Positions 1 to 64,000 of a DNA stretch of 64,000 nucleotides are shown here, one piece after another. Source of the DNA: Miscanthus floridulus (Eukaryota > Streptophyta > Magnoliopsida > Poales > Poaceae). The notes under the pieces are model-generated. The model was given only the letters and a program-made list of their open reading frames with translations. It had not been told where the DNA came from and made no database searches. The translations under genes were made by a program, and so were the position numbers. The stretch spans positions 27,757,491 through 27,821,490 of the forward strand of contig NC_089598.1 of NCBI RefSeq assembly GCF_019320115.1, in the 5' to 3' direction. Each line of letters begins with the position of its first letter. Within the stretch, counting starts at the first letter, position 1.

Positions 1-3000
1 TTTATATTTATGTGGTAGGTGTTGAATTGTATTGTTTGACTCAAGTTCAAAGTTTGTTTGGATTTTGAATTTTTCGAGAAAACCTCGATTTTCAGCATTT
101 AAATCCTACCCTGAAAATCCATTTCAAAATCTAAGCATATTTTGGGGTTGAGCCCAAAAGCAAAAGTGTAGAGTTTGACAAGTTATACAAAGTTTGTTTT
201 TGGAGTTTTTCAAGTTGTTTAGAAAAATTTTGAGTAATTCAAAAAGGCATAATTTGTTAAATTTCCCTATTCAAATTCAAAAGTTCATTTCAAAATCTAG
301 ACCAAATTAGGAGATGGTTATAAAAGCAAAGTTGTAGAACTTTTGATTTTGAACAACTTTTGTTTTTGGAGATTTTTGAGTCGTTATGAAAATTTGGGAG
401 TAATTTGAGTTTCTAACTGGATGGCAATTCTGTAATTAAGTGGAACAGTACTCGCCGCTCAAACTACACCGCCGGCGACCTTCTTCAGTGTTCTAGGCGC
501 GTCGTGGCTGTCCTTGGCGTCGCGCTAGCACGGAAACGGCTCCGTCGTGGCTTTCTTGAGCTTCTGAGTCGCGTTATAAGAATCGAGACGCCGTCGTCGT
601 CGTTTTTCTTCCTCCTCTGTTTTTTTCCGTCACCACCATCGCAGCTCCGTCGAGCTCTCGCCGTCGACCTAGCGCCGTTGCCGTCTCGGCAAAGCTCGTC
701 CCAGCTTTGCCTATTCCTTGCACACCCAGCCAACCAACCTTGGTCGCCTGTATTCGCTGAGAACTTGCTGTGCGCGCTCTTCTTCCTCGCGGCCGGCAAC
801 ATCTCCGTCATGGCTGCTCCGTCGTGGCCAGCACTCTACGGTGAGCTTCTGACCTCGGGAAGCATTGTTTCAACTTTTCCATGATGCATGGTGCTTTGTG
901 CCCAGTTGATTGACCATTTTGTCCACCATAGTCGCCGAAACATCGCCGTGGTCGTTGCGTGCTCTGCCGTGGTTGCTGTGAATGTCGACTAGCGCCTCCG
1001 CTGATCATCCAGCTCGGCTCTTGGCTCCAACTCGTTCGGGGTAAGCTGCTGGTGCTTCCTGAGCCATCCGTTTAAGCTTTACAGGTCTCACATCACCGGC
1101 GTAGTGCAGTAGCACCGTCGTGGCCGCCATGGTCGGCGTAGTGCTCGGTTCAGTCCGTAATTGGTCGCGTTAGTGCCATAAATCGATGCGCTGTGACGTA
1201 GTGATCATGTTAGTACCCTCGACATCGCTGTTGGTCTCACCGGCGGCGAGAATTCGCTGGTCAGCACGCGTACCACCGTGGTCAACGTCGGAGGTTAGGG
1301 ATGACAGGTGGGGTCGGGTTCTCAGTGACTCAACGTTCAAATGGAATTTTTCTATTTTCAGATTTGAATGAATAGCGATGTAATTTGTTATTTTTGTGTA
1401 GATTTATTTAGAGCTCCAAAAATTATGAAATTTTTTGTGTGACCTCCCTATGGTGTATATTATTTAAGAAAAATATGAAATAATGTTTTTCAGTAATTTT
1501 TAATATGATAAAAATTGCTCAATTAATTAATAAATGGATTTCCATGATTTTTCTAGGCTTATTTAATTGTCCAAAAATTATGAAATGTGTTTTACCACTT
1601 ACTTATCATGTAATGAACATTTACTAAAATTTTGAGCTCAATCAGAATGAGTTGATTTATTTCATAATTTTGAATTAAATAATTAATTCATAAAAGCAAA
1701 TAGTAACCTTTAATGATTTAGGTTTTGTTTGAAATTTTGGATTGAGTGATGACCTTGGGTCATTAGTTGGTAATGATCCTTGGCAATTGATGTAAGTAAT
1801 ATGAAAAAGATTTGGTTAGTTTGACTTGCAACTGTACCACGAAGGAAAGTTGTATTCAAATTCTTAATTTTTGCATCCATCATCGAGCATCATATTTTGT
1901 ATTCCGCATTATGTTAAACATGGCATTGTTACTACGTGTAGTGAACAAAGGTGAACACATGGTAACTAATCAAGTTGTTGAGGAAGTTAATCCATCTATT
2001 GAGGTCGGATCGAATACTTGTGAAACATCGCAGGAACCAGGCTTTTCCGTCAACGAAGGCAAGCCCCGGATGCATACAAACCTACCTTGTGTTTTACAAA
2101 TCAATTTCGCTTTTGCTTTTTGTTACTATATTAAGTAATTAGGAGTTAAGTAAGAACCTAATTGGTGCATTACCACCCTTGTTATTCCATATTTACCATA
2201 TTACCAGTTTTAAATTCGTATACGCCTAGTTTTGCTTAGCTAGGCGTAGAACGATGAAAGTCGGGTGATTACCTGCCACCTACACGTTTTAAATGGAACC
2301 TTGGTTACTTATGTTATCATGTGATATGGGGATTTGGAGTAATAAATCTAGACCGGGCGGACTCGGTGTGTGTGAGCCACAAGACATGGAGGTCTTGTGA
2401 GCGGGCTCTTTCCGCCTGTGTCGATAAAGGTCCGTCCATTGTTGAACTGTGTGCGGTGAGACTTTGTAGTACTAACCACATACTCTAGTAGTCCTTAACT
2501 TGGTGATTCTATTACGAGAATGGCTACTCGCGCATTGGGAGTGGAGAGATGGCGGGAATAGCGTGTACCCACGTGGCAATGGGCTGGATTGGTGGAGTAC
2601 TGTATTCTCGGGTGGCATAGACCCGTTCTTGTTTTAGAGGATCCGAAAGTAGGTTGATATATGTAGGTCGGGGACCTGCATATGTCGTGTGGTCTGGAAT
2701 TCCCAGCTGGGTTTAATCAGTTCGAATCGTCGTTGCTCCTCGGTTATGGAGACTCACTTCTCTGTTCATCATCGTAGAACTAATAACTAGAACTCGAATA
2801 AGGCTTGTGAAGGTGTTGGAGATGAAGTTTCATGATCTCAACATGGATCGTGTCAGCTTTGTATATGATTTTATGAAGTTTTCTATATAAAGAATTTTGT
2901 TAAAGAGCTTGTATGCAAAGAACTTTGATTATTGTTAAAACCATACCTTGAATCCCTGAGCCAGCATTCCTAAGTTTATCAGTTAATATTTTGGTTAAGT

Positions 3001-3484
3001 TTTGTTGAGTACTTTTGTACTTAGGGTTCGTTGACCCTTGTTGCAGGTGAGCCTCATGAGCAGATCTGTTTTAGATCATGCTGTATGACAGTTGTTCCTT
3101 GTGATGACGATGAGAAGTAAATGTGTGGCCCTTGGGCAGGGCAGTTTTATTGTGTGTGTTGTATTATATTATAATGCCACTCCACTACTACTACGGTTTG
3201 TAATAATTATCGAACTTAGTTTGTAAGGTTTGAAACAACTGGTTTGTAAACTAAGTTATTGTAAGACTTCCGCTGTTTTTACTTTGGTATTGATTTTTGA
3301 ATAAATGTTGTAATACGGCAATGACTCTGTAATGTGATCCTGCTCGAAAATCGTGGATGATTCGGGGTTCCCCGAGGACACCCGATAGACTTCTTAAGTT
3401 ACCAGGAACATATGCCTATTTGTCAAAGGTTGTTGGATAGTGACAAGTGCATGTGGGTCCTATAATTTAGGAGGTTCTACCATA
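1..3484 (+). repeat. 5' LTR of the Tekay-type element, left end missing
   Basis: Base 1 aligns with about 9399 in the 3' LTR, so roughly the first 103 bp are missing. The right end is fixed by alignment with the 3' LTR end; its terminal CA has become TA. A hand comparison of the first ~430 bp with the 3' LTR gives 13 differences, 11 of them transitions. Positions about 430-1340 are GC-rich and the rest is AT-rich. Short ORFs inside (for example near 504-884) are not conserved in frame and are not called. Confidence 0.95.
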
Positions 3485-3888
3485 GAATAGTATCAGAGCG
3501 ATTGTTGTAAGGTTTTGTTGTATTGTTTTACAAAAACTTCAAAATGATTTGGGATGACTAAATTTAACTTGATAATTTGGTTCAAATTGCTTCTGACTTA
3601 TCTTATTTCTTTCTCACCATTCCATATTTGATTAAAAAGGTTTTGTGTGGTGGAGTAGTAATCTTACTATGCCCTATATAAAAATAAATGTTGTTTATGT
3701 GCATTATAAACTTTGATGTTTTTGTTCGTAAGAACGATTCATGCATCATGATTAATTCACTCGTTACTTCCTTCACCTCTTAGTCTGGAGTTGAGTAGTG
3801 AGTCTGGTTTGAGTAATGTAATCCATCTTAGCTGCTCTTTAGACTTTGATCAAATGGTCTTACTTAGATTAAATTGGTTTCCTATAGT
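3485..3888 (+). other. Leader between 5' LTR and the small ORF
   Basis: Apart from the primer site at its start, this is AT-rich untranslated leader. It presumably holds packaging signals, but none can be recognised by eye. No ORF of note was seen. Confidence 0.5.
3488..3500 (+). promoter_or_regulatory. Primer binding site, initiator tRNA-Met
   Basis: The TATCAGAGC core lies four bases after the LTR end. It matches the usual plant iMet PBS (TGGTATCAGAGC) with the second G of TGG changed to A. It primes minus-strand synthesis. Confidence 0.85.
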
Positions 3889-4458
3889 ATGGCTCGAACC
3901 AAGATGACACCCCATAAGTCCATAGGACCCAAAGGAGTTCCTCGTCACCAACTTGCCCCTAGAAATGACGGTGCTAGCAGTAGCAGCTCTAGGCCTGATC
4001 CCCAAACAGAGATATAGAGGATTTCTGTAGAATTAGCACAAGCTACTAGAGATAGGGCTTTGGATGCTATATAGGTAGGAGAATTACAGGATCAATTGAG
4101 GCATCTCACCACCGCTCACAAGAACTGCAAAAGTATGTTAGTTCGTACGGTGGAGGGAAGGAATGAAGATTGGCATAGGGAAAATATAGCTAGAGCTAGA
4201 ACTCATGAGTTAGAATTCTATGTAGAAGATTTAGAAGAACATAATACTTATCTACATGAGGAAGTTCATAGGCTAAGCAATCTACTAAATCCTAATCATG
4301 AGCCCCAAGCTGATGCCATGGACCCCGATGTCATCCTTGCCGATGATAACAAATCGGAAGAGGAAGAAGAAGAAGATCCTAAAGAATTAGTAATGACCAA
4401 TGAAAGTGATGATGAAGGCGGTAATAATTCTGGAATGGATACCAAGCCTGAAGTTTGA
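3889..4458 (+). pseudogene. Tekay ORF1: H3-tail-like N-terminus, coiled coil, acidic C-terminus
   Basis: An ATG at 3889 opens a 189-residue frame interrupted by TAG at 4015 and 4072; both read as likely former CAG codons. The start begins M-A-R-T-K. Residues 2-23 follow the histone H3 tail with one inserted residue: positions equivalent to A1, R2, T3, K4, T6, K9, S10, G12, K14, P16, R17, Q19, L20 and A21 are identical. A Ser-rich linker follows, then a helical, probably coiled-coil stretch (about residues 70-135) with heptad-like Leu/Val spacing, then a Glu/Asp-rich tail. There is no histone fold, so it is not an inserted H3 gene. It shares the gag-pol frame but is separated by about 180 bp full of stops. 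I do not know a published function. A histone-mimic or chromatin-targeting accessory protein is my inference. Confidence 0.7.
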
Positions 4459-4638
4459 AGTAATCACGAAAAGGAGTAGAGTTGTATAATAGTTAGTTAT
4501 AGTTAAGTTATGTAGTTTTGTTTTGGTACTTATAGGTTCTGGTGTTTATATTAGTAAACCCTATGTAAATGTGTCTAGAGTAAACTTTTGTGCAATTCAA
4601 TAAAGGCTTGTGAATAAAGTTTGGTTTGTTATGAGCTG
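4459..4638 (+). other. Stop-rich spacer between ORF1 and gag, with two AATAAA hexamers
   Basis: Stops crowd the gag frame, so ORF1 and gag are not one simple protein. AATAAA occurs near 4600 and near 4613. The spacer may be an intron remnant, a leaky-scanning or IRES spacer, or a poly(A) region. The sequence alone does not decide. Confidence 0.5.
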
Positions 4639-5766
4639 ATGCGTCGTATGCGGGGTTCGTATATTCCTAGAACTTCACAAGATGAGGATGGTATTCTAGA
4701 TCCACCACCAGTTCCAATAAATCTAGCTAATGCTATAACCGCACTTATCAATGTGACGACTAAAAATCCCCGTTTGCTTCATGAGATCGCCCTAAGTAAT
4801 CAGAATCAGATGCAAGGAAACCGTGGTCGCCACCACAACAGACAGGAGGCTATATATGTTGACTTTATAGACACAAGACCACTGGTGTTCACCAAGGTAG
4901 ATGAACCATTGGAGGCTGATGACTGGCTTCGAACCATGGAACAGAAATTTGACCTTACTCCATGCACGGAGTATCAGAAACCTACGTTTGCCACCCAGCA
5001 ACTTAGAGGAGAAGCAAGTGCTTGGTGGGCGAACTTAGTGGCTATGCAACCAGCTAGCATTCCAATAACTTGGGCTGAGTTCTATACTACCTTCGGAGCC
5101 CATTATATCCATGAAGGAGTGATGGCCATGAAGCTAGATGAATTCCTTGCTTTGAAGCAAGGAGATCAAACTGTGATGCAGTATGTGGGAAGATTCAATC
5201 ACCTGTCACAATATGCATCTGAACATGTCAATACTGATGCTAAGAAGAAGAGGTGGTTTATGAGAGGTTTGAATACCAAACTGCAAACAATGATGACAAC
5301 TTGCACCAATGTCACTTATCATGAGACCGTAAATATTGCAATTGCTTCAGAGTCAAAGTATCGGCAGCATAAGGAGCTCAAAAAGAAAAAGAGTATGCCG
5401 TCCGGATCTTTTGGGGGAAATCAAAAGAGTCAGAGGGTGATTTATCATCTAGTACATCATAATCGTCCTCCTTACCGCCCGCCATAGTCTCAAGTCGGGC
5501 AACAGTCAAATGTCCGTCCTACTATAACCTATCTGAATTCACAGTCAACCAATGCTCCTGGTGGCAATGCTCCAACGTCCTAGGGTCACAACTATCCATG
5601 TTACAATTGTGGAAGGACTGGTCATTTCTCCAGGGAATGTCCATATCCTAGGTAGGCTAATCAAAATTATCAGAAGGCTCCTACCAATCAACAACAGGGT
5701 CAGGCACCAAACAAGAACCCCAATCAAAATACTCAGAAGGGCAAAGATGAGAGGAAGATAAGACGG
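4639..5766 (+). pseudogene. gag: Tekay gag (capsid and CCHC nucleocapsid)
   Basis: The first ATG in frame is at 4639. A retrotransposon gag domain spans roughly codons 70-250, with the usual W-x-R-x-M-E-Q-x-F and A-W-W motifs followed by the G-D-Q-T-V-M-x-Y-V segment. A Lys-rich linker leads to a single CX2CX4HX4C knuckle at 5599-5640. Three in-frame TAG codons (5485, 5581, 5653), probably former CAG, break the C-terminal half. The frame is otherwise open and continuous with pol, without any frameshift. Gag would form the cytoplasmic virus-like particle and bind element RNA. Confidence 0.9.
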
Positions 5767-7600
5767 GTGTTTTATATTCAAGCTGGAGAAATTCTAAAAG
5801 GGGAGCCAGTGATGATGGGTATGTTTCCTGTTGCTAATCACCCTGTAGTTATACTTTTTTATTCTGGTGCATCGCATTCATTCATCAATAGAACATTTGT
5901 TGTGAAGTATGAAATTTCAATTGGGGCAACAAAGGAAAGTTTCTTTATACAGTCGCCCGGGGGACGTCTGTGTACTAAGAAAATGGTATACCAGGTACCC
6001 GTAAACCTGGGTGGGCATATTTTTCCCACTACCATGATTATCCTTAAGGATCAGGATATAGATGTAATCTTGGGAATGAATTGGATGTATCAGCATAAGG
6101 CTATTATAGATGCTTTGAATAGGACATTAAGAGTAAGTTTGCCTGATAGTAATTCTCAACTTCTCATCCAACTTCCAACCCTAAGAAGATCAGTGGGCAA
6201 GGTCTGTGCAACTACTGTCAAAGAGATTAGAGAAATTCCTGTAGTGTGTGAATTTCCGGATGTGTTTCCAGAAGATCTACCCGGTATACCACCTGATAGG
6301 GATGTCCAGTTTAACATAGAGTTACAACCTAGAACAGCTCCGATTTCTTGGAGAGCTTATAGGATGCCACCTAAGGAATTAGCCGAGTTGAAGACTCAGT
6401 TACAAGAATTGATTGAGAAAGGATTTATTCAACCTAGTTCATCACCTTGGGGATGTCCGGCAATATTTGTGAAAAAGAAAGATAAGAACCTAAGGTTATG
6501 TGTTGACTATCGTCCGTTGAATGAAGTGACCATCAAGAATAAGTATCCCTTACCTCGGATAGATTGGCTTTTTGATCAATTGGCCGAAGCCAAAGTTTTC
6601 TCCAAGATAGATTTGAGGTCAGGATATCACCAAATCAAGATAAAGCCTAAAGATATTCCCAAAACAGCATTTACCACAAGATATGGATTATATGAATACT
6701 TGGTAATGTCTTTTGGTTTGATAAATGCTCCAGCTCATTTCATGTATCTGATGAATTCAGTATTCATGCCTGAGCTAGACAAGTTTGTAGTGGTGTTTAT
6801 TGATGACATTTTAGTATTTTCCAAGAATAAGAAAGAACATGCGGAACATCTCAGAATTGTTCTGACCTGCTTGAGAGAACATTAACTATATGCCAAGTTC
6901 AGCAAGTGTGATTTTTGGCTTAAGGAAGTGCAATTTCTTGGACATGTCTTGTTAGCCGAAGGAGTTGCAGTTGATCCCAGCAAAGTGAAGGATGTGCTTG
7001 ATTGGAAACCGCCAACCACAGTTCATCAAGTTCGGAGTTTTTTGGGTTTGGCAGGGTATTACCGTCCGTTTATTCTAGATTTCTCTAAAATATCAAAGTC
7101 CATAACTGAATTGTTGAAAAACCAAGTCAAGTTTGTCTGGTCATCTGATTGTGAAGAGGCTTTCCAGACTTTGAAAAGATTGTTGACTACTGCACCAGTG
7201 CTAGCCCAACCTAATATCGAAAAGCCGTTTGATGTGTATTGTGATGCTTCAGGTATTGGTATGAGATGTGTGTTGATGCAAGAAAGCCGAGTCATTGCTT
7301 ATGCATCTAGGCAACTTAAGCAGCATGAAGAACACTATCCAACTCATGACCTGGAGTTAGCAGCTGTGGTTCATGCTCTGAAGATTTGGTGGCATTACCT
7401 GCTTGGTAATACGTGCCATATGTATACAGACCACAAGAGCTTAAAGTATATCTTTACCCAGTCAGAATTGAACATGCGACAAAGAAGATGATTAGAACTG
7501 ATTAAGGATTATGATTTAGAAGTACATTATCACCCGGGTAAAGCAAATGTGGTTGCAGATGCCCTCAGTCGCAAAAGTTATTGCAATTGTCTGACAGTGA
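5767..7600 (+). pseudogene. pol: Tekay pol: protease, reverse transcriptase, RNase H
   Basis: Same frame as gag. The protease site reads F-Y-S-G-A-S-H-S-F near 5857-5883; the family has D-S-G, so the catalytic Asp (codon 5860) is now Tyr. RT carries the conserved V-D-Y-R-x-[14 protein letters not shown] and the catalytic F-I-D-D box at 6796-6807, which is intact. RNase H follows, with [14 protein letters not shown] and the Y-T-D-H-K-S-L motif. Premature stops are TAA at 6883 (former CAA) and TGA at 7489 (former CGA). The stop pattern looks like cytosine deamination in a silenced copy. Confidence 0.92.
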
Positions 7601-9129
7601 GAACAATGGGTTTGAATTTATGCCAAGAAATGGAGAAATTGAATGTAGAAGTAACTCAACAAGGAAGTTTGACCAACATAATTGTTGAAGCCACTATTCA
7701 AGATCAAATTATTGCTGGTCAGAAGGAAAACAAGGGTATAGCCCATATCAAGGAAAGAGTCAAGAATGAAAAAGCGGAATGCTTTAGCATAGATAATGAA
7801 GATATGTTATGGTTCAAGGATCGCCTGGTGGTACCAAAAGTTCCTGAGTTGTGGCAGTCAATTCTAGATGAAGCACATGCTACTAGGTTATCTATCCATC
7901 TAGGAAGCAACAAGATGTACCATGACTTGAAGCAAAGATTCTGGTGGACTAAAATGAAAATAGAGATTGCTAGATATATAGCAAAGTGTGATACTTGTCA
8001 AAAGGTGAAAGCTATATATTTGAGGTCTACTAGTGAATTACAACCATTACCTATTCCATCTTGGAAATGGGAGGACATAAGTATGGATTTTATTGTTGGT
8101 CTACCCAAGACATCAAAGGGATTTGATTCAGTATGGGTTATTGTAGATCGACTAACCAAATTAGCACATTTTCTTCTAGTTTAGAATACATATCCCACTA
8201 TACGGTATGCCAAGATGTATTTAGAGCGAATTGTGAGTCTCCATGGAGTACCCAAGACTATTGTGTCAGATAGGGGTACATAGTTTGTCTCTAACTTTTG
8301 GAAACAGTTGTATTCTTTATTAGGTACCAAACTTCTGTATAGTACAGCTTATCATCCACAGACTGATGGACAGACTAAAAGAGTCAATCAAGTACTTGAA
8401 GATATGTTAAGGTGTTGTGTCCTTAACTATTCCAATAAGTGGGATGAATGCTTACCTTTAGCCGAGTTCTCATACAACAATAGTTATCAAGAAAGCATTA
8501 GAATGGCTCCATTTGAAGCACTCTATGGTCGTAGATGCAGAACATCGTTGAGTTGGTCTGAGCCTGGAGAAAGAAGATTCTTTGGAGTTGACCTTGTGAA
8601 AGAAATAGAAGACAAGGTTAGGCAAATACAGAGTAATTTGAAGATAGCTTAGTCCTGCCAAAAGAGTTATGTAGATAGAAGACGAAGACCATTAGTATTT
8701 AACAAAGGAGATTTTGTATATCTGAAAGTATCACCAATGAAGGGAGTTACCCATTTTGGTGTTAAAGGAAAGTTGGCACCCCGATATATTGGACCATATC
8801 AAATTTTGGAAAGGTATGGAAAAGTGGCATATCGCTTGAAATTACCTGAACATCTCGCAGCTGTGCATGATGTGTTCTATATTTCTCAATTGAAAAAGTG
8901 TCTCTGAGTGCCTGAACAGAATGTTGAAGTTGAAGGAGTGGAACTAGAACCGGATTTAACTTATTCTGAATATCCTATCCGAGTGTTAGATCAGAAAGAT
9001 CGTGTTACTCGAAGACGGACAATGAAGTTCTATAAAATACAATAGAATCAACATTCAGAAGAGGAAGCTACTTGGGAATCAGAAGATTACTTAATAGAAA
9101 AGTTTCCTGAGTTTCTAGCGTCAATATAG
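7601..9129 (+). pseudogene. Tekay integrase with C-terminal chromodomain
   Basis: The order is an HHCC zinc domain (ending C-D-T-C-Q near 7990-8000), a DDE core, a GPF/GPY-like module (G-P-Y-Q-I-L-E-R-Y-G near 8790) and a chromodomain with the E-E-A-T-W-E-x-E-D-Y-L signature at about 9061-9096. The second Asp is at 8269. The catalytic Glu that should precede R-V-N-Q is Lys (AAA at 8377), so the enzyme is dead. Premature stops: TAG 8182, TAG 8281, TAG 8650, TGA 8905 and TAG 9043 (a former Trp codon). The apparent natural stop is TAG at 9127. In this clade the chromodomain is thought to steer insertion to H3K9-methylated heterochromatin. Confidence 0.92.
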
Positions 9130-9280
9130 AATAGAGTAATACTAGTTGAGCTCTAAGGTACAAGTTGTGTTTTGTAAAGGGACCTCAACTGTTTTATGGA
9201 CAGATTTTGTAGGTGTTCTTGCGACACATTTCCTTCTCCATTACTTACCCTATGGCTTTGAATCTTAGGGCGAGATTTCT

Positions 9281-9295
9281 TTTAGGGGGAAGGAT
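9281..9295 (+). promoter_or_regulatory. Polypurine tract before the 3' LTR
   Basis: A purine-rich run (AGGGGGAAGGA) ends directly at the TGTAACACC start of the 3' LTR. It primes plus-strand synthesis. The ~150 bp between the pol stop and this tract is short 3' untranslated sequence. Confidence 0.85.
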
Positions 9296-12200
9296 TGTAA
9301 CACCCCGGGTGTTTAAATATTAAAACTGCCATATCATCATATGCATTACAAGGCAATTGGTCATATTAAAAACTTTGAGATGCATACACTAAAACAAGTT
9401 TATATTTATGTGGTAGGTGTTGAATTGTATTGTTTGACTCAAGTTCAAAGTTTGTTTGGATTTTGAATTTTTCGAGAAAACCCCGATTTTCAGCATTTAA
9501 ATCCTACCCTAAAAATCCATTTCAAAATCTAAATATATTTTGGGGTTGAGCCCAAAAGCAAAAGTGTAGAGCTTGACAAGTTATACAAAGTTTGTTTTTT
9601 GAGTTTTTCAAGTTGTTTAGAAAAATTTTGAGTAATTCAAAAAGGCGTAATTCATTAAATTTCCCTATTCAAATTCAAAAGTTCATTTCAAAATCTAGAC
9701 CGAATTAGGAGATGGTTATAAAAGCAAAGTTATAGAACTTTTGATTTTGAACAACTTTTGTTTTTGGAGATTTTTGAGTCATTATGAAAATTTGGGAGTA
9801 ATTTGAGTTTCTAAGTGGATGGCAATTCTGTAATTAAGTGGAACAGTACTCGCCGCTCAAACTACACCGCCGACGACCTTCTTCGGCGTTCCAGGCACGT
9901 CGTGGCCGTCCTTGGTGTCGCGCTGGCATGGAAATGGCTCCGTCATGGCTTCTTTGAGCTTCTGAGTCGCGTTATAAGAACCGAGACGCCATCGTCGTCA
10001 TTTTTCTTCCTCCTCTGTTTTTTTCCCGTCACCACCACCGCAGCTCCGTCGAGCTCTCGCCGTCGACCTAGTGCCATTGCCGTCTCGGCAAAGCCCATCC
10101 TAGCTTCACCTATTCCTTGCGCACCCAGCCAACCAACCTTGGTCGCCTGTATTCGCCGAGAACTTGCTGTGCGCGCTCTTCTTCCTCGCGGCCGGCAACA
10201 TCTCTGTCATGGCTGCTCCGTCGTGGCCAACACTCTATGGTGAGCTTCTGACCTCGGGAAGCATTGTTTCAGCTTCTCCATGATGCCGTGGTGCTTTGTG
10301 CCCGGTTGATTGACCATTTTGTCCACCACAGTCGCCGGAACATCACCGTCGTCGTTGCGTGCTCCGCCGTGGTTGCTGTGAACGTCGACCAGCGCCTCCG
10401 TTGATCATCCAGCTCGGCTCTTGGCTCCAACTCGTTCGGGGTAAGCTGCTGGTGCTTCCTGAGCCATCCGTTTAAGCTTTACAGGTCTCACATCACCGGC
10501 GTAGTGCAGCAGCGCCGTCATGGCCGCCATGGTCGGCGTAGTGCTCGGTTCAGTCCGTAATTGGTCGCGTTAGTGCCATAAATCGATGCGATGTGACGTA
10601 GTGATCATGTTAGTACCCTCACCGTCGCTGTTGGTCTCACTGGCGGCGAGAATTTGCCGGTCAGCACGCGTACTGCCGTGGTCAACGTCGGAGGTTAGGG
10701 ATGACAGATGGGGTCGGGTTGTCAGTGACTCAACGTTCAAATAGAATTTTTCTATTTTCATATTTGAATGAATAGTGGTGTAATTTGTTATTTTTGTGTA
10801 GATTTATTTAGAGCTCCAAAAATTATGAAAATTTTTGTGTGACCTCCCTATGGTGTATATTATTTAAGAAAAATATGAAATAATGTTTTTCAATATTTTT
10901 TAATGTGATAAAAATTGCTCAATTAATTAATAAATAGATTTCCATGATTTTTCTAGGCTTATTTAATTGCCCAAAAATTATGAAATTTGTTTTGCCACTT
11001 ACTTATCATGTAATGAACATTTACTAAAATTTTGAGCTCAATCAGAATGAGTTGATTTATTTCATAATTTTGAATTAAATAATTAATTCATAAAAGCAAA
11101 TAGTAACCTTTAATGATTTAGGTTTTGTTTGAAATTTTGGATTGAGTGATGACCTTGGGTCATTAGTTGGTAATGATCCTTGACAATTGATGTAAGTAAT
11201 ACGAAAAAGATTTGGTTAGTTTGACTTGCAACTGTACCACGAAGGAAAGTTGTATTCAAATTCTTAATTTTTGCATCCATCATCGAGCATCATATTTCGT
11301 ATTCCGCATCATGTTAAATATGGCATTGTTACTACATGTAGTGAACGAAGGTAAACACATGGTAATTAATCAAGTTGTTGAGGAAGTTAATCCATCTATT
11401 GAGGTCGGATCGAATACTTGTGAAACATCATAGGAACCAGGCTTTTCTGTCAACGAAGGCAAGCCCCGGATGCATACAAACCTACCTTATGTTTTACAAA
11501 TCAATTTTGCTTTCGCTTTCTGTTACTGCATTAAGTAATTAGGAGTTAAGTAAGAACCTAATTGGTGCATTACCACCCTTGTTATTCCATATTTACCATA
11601 TTACCAGTTTTAAATTTGTATACGCCTAGTTTTGCTTAGCTAGGCGTAGAACGATGAAAGTCGGGTGATTACCTACCACCTGCACGTTTTCAATGGAACC
11701 TTGGTTACTTATGTTATCATGTGATATGGGGATGTGGAGTAATAAATCTAGACCGGGCGGACTCGGTGTGTGTGAGCCACAAGACATGAAGGTCTTGTGA
11801 GCGGGCTCTTTCCGCCTGTGTCGATTAAGGTCCATCCGTTGTTGAACTATGTGCGGTGAGACTTTGTAGTACTAACCACATACTCTAGTAAGCCTTAACT
11901 TGGCAATTCTATTACAAGAATGGCTACTCGCGCACTAGGAGTGGAGAGATGGTAGGAATAGCGTGTACCCACGTGGTAATGGGCTGGATTGGTGGAGTAT
12001 TGTATTCTCGGGTGGTGCGGACCCATTCTTGTTTTAGAGGATCCAAAAGTAGGTTGATTATGTAGGTCGGGGACCTACATATGTCGTGTGGTCTGGAATT
12101 CCCAGCTGGGTTTAATCGGTTCGAATCGTCGTTGCTCCTTGGTTATGGAGACTCACTTCTCTGTTCATCATCGTAGAACTAATAACTGGAACTTGAATAA

Positions 12201-12883
12201 GGCTTGTGAAGGTGTTGGAGATGAAGTTTCATGATCTCAACACGGATCATGTCAGCTTTGTATATGATTTTATGAAGTTTTCTATATAAAGAATTTTGTT
12301 AAAGAGCTTTTACGCAAAGAACTTTGATTATTGTTAAAACCATACCTTGAATCCCTGAGCCGACATTCCTAAGTTTATCAGTTAATATTTCGGTTAAGTC
12401 TTGTTAAGTACTTTTATACTCAGGGTTCGTTGACCCTTGTTGTAGGTGAGCCTCATGAGCAGATCTGTTTTGGATCATGCTATATGATAGTTGTTCCTTG
12501 TGATGACGATGAGAAGTAAATGTGTGGCCCTTGGGCAGGGCAGTTTTATTGTGTGTGTTGTATTATATTATAATGCCACTCCACTACTACTACGGTTTGT
12601 AATAATTATCGAACTTAGTTTATAAGGTTTGAAACAACTGGTTTGTAAACTAAGTTATCATAAGACTTCTGCTATTTTTACTCTGGTATTGATTTTTGAA
12701 TAAATGTTGTAATATAGCAATGACTCTGTAATGTGATCCTACTCGGAAATTGTGGATGATTTGGGGTTCCCCGAGGACACCCAACAGACTTCTTAAGTTA
12801 CCAGGAACATATGCCTATTTATCAAAGGTCGTTGGACAGTGACAAGTGCATGTGGGTCCTATAATTTAGGAGGTTCTGCCACA
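9296..12883 (+). repeat. 3' LTR of the Tekay-type element (complete)
   Basis: Starts TGTAACACCCC and ends CACA, 3588 bp, and aligns with 1-3484. It is identical in layout to the 5' copy, with a GC-rich section at about 9830-10740. It ends inside minus-strand env-like coding sequence, marking the insertion point. Confidence 0.95.
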
Positions 12884-14524
12884 ACAGGTAGTCGTCATCT
12901 GAACTATCACTAGACTCGCTCCTCTCCTCCTGAGCCTCAAACTGCTCCTCCTTAGTAGCGGCTATGCCTTTGATAATCTCGTCCTGCTGAGCTGCTGACT
13001 CTGGTACATCTGGACAATGGCGAGGCTGAGTGGTTGCCTATGGTGTGCTATGCCTGATCCTCTGTGCCATGTTATAAGCTAGAAACTCAGTGGTGGCACC
13101 TTTGTACTCTGCAACCATCTCAGGAGTCCTAACATGCACAACCTTGAGCATAAGAAATGTGATTCAGTGTGCATATGGAAGCTGCCTACGACCCTTGAAG
13201 CCCTTAGCAATAGTATCCTCCATCTCTGATAGAAGGAGGTCCCAAATATCGAACATAGTCTGCTGCATCAGGGCGTTGAGGAGCCAAAGCTATAGGCGAG
13301 TCAGACCCTCTCTGTATCCCAACCTAAGAAGTAGTGTCCTCCTGATGATAGCCTCTAGCACTCGAGCTATAGGAGTAAGATCATTGGGGTTCCTCCTCGA
13401 CCCCTCACCAAAAGGCTCCTTGAAGCAATGATGTACAAGATCTGTAGGGGGCACCAAACCACCATGAGGACGCCTAGGAGGCTATTGCTGTCCATAACAT
13501 ACCTCGTGTAACTTGACAGGCTGCTCCTGTAGCCTCAGTATCTCCCTGGCCCTAAAACTCATCATCCTATAGTCTTTGCCTCTGAATGCAAAGTGTATGA
13601 AGTTATGCTATGGGTCAATGTAGAGCGAAGCATAAAACTGCCGAACCCAAGATGGTACATACAATCCTATCCGGCCAATCAGATCTGTCAGCCCTGGTAG
13701 ATATGATAAGTAGGGGTGGATATGCTCTCCAGCTACTGCCACAATAGCCTTAATACTGCAAACTCTCTGAGATCGAAAGACTGCCCCACTGTTCAGATAT
13801 GCATTGTAGAAGTCTTCCTAGTGCGGTGTATAGAAGCCCTCTGCTGCTCTCTCATCCCGCCTCGGAGGAAACCATACATCAAACTCCACAAAGCGAAGCT
13901 GCTGAACCTGCTTGGCCATGGCGGCCCTCAAGTCAAGGTGAACCACTAGAGGCGGACCCTATGGATGAGGTGGTGGACGTGATCCCCTCCGCTATGTTAG
14001 CAGCCTCGGTGACACTAGAGCCTAGGTACGACCAGAGCGGCATAGCTGTGGCTAGGGTGCCTGCTCGGTCTCCTCAGCCTACTGTCCCTCCTCATCCTCC
14101 TAAGGTTGTTGTGACTGCTGTCCCTCCTGTGTCTCCTGAGCTGGCTGAGGCTCTGCTAGTGGGGGCTGCTGCTATGACTCCTGCTGTGACTCCCTTGAGG
14201 CTAAGGATCCACAATAGGAAGATGTCATCCTACCATCATGACAGTCCCAGGTGGACTACCATGAAGACGCTCAATGCGCTCAAGTCTACCCTGCGTGTCT
14301 GGTGCTAGATGATCTGCGATGACAACTCCACTGTGGGCACCTCTCTCGGCACGCTCTGCGGCCTTAGCGACTGCTGCTGCTCTCGCTGTCTCTGCATTAG
14401 GATACTTGCACTTCTTTGATGTAACCTGCTTTGTCGCCTTGCCTTTGGTTCCTACAGGCAAGCGAGACGGGGGTCTCTGATCATCATCTCCTGGACCACC
14501 ACCAACGTTCTTAGTGTGAGCCAT
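12884..14524 (-). pseudogene. Sirevirus env-like ORF, 3' part cut off by Tekay insertion
   Basis: The start codon is at 14524, reading M-A-H-T-K-N-V-G-G-G-P-G. A basic, Ala-rich region (about residues 25-75) follows. Further on, the frame can be followed with breaks through a globular region containing F-Y-N-A-Y-L, H-I-H-P-Y-L-S-Y and Y-V-P-S-W-V-R-Q-F-Y (about 13900-13620), then helices around 13430-13150 and an acidic Ser/Asp-rich end at 12884. Several stops look like former CAG, CAA or TGG codons. Such ORFs follow pol in many grass Sireviruses and are called env-like, though an envelope role is unproven. No clear signal peptide or membrane helix was seen. The reading stops at the Tekay 3' LTR. 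Confidence 0.7.
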
Positions 14525-16050
14525 CTGATCTAACAAGAGAAAAACTGTTGCTGACAAGATCAACTGTCCACTGACACTTTCAAGGCTTGGCCTCGATCCG
14601 TACTCGTGAGCTTGGCTCCGAGTTAACTAACAACTGCACCTGTGACCTCAACGGCACCGACTCGCTGCATGATGGAATAGACGGATATACAAGTAAATAC
14701 AATATATCTAAAAGATGTGAAATCCTATGTGAGTAAGCAATTTAGATGCGAAATAGAAACGACTGGCTTGCTACCTGACGAACCGGCGATCCGATGAAAA
14801 GAAAAGTGACACACAGGGAACCACCAGAAGACCTAGGGTTAGGGTTCACGATGAGCGGTGAATTGATAGCCCTGGATGCAATTAAAGTCAATGCTATGAT
14901 GAATTGCTAAGTCATGGCAAGATGGAAATTTGGATTGCTAGGGCACAAGCAGGGCCTTACCGACGCTGGACGTGGACTACACTGCCGTTGAGGAGACACA
15001 GTGGCGAGGCAAGGAGCGGCTCTGGCAAGGCTTGTGTGGATAGGTGCCTAGGGAGCACGGGGAGACATGACATGGCTCAGGGAGGTGCTGGCTATGTAGG
15101 ACAGCAGTGGCGAGCGGCTGCGGTGGCGCTCGGTCGCCGTGGCGCGTGGCTGCGGTGGCATGTGGTCGCGGAGCTAGGGCGAGCGCGGGCTGCACTCCGG
15201 TGACTAGGGTGTGCGGCGACGTGGAACAAGGAAGACTCATTGATTGGAGCACGACGACGTAGGGTTAGGTCAATGGTGTGAGATGAATCAGGTTATATGA
15301 GGGTCCCCCTTGTGTTAGAAATGGAAACAGAGATAAGAAACCTAATGCCATACGAGATCTACTGATCGGACACTCCGGTGGTAGCGACCGGACGCTACCA
15401 CCCAGTGTCCGGTCGATTCTAGAGAGGTCCAATTCCTCTGGAATCATGACCAGATGCGTCTGGTGGTCCATGACCAGATGCAGGCATGGTTCGGTTAGTT
15501 GCCTTGAACACCATATAGATCGATCGGACGCTGGAACCCTTCCTGACCGGACGCTCAAACATAGAGTCTGGTCACTCCTTCAGCTTCTGTTCACCTCCTA
15601 TGAACTTATCGGACGCTAGACAGCAGAGTCCGGTGCAGCGTTCGGTCACCCTTTCCCAGCAAATCTTCAATGTTCCTCCACACTGCCTGTTCCCAATCAA
15701 GTCCCAACTCAAATAAGATCCAAATAAACACCAATTGGGACTGATATGAGTGACCTCTCTCAAACCCTCAAGTTTTTCAAAATATTTTGTCTTAGGCTAT
15801 AATTCTTTTTAAGAAAATAGGCAATAAGAGGGCAAATGGAACAAAACGACAAAACAACATTCATGCATATGCAATACTTGTAAGTAAATCTAGTTGCTTG
15901 TCAAGTTTGATCCAAGGTTAAGCTTCTTCACACGCTTTTTGGCGGTTATCTTAACCATGTTAGACAAGCCCTATATGCATTATAAAAAATTAAACATGTT
16001 GTATATTACAATGAATGCAAGGGACAACACAAGCTCAATTTTTAGTGAAG
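14525..16050 (-). other. Sirevirus spacer between pol and the env-like ORF
   Basis: About 1.5 kb of internal sequence without a convincing ORF. On the minus strand, 15230-14900 is GC-rich, and a good splice acceptor (CATCATGCAG) sits near 14670. The env-like ORF may therefore be made from a spliced RNA (inference). The upstream part holds a palindromic array described separately. Confidence 0.5.
15340..15660. repeat. Array of inverted GACCGGACGCT / AGCGTCCGGTC motifs inside the Sirevirus
   Basis: Several CGGACGCT and GTCCGGT words occur in alternating orientation within about 320 bp, for example near 15385, 15405, 15527, 15550 and 15608. The same word set fills the element's LTR at 22460-22860 and the solo LTR at 48690-49050. 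Here it lies outside the LTR, between pol and the env-like ORF. Confidence 0.75.
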
Positions 16051-17640
16051 TTACTAAAATCAAGTACATTGAGCTCATTCCGCAATCTACAAAATGTAGG
16101 CTCACCTAGCAGTTTAGTGAAGATATCCGCTAATTGATCTTCGGTTCTTACACCTTCTAGTGATATATTATTTTTAGCATATGATCTCTTAGAAAGTGAT
16201 GGTAGATATCTATGTGCTTGGTGCGAGAGTGTTGAACCGGATTATTTACAAGTTTTACCGCACTTTCATTATCGCACAAAAGAGATACTTTTTCTAGAAC
16301 TACACCATAGTCTAGCAAAGTTTGTTTCATATAAAGTATTTGTGCACAACAAGCACCCATGGCAATGTATTCCGCTTCGGTGGTGGACAAAGCCACCCTA
16401 TTTTGTTTCTTGGAGGACCAAGACACAAGTGATCTACCAAGCAAATGGCACCCTCCGGATGTGCTCTATCTATCAACTTTGCAACCGGCATAATCCAAAT
16501 TGGAATAGCCAACTAATTCAAATATAGCTCCTTTGGGATACCAAAGGCCAATGCTTGGTGTGTGCTTAAGATACCTAAGGATTCTTTTTATAGCAATTAA
16601 ATATGTTTCCTTAGGATTAGCTTAAAATCTAGCACACATACACACACTAAACATGATGTCGGGCCTAGATGCGGTTAAATATAACAAGCTACCAATCATG
16701 GAACGGTAGAGAATTTGATCAACTGGGTTACCTCACTCATCTAGGTCGAGATGTCCATTGGTAGGTATTGGTGTCTTCATTGGCTTACATTAATCCATCT
16801 TGAATCTCTTGAAAAGATCTTTTGTGTATTTCTCTTGAGAGATGAAGATGCCTTCTTTCATTTGCTTGACTTGAAAACCAAGAAAGAATGTAAGCTCACC
16901 AATCATGGACATCTCGAACTTCTTCGACATCAATTTACCAAATTCTTTGCATGAGTCTTCATTTGATGATCCAAAGATAATATCATCAACATATACTTGA
17001 TAAATGAAGATATGCCCATCAAGCTTCTTGGTGAATAGTGTGGTGTCGACCTTCCCAATGGTGAAGCCCTTCTCAATGAGAAAGTCCCGAAGGCGCTCAT
17101 ACCAAGCTCTTGGGGCTTGCTTAAGCCCATATAGTGCCTTGGACAACCTATAAACATGATTAGGATATCTAGGGTCTTCAAACCCAGGAGGTTGATCAAC
17201 ATAGACTAGTTCATTAATAAAGTCATTTAAAAATGCACTTTTCACATCCATTTGATATAGTTTCATTTCATGATGCGATGCATATGCAAGAAGGATACGA
17301 ATGGCTTCTAGCCTTGCAACCGTTGCAAAGGTCTCTCTAAAATCTAAACCTTCAACTTGAGAGAACCCCTTTGCAACTAGTCTTGACTTGTTCCTCACAA
17401 CAACACCTTGATTATCTTGCTTGTTTCGGAACACCCACTTTGTTCCAATGACTCTTACACCTTTTGGTCGCTCTTCAAGAGTCCAAACCTCATTGCGAGT
17501 GAAGTTGTTCAACTCTTCATGTATGGCATTGATCCAATCCAGATCTTTAAGAGCTTCTTCTACCTTAGTAGGCTCATAGCAAGAGACAAAAGAGTGATAA
17601 GCAATAAATGAAGCAAGTTTTTTTAGATCGAGTCATTACA
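16050..17640 (-). pseudogene. Sirevirus pol 3' half: reverse transcriptase and RNase H
   Basis: The RT domain runs from about 17512 to 16790 with W-V-F-R-N-K, L-V-A-K-G-F, Q-M-D-V-K-S-A-F-L, G-L-K-Q-A-P-R-A-W and the catalytic Y-V-D-D box, all intact. Stops then interrupt (16789 and others). RNase H is readable at about 16444-16157 with S-L-V-S-W, S-T-T-E-A-E-Y and the terminal H-I-D-I motif. A frameshift near 16157 precedes the last part (D-Q-L-A-D-I-F-T-K, then L-R-N-E-L), which ends about 16050. A further frameshift separates RT from the integrase frame between 17680 and 17512. Confidence 0.9.
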
Positions 17641-19253
17641 CTCTTTGATAGACTCCCTATGATGAGATCTTGTGGATGATCTTATAGGAGAGGTATATTT
17701 CTTCTATTAACCACTTGAGGAGGAGGTTGTGGAGCATCAACATCTTGTGCTTGTACCACTATTTGGTCGTGGGAGACATGAGTGTCTTCATTTTCTACTC
17801 TCCCATCTTTTTTGCCATCTTGTGGTACATTTGATGAAGAGGGTGGATTTATCACTTGTACATCATCTTTAGGCTTGATGTCTCCAACCAGAATGTTCTT
17901 CATAGCCTCCCTTAATGGTTCATCACCTACATCATCAAGATTCTCATGTGCTCCTTAGGAGCCATTAGATTTATCAAATTCCACATCATATGTTTCTTTA
18001 ACCAAGCAGGTGGCATGATTAAATACTCTATATGCTTTGGACTTTGATGAGTAACCAACAAGAAAACCAATATCACAACGTCTTTGGAACTTCCCTAGGT
18101 ATTGCCGCTTCTTGTAGATGTAGCATTTGCAACCAAACACCCTAAAGAAGGAGACGTCTGGCTTCTTCCCATTAAGCAACTCATAAGGTGTCTTGCCAAG
18201 GAACTTTTGAAGGAATAGGCGGTTTGATGCATAGCATGCGGTGTTGATTGCTTCCACCCATAGAGCTTCAGGGGTGTTGTACTCATCTAGCATTGTCCTT
18301 GTAAGAGTGATCAAAGTCTGGTTCTTCCTCTCAACTATACCATTTTGTTGAGGGGTATAAGTTGCAGAGACTTCATGCTTGATCCCAACTTCATCATAAT
18401 AAGCTTCAATATTTGTGTTGTCAAATTCTTTTCCATTGTCACTTCTTATCTTCTTGAGCTTCACTTCAAATTTATTTTGAGCTCTCTTGGCAAACTTCTT
18501 GAAGCAAGATGCAACTTTGGATTTTTCATGAAGGAAGAATACCCATGTATACCTTGAATAGTCATCAACAATCACAAGACAATAGAGATTCCCTCCCAAA
18601 CTCTTGTATATTGTTGGTCCAAATAAATCCATGTGTAGGAGTTCTAGCACTCTTGTGGTTGACATGAAAGCTTTGGTTGGATGAGTATTTGCAACTTGCT
18701 TGCTGGCTTGACATGCACTACAAAGCTTGTCCTTTTCAAACTTCACATCCTTCAACCCTCTCACCAAATCATTCTTCATAAGCTTCTTGAGTGAGCTCAT
18801 CCCAACATGAGCAAGTCTTCTATGCCATAGCCACCCAAGTGTTGTTTTGGTGAATAGGCAAGTCTTCAAATTTGCATCTTCGGAGGTGAAGTCCATTAGA
18901 TATAAGTTGTTGTATCTAAATCCATTGAATATCACTTGATTATCATCTACCTTGGATACAACAACCTCTTTCTCGGTGAACAAGCATTGGAAGCTAAGAT
19001 CACACAATTGTCCAACGGATAGCAAGTTGAAGCTCAATGAAGCAACATAGAGCACATTGGAGATAGAATGATCATTTGATATTGCCACTTTGCCCAATCC
19101 TTTAACCTTGCCCTTTGAGTTATCTCCAAATGTTATTTTCTCTTGTCCATCTACCTCTTCATCTAGTGAGGTGAATATACAAGGATCACCGGTTATATGT
19201 TGAGTGCAATCACTATCAATAACCCAATGACTTCCACCGGTCTTGTAGTTCAC
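17641..19253 (-). pseudogene. Sirevirus protease and integrase
   Basis: At the N-terminus the protease triad reads D-S-D-C-T-Q-H; copia elements have D-S-G/D-S-x-C, and here the Gly appears mutated to Asp. A GAG-pre-integrase zinc segment (H-R-R-L-A-H-x-G ... C-x2-C) follows. The integrase core keeps all three acidic residues (M-D-L-F-G-P, R-S-D-N-G-x-E-F, V-E-R-K-N). The open frame ends with TAA at 17952, probably a former CAA. It continues in the same frame as a linker with a Pro/Asp-rich segment to about 17682. Confidence 0.9.
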
Positions 19254-19951
19254 CTACACACAAGAGATTTAAGCTTTAGGAATCCAAACTTGTTGAGGGC
19301 CCTTCACCTTCTCAATAAGTGACTTAGCCACCCAAATCTTCTTAGGCCTATTCTTGTTAGGGGGTCCTAAGAACATGACTTTCATCTTTCCACTAGAATC
19401 CTTTCTAAGCATGTAGTGAGCATTGAAGACAAAGGATCTAGCATGCTTAGGCAAGGGTTGTGGCAGTGGAGTTTGGCACTCATGAGCAAAATGGCCTTCT
19501 TGTCTACACTCAAAACATCTCTTTGGCTTTGGCTTTGGCTTTGATTGTTGTTGTTGAACTTGAGCCTTCTTCTTTTCTACACTTGCCACATATCCAATGC
19601 CACTTCTATCCATCTTCATGACGGTGTTCATGAGTAGCTCACTTTGGAGGTGCTTGCCTCTAGCAAACTTGCTCAACCTAATCTTGAGATGTTCTTTCTC
19701 CAACTTGAGCTTCTTATTTTCTTCCTTTAGATTATCATCTTTCTTCTCTTCTTTGAGCTTCTTGTTTTCTTCTTTGAGCTTTTCATTCCAATGATCAACT
19801 CTTTGTCATGATCAAGAGTTTCTAGCACAATGGTGTTGTGGCTTTTCATCTCTTCAAGATCTTTCATGAGCTTTTCATTTGTATTCTTGAGCTTGACATA
19901 TTCATCATAGTCATTACACTCAACCACTTTCTTGCCTTTGCCACTAGATCC
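19254..19951 (-). pseudogene. Sirevirus gag-pol junction with second CCHC knuckle
   Basis: Continues from gag in one frame to about 19800, where a one-base change shifts the frame. It resumes at 19703-19269. It contains Lys/Glu-rich coiled-coil sequence and a zinc knuckle, C-F-E-C-R-Q-E-G-H-F-A-H-E-C, near 19520-19480. A second knuckle here, in addition to the one in gag, is a trait of these long Sirevirus gag regions. Confidence 0.8.
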
Positions 19952-21670
19952 TTACTCAATGCTCTCATCAATCAAATCATCACATGGTGTAGCTATATCA
20001 ATCTTAACAACATGGTTAGTAGCATCATGTGGCTCATTTGGTAAAAATTCTTGAGCAATAACAAGAGTATCATGATTGATCTTAAGAGTTGTATATTCAA
20101 CTTTTAGCTTGTTGTGGCTAGTGATGAGCTCATTGTGCACCCACTCAAGTTTATCATGTTTATCTTTAAGCTCTTTCTTAGAAGATTTGAGCTCCTTGAG
20201 TTTGAATGATATAGCATCATTTATTTCTCTAAGCTCAACATTAGCCTTTTCCAATGTATCGCATTTTGCTAAGAGTGAATCATTTTTAGCATCAAGCTTT
20301 TCATTTTTAGCTCTACTCTTTTTAATGATCTTAGTGTATTTTCTTAGTATTTTGACAAGATCATCATATGAAGGTGAATCATCATCATCGCTATCGCTAT
20401 CATCATCACTAGCTTGCTCATCATCACTACTATCATCATTATTAGTTACCTTGCGTTCACCCTTGGCCATAAGGCATAGGTGTGTAAAGGATGATGACAA
20501 TGGTGGCGGTGAAGATGGAAGATCAATAGTAATGGTGGCCACCTTCTCATTGTCACTATCATCATCGGATGATCCACTAGATGAATCAATATCTGTGAGC
20601 CAATCACCGATGATGTAGGCCTTTCCACTTTTCTTCTTCTTGTGGAAGTCTCTCTTTTTGCCATCTCTCTTCTTGTATGGCTTGTTCTTCTTCTTCTCAT
20701 CTTCATCTTCATTACTTGAGTCATCTTTCTTGCCCTTGTTCTTGTTCTTGAACTTGTCTTTCTTGGGCTTGGAGCATTGATGTGCTAGATGACCAAGTTC
20801 ACCACAATTGAAGCAATCCATTTTGGAGATTAGCTTTCTTCTAGAGCTTGTGAAAAACTTCTTCTTCTTGCCATCGAACTTGATGCCACTCTTGTTTAGC
20901 TTCTTTAGCATCTTGGCGGCTTTCTTCACCATGAGAGCAAGATTTTCATCTTCATCTTCTTCATCACTTGAGCTCTCATACTCAAGTCTTGCTTTGCCCT
21001 TGTCTTGGCTAGCTTTGAATGCTAAGTCCTTCTCTTTCTTCTTGGTAGAGGATGAGCCATCTTGTAGCATGATGTGCATGTACATCTCATGAGCATTGAT
21101 CTTTTCTAAGATTTGTGTCGGTGTAGCGGTGGAAAGTTCACCTTGGTGTAGCACGGTCACAATGTGCCCATATTTGTCAATGGGGAGGACACTCAAGATC
21201 TTTCTCACAACATCGGATGGTGACATTTGAGTAAGTCCAAGCCCATTGACTTCCTCTACAAGAACATTTAAACGTGAATACATCTCATTAGCATATTCTT
21301 TGAGAAGTATCTCAAATGAATTTAGCTTTTTAATCACAAGATGATAGCATTCCTCACGCTCACTCTTGGTTCCCTCATGGAGTGCACAAACATCCGACCA
21401 TAGTGCATGGGCGTCTTTGTGGTTCCTTACGCGGTTGAACATATCTTTGCAAAGGCCTCTAAAGATGGTGTTTCGAGCCTTTGCATTCCACTTTTCATAA
21501 TTAACCTCATCGCCTTGTAAGTTAGTAGCATCCCAAGATTTTGGGAAGCCTTGTGAGGCGGCTCTAAAAATACCAACGTCTAGAGCTTCTAAGTACGCCT
21601 CCATGTGGATTTTCTAATATGGAAAGTCATCTCCCTCAAAGATAGGAGGAGGTTCATCCCCGTGAGACAT
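19952..21670 (-). pseudogene. gag: Sirevirus gag
   Basis: The likely true start is ATG at 21670, 18 codons before a TAG (21616-21614) that replaces an expected Trp. The following ATG at 21604 opens 550 residues. Residues ~1-180 form the UBN2-type gag domain (Y-E-K-W, F-R-G-L, L-W-S-D, L-H-E-G-T, M-S-P-S-D-V-V-R-K-I-L). A knuckle C-F-N-C-G-E-L-G-H-L-A-H-Q-C lies near 20820-20780. After it come Lys-rich and Asp/Ser-rich low-complexity parts, then a coiled coil. Gag forms the particle core. Confidence 0.9.
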
Positions 21671-21708
21671 CTTGCTCTAAGCGATTAAGCTTAACAACGT
21701 GAGCACGA

Positions 21709-21723
21709 GGCTCTGATACTAAT
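21709..21723 (-). promoter_or_regulatory. Sirevirus primer binding site, initiator tRNA-Met
   Basis: On the minus strand the sequence ATTAGTATCAGAGCC directly follows the LTR end (CCTTTCA), matching the iMet PBS. Confidence 0.85.
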
Positions 21724-23283
21724 TGAAAGGATCAAGATGCCCAAGAGGGGGGGGTGAATTGGGCTAATTCTAAATTTTCTTGCAATAATTAAATCCTACG
21801 GTTAGCCCAATTAACCCTTTGTGTCTAGAAAAGTGTTTCTATTAATCTAATGCACAATGAACTTGCAACCTATGTTCCAAACTTACTCTAGCATGGCAAT
21901 TCTATGAATGTAAATACAAGTATTGAATTGCTCAAAGTAAATAGAGAGACAGGAACGCAGCGATGTTTTGCCGAGGTATCGGAGAGTCACCACTTCCCAC
22001 TAGTCCTCATTGGAGCACCCGCGCAAGGGTGTAGCTCTCCTTGATCCGTGCAAGGATCAAGTGCTCTCTATAGGTTGATTCTTCGACACTCCATCGCGGT
22101 GAATCACCCAAAACCGCTCATAACTTGAGTTGGGTCACCCACAAGCTCCGTCGGGTGATCACCAAGCTACCAATCACCACCAAGCCGTCTAGGTGATGGC
22201 GATCACCAAGAGTAACAAGCACTAACTCTCACTTGACCACTCAAAGCCTAATGAGAACGGTGGATGCACACTTTGCTACTCTTGATTCACTAATGAGGCT
22301 ACTCTCTTGGATTCACGAATCTCAATCACCTCACTAGGACCTTGCTCTTATTGGCACTCACAAACGTGTTTCTCAGCTGTTGGAATGAGTAAAAGTAACT
22401 CCACACATGAGTGGAGCTTCTATTTATAAGACAGCCTAAAAAACGAACCGTTATGTGCCTCTGCAGGGTGATCGGATGCTCTAATCATGTTGACTGGATG
22501 CTCCGGTCAGTTCAACTAGCACACCAGTGTTTAAGTGTTGACCGGACGCTAGCAAGGTCCGATCACCACTGACCGAACGTGTCCGGTCGTATTAAACCCT
22601 CACTGGATGCTTACTGTACTTGACCGGACGCTAGATCCTCAGGGTCCGGTCAGTATCGATCGGACACGTCCGGTCACAGATTTCCTTCTCTGGAACCTTA
22701 CTGGAGTCGAACGGACGCTGCCTCTCAGCGTCCGGTCACTTAACCACTCCAGCGTCCGGTCGCACCGAACACAATCTCCTTGATCAAATGTACTGACCGG
22801 ACCCTGTGGCCAGCGTCCGGTCGCACCAGAGCCAGCGTCCGGTCAGCATTTGACCCTCCATTCACTTCTAACTCTCGAACATATATGAATGAAGTTTGCT
22901 CCATAGGATCATAGGGCAGTTGTGAAGCTACCTAGTGCTAGTTTTAACAAGTGTGCCCCACACCTAACTCACTAGACTTACCTAGGTCAAACTACCCATC
23001 CATACCCTCCTTAATAGTACGGTCAAAGGAAAAACAAAGTCCTAAACTACTCTAAGTGTCACTCCAACTCCAATCGACACTTAGAACTAGTCATCCTTAA
23101 CCTTGTCGTCTATCCTTTAAAAACCAAAACGATTTCCATCATAGGGGCATGACAACCTTGATTGCCCAATTGATCTCTATTACCATGACCTAACGTAATT
23201 GCCTCTGCAAAACACACGTTAGTCATAGTAATTTTGTATTGTCATTAATCACTGAAACCCAACTAGGGGCCTAGATGCTTTCA
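21724..23283 (-). repeat. 5' LTR of the Sirevirus
   Basis: On the minus strand it starts TGAAAGCATC and ends GATCCTTTCA, 1560 bp. The end is set by the adjoining PBS. The start is set by the TG-CA ends and by similarity to other Sirevirus LTR starts (TGAAAG). An 8-base G run lies near 21750. The expected 5-bp target copy here is CCTCT (23284-23288); its partner is off the window. Confidence 0.88.
22460..22860. repeat. Palindromic CCGGACGC array in the Sirevirus LTR
   Basis: At least a dozen GACCGGAC or GTCCGGTC words in both orientations, many as inverted pairs around a short loop. Dense palindromes in the LTR regulatory part are known for maize Sireviruses (Opie and Ji types). They are thought to be cis-regulatory; the role is not shown by the sequence. 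Confidence 0.85.
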
Positions 23284-23689
23284 CCTCTTAATAGTACGGT
23301 AATCCTATTAACTTAAATTTAAAAGTATAACGAATTTAAACCTTTTGACTTGATCTCTTTCAACCAAAGCCATGTATTCCACTCTTCATCAAGTGAGGGT
23401 GCCAACATGTTGATATTGATCTTTTTACTTGAGCATAGCCATCTTGAGCATGTGACTTGATTCTATTTATCAAATTTGAATAATCCCAAATGTATTAAGT
23501 TACTTCCATCAAATACTCCAATAGTGATTTGATCCTCCACATATACATGACCATCATAGCTTGATTAGTACTTCAACTAAATGCAAGTACTTCCTTCTTC
23601 ACCCTAGCTAGTTTTTTTGGTCACCAAGCCATCGCTTGCCCTTCACCCTTGCTTAGTACCTCAAAGCATTTCCTTGCTATCTTTACCAT
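23284..23689. repeat. AT-rich remnant, possibly another Sirevirus LTR
   Basis: It begins with CTTAATAGTACGG, a word also found inside the adjoining LTR (near 23012) and, inverted, in the solo LTR near 48390. No ends or target duplication are visible and no gene was seen. Confidence 0.35.
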
Positions 23690-24715
23690 CTCAAGCCATC
23701 TATATGCTCAGCTGCAGCATTAAGAAGCCTCGTATGACGGTCCGAGATCAAACATATAGTGCGAGATGGGCCAAGCACTTGTACACATAGAAGTCGCATG
23801 AACCGTGACCACGATTCATTGTTCTCTCCCTCTGCCAAAGCAAAAGCCACGGGTACTATCTAGTCCTCAGGATCAACAGCAGCAACCATCATCAAGGTGC
23901 CCCTATACTTTCCTATAAGGAAAGTGCCATCAACAAGTACGACTGATCGATAAAACTGGAATGCATGTTCCGTTTGTGCGAACGACTAGAACACACGATA
24001 GATGACATGCCTCAATGGGTCCCGAAAATACATCCCTCCGGTGTCCACAAACCATTTCAAGCCAGGGTTGTAGTAATGCATTACACATAAAATGCGGAGC
24101 ACTCTGTTGTATGCTTCCTCCCAACTACCCCATCGAATCGCCAGAGCAATTTGCTTGGTACGCCAAGCCTTTCCTTACGTCACATCGTACTTAACGAATC
24201 TAGATATGGACTGTTGTAAAGAAGACATCGAAATGTCGTTATTGTCATCAACAAGCCCTAATATACAACGGGCAAGGTAATGTGCAGTGAGCTGCTGATG
24301 ATTTTTCTTCCCCCTATTGTCTAGGCAAGTGTGGGGTTCGATAACTTTAGTTATTCTTCACTTGCTATCACTCTGTCTCTTTCGTGCATTTAACCTCCAC
24401 ATACAACTATTTTTGCATATCACGTGGTACCTCAACTCCTGGTCCGAATGAGTGACAGTGTACGGCCTATGGTGGTACACAACATAGTCCTGAAGGAAGA
24501 GTTTCATCTCTGACATTGTGTTGAATATCATCCCCTTCCTAAGGGTTTCTTTCTCATGGTCATGTAATAATTTCCTACACATCTGGAGACCGGTGTCATC
24601 AACTGCCATATCCGTCATGCTGACATCCCTATAGTTCAGAACGCGCTTGAAAGGTATGTTCTTACACCTTAGTTGCTCAAGCTCAGTCGCTGTGTAAGAT
24701 GGTGGTGGAACATAC
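23690..24715 (-). pseudogene. MULE (Mutator-like) transposase, degraded
   Basis: Reading the minus strand from 24715: a MuDR-type N-terminal domain (about 24560-24360; G-M-I-F-N, L-F-L-Q-D-Y, then C-K-N-S-C-M-W-R-L). After a stop near 24357 comes the transposase core (about 23945-23720) with D-G-T-F-L-I-G-K-Y-R-G, V-D-P-E-D, A-L-A-E-G-E-N-N-E-S-W and S-D-R-H. The first core Asp and the Asp of S-D-R-H are visible; the C-terminal part with the last catalytic Glu and the zinc finger is missing. At least three stops interrupt it. No terminal inverted repeats were identified. Confidence 0.85.
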
Positions 24716-25300
24716 TACTACGCTTCGCTAATTCTGACCCATGAATCATAGGGGGTGTCATCTACGCTAGACCGGGCCAGGAGGCGCGGGCGTAGGCCTC
24801 GACGGACAGCCGCCGTGTGTGGCCGGAGGGAGTGGCGCGCCGGTGTGCGGGCGCGACGACCGCATCGGGCGGCCGACGGCCGTGACGTGCCGGCGTTCGT
24901 GGCGCGACGGCGGTCGGGTGTGGCTGCGGGCGACGGGCGCTGGCGTGGGTGGACGTGAGCGCGGGTGCGGCGGCGGGCAGGGCCGGCGTGCTCGGCTGCG
25001 GGCTGGCGTGAGCGAACACAGGGGTTTTATTCGGCTCTGCCGCGCCATGGATCAGGGCGCGGCACTACCGCGCCAAGATCGGTGGCACGGTAAGCCTAGC
25101 CACGTCATCGGTCAGCGATTCCGGTCGTTGCCACGTCAGCCCGCTGCCGCGCCACCATGCATGGCGCGGCACAGGCTTTTGGCCACGCCATGACAATAGG
25201 CGCGGTCAAAAGTGTTAGTTTTTTTTTAAAAAAGACAGTGTTAGATTTAAAATTAGTTTTTAAAAATTGTTAAAATTAAAAAAAATCTGGTGAGACCGGT
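24716..25300. other. GC-rich segment upstream of the MULE transposase
   Basis: 24760-25210 is strikingly GC-rich, with repeated GCGCGGC words (for example near 25058 and 25167). Open frames on both strands are composition artefacts with Arg, Pro and Ala runs. It may be the MULE 5' region or a captured fragment. I see no recognisable protein. Confidence 0.3.
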
Positions 25301-25448
25301 GAACCTTCTGCAATTTCCTAAACGAATATTTCCACCATTAGTATATAGGTCCATTCCCCTGCGTTTCTTCGTGCTCCCATTAGCATATAATATGAAAGTA
25401 TTGTTGTGTTCATCATCACTTCCAGTTGACTACTCCCATTAGTATATA

Positions 25449-25706
25449 CTTTCTCTATCCAAAATATAAGTCGTTATAAGATGCGTGCAGGTCAAACTTT
25501 TTCAACTTTGATTAGGTTTGTAAAAAATACGTGCAACATTTATATCTCAAAATAAGTTTATTATGAAAATATATTCAATGTTCTATGTAATGATACTAAT
25601 TATGTATTATAAATATTAATATTTTTTTATATATAATTGGTCGAAGTTAAAAAAAAATTAATTTCTCGGAAAGCGAGAATAAATTCTATTTTGGGACAGA
25701 AAGAGT
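25449..25706. mobile_element. Stowaway-like MITE
   Basis: Terminal inverted repeats of the CTCCCTCCGTCCCAAAATATAAG type, degraded (CTTTCTCTATCCAAAATATAAG left; TTTTGGGACAGAAAGAG right), flanked by TA on both sides. 258 bp, non-coding. Confidence 0.8.
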
Positions 25707-25923
25707 ATATGAAAGCAGTGTTGAAAATATTTTAACAATCAAGTTCGTCTCTGTCTGATTGGTAAGCTTAGACATCATAATGGTATCAAAAATTTTTGAC
25801 TCTCATGGACACCTTCATGGATCAGTGCAAAGCATCCCAATCCTACAACATACACAAATGACAACCTTAAAGTTGTGATATTTTCAAAGGATGAACAATA
25901 AAGACCATCTTAGACGTTCTGGC

Positions 25924-26740
25924 ATTAGAGTATATACGTGCAGACACATAGGCATGGTGGTGTAAGTGAGCAGCCAACAGGAGTCGAGAGTCAGGGGTGT
26001 TTGATCCTAGGACTAAACTTTAGTCCCTGTCACATTGAATTTTTAGATATCAAATAGGAGGACTTAACATGAGCTAATTATAAAACTAATTACATAAGTT
26101 GTGGCTAATTCGCTTGCCAGCGCCATGTACAGGATGGTATGGAGATGTGGTGAAACTTATTCGTGGATTTGTTGGCGCACGAAAGAAATGGATATCGAAA
26201 ATCTCTTCCTGCCGGTATAAAAAATAATTTTAGCCGCATCACGAAAAGATCTACACAGTAGAGTTTGTGAGCCATAAAATTTCACGAACTTAGCTTTTTG
26301 GATTAAATGCCACTTTAACGTCGGTCATATACTTTTACAGTATTGTTATCTTATCGTGCGATCCGTGTATTTTTAGTACAAAAGTTTAGCTGTCTCGTAG
26401 CAACGCATGGACACGAACCTATTTGCATATATAGTCAAACCTGTGTGTACATGGTTATATGGAGATACAGCGGAACTTATTCATGTATTTATTGACGCAT
26501 GAAAGAAATGGATATCGTAGAATTCTTTTTGCTGATATAAAATATTATCTTAGTCGTATCACGAAAAAATCTATACAGTAGAGTTTGTGAGCCTGCGACA
26601 TCGCGTTCTCCGTGACTATGTTAATTTTACGAACTTTGTTTTTTGAATTAAATGTCACTTTGACGTCGGTATTTAATTTAACAGTATTGTTATCTTATCG
26701 TGCGATCCATGTGTTTTTAGTATAAAAGATTTCGTTGTCC
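25924..26740. repeat. Direct repeat, copy A (partner at 31998)
   Basis: Starts ATTAGAGTATATA and matches 31998-32850 with scattered changes along its whole length. Internally it holds two related ~300-bp units (starting near 26142 and 26460), each ending near a GTAGCAACGCA word. The first ~170 bp resemble a Tourist-type MITE (CTAGGACTAAACTTTAGTCC palindrome). The hairpin-like CGTAGCAACGCACGGG word in copy B recalls non-autonomous Helitron 3' ends, but no CTAG terminus was found. Confidence 0.8.
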
Positions 26741-27960
26741 GTAGGACATGCTACCTAATGAACTGACGAAGAATCAACAATGACATAACACATGTTAAAA
26801 AAAAGACATAACACAGGCACTAGCACTAGTGGATACACGGTCGTCTCGACCCGGAATGCTTGCCAGCCCGGCTCTGGTTCACTGGTTGGACGAAGAAAGA
26901 ACCAACAATGATATGGACCCAACCAAGAAGACGTCCATGGAAAAGCGTGGCCTGGCCTTGTTTCCCCGGTTTCTGTGGTCGACCACGGGGTCTAAGATGA
27001 GACGAGTACCGGACGGACTCGACGGAGCTCCGCCCCTTTTGGACCTACGAGCACTCTACAGTCTACACAGCGCACACGACGTCGATCGGTCAATCATCGG
27101 ACGGAGGCTTGCAACTGAGTGCGTTCGTTGCCCGATGGATTCCGGCCGAACGAGATGGGCACAGGCCGGCCAATCGGCAATCGTTGCCAGCCTATCACGC
27201 ACGCTCTTGGAGACTTGGAGCTGCTCCGCCGGCATCGATGACGGGCGAAACTGAGACGCGTTGGTTCCTCCGTGCCTGCATCGTCTCGTCTCCGTTTTCC
27301 GACGCGCTGCGGCCGTGGGTCTGATCCGCTCTACCTGCCTGGGTTGCTGGACTCGGTTCCGCATAGAGCAACAGGGCTCGCCTACCTTGTCAGGTGGTTC
27401 ACTGTTCGTATCGGGCCGCTAGGGGGCCGAGGCACTAGCCCAGCAGCACACGAGGGCCCGAGTGGGGTTTTCTGGCTAGTTGAGCGGGCCGAAATTGTTC
27501 AATGGGCTGAGCTAGTGTGCTGGCAGGACACGTTGTTCCTCGGGGGACAAAATGCGCTCTTCGAGTGACACGTTGACACGGTCTTTGTAAGCAAACGATT
27601 TATTCCGAGACGAATCATCTGGATCACTCGCTTCATCAGTTTATATACTGATTGTAAAGTGACATATAATCAGATCAGTCCTGGTCCTGGACAATGACAT
27701 GCGTGGCTACGGCCAGCTTGAGTGCTCGGAGGACTCGGTCGAAGTTGTGCGTCATGTGGCTGCCTACAAGAAAGTCCACTGGAAATCTAGGACGTTCCTT
27801 CTCCTAGCCGTCGCAAGCCTGCACTGATTGAAGAGAAAACAGTAATCAATTTCATTTCATTAAACTATGTGCAGGTTTTCATAATGACAGGATGTGCGTA
27901 GGTACATGCTTAGTCTTGTGTTTCTCCTATACAACTAAAAAGAAAGAAAGTAAGACCACC
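26741..27960. other. Intergenic sequence with no recognised gene
   Basis: Moderately GC-rich from 26830 to 27560. Open frames on both strands (26829-27254 plus, 27056-27364 minus) overlap one another and have no recognisable domain. I see no transposon ends. Confidence 0.4.
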
Positions 27961-27965
27961 GTTTT

Positions 27966-30900
27966 GTGCGACAATCGTCGCTCCGTCGGTCCGCCACTCC
28001 CTTACGATACGGAAATCCCCTCGCGTCTCTAGCGTTGACGGAAATCCCCACCGCCTTGCGGCTTCTCGATCTCTCCTCGCTCGTCCTCTCCGTCACGATT
28101 CTTCTCCTCCGCCGCTTCCAGGCCCTCCGATCGCCGCCCCTGCCTCCACGCAGCTTCCGGCGACGCTGCGCTCCCGAGCGACGTCCTCCCTCCCCCTCCC
28201 CGAGGTTGCGCCACCGCCGCTGGTACACACGGTGCCAGGAAACAGCCGCTCCGCCCTCGCCGGCTCCGACTCGCGGCGCGGTCCGCCTTTCCCATCACCG
28301 CGCGCTCTACCCCTCCCTCTTCCCGGCTCTGGTACCTGACGTTGTGCCGCGCTACCACGGGAGCCCCAGCGCGGGCAAACCCTAGCGAGGCAACCCGGGC
28401 GTCAGTCTTCCACGTGAGTACATTTCTTGCCAATTTAGGCTGCGTTCAGCTGGTATGGAGGAAGTACTGTTCCCGGCTGAATTTTTACTGTTCACGGATG
28501 ATTCCTCTCACAAATTCCTCCAGCTTCATCTAGGTTCGTCAAATTCCTCCAGATTCATCCAGATTCCTCCGAGCGAACGGGGCCTTAATTCTTCCTTCAT
28601 TTCTTATTGTTAGCAATAAATGACCATGCCATTTGTTTAGAGGTTGCTAATGCAGATGTTGATGGTCTGGTGGATCTAGACCTACCGAGCTGTGTTGATG
28701 CCTTTCCCACTGCCTTCGATTTTGATTCCAGCCATTCCATCCGACGCCGCCTATCAGCTTGCCTTGCCGGTATACCATGTTGCTTCTCTTTTAGCAATTT
28801 TCTTTAGTATTTTCATGCTCTCTGCTCCATGCTAATTGATTGTTCCATGTTTACCATGTCTGTTACATTGTTGCTGATACAATTAGTCTGCTTCTTAATT
28901 AGATTTGTCACGACCAGCCAACTGGTGATCAGCCATTCCATCCGCCGCCGCCTATCATCTCACTCTGCCGGTATACCATTGCTCCAGCAATTTGATGTGC
29001 CACCATGCTCAGCTGACACAGAAGGTGCCTATGATAAATGTATATTTATGTCAGCTTTTCATTTGGTGCGTGCAACAAGTATGTCATTACTGAATTGATG
29101 TTACTATATGCAGGTATTCATATGCAGGATGCCTACTTCCTTATTATCAGTGGACTGCAATGATTAATACGATAATCAAGATATTTATTAAGGAGTTCAT
29201 TGAAAATGGGAGTAACCTCCGCAGCAAGGATGCCAACTTCATTATCAGTGGAATTCCTTTGCCACCTGTTTCAAAGGTAAACCTATAGTAGCCGTTTTTC
29301 CCTTAGTCAAGTTAATCGGATGCACTTTGATTAATTATTGTACTACAAATAACCCAGTAGGCGCAACCACAAGCATATGCCTTCCATTTGGGAAAGAAAC
29401 CTCTAGATGCCAACTGTTATTTTTGCATGATCTACTGGTCATTTCCATGTGGTCACATCCTAATGCACTTCCAACATTAAAAATTGAGTTCCCCATCAGA
29501 AGTCACGTCGTTGAAGCGTATCTTCTTTAGTTCCTCTGTAAGTATGGATCATTTTTTATGTTTGTACCGAAACAGATTCGAAACTTATTATCTCTATTCT
29601 ATATTGCAGTTGCATGTGCCTCATATTTGACACTTTGCTTTATACTGATATCTATCTTTTTTTTATTACAGATACAGGATCACAGATGTTTCTGTTGTTA
29701 ATTAACGTCATGCTTTTAAAGGACAGGCCTTGTAGCTATCCTCATGGTTTCAGCTGAATTGTGGGCTTTTGGTTTCAGAGCATTGTATTGATTCATCGTC
29801 TCGCACTGTCTATCGGCATAAGGATATGTGCTTCATGCCATAATAGTATGTCATAATAATATAGTTTATTGTGTGCTCAGAAGATCAGATATAAAGACAT
29901 TGTAGGTTGATGTGAGCTGCTGGTTGACTGCATCTCTTATTGAAATGGCTGCCTCCAGTTAATTACCGATATTTTTATCTTCATGTAATATGGTTCAAAC
30001 ATGGTACATTGTGATGTGAACTTCTCCATAAATCAGTTAATTACCTTTTCTTTTTGGTAGTCATACAACTGAAATATATTATCCAAATGTCTAAAAAAAC
30101 ACAAACGTTGATTATGATGTGAGCTTCTCTATAAGGTTGATCAAGTTTGAAGCATTCTAGAATGGTTAGATAATGCCGATTTGATTCGGTAAATCCAGAT
30201 ACATAAAGGTTCATGTTATTACTATACTATTGCATGCCTCTAGATTGCCCAATGTATGTCTTTTGCAGCTTATCCCTATTGTTTCTTCCTAAATTACCCT
30301 AGATATACGTTCTACATAATCAACATCCGGATCAGTTGTCATCTTCCTGCTGCAGCTGTAGGTGAACACAAGCAGTACACTTTACAGGATATAAGCAGTT
30401 TGGTCTCTGCAGCAACAACTGCAGCTGCAATCCAGAAAAGGCCAGCAGATCAGGCCTACAAAACCTACCTCATCCCTTTAATACTGCAATTGTTTTCTGC
30501 GTACATCCTAAATCCTAATTCTTAATGTACTCTCCTGAACATATTACATTATAGACTAGAGAAATATTGATGTGTACCCGTGTTCCTTCATCTTCTTTCG
30601 AGCTTATCGTTTAATACTGCTTAAATACTATTCAGATTTTACTGAGACATGTGAATATTGTTTCAGATAAAAGGAGACTTTGTGTCACACTTTCTTGGTT
30701 ATGATGATAACAACTTCAATAGAATACAGGAATAGGTGGTGCATAATAATATTTCAGCGTGAAGATGCTAACTCTGAAATAGGGGGCCATTGGGTGGGAC
30801 TTGGAAGCATTATATAAAGGTGAACAAAAGAAACAAATAGGTTCACAATTTCTGTTAGTAAACCCTCGCAGCTTGCAGGTCGCAGTTGCATACCGTGCAG

Positions 30901-31080
30901 TTTTGTATGCCATTATAATACATGTAACCATGCTCAATCTGTGTAAAGATCTATTCACATCTCTGGTCTTAATATTCTCGCAGGTTGCATTTTTTGGCCG
31001 CTGAAGTAGGACCAAGAGTTGCAGCATCCTGTGCAAATGCAACATTATCGGTTTTGACAAGGCATGATTCTAGGTGAGCC
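27966..31080 (+). pseudogene. Unidentified gene-like region, probably a broken gene or captured fragments
   Basis: A GC-rich, Pro/Arg-rich 5' segment (27966-28410) ends near a CACGTGAGT donor-like site. Short exon-like pieces follow: 28640-28770, 28925-28972, 29150-29274 (ends TTTCAAAG before GTAAAC), 30356-30470 (Ala/Thr-rich), 30668-30718 and 30985-31072 (ends before GTGAGC). Two pairs are near duplicates: the GCCATTCCATCCG block at 28730 and 28930, and the AGGATGCC...TTATCAGTGGA block at 29127 and 29227. No continuous frame joins them and I recognise no family. It might be a real multi-exon gene of unknown type, but inconsistent frames favour decay. Confidence 0.3.
28438..28584. mobile_element. 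Tourist-like (PIF/Harbinger) MITE
   Basis: Ends GGCTGCGTTC and GAACGGGGCC are near inverted copies, with TTA on both sides (28435-28437 and 28585-28587). 147 bp, non-coding, in the gene-like region. Confidence 0.7.
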
Positions 31081-31997
31081 AGTTGTGCAATAGGCGATGC
31101 CCAGTGACTTGATTAATGAACATTGGCTGATTTTGATATACCATGTTAGTTTTATAGCTGGAATGCAGTAACTCTTTCTTATTTAGTGGAATAAAAAATT
31201 TTGTGGATTCTGCAATTCAGTTATTTTCGTGTCTGACCGTATTGTGTAGACCTTCCCTTGGTGTATTTGTGATTGAGTGCCTATCTTAGAGCAGTATATT
31301 CAAAATATATGATTCTACCATAAACGCTCCATCTCAGATCACTATATGTGATTTTACTATACAGAATGTAGAACTTATAAAGTTAACACTTAGTTCAGCT
31401 TAACCATACTTTGTGTAAACTTTAGGATTTTAGTTTGAAGCCAGATTAAAATTTTGGTTACTGAATCTACATCTTTTCCTATTTTGTTTGTCCAAAAATA
31501 CAGTGTCATTTAGGTTCATGAAGATGAGATGACAAGCGCCTTTCTCAGGTTTGGTCAGGTTTCCTTGCAGCTTGCTTCCCAGGCATGGAGTCCCTTCACA
31601 TCAAGCTTCAATTATGCAAGGTTATTAGCTCATGGAATCCTTTGCACCTCACACCATTTTCTAGGTGGTGTCCTTTGCACCTTACACCATTGTTACATTC
31701 AAGTGAAGTGAAGTGAAACAATCTTACAGTGAAGTGAAACAAACCCAAAGCCTACTCTGGCACTCTCTAGGTGTGTGCTTTCAGGACACTCCGTCCAATG
31801 GTCTAAGGTTTCAGAAATAACGATTTCGTTCACAACTTATAGGCTCCATTTCATTATGTAATGAACAATCTTGCTTTTATAAAGTTCGTTTCCATATCAC
31901 TGTTGTTATTACAGTCAAATTGTTGTGAGCCGAAGTGTCCTAATTTGCAATTATGCCATGCAACTCGGCTTTTTTCAGCTTTCTCTTTTTGCCCGTA
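31081..31997. other. AT-rich sequence without a recognised gene
   Basis: No domain-bearing frame seen. A short local duplication (CCTTTGCACC-CACACCATT type) lies at about 31640 and 31673. Confidence 0.35.
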
Positions 31998-32850
31998 TTA
32001 GAGTATATACATGCAGGCACATAGGCATGATGGTGCAAGTGAGCAGCCAGCAGGAGTCGAGAGTTAGGGGGTGTTTAAATTCCAGGACTAAATTTTAGTC
32101 CCGGTTACATTGAATTTTTAGATATCAATTAGGAGGACTAAATATGAGCTAATTATAAAACTAATTACATAAGTTGTGGCTAATTCGCTTGCCAGCGCCG
32201 TGTACAGGATGGTATGGAGATGTGGTGAAACTATTCGTGGATTTGTTGGCCCACGAAAGAAATGGATATCGAAAATCTCTTCATGCCGGTATAAAAAATG
32301 ATCTTAGCTGCATCATGGAAAGATCTACACAGTAGAGTTTGTGAGCCTGCGACGCCATGCTCTCTGTGACTGTGTAAATTTCACGAACTTAGTTTTTTGG
32401 ATTAAATATCACTTTAACGTCGGTCATATACTTTTACAATATTGTTATCTTATCGTACGATCCGTGTGTTTTTAGTATAAAAGTTTAGTTGTCCCGTAGC
32501 AACGCACGGGCACGAATCTATTTACATATATACTCTAACCCGTGTATACATAATTATATGGAGATGCAGTGGAACTTATTCATGGATTTATTGGCGCATG
32601 AAAGAAATGGATATCGTAGAATTCTTTCTGCCGATATAAAATATTATCTTAGCCGCATCACGAAAAAGTCTATACAGTAGAGTTTGTGAGCCTACGACGT
32701 CGCGTTCTCCGTGACTGTGTTAATTTTACGAACTTTGCTTTTTGAATTAAATGCCACTTTGACGTCGATATTTAATTTAACAGTATTGTTATCTTATTAT
32801 GCAATCCGTGTATTTTTAATATAAAAAATTTAGTTGTTTCGTAGCAACGC
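31998..32850. repeat. Direct repeat, copy B (partner at 25924)
   Basis: Matches copy A over its full length and is slightly longer at the right end. The two copies bracket 5.2 kb. The word CCCGTAGCAACGCACGGG near 32493 is a near-perfect hairpin. Confidence 0.8.
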
Positions 32851-33099
32851 GCGAACACGCTTCCAGCTCCTAAACAAAAAGTCAAAGCAGAGACAAATCA
32901 AATTACCGGCGAAAGCTTTGGACCTGGCGACGTGGTCGAAGCAAAAGACCGGTCCATTTTAAACGTGTTTCAGCCGACGACCGTGTTTCTCTCCAAGGTC
33001 GACGCGCAAGAAAATTCCCCGGACACGTCACATCAACCGTCCGGCCGTCCAACCCACAGTCGCTCAGCCTCTGGTGGCCGTCCGATCATCCCGCGGAAT

Positions 33100-34535
33100 A
33101 TCCCCGCGGTTCCCGGTCCAGCCCCCAGCACCTTCTCGGAACGGTCTGGAGCTAATACTCTTGCCCCCCTACTGTTTCCTCTTCTCCGTAACGGGTCCAG
33201 GCTCGAACGAGAGGAGGACTTGTATGTAAAAATAGGATTTTTTGTGTGGCCGCCCGCGGAAAGTTAAAGAAGGGAAGCTACCGGGCCCTATTTCACCTTC
33301 AATTTTGCTAGGCCAGGGGGGAGACGAGGAGGAAGCAAACGCCGGAGCACTTGCACGCGTTCTTCGCCTCTCACCCCACGGGACGGGAGGCGAGGGCGCG
33401 GCGAGCCAGCCGGCGGGCGCAATCGGACTTGGGGAGGCAAAGGAAATCCCGGAGAGCAGTTCATTTTCGCCTCCCCATTTTCCTCCCGAGTTGGGTTCGG
33501 TCTGCGTCGATTAGTCCGGCGCCCGAATCCGCAACAATCCCGTTCGCCGAGGGATCGAGCAAGCCAGGCGTGGATCGTAGGCGGTAGTCCGTTCCTGCCC
33601 CTTCTCCTCCTTCGCCTGCTCTTGCCGCGGTCTCCCCTCCGGCCGATTTGGAGCCGACAGGTTGGTTTGGTGATCGCTCGAGCTTTTCCTTCGGTGCTGT
33701 TCGATTTGTGATCGGGGAGATGTGAATGCGGGTGGTTTTAGTAGCGTGTCGTTGATCTGCGGTGAGGAAATCGCATGCTTTAAGGCAGGATTGATGGTCA
33801 TCAGAGCCATCTTTGTCGGTCGTTGTAATCTTGAGGTGGCAGGGTGGTTGGTCGCAGATGAAACATATTTGCTTGGCTGGCATAATTGTCAGCTTGAAGT
33901 GTACTCCCTCCGTCCCAAAAATATTGCAATCCTAGAGTTTGAAAAATGTCCCACAAAAAATGCAATCCTAGCAACTGCAGCTGCAGATCAGATGTCAGGC
34001 TGTCACGCAGGCAGGTACTCAGTAATTCAGATTGAATTGTCATTATGTTCGTAAAAAAAATGTATACATACTTGATAACATGCAAACACACATTTTGTTT
34101 AGGTGATAGGTTCGTGTGATTAGTTTCTAACAAAAGTTTTTTTTTAAAAAAAAATTCTGGCTTTAATTGTTAAGGCCTGTTTAGATAGAGAGACTATGTT
34201 GCAAATCAACCATGCCAGAATTCAAGTTGGTGTCCTTCAAATCTTTTTATTATATATATATAGCCTATTAATCGTTGACTGGTCTGAAAAGTAGCAAGAG
34301 CTAGGTTGAATTGTAATTCGTTTTTACAGCTTTATGTCCAGCAACTTGTGTGCAATATTTTGTTTGACCTGATGTGCGACATTTCCTTGTACCTTCTTAC
34401 TGTAAAACTTGTTTATCTGATTCAGCTTACTTTGTTCCAATTGGCAGATCATTCAATATCCTTGTCATACATTCCCAACCTTGATATAAAGACCTCCTAC
34501 GTTCAGAAACCTGTATTTTTGAAGGATATTTCACA
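33100..34535 (+). promoter_or_regulatory. Promoter, 5' UTR exon and 5' UTR intron of the FAP2-like gene
   Basis: A CpG-rich island covers about 33270-33660, preceded by a TATA-like TATGTAAAAATA at about 33223. A non-coding first exon probably ends at 33660 (CGACAG before GTTGG). The intron would end at the CAG at 34447 (TTGGCAG), placing about 90 bp of leader before the ATG at 34536. The transcription start is inferred, not seen. No strong ORF occupies the island in a consistent frame. Confidence 0.55.
33903..33976. mobile_element. Stowaway-type fragment
   Basis: ACTCCCTCCGTCCCAAAAATATTGC is a typical Stowaway left end. The right end is missing. It lies in the 5' UTR intron of the FAP2-like gene. 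Confidence 0.5.
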
Positions 34536-37500
34536 ATGAAGCCCAATCAGTTGATTCTATCCACTCTTGATATAGACAGGGTATACCCATACAAGTTCCA
34601 ACCAGAGTTTCCAACGTCTCATGATCTTGGATTGAATTTGTTTTCACAAGCCGGTACAGTGCTGGGTACTTGTTTAAGACATCATAGGAAGATTTGCTCT
34701 TCTGGAAATGTAATGGTCCATGGAGCTTTCGATCGCCTCAACAAGCTTTCCCGAGCTCTCTATTTCTGGCTTTCTAGACCATCTGATCCTAAGATTTTGC
34801 GCTGGCTGGCAGCTGTAGCAGCGAAGAGTTCTAGATCTTGTCAGTTGCGTTTCAACCAAGTGGGCTCCCACATGCAAAACTCGACTAGACTGCAGTTCAG
34901 CTTTCTAGTGAGACAAGAGCAAGCAATACAACTAATTTTAGCTAGGTTTGCAAGTGGAACGATTGGGCGACTATTGAATGAGCAGCAACATGCCTCCAAT
35001 CTTCTTACTCTAGCTGGCGCTGCTGCTATCGTACCACCACTTGAAAATATGTGAGGACCATGCTCCAATGCAGTTTATTTGTATTTGTGATGCACTCTCC
35101 TTATTCGTTTCTTTCTGTTGTATAGTTGTCTCTAGTTAACTGATGATTTCCTTTTTTGAATGGACAAGATCACCAATGATGCTTACCGAGTCAATCGCAT
35201 CGCGAAACATTGACAGTGATATCAGAAGACTTGTTGATCAGCCTTATGTAGAAGGAAAAGGCTTAAATTGTGCTTGTCCTTCTGTGCCTAGTACTATATT
35301 TCAAGAAGATCCAATTGAACCAAAAACTGGAATCAAATTCCCAGCATTTCTGGAAGATGACTCCAGTCCATCTGCAGCGGTATTTTCCTTTTCCTTAAAA
35401 CCATAGTTTCTCTTATTCCGGAGGAATTGATTTTATTTCTTACGTATATAGAATTTTTCATTTTAAATCATTTTCATTGTTATGCAAGGTAGTGGTGTAT
35501 AACAATCAATAGATAAATTGAACCAGCTGGGGTACATGTTCGTGATTTTTTTTCTATTGAAACTTGCTTTTACAGTTTAGAACTTATAAAAAAAAACCTT
35601 GACCTGCGGGGGGTAAGACGTCCCCCGGGCAATGCCTGGTAGAGAAGATCTCTCACGCAGATCAAGAAAATCCCCGAACCTCCGCCCCTGCACCCTTACA
35701 CGGGACCATTCACCACGTGAGATGGTTCGGAACCACCGTGCTTTGAGTGAGTCGGACGAGGGGATTTTTTTACCCAGGCCACGTAAATCTGCTCCCTCTG
35801 GGAGTCGAACCCGGGTCGCTGGGGTGCCATGCGGCCGCTCTAGCCATTTCAGCCAAGAGTCCGTTGGCACAATTTAGAACTTATTAATCTACATAATTGT
35901 ATATACTGTATACTTTTATGCATCCGGTATCTGCGCAATGCAATTTTTTATGGTTTTGAAACATTGACTTAAATCTTTCAGTTTTGGTATATTACTTTCA
36001 GTTTTCGTATCGTTCTGTAAAATTTTTCGTTTTGATCCCTCCTTGTGACAGTTTCTATTGATAATTAAACCTTCAGGTCCTTGTTGGGATAGGTTTCAAA
36101 GGCATGAGAGTAATGAGGGTCAAAAATCTGAACCTGTACGCTTTTGGTTTATGTGAGTTACAGAATTTTTTCAATTGGTTCTGTTCTGTGTCAGTTTGCC
36201 AGTGAATACTGCTTATTTGACAAGCCTCTGTTTGTTACTGATGAAATTTTCTCATAGATATGCAACCGACTTCTATCCGGGAAAAGCTGGGTCCTAAGTA
36301 TGGTTCATTTCCAACGGACAAGCTGATGGAGAACCCTGATTTCTATAGCGATCTTCTCAGGTATATCGATACATCATTTTCATGATAATTCTGAACTTGT
36401 TGCTTACCGTAAGTTCCTGTTTGTAAAGGAGGTTTTGGGATCTGTTTCTTAGGATTTAGTTGTAAATCCTAACATTTCTAGAGCAAATCTCATCTCCCAG
36501 TCAGGCCCTACGTGAGTTTGGCGACCATACATTTTAGGAAGTGCATAGGCCTAGCACTGGTGCAAGCGGTAGAGTCTTACCACCTGTGACCAGAAGGTCC
36601 CGGGTTCGAGTCGCGGTCTCCTCGCATTGCACAGGCGAGGGTAAGGCTTGCCACTAACACCCTTCCCCAGACCCCGCACAGAGCGGGAGCTCTCTGCACT
36701 GACTAATGTGGCTGCACAAAATTTAGCTCCCTTGTTAAGTAATGTAAGACCAAAGGTGCATATGGAACATCCACTGAGCTGGATATGTTATTGTGCTAGG
36801 TGGTTGCTGGGAACAATACTTGCTATCAGTTGATGTATTATCATTAAATAAATTTCTGCTTATATCTGCATTTGTATTAGTGTCATCCATTTCAGAATGT
36901 ATGTGACACACAGGTGCTCATGCAAAGTTTACAGCCTCATTTGCATATATACAATGACTTATTAATCCTCAGAGTACAGATTTTTGTTTAGGGGCAAGCA
37001 GATATTGTAGCATTCTGAATGTTTTACATCGAATCTGTTGTTCTGGAGTATGACAATAGTTCTCCTTGTTCATTCTGTTATCTTCTGATGCTCATAAACT
37101 TGTATTATTATTTTCCAGGGAAAACCTTGATATGAGGGTTAGGTTGGTGGTTAACTACAATGGCCTTAGCGTTGGTGCAGTGCGAGAGTAAGAAAAATAA
37201 AACTGTCATGATTCTTCTCTCACCATGAAATTATGTTGTCTTTTGAAGACAAAACTCACACTCATTTTATTTTTCTTGCAGCGTGTTTGAGAAGTCCCTT
37301 GGCCTGCGTCTGCAGAAGGTACTTTGTGGCTCAGGCGCTCAGCTGCTACTGCAATTCTTTTCTAGTTATTATGTCTAGTGTAGAACTGACTTACAGACCT
37401 TCTGCATTTCCATTCAACCAGATAAATCCTAACACTGACTTTCACTGCTTGAAGACCTTTGGTTCTCACTTCACGGAAGATATCGCCATACCTTCGGTAA

Positions 37501-40500
37501 GGTCTAATCCATCATTTGAGGTTCTATAAGTTTAAACATGATCACTTGACTAGTTAACTACACCCTCTGTTCCTTGCAGTAGCAATGAACTTACCTTGAC
37601 CAACCTAGGAGAAACTAGGTGGCATTGTAAATAAGAAGAAATAGGCTCCCAAATTTTGAGTCCAAGTGGACTCAAACCTGGCTAGTGATGTACAACCACA
37701 CCTACCATCAATTGAGATAGGCTTGGTTCCTACATTTAGTATGATCTTTTTTATAAACAAAGACCAGAGAAAATCAGTATGAACAATATTGCAACCAACT
37801 AGAACTACCTAAATAATTACTATGGTGGGGCGCCTTTGGTGTCCCAGCATAGCAAGTCCCAAGCCCTAGTAAAGGAGGAGGGTTGTGTTAGGCGCGGCGA
37901 GCCAATGTAAAAACTTAGCCACTTTAATGAAGATGAAACCCAAAAGAATCCCATTGGGGCGTAACCCTCTTAGCGACGCGCCATGTCAAAACCCGGGTAT
38001 GGTGTTAAATGAGTAAGGGCCGAGTCGTCACCCCCGTGACGCGCCGTGTCGCGATCTGGACACGGTGTCAAGTGAGCAAGGATCGGGTCGTCGCATCCTT
38101 AGTGCGCGCCACATCGGCGCCCGGGTGTGGTGCAAAATAAGCAAGGGTCTTCACACCTACCTCGGCGGGTGCGAAGGGTAAGGAAGCTAGTCGAGCCAAC
38201 TAGGATCCGTTTAGGTAGCTGGAATGTAGGATCCCTTATATGTAAGTTAAGAGAGTTAGTGGACACAGCGGTTAGGAGGCGTGTAAATATCTTATGCGTC
38301 CAAGAGACTAAATGGAAGGGGCAGAAGGCGAAGGAGGTGGACAATACCGGCTTCAAGCTCTGGTACACAGGGACAACTTCAAATAAAAATAGAGTAGGAG
38401 TTTTGATTGATAAGAGCCTCAAGGATGGTGTTGTGGAGGTGAGAAGGTAAGGGGATATGATTATCTTAGTTAAACTTGTCATTAGTGATATGGTCTTAAA
38501 CGTAATTAGTGCGTATGCCCCCAAGTAGCCATGATGAGAGTGCTAAGCGGCTTTTTTGGGAATACTTAGATCGCTTGGTTAGAGCTGTCCCTATTAGCGA
38601 GAAGCTCTTTATAGGAGGTGATCTTAATGGCCATGTAGGTACATCAAGTGTAGGTTTCGAGGCGGTTCATGGGGGTTTCGGATATGGTAGTAGGAACCAG
38701 GAGGGAGATGAGGTCTTAGACTTCGCCATAGCTTTTGATCTGATGATAGCTAACACTTTCTTCTATAAGAGACAGTCCCATTTAGTGACCTTTAGTAGCG
38801 GCCAGTACTTTAGTCAAATCGACTTTGTCCTTACAAGAATGAGAGATAAACGAACATGCGTGGACTGTAAGGTGATACCTGGAGAACGTGTGGTCGCTAA
38901 ACACAAGCTGGTGGTGGCTGACTTCCGCTTTCTGGTGCAAGCTCGTGGGAACAAACAAGCTAGGGTTGCTAGAACGAAGTGGTGGAAATTAGAAAGGGGG
39001 GCATCAAAGGTCTCTAAGGAAAAGGTCATTGAAGAAGGCCCTTGGAATGATGAAGGCGATGCAAACAGCATGTGGGAGAAGATGGCAACATGCGTTCGGA
39101 ATGTTGCTTCAGAGGTGCTTGAGTGGCTAAAGGGAGCGGATGCGACTCGAAAGACACTTGGTGGTGGAATGAATATGTGCAAAAGACTATTAAGGAAAAG
39201 GAGTGCTATAAGCGCTTGTATCATGACAGGTGTGCAAACAATATAGAGAAGTATAAGGTGACCAAGAAGACTGCAAAACGAGCGGTGAGTGAGGCAAGGG
39301 GCGGGCCTATGAGGACCTTTACTGGCGTTTGAGTACGAAGGAAGGAGAGAAGGACATTTATAGGATGGCTAGGGCTCGCGATAGGAAGACAAGGGACTTC
39401 AACTAAGTCAAGTGCATAAAGAATGAGAGGGAGCAACTCTTGGTGAAGGAGGATGAGATCAGACATAGATGGCAAGAGTATTTTGATAAATTGTTCAATG
39501 GTGAGAACGAGAATACCGTTCAGCTGGATGACTCGTTTGATGATACTAACAGGTGTTTTGTGCGGATGATTCAAGAATCGGAGGTTAGAGAAGACTTGAA
39601 AAATGATGAAAAGGGGCAAAGCGATGGGCCCTGATGGTATCCCAATCAAGACGTGGAGATGTCTCGGGGATATAGCTATACTATGACTAACTAAGATGTT
39701 CAACAATATTTTTCGATCAAACAAGATGCCTGAGGAGTGGAGAAGAAGCATATTGGTACCAATCTACAAGAACAAGGGAGATATCTAAAGTTGTACTAAT
39801 TATCGGGGAATTAAGTTGATGAGCCACACTATGAAGTTATGGGAGAGAGTCATCGATCAGCTCCTGCGAGGAACGACGTAGATATCAACAAACCAATTTG
39901 GTTTCATGCCCGGAAGGTCAACCACAAAAGCAATCTTCTTAATAAAACATGTTATGGAGCGGTTTAGAGAGCATAAGAATGACCTATACTTGGTTTTCAT
40001 TGACTTGGAGAAGGTTTATGACAAGATACCAAGAAATATTATGTGGTGGTCTTTGGATAAACATAAAGTCCCATCAAAGTACATGACCCTCATCAAGGAC
40101 ATGTACAACAATGTTGTGACTAGTGTTCGAACAAACGATGGTAACAGATTAATTCCCGATTAAAATCGGACTTCATCAAGGGTCAGTCTTAAGCCCATAT
40201 CTCTTTGCCTTGGTAATGGATGAGGTTACCAGTAGCGGCGGACCCAGAAAATATTTTAGGGGGGGCTGAACAACACTGCTGTTCGATCTTAAGTCTTAGC
40301 CCCCTTACACTAGGAAACTAGAGTTATGCCGGCAGACCCTTGAGTCTAAATGTTTTAGATTGAGCAGAACTAAAACCGAATACATGAGATGCGACTTTGG
40401 CTGAATTATACAAGAGGAGGGAGATGTGAGTTTGGAAGGTCAAGTAGTGCCTAAGAAGGATACCTTTCGGTATCTGGGATCGATGCTACAGAGGGATGGA

Positions 40501-42087
40501 GATATTGATGCAGACGTTAGCTATAAAATCAAAGCAGGGTAGATCAAGTGGCGACAAGCTTCTGGCATTTGGCATTCTCTATGATAAGAGGGTATCACAA
40601 AAGCTAAAAGGCAAGTTGTATAGAACGACGATTAAATCGGCTATGTTGTATGGAGCAGAATATTGGCCTACAAAGATTCCACATGTTCAACAACTGAGTG
40701 TTGTAGAAATGCGTATGTTGTGATGGATTTACGGTCACACAAGAATGGACCGAGTTCGGAACGATGATATACGTGATCGCCTAGAGGTAGCACCAATTGA
40801 AGAAAAGCAAGTCCAACATCGGTTGAGGTGGTTTGGCCATGTCCAAAGGAGACCTCCAGAGGCACCAGCGCATTGTGGAGTCCTAAGTTAAGCTAATAAT
40901 ATGAGAAGAGGTAGAGGAAGACCGAAATTGATATGGGGGGAGGCAATAAAAAGAGATTTGAAAGCTTGAGATATACCTAGAGATCTATGTTTGAATAGAA
41001 GTACTTGGAAAACAACTATTGAGGTACCTGAACCGTGACTTGGAGCTCTTGGTGGGTTTCAACTCTAGCCTACCCCAATTTAATTAGAACTGAAAGGTTA
41101 TGTTGTTGTTGTTGTTGCTGCTGCCCAATAAATCTCTAGTAGGTTGATAATACAGAAAAAAAAATCCCCTTGGTTCATTTTGCCAAATTCTGGATTTGAG
41201 TATAGTGGCAAAATGTTATGATGTTACCGTGTCTATAGCCATTCTTTATTATAAGGATAACATGTAAATATAACTGCAGGGTACGAAGATTGACTTCTGC
41301 CAAACATCAGATGGGAAACTAATAACAGAAAGTAAGTACATTATACCCACAAAAATCTTTTGAGCTGTTCTCCACTGCAATATTGGATCCATCTTGACAA
41401 GAACATTTTTACGCAGTTGATGGGAAACAAATTGGTGCTGTTCAGAGCAAAGATCTTTGCAGTAAGTAAAAACTTGCCAAGTATTCCCTCTATTTCAAAT
41501 TATAGTTCACTTTAGCTTTGTCCTAAGTCAAACTTCTTGAATTTCACCAAGTTTTAGAAAAATATGTTAACATCTACAAGTACAAATAAATGCACTATCA
41601 AAACATATTTCATGGAGGATTTAATGAAATTAATTTGATGTTGGTGCAGTTTTCTATAAACTCGGCCAAAGTTAAAGGAATGTGACTTTGGAAAAAAAAA
41701 AACTAAAGTGACCTATAATTTAGATTTGAGGGAGTAAATATTTCCGGAAAATGATATTTACTTTGCACAATATGTATCCTTGCTTTCCTTGTACTCCCAT
41801 TCCCTGAACATATGGAAGTGCTGAAAGAAAATACAAAATCTACAGATAAGCTTAATTTGGACAATGTTAAGTTGTTTACTTGTGCCTCTTTTGCATTTGA
41901 TAAACGACGGAGTGCATCATGCAATTAGCCTAGAGCAGCTTTACAATATGGTACAGTTCCTTTGTAACTGTTTCTTGTCTGATGAACAGAGGCTTTCTTC
42001 GACATGTATATTGGCGACTCACCTGTTTCGCTGGAGGCCAAAAAAGTTGTTACCCAGAACGTGGCTGGACTCATTGGAAGACGCTGA
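34536..42087 (+). CDS. FAP2: FAP2-like fatty-acid-binding protein, chalcone isomerase-like fold
   Basis: Ten coding exons: 34536-35050, 35169-35379, 36077-36152, 36258-36360, 37119-37187, 37282-37318, 37422-37496, 41280-41331, 41417-41461 and 41990-42087. All introns are GT-AG and the phases agree at every junction, giving 426 residues. Residues 1 to about 225 are an N-terminal extension. The chalcone-isomerase-like domain starts near G-I-K-F-P (about 226) and runs to the C-terminus G-L-I-G-R-R, with V-G-I-G-F-K-G, L-Y-A-F-G-L-Y and E-K-S-L-G-L-R-L on the way. FAP proteins have the chalcone isomerase fold without the enzyme activity, and Arabidopsis members bind fatty acids in the plastid stroma. 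Length and the long N-terminal part fit FAP2 better than FAP1 or FAP3. Intron 7 (37497-41279) is enlarged by an RTE LINE. The ATG choice is supported by the leader lacking a frame. The subfamily call is from memory of the family. Confidence 0.85.
35588..35872 (-). mobile_element. tRNA-derived SINE with T-rich tail
   Basis: On the minus strand the head starts GTGCCAACGG. An A-box-like TGGCTGAAATGGC and a B-box-like GGGTTCGACTCCC follow within 70 bp. The body ends in a T run, as p-SINE1-type elements do. A 12-bp target duplication TTTAGAACTTAT flanks it (35576-35587 and 35873-35884). It lies in intron 2 (coding introns numbered) of the FAP2-like gene. Confidence 0.85.
36548..36702 (+). mobile_element. 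Au-like SINE
   Basis: tRNA-like head with A box (CTGGTGCAAGCGGTAGAG) and B box (GGGTTCGAGTC), then the conserved body with GCACAGGCGAGGGTAAGG and CAGAGCGGGAGCTCTC. This fits the Au SINE family of grasses. No clear target duplication. It lies in intron 4 of the FAP2-like gene. Confidence 0.8.
37975..38150 (+). repeat. Tandem ~64-bp repeats in the RTE 5' region
   Basis: Nearly three diverged units start at 37975, 38038 and about 38102. Each has GCGCC, a CGG-G-T-GGTG block, GAGTAAGG or GAGCAAGG and GGGTCGTC. Confidence 0.75.
40231..40314. mobile_element. hAT-like terminal fragment inside the RTE reverse transcriptase
   Basis: Starts CAGTAGCGGCGGACCCAGAAA, close to the CAGTGGCGGA-CCAG ends of the hAT-like element at 47726-50086. 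It has inverted GGGGGGGCT and AGCCCCC arms, but lacks a right terminus and an 8-bp target copy. It replaces about the same length of LINE sequence. Confidence 0.55.
41484..41734. mobile_element. Stowaway-like MITE in FAP2 intron 9
   Basis: Ends TTCCCTCTATTTCAAATTATAG and CTATAATTTAGATTTGAGGGAG are inverted copies, flanked by TA on both sides. 251 bp. Confidence 0.85.
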
Positions 42088-43065
42088 GGAAAGCGAAAGA
42101 TGATTACTTCATTCTTCTGTACAGTTAGAGAGGATTCATATGAGCGGGAAAAAAGGCGAGAATCATTGCAAGTATATAGAGTGATCTGTGTCTTGTAAAG
42201 AAAGCAGGCAAAAGCTCCAATGTATATGTGGAAGATAGCATCTTCAGTTGTGCTAGGCCCCCATTCTATTTTTTCTTTGTTTGGATGGGCCTTTTGCCTC
42301 TTCGTAGCTGCTGTATCATGTAAATGCTCCCATTGAGCCAGGAGTTGTAAAATATTAAATTGAAGATGCTTCTTCCATAAAATGATGCATACCTTTAAAT
42401 CTTTGTTGCACGCACATTGGGATGTGTCTGGATCTATATTTTGGTTCTCTCGATTCTCCACACATAAAACAGAGATAAGCACTATTACTGTAAGCGCTAC
42501 ACTGTATAAATAAATAAAATATTAGATAGTTTGTAAAAAGATACTGCTATGGAGTATTAGAGTATGTTATCATCAAACACGCTACAAAATTTAATTCAAA
42601 CAATGGTCACATTAGGAACGAGGAAAATGGAAATAACAAATTTCTGACTTAGCTATTCTCGATGCTCCCACGATCTAGATCCCCGAATTATCGTTCTTCC
42701 ATCCATTATCTAGAAAAAATATCCGAGTATGTTCTTTTTGTTCTCCTGTATAAAAAAATCGCTGTCTGAGCTGAAGTGCGAATTGCGTAGGCTGCGTTGT
42801 CGCCGCCTCGCAGTCGCAGGCTCTGGCGCCTCTCTATCCACACACAGGGGACACAAGCCCGCCGCTGCTCCATCCACCCCATCTGACGCTGCTTCCAGCC
42901 TTCCACCGACCGAGCTCTCCAAGGCTCCACTCCTCACCATCACCAGTTTCTGCTCCCTCCCCCATCCATCTCTCTGCTCTGGACCGTTCACTCTCCAGCT
43001 CCCCTCGCTCCGTTCCCTTCCGCCCAACCACCGCCTACTCCAGATCGGCGGGCGGGCACCGGCCG
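42088..43065 (+). promoter_or_regulatory. FAP2 3' UTR and FTRC promoter/leader
   Basis: FAP2 3' UTR runs from 42088 to roughly 42360; an AATAAATAAAAT word lies at about 42509. AT-rich spacer covers about 42480-42720. A C/T-rich FTRC leader, CpG-rich like many grass gene starts, covers about 42780-43065. Short minus-strand frames across this leader are composition shadows. No defined promoter element can be named. Confidence 0.5.
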
Positions 43066-46037
43066 ATGATGACATCCACCGTCACCACCACCGTTGGGTG
43101 CGGGGGGCTCCCCGTCCGCCCGTCGTCGTCGACGGCGCCCAGAGGACGCCCCCGCAGATGCGCCGTCCGAGCTCAAGGTACGTTCGCGCCGGTCCCCCAG
43201 ATTCGTGGAGGACTCCAATTTCTGCCCTCCCCTCACTGAAATCTCCAATTTTTGCCCTCCCCTCACTGCAATCGGGATGAACTGACTGATATGATATCTG
43301 TTGTGGGCAGCCGCAGGAGCGGATGCCTCCGACGATAAGTCCGATAAGTCGGTGGAGGTCATGCGCAAGTTCTCCGAGCAGTACGCCCGCCGCTCCAACA
43401 CTTTCTTCTGCACCGACAAGACAGTCACTGCCGTCGTCATCAAGGTCAGTGCCGTCCGATAGTCCTTAACTCCGTCCTCGTAGACATCCACCGATTAACA
43501 CCGACCTTTAGGTGTTTCGGTATTCCAGTACAAGGTTTTATGGGATACACCGAGCTTTAGGTGTATTGGCATCCCAACACAAGGTTTTTGGGATATAAGT
43601 TAGGGGTGGATAGAAAACAAAGGCCGGGAATAGCAATCTAGACCGGAAAGTAGCGGATTGGGGAACATAGATGTCATAAGGCTTAGGAATTAACAAAGTG
43701 TTAAGAGAGATTGGGGATTACATCTAGGTTAAGCCATGAATAGCGCTATGGTCTTGCACTGGGGATTGGGGAAGAACAGAAGCTATTTCATGCTAACAAT
43801 AAGGCTTAAAGAAAGAAACAGTAATATGGATTAGAGAGAACTAATTCTCCCAGCCTTCCTTCTAGATGCTCCTTGGTAATGGTAATCCTTCCAGGGGCCT
43901 ACAGCTCCCGATTTATAACCTGAGAGGTAACTGTACAGAGGAGAGTCTAGACATTACTTAGATGCTAGCTGTCGAACTTCAGCTGCTGTTTGGCACAGCC
44001 AGCTTATGTGCATTAGGTGGTTGCAATATGGCTCAGCTTATTCATCCAAATTCCTAGTAAATATTTGTTAACAAAAGAGAAATATAATTTAAAAATGATG
44101 GTTTATTTTATAGCAACAAATAAGATTGCTCTAAAACAGTTGTGTTTAAGGGCACCACCAGGTTGAGGACGGTGGCAATGCTGAACATTTTTTTTCCTCT
44201 CTTGATCATCCTGTGGGCAGTGCATCCATGACTTGGGAGGATCTATTTAGAAGTTTAGGGTTAAGGATATCAGCTTCAGTGCCATTTTAGGAATTGAGGG
44301 AACAACTGCATTACCACTATAAATCAGGAAGCTTATATCAAAGCACATGGTGACATGTGTATGTTAAATGCATTTGCTCTACTCTGGTTTTCTCAGAGCA
44401 ACCATCACCTTTTCTTGATGATAGGTATATATAGGAATTCTGTAATTCCTCCTGAAGGAGGAAGATATTAGTTTGGAAGGTCAAGTAGTGCCTAGGAAGG
44501 ATACCTTTCGATATTTAGGATCAATGCTACAGAGAGACGGGGATATTGATGAAGATGTTAGCCATAGAATCAAAGCAGGGTGGATGAAGTGGCGGCAAGC
44601 ATCTGGTGTCCTATGTGACAAAAGGGTACCACAGAAGCTAAAAGGCAAGTTTTATAGGACGGCGATTAGACCTGCTATGTTGTATGGTGCAGAATGTTGG
44701 CCTACGAAAAGACGACATGTTCAACAGACTAGTGTCGCGGAAATGCGTATGTTGCATTGGATTTGCGGTCATACAAGAAGGGATCGAGTTCGGAACGATG
44801 ATATACGTGATAGATTAGGGGTAGCACCAATTGAAGAGAAGCTTGTCCAACACCGGTTGAGATGGTTTGGACATGTCCAACGGAGACCTCCAGAGGCACC
44901 GGTGCGTAGTGGAATCCTAGGCCAGGATAGTAACGTGAAGAGAGGCAGAGGAAGACCGAAGTTGACTTGGGTAGAGGTAATAAAAGGAGACTTGAAAGGA
45001 TGGAATATACCCAAAGACTTAGCCTTAGATAGGAGTGCTTGGAAGACCGCTATTCACGTGCCTGAACCTTGATTGCTTCTGCTGGGTTTCAACTCTAGCC
45101 TGCCCCAACTTGTTTGGGATTTAAAGGCTTTGTTGTTGTTGTTGTTGTCTGTAATTCCTTCTTGATGATAAAGCACAAATGAGAATACTTCTTGTGTCTC
45201 CATCGTTGTGAGTATGACCTATGACATGTTTGCAGGGACTTGCTGATCACAGAGATACTCTCGGAGCTCCTCTATGCCCTTGTAGGTAATTTATCTTATG
45301 TATTTTTCCCCTCAATTGTTCATCCATTTTTTATACAGGGTATCAACAATTTTTCTTTCTGAAACTTGTAAATCTGATCAGGCATTATGATGACAAAGCT
45401 GCGGAGGTAGCACAAGGATTTTGGAACTGCCCATGCGTCCCCATGCGTGAGAGGTGTGTTTATGAACTACACTTCCAGCTATTTTTCTATGATAGTGCAT
45501 AGAGAAAATATTGTGGCAGCACTATTTTATGTTCAAAGTTATAGATATAGTACTGTACCTATACTGTTGCAAAACAGGCTGAGGTTCTTTTTCACTTGGC
45601 GTACCATATGAATAATTGGCCAACTAGCTATCTCTGTTCCAATCCCACAGCATAAGCATTGATTATGAAGGCATATTCCTTGCAAAACTGCAAACTCCAG
45701 CCTGTCCTACCATGTATCCATTTTTTTAATAAAAATAATCTGCTAGATAATAATGAATTTCTAGCTCTCTTCCCCTGAAAGGAAAATCATTTCTTATGTG
45801 AGCGGTCTACTTCTGCAGGAAGGAATGCCACTGTATGCTTTTTCTTACTCCCGATAATGATTTTGCTGGGAAGGACCAGGCATGTCCCTTTTCCATACTA
45901 TCAATGCTTTCCTGTCATCTGATATCTGCATCCATGATATGTTCGATGCAAATCCCTCGAGAATAATGATTTTTGTTGTATACTTGTGGCAGGCTATCTC
46001 CTTGGAGGAGATCAAAGAGGCGACATCGAAGTTCTAA
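43066..46037 (+). CDS. FTRC: Ferredoxin-thioredoxin reductase catalytic (beta) subunit, plastid
   Basis: Six coding exons: 43066-43177, 43311-43444, 45236-45285, 45382-45453, 45819-45879, 45993-46037; 157 residues with phases matching at each junction. Residues 1 to about 37 are a Ser/Thr/Arg-rich plastid transit peptide. The mature part carries all seven conserved cysteines: C71, then C-P-C at 96-98, C-P-C at 115-117 and C-H-C at 126-128, with the family spacing CPC-X16-CPC-X8-CHC. By analogy with cyanobacterial FTR, C96, C115, C117 and C126 bind the 4Fe-4S cluster and C98-C128 is the redox disulfide. The enzyme passes electrons from ferredoxin to thioredoxins in the stroma. Intron 5 has a GC donor (45880) and AG acceptor. 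Intron 2 (43445-45235) contains an RTE fragment. It is close behind and in the same direction as FAP2. Confidence 0.96.
43503..43600 (+). repeat. Local imperfect duplication in FTRC intron 2
   Basis: CTTTAGGTGT...ACAAGGTTTT occurs at about 43505 and 43554, period about 49 bp, diverged. Confidence 0.6.
44451..45147 (+). mobile_element. 5'-truncated RTE LINE in FTRC intron 2
   Basis: Carries the RT C-terminal region: from 44473 an open frame of 199 residues with [33 protein letters not shown] and G-R-G-R-P-K. It ends with the short 3' UTR and a TTG tail. A 12-bp target duplication TCTGTAATTCCT flanks it (44439-44450 and 45148-45159). The open frame suggests it is younger than the copy in FAP2 intron 7, which has the same domain broken by stops. 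Confidence 0.9.
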
Positions 46038-46262
46038 CCCCTTGTATTTTTCACGAAATGTTTACTTGACAGCTAGTTTTTTTATATGTATATGTACTTA
46101 AGTAGCATCTATACCTATAAGATATGCCATCAGGAAAATTTTCATAAAATGTGCAGCAAACAGAACTTCGCGAGGCTGTCGATCATATGAGCCGCTTTTA
46201 GCCTTTTATTGTACCTGGGCTCCATTTCGTGAATTAAACGCTACGGAATTCACCGTTCTTAA
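46038..46262 (+). other. FTRC 3' UTR region
   Basis: AT-rich sequence after the stop. No canonical AATAAA was seen close by; TGAATTAAAC near 46230 is a weak candidate. The end of the transcript cannot be fixed. Confidence 0.4.
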
Positions 46263-46328
46263 CTGCTATTCCTGTGTTACTTGATTCTCTCTCTCTGCTA
46301 TTCCTGTGTTACTTGATTCTCTCTCTCC
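46263..46328. repeat. Two tandem copies of a 32-bp unit
   Basis: CTGCTATTCCTGTGTTACTT followed by GATTCTCTCTCT is repeated at 46263 and 46295 without change. Confidence 0.9.
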
Positions 46329-46642
46329 CAGATAAGAAACTATAAGAAACTTGATTCTCTTTACACTGTACAAAAAACCCCAAATTAGAATAGTTGAAGC
46401 AAATATGGTAAAAGGTGGAGCCATGTGCAAGATGGGCTGCTGCCCTGCCCACCGTGTGGGCTGCAACAGGTGCGACCTCCTCGCAATCATAGCAGCCATT
46501 GGAAAGCCATGTCATGCGGCCCATTGCAGCCCGTGACCCTTCCCTTAGGAGTGATTTAGAGTTTTTTTTTATAGAATCCTTAGGAGTGATTTAGTGAAGC
46601 GTGGTCGTGGCGCCGCGTCCGTATGCCAAGTAGTATTAAGTA

Positions 46643-46643
<1 letters not shown>

Positions 46644-46674
<31 letters not shown>
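46644..46674. repeat. Poly-C tract, 31 bases
   Basis: An uninterrupted C run next to a degenerate Stowaway. Such runs are often wrong in length in assemblies. Confidence 0.9.
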
Positions 46675-46685
46675 ACCACCACCTA

Positions 46686-46829
46686 GCGCGTCTGTAAAAT
46701 ATAGGTCGTTTTAACTTTTTTTTGGTATATAAAATTTACTATATATCTAGACATATATTATATCTATATGTATAGTAAAATAGATATAACAAAAAAAAAG
46801 TCAAATCGATTTATAATTTGGAACGGGAG
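46686..46829. mobile_element. Stowaway-like MITE
   Basis: Right end AATTTGGAACGGGAG and a weaker left end (TCTGTAAAATATAGGTCG), with TA on both sides. 144 bp. Confidence 0.65.
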
Positions 46830-47006
46830 TATAATTATCCCCAGTCCCCCACGCAGCTGCGCTACAACAGTGACTAGCGCAACACGGTATTGCATTGCAC
46901 TGATTAAATATATGCCAAAGGGTGATCCTGTGGTTGCAATATACTCTATTATCAAAAAAGGGCCTAGGAAGTTTCATATTACTTAGAAAAAATAGCATAC
47001 GCCACT

Positions 47007-47225
47007 AATTTCCATACGAGATAGAAAGAAATACCAAAAATAAACCGTCCATAAAACACACAATTAGCAAAGGCAAAAATTGTATAAAAACTATAAGCAA
47101 TTAACAGTTTGGCCTATTATCAAAATGATCTAGGGATTACCACATTAATAAAACAAGAACATGCACCATTGATTTGTAATTTCCATGTGCGATAGAAAGA
47201 AATACCAAAATAAACCGTCCATATA
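47007..47225. repeat. Imperfect ~170-bp-period duplication
   Basis: The block AATTTCCAT...AGATAGAAAGAAATACC...AAACCGTCCAT occurs near 47007 and again near 47177. Surrounding 46830-47700 is AT-rich with no gene seen. Confidence 0.65.
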
Positions 47226-48117
47226 GGCAAATTTTGAATAAAAATATAAAAAAAATTATTAGTTTGGCCTCCAAATAGATTGGAAGAAAAATATATAAAT
47301 AAAAAGACCATATAAATTAGAATTAGTAACTAAATAAATTCAAAATTAAAATTACAAGTTTGATGTCAAATGTATCACTACAGGTAAAGTATAAAAAAAC
47401 CCATCTATTTTACTTTGAAAGGCTAAAACCTACCACATTGATTCTACAGATCAAGATGTAATGTTCTGTGGCAAAAGATTTAGAAAAATAAATAAATAAA
47501 TAAATTCAATATAGATAAAAACAAGTATACAAAAAAAATACACGTAGAATTCAATCAGGGTGTTAAAACAAGATTTTCCATGGTGACAAAAAACAAGAAA
47601 CAAATACGGGGATACTGGATACATGTATGTACTAGAGCTATCCAAGCCCAACATTAATTTCCTGGCATGGTATATAAAACCATTGAACCACTTCTGATTC
47701 CATTCTGCTCCTTCCCTGTCATGTACAGGGGCGGATTCAAACAAGCCCCCCCCCCCCCCCCCCCCCCCCCCCTTCCGCCTGCACTTTGCCTTATGGTGTA
47801 TATACAATTACTCAGTAATTTGCATGATCTTACTCAGTAATTTGCAGGACACCACTCTTGCCAAGTGATCTGTTTTACTAATTCTAAGTACTTGCCTGTC
47901 TGCTTTAAATTTCCTCTGCCTTATTCTGTGTTTGATCTGAAACCTCGCAGCAGCCATACTAACAAGGCAAAGTTAAACAGGGATATCATTATTTATGACA
48001 TGAATGACATAATATATATTAGTGCATGGCAATACCATCTATGCGTCAAAAGTTAGAATCAATATCATCATTTATATTATATATATATATATATATTAGT
48101 GTATGACTAGTAACAAT

Positions 48118-50026
48118 TGAAAGCTCTAGTTTGGTTTTGGTTAATTGATGAAACCCTAAGTACTAACCTAGTTTATCAAGATGATTATGAGATAGGTAGC
48201 ACTACTCCAAGTGATGAAGCAATGACGAAGATCATGACAATGGTGATAGCATGGTGATGATCAAATGCTTGAACTTGGAAAAGAAGAAAGAGAAAAATAA
48301 AAGGCTCAAGACAAAGGTATAAAATGTAGGAGCCATTTTGTTTTAGTGATCAAGACACTTAGTGAGTGTGATCACATTTAGGATAGATAGCCGTACTATT
48401 AAGAGAAGTGTAACTCGTATCGAAATGCGGTTATCAAAGTGCCACTAGATGCTCTAACTCATTGCATATGCATTTAGGATCTAGTGGAGTGCTAACACCC
48501 TTGAAAATATTTGTGAAAATATGCTAACACATGTGCACAAGGTGTTTGCAGGGTTGAGATGGATTCGGCGCTTTTGGAAAAATGAAATGTCTATTTTCTA
48601 TTGCGCCGGATGCAAAATTCTTGGTGGTTGACACATTTGAGCAAGGGTGAAGAAGTTAGAGTTGAAATGGAGTTGGTCGAAATGATGCTGGCGTCGGTCT
48701 ACTGACCGGACGCTGGGTCACTCAGCGACCGGACGCTGAAAAGCTGCGTCCGGTCGAGCTGTCAGACGGCACAGTGGGTAGGGTTGAGCACCGGACGCTG
48801 GTCTGCGTCCGGTCAAGGTGGACCGGACGCGTCCGGTCGAAAAAACATGCCTCGGGGAGCTTACTGGAAATGACCGGACGCTGGGGCTTCAGCGTCCGGT
48901 CCGTTTTGACCGGAGCGTCCGGTCAGCTTCGTAGCCGTTAAAATCTAACGAACAACATTTGAAGCTGGTGACGCATGGCGTCCATCGGGCGACCGGACGC
49001 TGAGGGCCAGCGTCCGGTTGGTATGACCGGAGCGTCCGGTCAGAGCGTGTTTTGCCCAGTGAAGGGGTACAACGGCTCTATTTGATGGGGGCTCTATTTA
49101 TAGCCCCATGGCCGGCTCAAGGGACAACTCTTGCACATTTTCATTGACATAACAACCTTGTGAGCTTAGCCAAAGCCCTCCCACTCATCTCCATCATTGA
49201 TCCATCATCATTGTGAGATTGGGAGAGAATTCAAGTGCATTGCTTGAGTGATTGCATCTAGAGGCACTTGGTATTCGTGTTGCGCTGCGGATTTTGCTTG
49301 TTTCTCTTGGTGGTTGCCACCACCTAGACGGTTGGAGCAGCGGTGGAGGATCGGCACGAGTTGGTGATTGTTCGTGGCCATCTCCGGTGATTGTGAGGGG
49401 AGTTGTACCTTCCCCGGCGGAGCGCCGAAAGGTAACTCTAGTAAATTGCTCGTGTCATTGAGTTACCTCACTTGTGGGTCGGTTCTTGCGGTGTCCAATT
49501 GTGTGGACGAGGTTTGTGAAACACCTCTTAGCCGCCGAACCACCAAGTGTTGGTCAACATAACGGGGACGTAGCGTGTTGGCAAGCACGTGAACCTCGGG
49601 AGAAAATCGATTGTCTCTTGTCTTTGGCATTCTCCCAGTGATTGGCTATATATTCATCTTGTGATTGGTTCATCTGCTATACGACGGTATAATTACCCTA
49701 CTCACTTATTTACATTCTTACAAACTAGTTGATACAAGCTCTCTAGTGTAATTAGAATTGAGAGCTTGCTTTATTATTTACATTCATCTAGTTGAGCTCT
49801 TTAGAATAGCAAGTTTGAGAGCTCTTAATGAGTAGTTACATAGCAAATTTGTGTGCCTAAGTAATCATTGCAACTAGAATTGTTGGATAGGTGGCTTGCA
49901 ACCCTTGTAGAGCTAGAGCAAGTTTGCATTACGCTATTTGTCATACTAATCAAATTGCTCTAGTGGATTTGTAGATTTTTAAATAGGCTATTCAACCCCC
50001 CCCTCTAGCCATATTAGGACCTTTCA
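48118..50026 (+). mobile_element. Sirevirus solo LTR
   Basis: Starts TGAAAGCTCTAG, ends GACCTTTCA, 1909 bp. A perfect 5-bp duplication ACAAT flanks it (48113-48117 and 50027-50031). It shares TGAAAG/CTTTCA ends and the palindromic array with the Sirevirus at 12884-23283, but the body differs, so it is another family. No PBS or internal region is present, so it arose by LTR-LTR recombination. Confidence 0.92.
48690..49050. repeat. Palindromic GGACGCTG / CAGCGTCC array in the solo LTR
   Basis: About a dozen GACCGGACGCTG or CAGCGTCCGGTC words in both orientations in about 360 bp, several as clean inverted pairs with short loops. Confidence 0.88.
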
Positions 50027-50109
50027 ACAATTTCTAACCTTATATTACTTAGCCCCCCTCGCGATCCGTTTCTGGATCTGCCACTGGTCATGTAGAGTAT
50101 GCCTTGACA

Positions 50110-53100
50110 TCTCAACCTGTTCTATCGCCATAGCCCTATGCTCACATAGTCGTGCAGTCAAGCTCTATTGCGGGTTTTGGTGATGACCGCTTAATTATGG
50201 GACTAATGCATCTATTGAGATAATATGAATAGGTTCTAAGGACGAAAGAATAGGACTTGTGTGCTTAACGTCTCCTCTAATGGAAACGCAAGGATGGAAC
50301 AAAAAGATAATTGTTCTAAAGTTTTCTCTTATGCTTATAATTGAGTATGAGATGTCATACTATCAAGAGGGATGCCTTTACATAGACTTACAATGAAAAC
50401 ATGCTCAAAAGAACTAACACTTGAAAGTTGAAATGGCACATGCACCACGGTTAGGATAAAAAGTAATTTAAAATTGTGACCATGTCCACTTCGAACCTGT
50501 TGGTTTGTGTGGATAATCTATAGATGATCAGCTTGTAACCTAACACCTTAGTGCCGCAGATAATCCATGGAATCTCCATGCATTTGCAGATTATCCGTGC
50601 ATTTGATGGTGAAAGTGCATCTAGCCCCGTTGTAGGTTTTGTTGAAATAATGACACAAAATCAAAGCTCTAATGTGTTGACAAAATCATCGAGCACGTTT
50701 TCAAGTGTATATAAAACGAAATATTTGATGAATGGCAATCTCCCAATTTAGTTTGACATGAACAAATTGTCGTTGTTTGAGGATTTAAATTCTTTATCTT
50801 TTGCATTTGAATATAGGAAAATACCGCACTATAAGGGGAGATTCAATTTCATTGTCTTGCATGTGTCTCTATGCTCAAAGAGTGGCTAACTAACCTTTGA
50901 GAGTTTCCAAAACTCAGCGAGAGAAAATTCGTGGCAAAACTCTTCTTGTTTTTCTGCCAGCAATTTCTAGATGTCTAGTAGGGACCAGGCATCTGGTTTT
51001 GCATTTTTTTTTTCAACGTGATTTTATTTTCTGCCAGCTTTTCTCGGATGTCCAGAAAAGTGTCCAAAATAATTGTTTTCGTTTCTGCCAACGATTTTCA
51101 GATGTCCGATACTGTTTCTGGATGCGCAGAAAACTGACTACAAAATTCTTTTATTTTGTCTGGCAGTTTTTTCTGGATATCCATAAAACATTTTTTTTCA
51201 AAAGGTTTTTTTGTTTTCTATATAGTTCTTGGATGTCTGGTAGGGACCGGATATCTGGTATCTATTGTTCTTTCTAGCCACTTCTAGATGTCTGGACTTG
51301 ACCAGATGTTCGAAAAATGTCATTCTAGCACTGCACTGGTTAGAGCTGAGAGAGAGCTAGTATTTATACTCTCTCTCCAGCATTATTAACCACCCACCAT
51401 CAACCAAAACACCCCTAAACCATTACTCTTGCCCTCTCTATCTCTCACACACCCATAGCTTCACTCTGGTGAAAGATCTGGTGTGAATTTGAGAGGGAAA
51501 TAGTGTACGGTTGAGATTCGAGCGCGTGTTAGGCATCTCCATTCTCTTGAGCATTCGAGACTCCTTCAAGGTGTGGATTTGAGTTTCTTGCTCTTGGATT
51601 CTTAGAATTCTAGCCAGCAAGGAGTTGCGTGGGAACTTCCAACTTGTGGATGCTGATGAGGACATGACACCTATGGATATGACCATTGATTATAAGGTGA
51701 GCTCGTTCCTATATTTGCATAATGATAAAACTAAGAATTGGTTACTACCTAATATTGATATTTCAAATGTGCTTAGGAACCAGGGAGATGATGATGGAGC
51801 ATGGATATTCTATGAACAAGACCGATCTCAATGTGCAAATCCATCAAAGTTGAACATTCGGTCTTTGTGATCTAAAGCCAGATGGGTTTGTCGCTCTCCA
51901 CCAAACCGATAGTTATCCACACTCGACGGAAGATCGGGAACCCCGTCCCCCATCAAATGCCCCCCATAAAGTTTGTATCATCCATTTGATTAGTGGATTT
52001 CTCAAGTTGAACTTTTTGAGAGAGGCAAGGATGTGAAATAGACTTTGACCTTTGTAGTCACCTCAACAATGGGGAAGTAGGATCTTTGCTAGAATATATT
52101 TGAGTGCATGGATCTTTGGATATCATCTTTACCCTTCTTTTACATGTCTTGATAACAAATTGCTTCATAGTGCAGTTGTAAATCTTGTAGACTGAGCAGG
52201 GAGTTTTCCCTTTGACCATCATCTGATTTCCATTGGATATCTGGTTTCAGCACGTACCAAACATCCGGTTGAAATAAGATCTCCGGTCCGTACTAATTTT
52301 TGTTGCAAGTTTATTTAATAAATTTTAGATTGGGCCTATTCACCCTCTTTCTAGGCCCTCGGTGATCCTTTCACGTGGACTATCCGCAGATTGACATCTC
52401 TGCTACAGCTCTTGTAGGTTCATCCGTGGAGGTTCTCAAATTATGGATTATCCACTATTTGTGCAAATTATTCTTCACAAATTGACAGAGCCAACGATCC
52501 TATTTTTGAGTGAGTATTTCTACCTCACCCACCCCTTCTAATAGTTACAACTCATTCATTTTCAAACCTAGGACATGAGCTCTGTCTAGCATCCAAGGTG
52601 CCTTCCCTCTCTTCCCCTTGCCTTCCCTTGTTGATTCTGAATGTGATATTGAGTGAGTGAATATGAGTTGAAATTTATCTCTTGAGCACCCGTTTCTTTG
52701 TTATGCTCGTAGATTGGTGTTTGTTACTCTTGGAATTTTGCTCCTAGACTGCCAGGCATTGCTTGTTGATGCACCCAAGCTTTTTGGAGTTGTCTAAGAA
52801 ATTTGTATTGCCCTAACATCTCTAGTAAGAACCCTCAAGCTTGATCTTCGTTAATCGCTTGAGAAGACGACAGGGTTGGAAGAGACCCAAACTTTTGTGG
52901 CTTCCCCAACAACGTGGACATAGGCACACCTTGGTAGTAGGGCTGAATCATGAGTTAAATCCCATGCCTTGTGTGTTTGTTCCTTTCTCTCAAATCACAA
53001 CTCTTTCTCTTGTTCTTGCCTTGTGTTGTACTTTATGGTCAGGTCCTGATCTACTTTTCTATCAACTTGAAGGAACCTAGGAAAATTTATTGATATAATT

Positions 53101-53330
53101 TTCTACAAGGTTGTGAGCAGTTGACAGTCAACCTATGGATAATCCTAGGATTTCTGCTGATACTTCATGAAGTTGTGGAGCATCCACAACAATCTTCACA
53201 GATTATACGCAAGTTGTCTGACTTGTTTTTTAGTTTGTGTTTTTAGTTTTAGGTTGTCCTATAGTAGAACTCCTACTCAACCCCCCCTCAAGGTCCTATT
53301 TGACTTTTTACGCTTTTTCCTTGTTCCTCG
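50110..53330 (+). mobile_element. Old Sirevirus-like LTR, host of the LTR at 50610
   Basis: Flanks on both sides of the inner LTR carry related TGGATTATCC / GGATAATCC words (50525-50600 and 52375-53220). The right part ends in an LTR-like CAACCCCCCCTCAAGGTCC near 53279. Exact ends and target copies were not found. Confidence 0.45.
50610..52373 (+). mobile_element. Sirevirus-like LTR, probably solo
   Basis: Starts TGAAAGTGCATCTAGCCCC and ends GGTGATCCTTTCA, 1764 bp. Flanking 5-mers GATGG and CGTGG agree at 3 of 5. It contains degraded inverted GGATGTC/GACATCC-like words (about 50960-51310). The pattern is like the other Sirevirus LTRs. Confidence 0.7.
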
Positions 53331-53725
53331 CTGGAAAGTCTTAAAATCACTATTGACGCAGTTGAAGGGGAAACAACCAAATGAACAGTCATGTCAATTC
53401 CAACAACAGTCGCTCAAATATTGAAAGCTTTCATGATGGTGGCATAGAGGAAGAATATGTTTTGGTGGCCAAGATGGTGATGGAATCACTACAGCCATAT
53501 CAACTAGCACAATAGGCAGGTTCAACTTTTTTCTTTGTGCGAAGCTAGTCACAAGTGAAAACAAACATTGTCGTAGCATGGCTGGCAACATTACGACAAA
53601 GAGACATGTGTAATAGGCCTCAAATCAATAGCTCATGGCATCATCAGTAATGGTTGTACAATTTTATTAGGAAATTTTGAGGCCACAATGGATGTTGGTG
53701 CGATGATGGGGGCTAGCTATTAGAT
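53331..53725. other. Intergenic sequence without recognised features
   Basis: No conserved frame or repeat ends seen. Confidence 0.3.
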
Positions 53726-54268
53726 CAGGCCCGGCCCTGGGGCAGGGCGAGCGGGGCACACGCTCCAGGCCCCTAACGCCAAGGGGCCCATTAGCAGCCA
53801 GCAGGTATGTGTCCTGCTGTATAAGTATTTTATATAGTTGAGCAGAGGACGTCATAGCATCGTCCATCAATACTCGGATATTGCTTGTACTGGTAGATAC
53901 GTGCTGGTTGCCGACTTGCCCTACTGCACTATAATCTATCTTTTAATATTAAAATCTTTAGAACTGAGATTTGGGATCCACGAGTCATTTCTAGTATTTA
54001 TTGCAAGATCAACGATTGGCACAGCCAAAGGCCACAGCAAGCCTAATCTTATGAGGATGTTTATGTGATTCATTGAGCGTTTCCTTGTCATTAAGACATT
54101 AAGTCGCAGGTTTTTGCTCCGTTGTAAGTTGTTTTTAGTTCGTCTTAAGCCAAACTCAAACAAGCTTACAAATCTACTAAGTATTATTACTACTGATACT
54201 ATGTTTATGTTGAGAGGCCCTGCTTGCCAGTTTCGCTCCAGGTCTGTGAAAACTTAGGACCGGCGCTG
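53726..54268. mobile_element. hAT-like MITE
   Basis: Ends CAGGCCCGGCCCT and (inverted) CAGCGCCGGTCCT, with a perfect 8-bp duplication TATTAGAT (53718-53725 and 54269-54276). 543 bp, non-coding. Confidence 0.85.
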
Positions 54269-54962
54269 TATTAGATACGAACAACATTGTGATGTTTTAC
54301 TACTAAAAACAACTATGGATTGCAAGAGAAGGTACAAGATGTAAACAGAGTGGGTGATGGTCGTTTTTGCTTAGATGGTGCAGGGAGCTGTCTTGTTTGT
54401 GCTTAGTGTGTCCTGGCGTTAAGTTCTCCTTTCCTGTTTTGCGCTTCGTTGTACACTAGTGTTCCCAGCTAGTGTTGGCGTGTGCTTGTATCTGATACTC
54501 TTCGCTTTCTATAAAAGCCGAGTTTACCTTCATAAAAAAAATGATAAGGTACAAGATGATAAAAAAATTAAATTTATGAAGAGATCCAGGATCCAATCAA
54601 TTATTAAGAAACTTGGACAATGGTTTTATTGAGGAACAAAGATAGCTCACGAAGAGGAAACTGAAGGCTACATTGATTTGGCTATGAAAGTTGCACAACC
54701 GCATGATATGTGTGGTCAAAAAAAGGAGGAGAGCAAGAGAGTTTAGATTAGAATCCTAAGTAATGATTTGCTTGCCACACGTTAAAAAGCCATATAGTGA
54801 AGTCTTTATTTCTTTTTACCCGTGATGCAAGCTCATGGGCCACACAATTACACTCTTTTTTGTGTGTGTGTGTGGATAACCCTCCACTCCGGGGCCTATT
54901 GCATGCCTCATTGGGCTCATCCAAGATGGACTTCACATGTGTGTGCTTCTCCTTCTCACTAA
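54269..54962. other. Intergenic sequence without recognised genes
   Basis: Contains a short (TG)n tract near 54860. Small open frames lack domains. Confidence 0.3.
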
Positions 54963-55234
54963 GGTGCCGTTTGGTTCAAGAAAAGGAACGGCAACGTGAA
55001 GTAAATGGATAAAGGACGGTAAAAGGAATGGAACATGTCCTTACTTATTTTGTTTGGTTGAGCAAACGTTCACTGCTGGAATCTTTAACAGTCCAAATCG
55101 AGCGGGAATGAGTTTGTGAAAGCACGGCTCCTGTTGCACCGACAACGACGTTAAACATTAAACAAACAAAAAGTAACTAACTGGTTCGCGCTGCGATCAG
55201 ATCACCCCACAAAGCCACTGAACCAAACAACTCG
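54963..55234. mobile_element. Tourist-like (PIF/Harbinger) MITE
   Basis: Ends GGTGCCGTTTGGTTCA and TGAACCAAACAACTCG are inverted copies, flanked by TAA on both sides. 272 bp. Confidence 0.75.
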
Positions 55235-55553
55235 TAATTGGTTACAATTTGCTGGCACGAATGTTTTGAGTTAGGGATGTAAGTTCTAATTATTTTGGAT
55301 CACTGGATCAATCCAAAAACATGCTTAAATAAACTAGAATGACATTTTACTTCTTTTAAGTGAGAGGAGAAATGAACTAGAATGCCATTTTATCATAATT
55401 AGTTAGCTGACCCAAAAAAAACATCATTGGTACGGACTTGCATCCTTATTTTGAGTTGTAATATAGGTAGATGTTTAATAAGAATACACACATATAACAC
55501 CTTCTCGACAGTTTCACGACCACAAGGCTCAGTTGGCGTGTAGTGTAGGAGTA

Positions 55554-55662
55554 GGCCTGTTTGCTTAAACTTATCAGCTATAATCTACAGTATTTCTCTC
55601 TCACAACAAATTAGCTTCAGCTGGCTTATCAGTCGATTTTAATACCAGCCGAACAGATAGGC
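55554..55662. mobile_element. Small MITE with GGCCTGTTTG ends
   Basis: Left end GGCCTGTTTGCTT and right end GCCGAACAGATAGGC resemble the common grass MITE with GGCCTGTTCG termini. The target duplication is unclear. Confidence 0.45.
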
Positions 55663-56163
55663 TTAGCTCGTGTGCAGGTGCTATATGTGAATTTTGTAAT
55701 TGAAGTACCCGCACAACACCACTATGACAACAGTGACACTCCAGCAAACAGAGCACTGCCCTAATAAGTAACCTGTGCGAAGGGGTGGTCCTGGGTCTTC
55801 AATTTGCCGAACGAATGCTTTGAGTTGAAGTAATATTTGTGCAGTCTAACAAGAACGTACATATGGACTATAGTCGAATTTGGTGGACGGGTTTAATTTC
55901 ACAAGCACAAGGTTCATTTCGTGTGAAAAATGTTGTGATGTTTGTGAGTCAAGAAAAAAAAAAAGGGTAACTTCGCCAGCAGATATGAGCTGCTTAGCTC
56001 TGGTTGTGTGAGTGTGGCTGAGTGAGACATGCAGACCTGGCACCTGGCTAACAATCTTAGATTTGTAGTCCTTAATAACTAACTCGAGATCAATCAAGGG
56101 TTCTGTATTACTACATAGGGCATGGGGGTTAGTTGACCTGAAAATCGCACCCTGTTCGACATT

Positions 56164-56276
56164 GGCCCCGTTAGCCTAAACTTAATGCAGCAGCTGAGGC
56201 TGCAGCTGTGTTTTTTTTCTCTCTCTGTGTATGTAGATGCAGCTGCAGCTGCTGTTCAATGCTGCCTAACAGCCCC
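56164..56276. mobile_element. Possible MITE with CAGCTGCAGCTG arms
   Basis: GGCCCCGTTAG and CTAACAGCCCC form a weak inverted pair around GCAGCTG-rich arms separated by a T/C run. No clear target copy. Confidence 0.35.
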
Positions 56277-56396
56277 TGTATTTCAGTCTGAATATTTCCA
56301 GCTTATTTCAGTGTTTAGCTGTTCTTTGGTTAATGCTCCATTCAGCTACATGGAATTAGATTGTGTGGAGTTTCTGTCATTGTCCTTTACTGAATA

Positions 56397-56626
56397 CTCC
56401 CTCCAAATTATAATTCGTTTGACTTTTTTGACCAAAAGTTTGACCGCTCATCTTATTCAAAAAAATTGTGTAAACATAGTCAAATTTAAGTCATTCTTGA
56501 AGAACTTTTGTTAATAAAGCAAGCCACAACAAAAGAAGTGATATTTAGCATAAATTTTTGAATAAGACGAGTGGTCAAATTTAGAGTTAAAAAGGTTAAA
56601 CGAACTATAATTTGGAACGGATTTAG
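56397..56626. mobile_element. Stowaway-like MITE
   Basis: Left CTCCCTCCAAATTATAATTC and right GAACTATAATTTGGAACGG-ATTTAG are inverted, with TA on both sides. The interior forms a long near-palindrome. 230 bp. Confidence 0.88.
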
Positions 56627-56929
56627 TATTTAACATTTACATTCAGTGTTGTGTTGGTTGACGTCTGACAGGTAGTTTACATGTTTTGTCAAAAAGGATG
56701 GCGACAGTAGTTTAGTATTTCTCATTCATACCAAGTTAGCACGGAGTCCAACTAAATTATATACACTTCACTGAACATTTTTTTCCACGCAAAGGTCATC
56801 CTCCATTTCCATTTAGATGATAAACGGAAATACAAGTTCGGACACAAACTTCACTGAACATTTGATCGGACTAGTTGCTGTTGGCTGTTGCATTGCTGCG
56901 TCAGTCAACATTAACATTGCCTAACTGAC

Positions 56930-57760
56930 GCAGGATGGGAGTTGGCGACGCACGCATGGTCTGCCTCTGCCCGTTTTGCTCCCCTGATCCGCTTCCTCCC
57001 TCCGACGCCACGAGCTCAGGATCAGCGCTGGGAGCTAGGCAGCTAGTGCTCGCATTGATTTTTTTTTTCTTGCAGAGCGCAGCGCAGCCGGCAGCACCCG
57101 CATGTGCCTGGCGTACATGCCAGCGATTAAAGAAGCTGGTAAAACTGGCTAGCTCGGCTCGAGGGATCTCATCGTCTGTCCTCTCCACCCACCTGGTAGT
57201 CACTGCTTTCAGCACCTGCCGGCAGCTAGCGGCAAACCTGATCCGGCCATCATCTTCCCCTTCAGCAAAGCATATCGCTCCAAATCTCCAACGGTGGGCC
57301 ATCATCGATCCTTTCACTTCCAAGACTACTTTGTAAGGACTCCGTTACCCATTACCCATACCTTCTATGGGGTGAATCTTGTGCTTAGTTTCGAGAGTGT
57401 TTCAGAGCTTTGTTTGCTGAGCTCTTGCCTCGATCTATTTCCCCATCTGAGAGAGAGCTTGGCCACTTGGCAGTATCATGCAATTTCAACGCTCCATGGC
57501 TAAATGCCAACCAATGAGAAAGCTTGGACCGGACCCTGGACTCTTGGAGGTAGAGAAGGTGGGTGTTTGGGTTTGTGTCTTGAGGAGCATTGGACCACGA
57601 GTGCCGCTACAAGGCATGCGCAAAGGACAGCGTGCTGTACAAGGCGTTGGGAACCTGCGGGCTTTGATCGTGCTCCAAAATGCTGTGGTCTGTGGACCAT
57701 AGTCCATTGTGTGCTGCAGGTTTACACAAATAACGACAAGAAATAAAGTCGCAAGGAGGA
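56930..57760. other. Moderately GC-rich segment with overlapping frames, unassigned
   Basis: Open frames on both strands (for example minus 56901-57323, plus 56935-57336) overlap and show no family I recognise. It could be a gene relic. A splice-consistent model could not be built. Confidence 0.25.
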
Positions 57761-58549
57761 ATAAGGGTGATTTCCTTTTTTGCTTTTATAATAGATATAA
57801 ACTAGCAAGGTAATCCGTGTATAAACTATAAAGTGCTCGGCTAATGTATCGTTTGATTTTTTTTATGCAATTTAGCTTACACTCTTCTCACCTATACTTC
57901 TATAGTCATTGGCTTCATTAGCGTTTATTGTCATAAGAAGTAATTATGTCCACCATAAATGATGTGCGCGCCCTACATTTTTTGTTTATTGGTTGGTTAA
58001 CGCTATAACCTAGAGAGATATATCCCAGACTTGATACAATAGTTCATATCCTTTCATACAATTCGCTCCAACATCCTGCTTTTCATATCCATCGATGTTC
58101 TCTTTCAGTGGCAAATGACAAAGTTTTACTATCACCTCTATAGATAAACCTTACTTAGTTGCTTAGTTAAAGTTATCAGTTCTTATCTTTTGAAATTTTC
58201 TAGGTTTATTTTTAACTCTAATATTGAATTATATTTATTTTTCCTATTACATTTGGCATCAAAAGATAATTTTTTGAGTCTCCTTTTATTCCAAGATGAT
58301 AATGCAGTCACGTAGCAAACATTAAGAAGTTATTGTTGAAAGTTACATGTTTTGGTAACTAGAAGATACCCCACACGTTACTGCGGGGTATTGCGAAGAA
58401 TTTGAAATGAAATTGAGTGGAGATGATATATGTGGATAGCTTGCAATTAAAATATTAGAAGTTAGTGGGATGACATGGTTATTAATGGGAGATGATGTGG
58501 ATAGTTAGTGGGGGATGATGTGAATGGCTTGCATTTTGAGATAGACTTC
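57761..58549. other. AT-rich intergenic sequence
   Basis: No gene or transposon ends recognised. Confidence 0.3.
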
Positions 58550-58735
58550 AAGTGAATTAACTTTATAAAAGATATATAGATATAGATATATATATCTTGA
58601 ATTAACTTTATAAGAGATATATAGATAGAGATAGAGATATAGATATTGATATAGATATAGATATAGATATAGATATAGTGAATTAACTTTATAAGAGATA
58701 TATAGATACATATATCGATATAGATAGAGAATAAA
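58550..58735. repeat. GATATA microsatellite with a repeated spacer
   Basis: Runs of GATATA/TAGATA are interrupted by three copies of GAATTAACTTTATAA (near 58554, 58600 and 58679). It reads as a compound minisatellite. Ile/Tyr-rich frames over it are artefacts. Confidence 0.88.
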
Positions 58736-59235
58736 TATATGAGTATTTCTAGGATCATTTTTGTGTAATAAGGGTATATATCATATATGAATGATTCATT
58801 ACAACAGTTGCCAACTTTAATCGTAAATTAATATTTGCATCTTGCATCGGCTTTGCAGCTTTCTTAGGTGTTGTTGGCATACTCATCGCTTTAACAAAGT
58901 AGTGAATGGATGAATAAAGATCGATGAAAGTCTTTGGTATACATCTGGAGTGTACCTTAGGTCAACGTGTGATCCGGATAGAGCTCTAGCGGTAGATATC
59001 TCTTCCATTAAAAAAATCAAGCTAGATATCTCTTATTGTACAGATTTATGAATATTATAAGATATATACTACACACAAACTTTAAATTCTTGCATGAAAA
59101 TAAAGTAAAATGGAGGATATCTAAAAGACTCACATCATGAAAGAGAATAAAGTAGTTTTTGTATGGAGCTGATATTTATAGCTAGAATTCTTTTCGGATC
59201 ACGGTGACCGTTCAGATGTATTTCAAAACCTACTA

Positions 59236-59469
59236 CTCTCCTCTCAAAATATAAGATGCACACGTGTTCTAAAATTTAAACTTCATAGATCAGTAATTAG
59301 TTTAATCTCCCGAGAAGTTTGTGCTACAAAAATACATTAGATTTTTATTTATAAAGATTAAACTTTTGTTGCCGCGAACGATATACTATAAGAGAAACTA
59401 GCGATCAATGCATGACTTTGGAGACTGCACCAAATCAAATCATACTTTATATTTTTAGAACAAATGGAG
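59236..59469. mobile_element. Stowaway-like MITE
   Basis: Left CTCTCCTCTCAAAATATAAG and right CTTTATATTTTTAGAACAAATGGAG are degraded inverted copies, flanked by TA. 234 bp. Confidence 0.7.
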
Positions 59470-60780
59470 TACACGGAATACTCTACACTATATGGCCTCT
59501 ATGCGAGTTATGCATTTAACTGTCCATTGTTATAAGTTTCATCCTTAGGTTGAGCCGTTGTAAGCACGATACCATGGTTTAGACCATGAGGCATAAACAA
59601 CTATGAGAAATTAATCATTTCTTCTACACTGTATGATGTGAACAACAAGTTCTCCGGGAAAACTTCAGGAGAGAAGAGATTACATGACCTTGACAAAAAT
59701 GACTTGTATATGGGAACATTAAGCAATGTAAAAACATGCACTCTCAAACAAAATCACCGTTTGTGCTGCATTTTGTATACCCCTTCATTATACATGGCAA
59801 GAAGATGGTGGTTTTGTTGATATAAGCTGGTAAATTTGATGGAGACCAACATTGTGAATCATAAAAACTAACATATTTGTTATTAGCAAACCACCGATCA
59901 TCACATGTCTATTCATCTGAGCATTAAAAGATACCACCATAACTAAGGTACATCAAACATCCTAAGACAATAAGACTAATAAAGAGACTAATATAGGGTG
60001 GGGAATTGTAATAAAGGAATAATAATACGAATAAGGCGGGAAATGACATGGCAATAACGGTAGCCTCGGTAGGTAACGGACAACTCTATGTTGTCTGTGC
60101 AAACAAAGGTAAAGATTTGGTCTCGATTGATATTGCCAAATATGGAATGAAAGAATAGTGACTGAAAAGCATGTATAGAATCTAATAGGTGCGTTATCAC
60201 CGTGTACTTTTGGTATTCTTCTTCAACAAGCAAAACTAAAAAAATCGAAGTGTGACCTAAAAAGAGAGATCATAGAATCTAACAGATGTGTTATCAACTA
60301 CTACTTTTGGAATTCTTCTTCCACACACCCACAATTAAAAACCTAAGTGTGTAAGGAAATGCACTTGGATTTGAGCAGTAGGTTCAATGTGATGTGTTCT
60401 AGCTGATGATGGAGGTCTCAATTATTTTAAAGATAACTCTGGTACAGTCATTTTAAAGATAACTCTTGTAATGCTTAAAGCCGAACCAGAGAAACACCAG
60501 AAACTCCTCTATAGAATTGGCTAATTGAGTTTTCTCGAGAACCTTTACCATGTTTAAAGTGGCTTTTCAACCTTGCTGTGGTCGATGAACTTGTAGCAAA
60601 TTACAGGCAATGCCACTGGCGGTGCCTTCTTGGAGACTAAGCCCTTGAGAGGCATAACAGGTGGCAACCTTTCACGGTTCCACTTCCCGCAGGCCCAATC
60701 GGATGATCCGAGCCGCCCATTAGAGATCGACGGTCAGGCTTAGGCTCCTATCTCCAATTTCAGTTTCAGGAGAAAGGATA
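59470..60780. other. AT-rich intergenic sequence with a ~98-bp imperfect duplication
   Basis: ATAGAATCTAA...TACTTTTGG-ATTCTTCTTC occurs at about 60173 and 60271. A second short repeat (ATTTTAAAGATAACTCT) is at about 60422 and 60450. No gene recognised. Confidence 0.5.
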
Positions 60781-60993
60781 TGCCCCACACGTCATTGCAG
60801 CCAAAAACCAAAGCCGGTGCAGACCAACGACTCGGCAGAAGTCAGAAGCGAGCGAGCGGCACGCTGCACGCGCGGCAGGCAGTCCCCCCAGCCCACCACC
60901 ACTTCTCCCCGTGCGCGCGCGCGTGAGGCGCTGCTCCTTTTCTTTGCATGTGAAGGGGTGAGAGAGGGGGGACAGCGTGGGAGAAGGGGAGCA

Positions 60994-61051
60994 ATGCCGA
61001 TCGTGTCCGAGTGCGGGCGGCGGGGCTGCGGCGGCGGCAGCGGCAGCTTTA
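60994..61051 (+). CDS. Possible first-exon start of an unidentified gene, split by a solo LTR
   Basis: A CpG-rich stretch (60780-61051) has an ATG at 60994 reading a Gly/Cys/Arg-rich start (M-P-I-V-S-E-C-G-R-R-G-C). The LTR interrupts after 19 codons. The same composition resumes at 63960, and the frame stays open to the window end when the LTR and one 5-bp target copy are ignored. The product is not recognised. It may simply be GC-rich leader sequence. Confidence 0.35.
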
Positions 61052-63959
61052 AGTAACACCCCGTTTTAAAAACAAAACTAGATACATACCATATATGAGC
61101 TTAGGATGTTAAATTTCATATATAGCTACAAATAAGGGTAATATTAATAGACAATGCTTAAATATATAACGTATTAGTATAAAGAATATAACCTCAGAGT
61201 ATAGACAGCGGAAAGACAACTCTGATCTTTAGGCAAAAACTCTAAATCCACAGGGACAACTGACTGGTTGATCATAAGCCTAATTCCTCCAAACTCTAGC
61301 AATCTGGTACTCATCCGGGATTTTTATCCAAATATGTGAAAAATAAGCGTAAGTACATGTCGTACTCAACAAATATAACATGGGGTTCATGAGGCTCAAA
61401 AGGCTGACACTGGTTTACTGCGATTAGCTTTTAATGAGTCATCTTTTAGCAATTGAGTAGCAACAAGTTTATCACAAGCCCATAAATACATGATCAGGTA
61501 AACATGAATAATGAATAGCATAAACAATAATCATTAGTGAACATCTTCGTTATTAGTATCATCAGTGTTCATCATCTATTCCGTAAGGGTTCCAAGGCCG
61601 CTCGTGACCGTGAGCACGGCTGATATACCAGTTTTACACTCTACAGAGGTTGTACACTTTCACTGTAAGTCGTGATTTACCCTTTCACCCGAGGTAGCTA
61701 ATCTCTTGACCCACTTCCAAGGAAGGTCGACAGGGTTCACTATAAAGCCTTTCAAAGGTTCGTCTAACAAGTTAGGGCCATTAGATTCACTCGGCAAACA
61801 AATATAGAGCCCCCTTTCCGATGGCACAATGACGCGCAGCCTATACACAAGGAGACAGAGGCCGCACTATACCCAATTTGTCAAGCCATTCTTATGTCAA
61901 TAAAGGTAACCACTAACAAGCTAGAAAAGGTCCTCATACTGAGCTAAAGTCAGAGCCATGTACCCCTCACACCTGTACTGTAAGTCCCGGATAATCACTT
62001 ACAGATAAGTAAAAATAGCCCAATGCTCTAGCCCCCTTGTTCCATATTGCTAAAAAACATCTTTTATTGTTTATTGCATATAACATTAGTCGAGTTATAA
62101 GAACATGATTTTGGTTGATCTCTAGCATCAAACTACCCAATGCAATACCCCATAGGTATCAAGGCACAAGGTACAAAGTACTAGGAAATTCTTAGTGGTA
62201 GTCAAGGTAGATACATGCAGTATTAATTAAGTGATTAAAGGTGAATAGATAACAAGGATGGTCCCATGCTATATTTGCCTTAAAATATCGATCCTTCGGT
62301 AAGCTTTAATCTTCAATGTTCTTCTTCTTCTTCTTCTTCTTCTTGATCACCACATATATCTCATCGACTGGACGTAATCATAAAGCACCACACAAGCATC
62401 CATACAATCATACACGAAGCAAACAATAGATCTAAATTAGAACAGTACACCAAACATAAAATCAAGATGAAAAGTTTGTAAAACGAATCTACGTCTCACT
62501 ACATACAGACAGACACGAAAAGCATTCTAATCGGGGCTTTGGTGAAAAAGATACATCTACCGAAAGATTCGCTCATAGGAGAAAATATAAAACTATTAGC
62601 TTCATGTGTTTTAAATATATAAAAACATATAAGATATTTCATAGAGATTATAATTTAAGTCAAATTTAGATTTGATTTATAAAACTAAAGTGAAACAAAT
62701 CATATTCTATTTATAAAATCCAGTTGCATAATTGTTATTTAAGATATGATTCAAACCATGAAATTCCAGTATTAGTAACATGATAAATACTATTACTAAT
62801 GCGTAGATCTTGACGCTATGAATCTAACGCAACTTGAATGGACTAAAACGGATCTAAGACGCAAAAGATATGATTTAACAAGATTTCTTTTAATCGAATA
62901 ATAGATTAAATCTAATCACGGATTTTAAAAGTTAAAAACATACTTGAACAGTAGTATGAACACGTAGATTATGAAATTACGAACCTAACATAATTTGAAC
63001 GGATCAAATCGGAGTTAAAATGGAGAAGTTATGTCTAAAACAAAATTAATGGCAAATTTATAAATAACTAAAAATGTACTTTTGAAGTGAACCGACTAAA
63101 ATACGCTTTTAAAAAAAGAAGATGAAGTCTAGGAAAACATTTTGGATGGCGGTCTTACCTAGAGGTACCTCGGCGGCGTAGGAGGAGCAAGACGGCAACG
63201 GCGAGAGAAGAATGAGAAAAATCTGATTTACTACACGAGGGATTTCCCAAACTAGGGGCTCCCTTTATGATAGTTTTGGTGTGCTTTGCCCAATAGATTG
63301 GTTGATATATATAGGAAGAAAAACTCCCCACATCAACGTCAACTAGCGATATGGTACTAATTAATATTGCACCCTCCACATTTACTAATGGGTCTAAATA
63401 ATCATTAAAGCCCATTAGTAAATAAATGCATGTGCCTTTAGAATTTATTAGGATTATTGCACATGGGCTTTGAACGTTGGTGGGAAAATATGATATTTAT
63501 TATTTTTGGAATTGATTAATTTCGTGGATAAAATAATTCTAGAAAAGTCCATAATTGATATTTAAGCCACGAAAAATACTCCAAGACCTTCAAAAATTTG
63601 GAGAAAATTCTCAGAAACACTTTGGAACATGATAAACCCAAATAAAGTATTTGGAGCTCATAAAAATATTATTGGGAACTTGGAACATAAAGATTAAGGT
63701 GAAGGAGGTAGGAATTAAATTCCAGAAAAAAACTGAAAAATTCCTAGTGATAGATATTCGTCTCCTAAACGTAAAAAAACATATTTTACATATAGAAACA
63801 CGAGGTGCGACCGACATGAATGCAACAAACACGTTTCTACCTTATGATAAATTTTAAATTAATGAAAAATTTTATTTTTCTATGTTTTTATGTGCACAAA
63901 AATTCACAAATAAATTATTTTAACTCTATTTTCAAAAGTGGCAAATTTGGGGTGTTACA
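61052..63959 (-). mobile_element. Chromovirus-like solo LTR
   Basis: On the minus strand it starts TGTAACACCCCAAATTTG (63959) and ends GGGGTGTTACT (61052), 2908 bp. Flanking 5-mers are CTTTA (61047-61051) and CTCCA (63960-63964), differing by two C-to-T changes. The body shares LTR words with the Tekay-type LTR, such as GAGCCTCATGA and TTGTTGAGTAC. No internal region is present. Confidence 0.75.
62319..62344. repeat. (TTC)n microsatellite
   Basis: About eight TTC units within the solo LTR. Confidence 0.9.
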
Positions 63960-64000
63960 CTCCAGCTTCGGCCGCCGGGGCCAGTGCTGCGCGCCGGCGG
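63960..64000 (+). other. GC-rich host sequence at the right edge
   Basis: Resumes the GC-rich, CGGC-dense composition seen before 61052 and runs off the window. Confidence 0.5.

What the first reader, a model, noticed from the sequence alone, without database searches (positions are those of the whole stretch)
3889..3963. Histone H3 tail mimic at the start of a retrotransposon accessory ORF
Directly visible: after Met, the ORF follows the H3 tail over 22 residues with one inserted residue. Fourteen positions are identical, including those equal to K4, K9, S10, K14 and R17. The rest of the ORF is a coiled coil and an acidic tail, not a histone. The same element encodes a chromodomain, whose known relatives read methylated H3K9. 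Inference: the ORF1 product may be methylated or phosphorylated like H3, or bind the element's own chromodomain or host readers, to help tether, package or protect the element. I do not know of a described function for this ORF.
Basis: partly seen in the sequence, partly recalled or inferred. Interest (0 to 1): 0.88.

Follow-up and report, generated by a model that had tools for sequence, protein, structure and literature searches.

The report
Jumping gene protein copies histone tail
An abundant kind of plant jumping gene makes a small extra protein that begins with a close, in some families letter-perfect, copy of the start of histone H3, which plants tag to switch jumping genes off; it may be a decoy against that silencing.

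Summary
The window copy is a decayed member (two in-frame stops) of a Tekay-type LTR retrotransposon. Its extra ORF before gag, the 'ORF0' of grass Retrosat2-like elements (function unknown in print), starts MARTKMTPHKS...: 14 of 21 H3 residues, one inserted. In the same 2.7-Gb genome, three further families begin with exact H3 residues 1-13 (ARTKQTARKSTGG), others nearly so; families compared share a coiled coil. A MARTKxxARK pattern has 2567 places, its reversed control 0. In 70 copies fetched without selecting on the tail, K4 is kept in 67, K9 in 69, K18 in 0. Between families tail codons differ at many silent sites and few replacement sites, so the tail looks translated and selected. Best explanation: ORF0 offers a mock H3 tail to plant proteins that write or read H3K9 methylation. 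ADCP1 reads R2-K4-K9me2, largely kept here; ZMET2/CMT3 needs K18 for activation, lost here. That points to a bind-but-do-not-activate decoy. Binding and expression are untested. The element's own chromodomain as partner is weakly supported.

The parts
1..3484 (+). 5' LTR (begins 103 bases before the window)
   Evidence: 1-3482 matches 9399-12881 at 95.2% over 3484 columns; start TGTAACACCC found in the stretch before the window, flank GCAGG; end set by eye
3485..3500 (+). primer-binding-site-like stretch (AATAGTATCAGAGC...)
   Evidence: directly after the LTR end; identity as a tRNA-Met type PBS is recalled
3886..3887 (+). AG of a splice-acceptor-like site just before the ORF0 start (TCCTATAG|T|ATGG)
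   Evidence: AG directly before ATG in 20 of 20 loci of other families
3889..4458 (+). ORF0 (the finding's ORF1), 189 codons plus stop, two in-frame stops in this copy
3889..3960 (+). Met plus H3-tail mimic (residues equal to about H3 1-22 with one insertion)
4000..4290 (+). coiled-coil helix, holds the family motif EE.N..LHEEVH.L
   Evidence: AlphaFold2 model of relative P0003, helix 38-133; alignments
4317..4455 (+). acidic C-terminal tail
   Evidence: translation; alignment
4015..4017 (+). in-frame TAG
4072..4074 (+). in-frame TAG
4639..5487 (+). gag (Retrotrans_gag, Ty3_capsid); start codon follows CTG here, CAG in 41 of 42 relatives that matched
   Evidence: Pfam
5767..6885 (+). pol part: aspartic protease and reverse transcriptase
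   Evidence: Pfam
7549..8184 (+). integrase zinc-binding part
   Evidence: Pfam Integrase_H2C2
8971..9123 (+). Tekay-type group II chromodomain (EEATWESE), one in-frame stop
   Evidence: translation, by eye; motif from PMC3350952
9296..12883 (+). 3' LTR; flank ACAGG against GCAGG on the other side

Best explanation
ORF0 is a retrotransposon accessory protein whose N-terminus is a selected imitation of the histone H3 tail, carried on a coiled coil with an acidic end. SHOWN: the likeness, its presence in several element families of this genome, open frames in many copies, scarcity of replacement changes in the tail, and which H3 residues are mostly kept (A1, R2, K4, R8, K9) or lost (K18, K23, K14 outside the window's family). 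INFERRED: after removal of Met the tail is taken by H3K9 methyltransferases and K9me2 readers as if it were H3; clustered on a coiled coil it competes with nucleosomes for them; and because K18 is missing it should occupy ZMET2/CMT3-type readers without activating them. It would thus blunt H3K9me2/CHG silencing long enough for the element to be transcribed. Also inferred: ORF0 and gag are expressed by alternative splicing to two acceptors that abut the two start codons.
For: Exact H3 1-13 in families F1, F2 and most F3 loci; F1, F2, F4 and F6 copies read further have gag-pol-like frames downstream. Copies fetched without selecting on the tail: K4 67 of 70, K9 69 of 70, R2 63, R8 59, S10 68, K18 0 of 70. 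Metagenome-derived relatives: K4 36 of 36, K9 36 of 36, K18 0 of 36. F1 against F2: 5 of 10 silent sites and 0 of 26 replacement sites differ; two pairs sharing no family pooled, Fisher p 6e-7; tail 12 of 12 identical, rest 47%. Plant ADCP1 recognises R2-K4-K9me2 (PMC6318295, passages). The ZMET2 BAH domain engages H3 1-10, K18 is needed for activation, and H3(1-17)K9me2 fails to stimulate (PMC9256654, passages).
Against: No binding, methylation or expression data. The window family has A7P (30 of 30) and T3A in 21 of 30 copies, which could weaken some readers. In the metagenome-derived proteins R2 is kept in only 23 of 36 and R8 in 26 of 36 (mostly H instead, as CpG decay would give) and S10 in 27 of 36. 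F6 keeps only MARTKLTARK. F2 and F4/F5 have in-frame ATGs upstream in the unspliced frame, which if used would bury the tail. K18 loss may have other reasons. Other species are represented only by proteins of unknown origin.
Confidence: 0.42

Rival explanations
1. Tether: host H3K9me or H3K4me0 readers grip the ORF0 tail and carry the pre-integration complex or capsid to chosen chromatin, so the mimic serves targeting, not anti-silencing.
For: Same residue pattern; Tekay elements encode a group II chromodomain whose partner is unknown; a long helix and acidic end would suit an adaptor.
Against: Nothing here links ORF0 to capsid or integrase; it is a separate ORF ahead of gag.
Confidence: 0.23
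2. Nuclear import or histone-handling signal: the H3 tail is itself an import signal and chaperone ligand (recalled), so the mimic brings ORF0 or its cargo into the nucleus.
For: The tail stays basic where K becomes R at 14 and 23.
Against: An import signal should not need exact residues 1-13 while silent sites change freely; K18 becomes H in F4/F5 and the window family.
Confidence: 0.15
3. Self-binding: the element's own chromodomain reads the ORF0 tail.
For: Both are encoded by the same element; a group II chromodomain-YFP fusion localises to heterochromatin (PMC3350952, passages).
Against: Group II chromodomains lack cage residues and no ligand was found (same passages).
Confidence: 0.07
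4. Captured histone exon or chance likeness without function.
For: The match to H3 runs on from Met to about residue 24 in F1-F3, as a capture would leave; the window copy is broken.
Against: Replacement changes scarce against silent ones; open frames in many copies of two families; 0 of 20000 shuffles.
Confidence: 0.05

Closest known systems
ORF0 of grass Retrosat2, FRetro3, RIRE3, RIRE8, ZMsat2, Sorsat2, Brasat2 (PMC3485330; outline, passages, supplement list)
   Same: Extra ORF upstream of gag-pol, LTRs over 3 kb, elements over 12 kb; ORF0 diverges faster than ORF1 between families; found in grasses only in that survey
   Different: That paper models ORF0 mostly as hydrolases or acyltransferases and its main text never uses the word histone; its ORF0 sequences were not at hand for comparison
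Histone mimics of viruses (influenza NS1, SARS-CoV-2 ORF8; recalled, seen only as listings) and cellular H3K9-like motifs (PMC10611923, passages)
   Same: H3-like stretch in a non-histone protein
   Different: Those are short motifs of about four residues (ARKS and the like; for the viruses recalled); here up to 13 residues are exact, N-terminal, and shared by several mobile-element families
VANC anti-silencing proteins of VANDAL transposons (PMC5735166, PMC10398659; listings with start of abstract only)
   Same: Element-encoded accessory protein that counters plant silencing (shown for VANC, proposed here)
   Different: VANCs are described as sequence-specific; no H3 likeness is mentioned in what I saw
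Chromodomains of Tekay chromoviruses (PMC3350952, passages)
   Same: Chromatin-related module of the same element
   Different: A possible reader, not a tail

Membership tests
Tekay-clade chromovirus (Ty3/gypsy) | gag, protease, RT, integrase in one element between LTRs | tested here: met
   Pfam hits; LTRs
Tekay-clade chromovirus (Ty3/gypsy) | C-terminal group II chromodomain with EEXTWEXE | tested here: met
   EEATWESE read by eye; motif from PMC3350952
Tekay-clade chromovirus (Ty3/gypsy) | RT phylogeny places it in Tekay | not tested
   no tree was built
Retrosat2-type element with ORF0 | separate ORF0 upstream of gag-pol and LTR over 3 kb | tested here: met
   ORF0 3889-4458, LTR about 3.59 kb
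Retrosat2-type element with ORF0 | sequence relation of ORF0 to Retrosat2/RIRE8 ORF0 | not testable with these tools
   those sequences were not at hand
Histone mimic | sequence likeness to a histone beyond chance | tested here: met
   PDB search alone best E 0.13
Histone mimic | likeness kept by selection | tested here: met
   (codon counts between families; no tree-based test)
Histone mimic | bound or modified by a histone writer or reader | not testable with these tools
   needs binding assays
Histone H3 (true histone) | histone fold downstream of the tail | tested here: not met
   no histone family in Pfam scans of the ORF0 proteins; single long helix in the model of P0003

The most novel reading that the evidence does not exclude
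Grass Tekay retrotransposons have evolved a dedicated, spliced accessory protein that presents a clustered decoy H3 tail: it keeps the R2-K4-K9 address read by plant K9me2 readers and lacks the K18 switch that activates CMT-type methyltransferases, so it jams the H3K9me2-CHG silencing loop. It would be a bind-but-do-not-activate countermeasure shared by several highly successful element families.
Probability: 0.3. Interest if true: 0.96.

Novelty: new variant of a known kind. Interest (0 to 1): 0.88.

Why it matters
Histone mimicry is known from viruses and some cellular proteins as short motifs. A near-exact H3 N-terminus as the common start of an accessory protein of very abundant retrotransposons would give the unexplained ORF0 a function and add a player to the arms race over plant silencing. 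It can be tested first with peptides and purified readers. It also warns that such ORFs could be annotated as histone genes or be caught by antibodies to the H3 N-terminus.

Tried and rejected
Relatives in IMG/VR viral contigs: none. Pattern in GTDB genomes: none. A search from the distant relative P0155 returned 8 proteins, all already seen. Pfam gave no hit above a curated cut-off for the ORF0 proteins scanned; one relative, P0008, carries a precomputed PF08614 (one search names PF08614 ATG16). Chance likeness and a dead captured exon were set low, the own-chromodomain idea. Full-text searches for a published H3 mimic in a retrotransposon (related ones 10, 40, 81) listed none; only open-licence PMC papers are searched, no preprints, and listings were capped.

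Caveats on counts. The 2567 places were found by the motif itself and should include true H3 genes. The 70-copy sample is 20 F1 and 20 F4/F5 copies found with queries lacking the tail, and 30 window-family loci found with P0155, which has the tail but whose alignments for these 30 all began at query residue 102 or later; four of those 30 show an indel near the tail. The F1 and F4/F5 copies are at least 94% and 89% identical to their queries, and copies within a family are related, so the 70 are not independent; window plus 39 copies chosen by likeness; 'intact' required the stop at the end, so one copy (L045) without any stop counts as broken; 36 of 160 held proteins had a complete matching N-terminus; the pattern required K14 and L20, so those columns say nothing; the window-family coil block failed to parse and F3 is broken there, so the coil comparison covers F1, F2, F4 and F5 only; some of its silent values exceed 1, that is, saturated. 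Fisher counts were rounded, and independence of the two pairs is assumed, no tree was built; 42 of 69 loci scanned matched the gag-start pattern; the rest were dropped.

Full report
What is there. The window is part of a 2.68-Gb assembly of 2420 contigs. Contigs 1 to 19 are 85-231 Mb (lengths), which suggests a grass with 19 chromosomes such as Miscanthus; that name is an inference. The finding lies in one LTR retrotransposon: 5' LTR from 103 bases before the window to 3484, 3' LTR 9296-12883, 95.2% identical over 3484 columns, flanks GCAGG and ACAGG. At a recalled rate of 1.3e-8 per site and year this is about 1.9 million years. Pfam finds gag, protease, RT and the integrase zinc domain, and the 3' end of pol reads as a Tekay group II chromodomain with EEATWESE (motif from PMC3350952, passages). 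This copy is broken: ORF0 has two stops and the chromodomain one.

The observation. ORF0 begins MARTKMTPHKSIGPKGVPRHQLAPR. It has 14 identities to H3 residues 1-21 with one inserted residue; none of 20000 shuffles scores as high. In the PDB sequence search the 60 rows shown of 65 are all H3, H3 variants or chimeras, or Cse4, best E 0.13. The distant relative P0155 gives E 0.0097 to Cse4 over a stretch reaching past the tail; of its 60 rows shown of 68 the others are H3 or H3 variants or chimeras, except one GCN4 leucine zipper.

The window's own family. The 40 best places in the genome are the window and 39 copies at 94-96% (stretches). By my criterion 12 of 40 ORF0 frames are intact. K4, K9, S10 and K14 are kept in 40 of 40, T3 is T in 20 and A in 20, and R2, R8 and R17 vary to H, C, Y or stop, as CpG decay of CGN codons would give. 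These copies were chosen by likeness, so this says little about constraint. In 30 loci aligned through the coiled coil, K4 is kept in 28, K9 in 30, S10 in 30, R2 in 29, R8 in 23, T3 in 9 (A in 21), A7 is P in 30, and the residue at K18 is H in 29 and N in 1. Loci L073 to L076 read identically and open, of the T3A type; being identical they are presumably young.

Relatives outside. The protein search found 446 relatives, 120 listed. A second search listed 120 of 212, some of them new, and a third returned 8, none new. Among 160 proteins held, 36 have a complete matching N-terminus: K4 36, K9 36, T3 32, S10 27, R8 26, R2 23, K18 0. P0155, 37% identical to the second query, reads MARTKQAARKSSGPKGVPRHRLA: 10 of H3 residues 1-13, against 8 for the window. 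The species of these proteins are unknown.

Other families in the same genome. The pattern for MARTKxxARK occurs at 2567 places; the same pattern reversed at 0. The count should include true H3 genes. I fetched 20 of the 100 listed places, chosen to cover the codon variants; none of the 20 is a histone gene. Nineteen fall in five families, typically: F1 MARTKQTARKSTGGRAPRRPLALR; F2 MARTKQTARKSTGGRAPSRQLAPR; F3 MARTKQTARKSTGG(R/K)AP.HQ.APR (one of three loci has E for G12); F4 MARTKLTARKSAGGRAPRHRLAPR; F5 MARTKRTARKSAGGRAPRHRLAPR. One locus, F6, reads MARTKLTARKRTLPMPTRR and then looks unrelated. F1 to F3 carry a middle domain of more than 100 residues; F4, F5 and the window family do not. F1, F2, F4, F5, P0155 and window-family proteins align over the motif EE.N..LHEE; F3 and F6 were not in that alignment. 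Downstream frames in F1, F2, F4 and F6 look like gag, protease and RT, judged by eye.

Samples not selected on the tail. F4 residues 25-194 gave 10768 candidates, 150 scored; of 20 fetched 19 are in frame at the start, K4 19, K9 19, S10 18, R8 17, R2 15, K14 0 (R in 20), K18 0 (H in 20). F1 residues 46-300 gave 11492 candidates, 149 scored, 94-100% identical, most with open frames of 353 or 355 codons; of 20 fetched K4 20, K9 20, S10 20, R2 19, A7 19, R8 19, K14 0, K18 0, K23 0. Pooled with the 30 above: K4 67 of 70, K9 69, S10 68, R2 63, R8 59, K18 0. K14 is kept in the window family only (30 of 30).

Selection. Over codons A1-G12, F1 and F2 differ at 5 of 10 silent sites and 0 of 26 replacement sites. 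Across the 20 pairs other than L062/L068 silent difference is 0.20-0.84 and replacement difference 0.00-0.21; L062/L068, two window-family copies, have one replacement (T3A) and no silent change. Two pairs sharing no family (F1-F2, F4-L062) pooled give Fisher p 6e-7. Outside the tail the proteins are 30-52% identical between families other than F4/F5 (86%), while the tail is 67-100%. The coil end around LHEEVHLL is also well kept, so the tail is one of two conserved parts. For Oryza ORF0 as a whole the published mean Ka and Ks are 0.2574 and 1.6471 (PMC3485330, passages), which also speaks for a coding gene.

Expression layout. In 20 of 20 loci of the other families AG stands directly before the ORF0 ATG (for example ttttgctacag|ATG, ttcttatag|ATG; F2 atggtgcag|ATG has little pyrimidine), and in the window one base before it; 20 of 20 further F1 copies agree. 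The gag ATG follows CAG in F1, F2, F4 and F6 and in 41 of 42 window-family copies that matched my pattern, CTG in the window; over the whole window 43 of 1302 ATGs follow CAG or TAG. I read this as two splice acceptors, so that ORF0 and gag come from alternative transcripts; the window's leader holds ten upstream ATGs. No RNA evidence was available. In F2 and F4/F5 there are in-frame upstream ATGs in the unspliced frame, which would bury the tail if used.

Mechanism. Plant ADCP1 reads R2-K4-K9me2 rather than ARKS and is weakened by S10 phosphorylation (PMC6318295, passages). The ZMET2 BAH domain engages H3 1-10 with K9me2, residues 14-23 and above all K18 activate the enzyme, and H3(1-17)K9me2 fails to stimulate (PMC9256654, passages). 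ORF0 tails mostly keep R2, K4, R8 and K9, vary more at 3, 5, 7, 10 and 11, and have no K18 in the 70 and 36 tails tallied. This is what a ligand that is bound but does not activate should look like. It remains inference: A7P and T3A in the window family, F6's short likeness and missing binding data stand against certainty.

Literature. ORF0 of Retrosat2-type elements is described as of unknown function, with structure models suggesting hydrolases or acyltransferases and no use of the word histone in the main text (PMC3485330; outline, passages, supplement list). My searches listed no paper reporting the H3 likeness, within open-licence PMC only.

Verdict.

Noticed in passing
window 3883-3889 and 4636-4639; L079-L098: Splice-acceptor-like AG directly before both the ORF0 and the gag start codons in the families read, suggesting alternative splicing.
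   Followed up: partly
L097 and L102 (F6): A more divergent Ty3/gypsy element whose ORF before gag keeps only MARTKLTARK of the H3 tail, followed by an acidic, Gly/Asp-rich stretch.
   Followed up: partly
L079 and L086, ORF0 residues from about 30 to 175: A middle domain (TFL.EFGMPTLLWRVL...) of F1-F3 ORF0 without a Pfam match above cut-off.
   Followed up: no
window 14225-14563, minus strand: Another ORF with an inner start MAHTKNVGGGPGDD..., an ARTK-like beginning in what looks like a different element.
   Followed up: no
window 16790-21604, minus strand: Retrotransposon frames that look copia-type (gag, integrase, RT-like) on the other strand, judged by eye.
   Followed up: no
P0122, P0126, P0147, P0149, P0158: Five relatives with M in place of S10, so no phosphorylatable residue directly after K9.
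   Followed up: no
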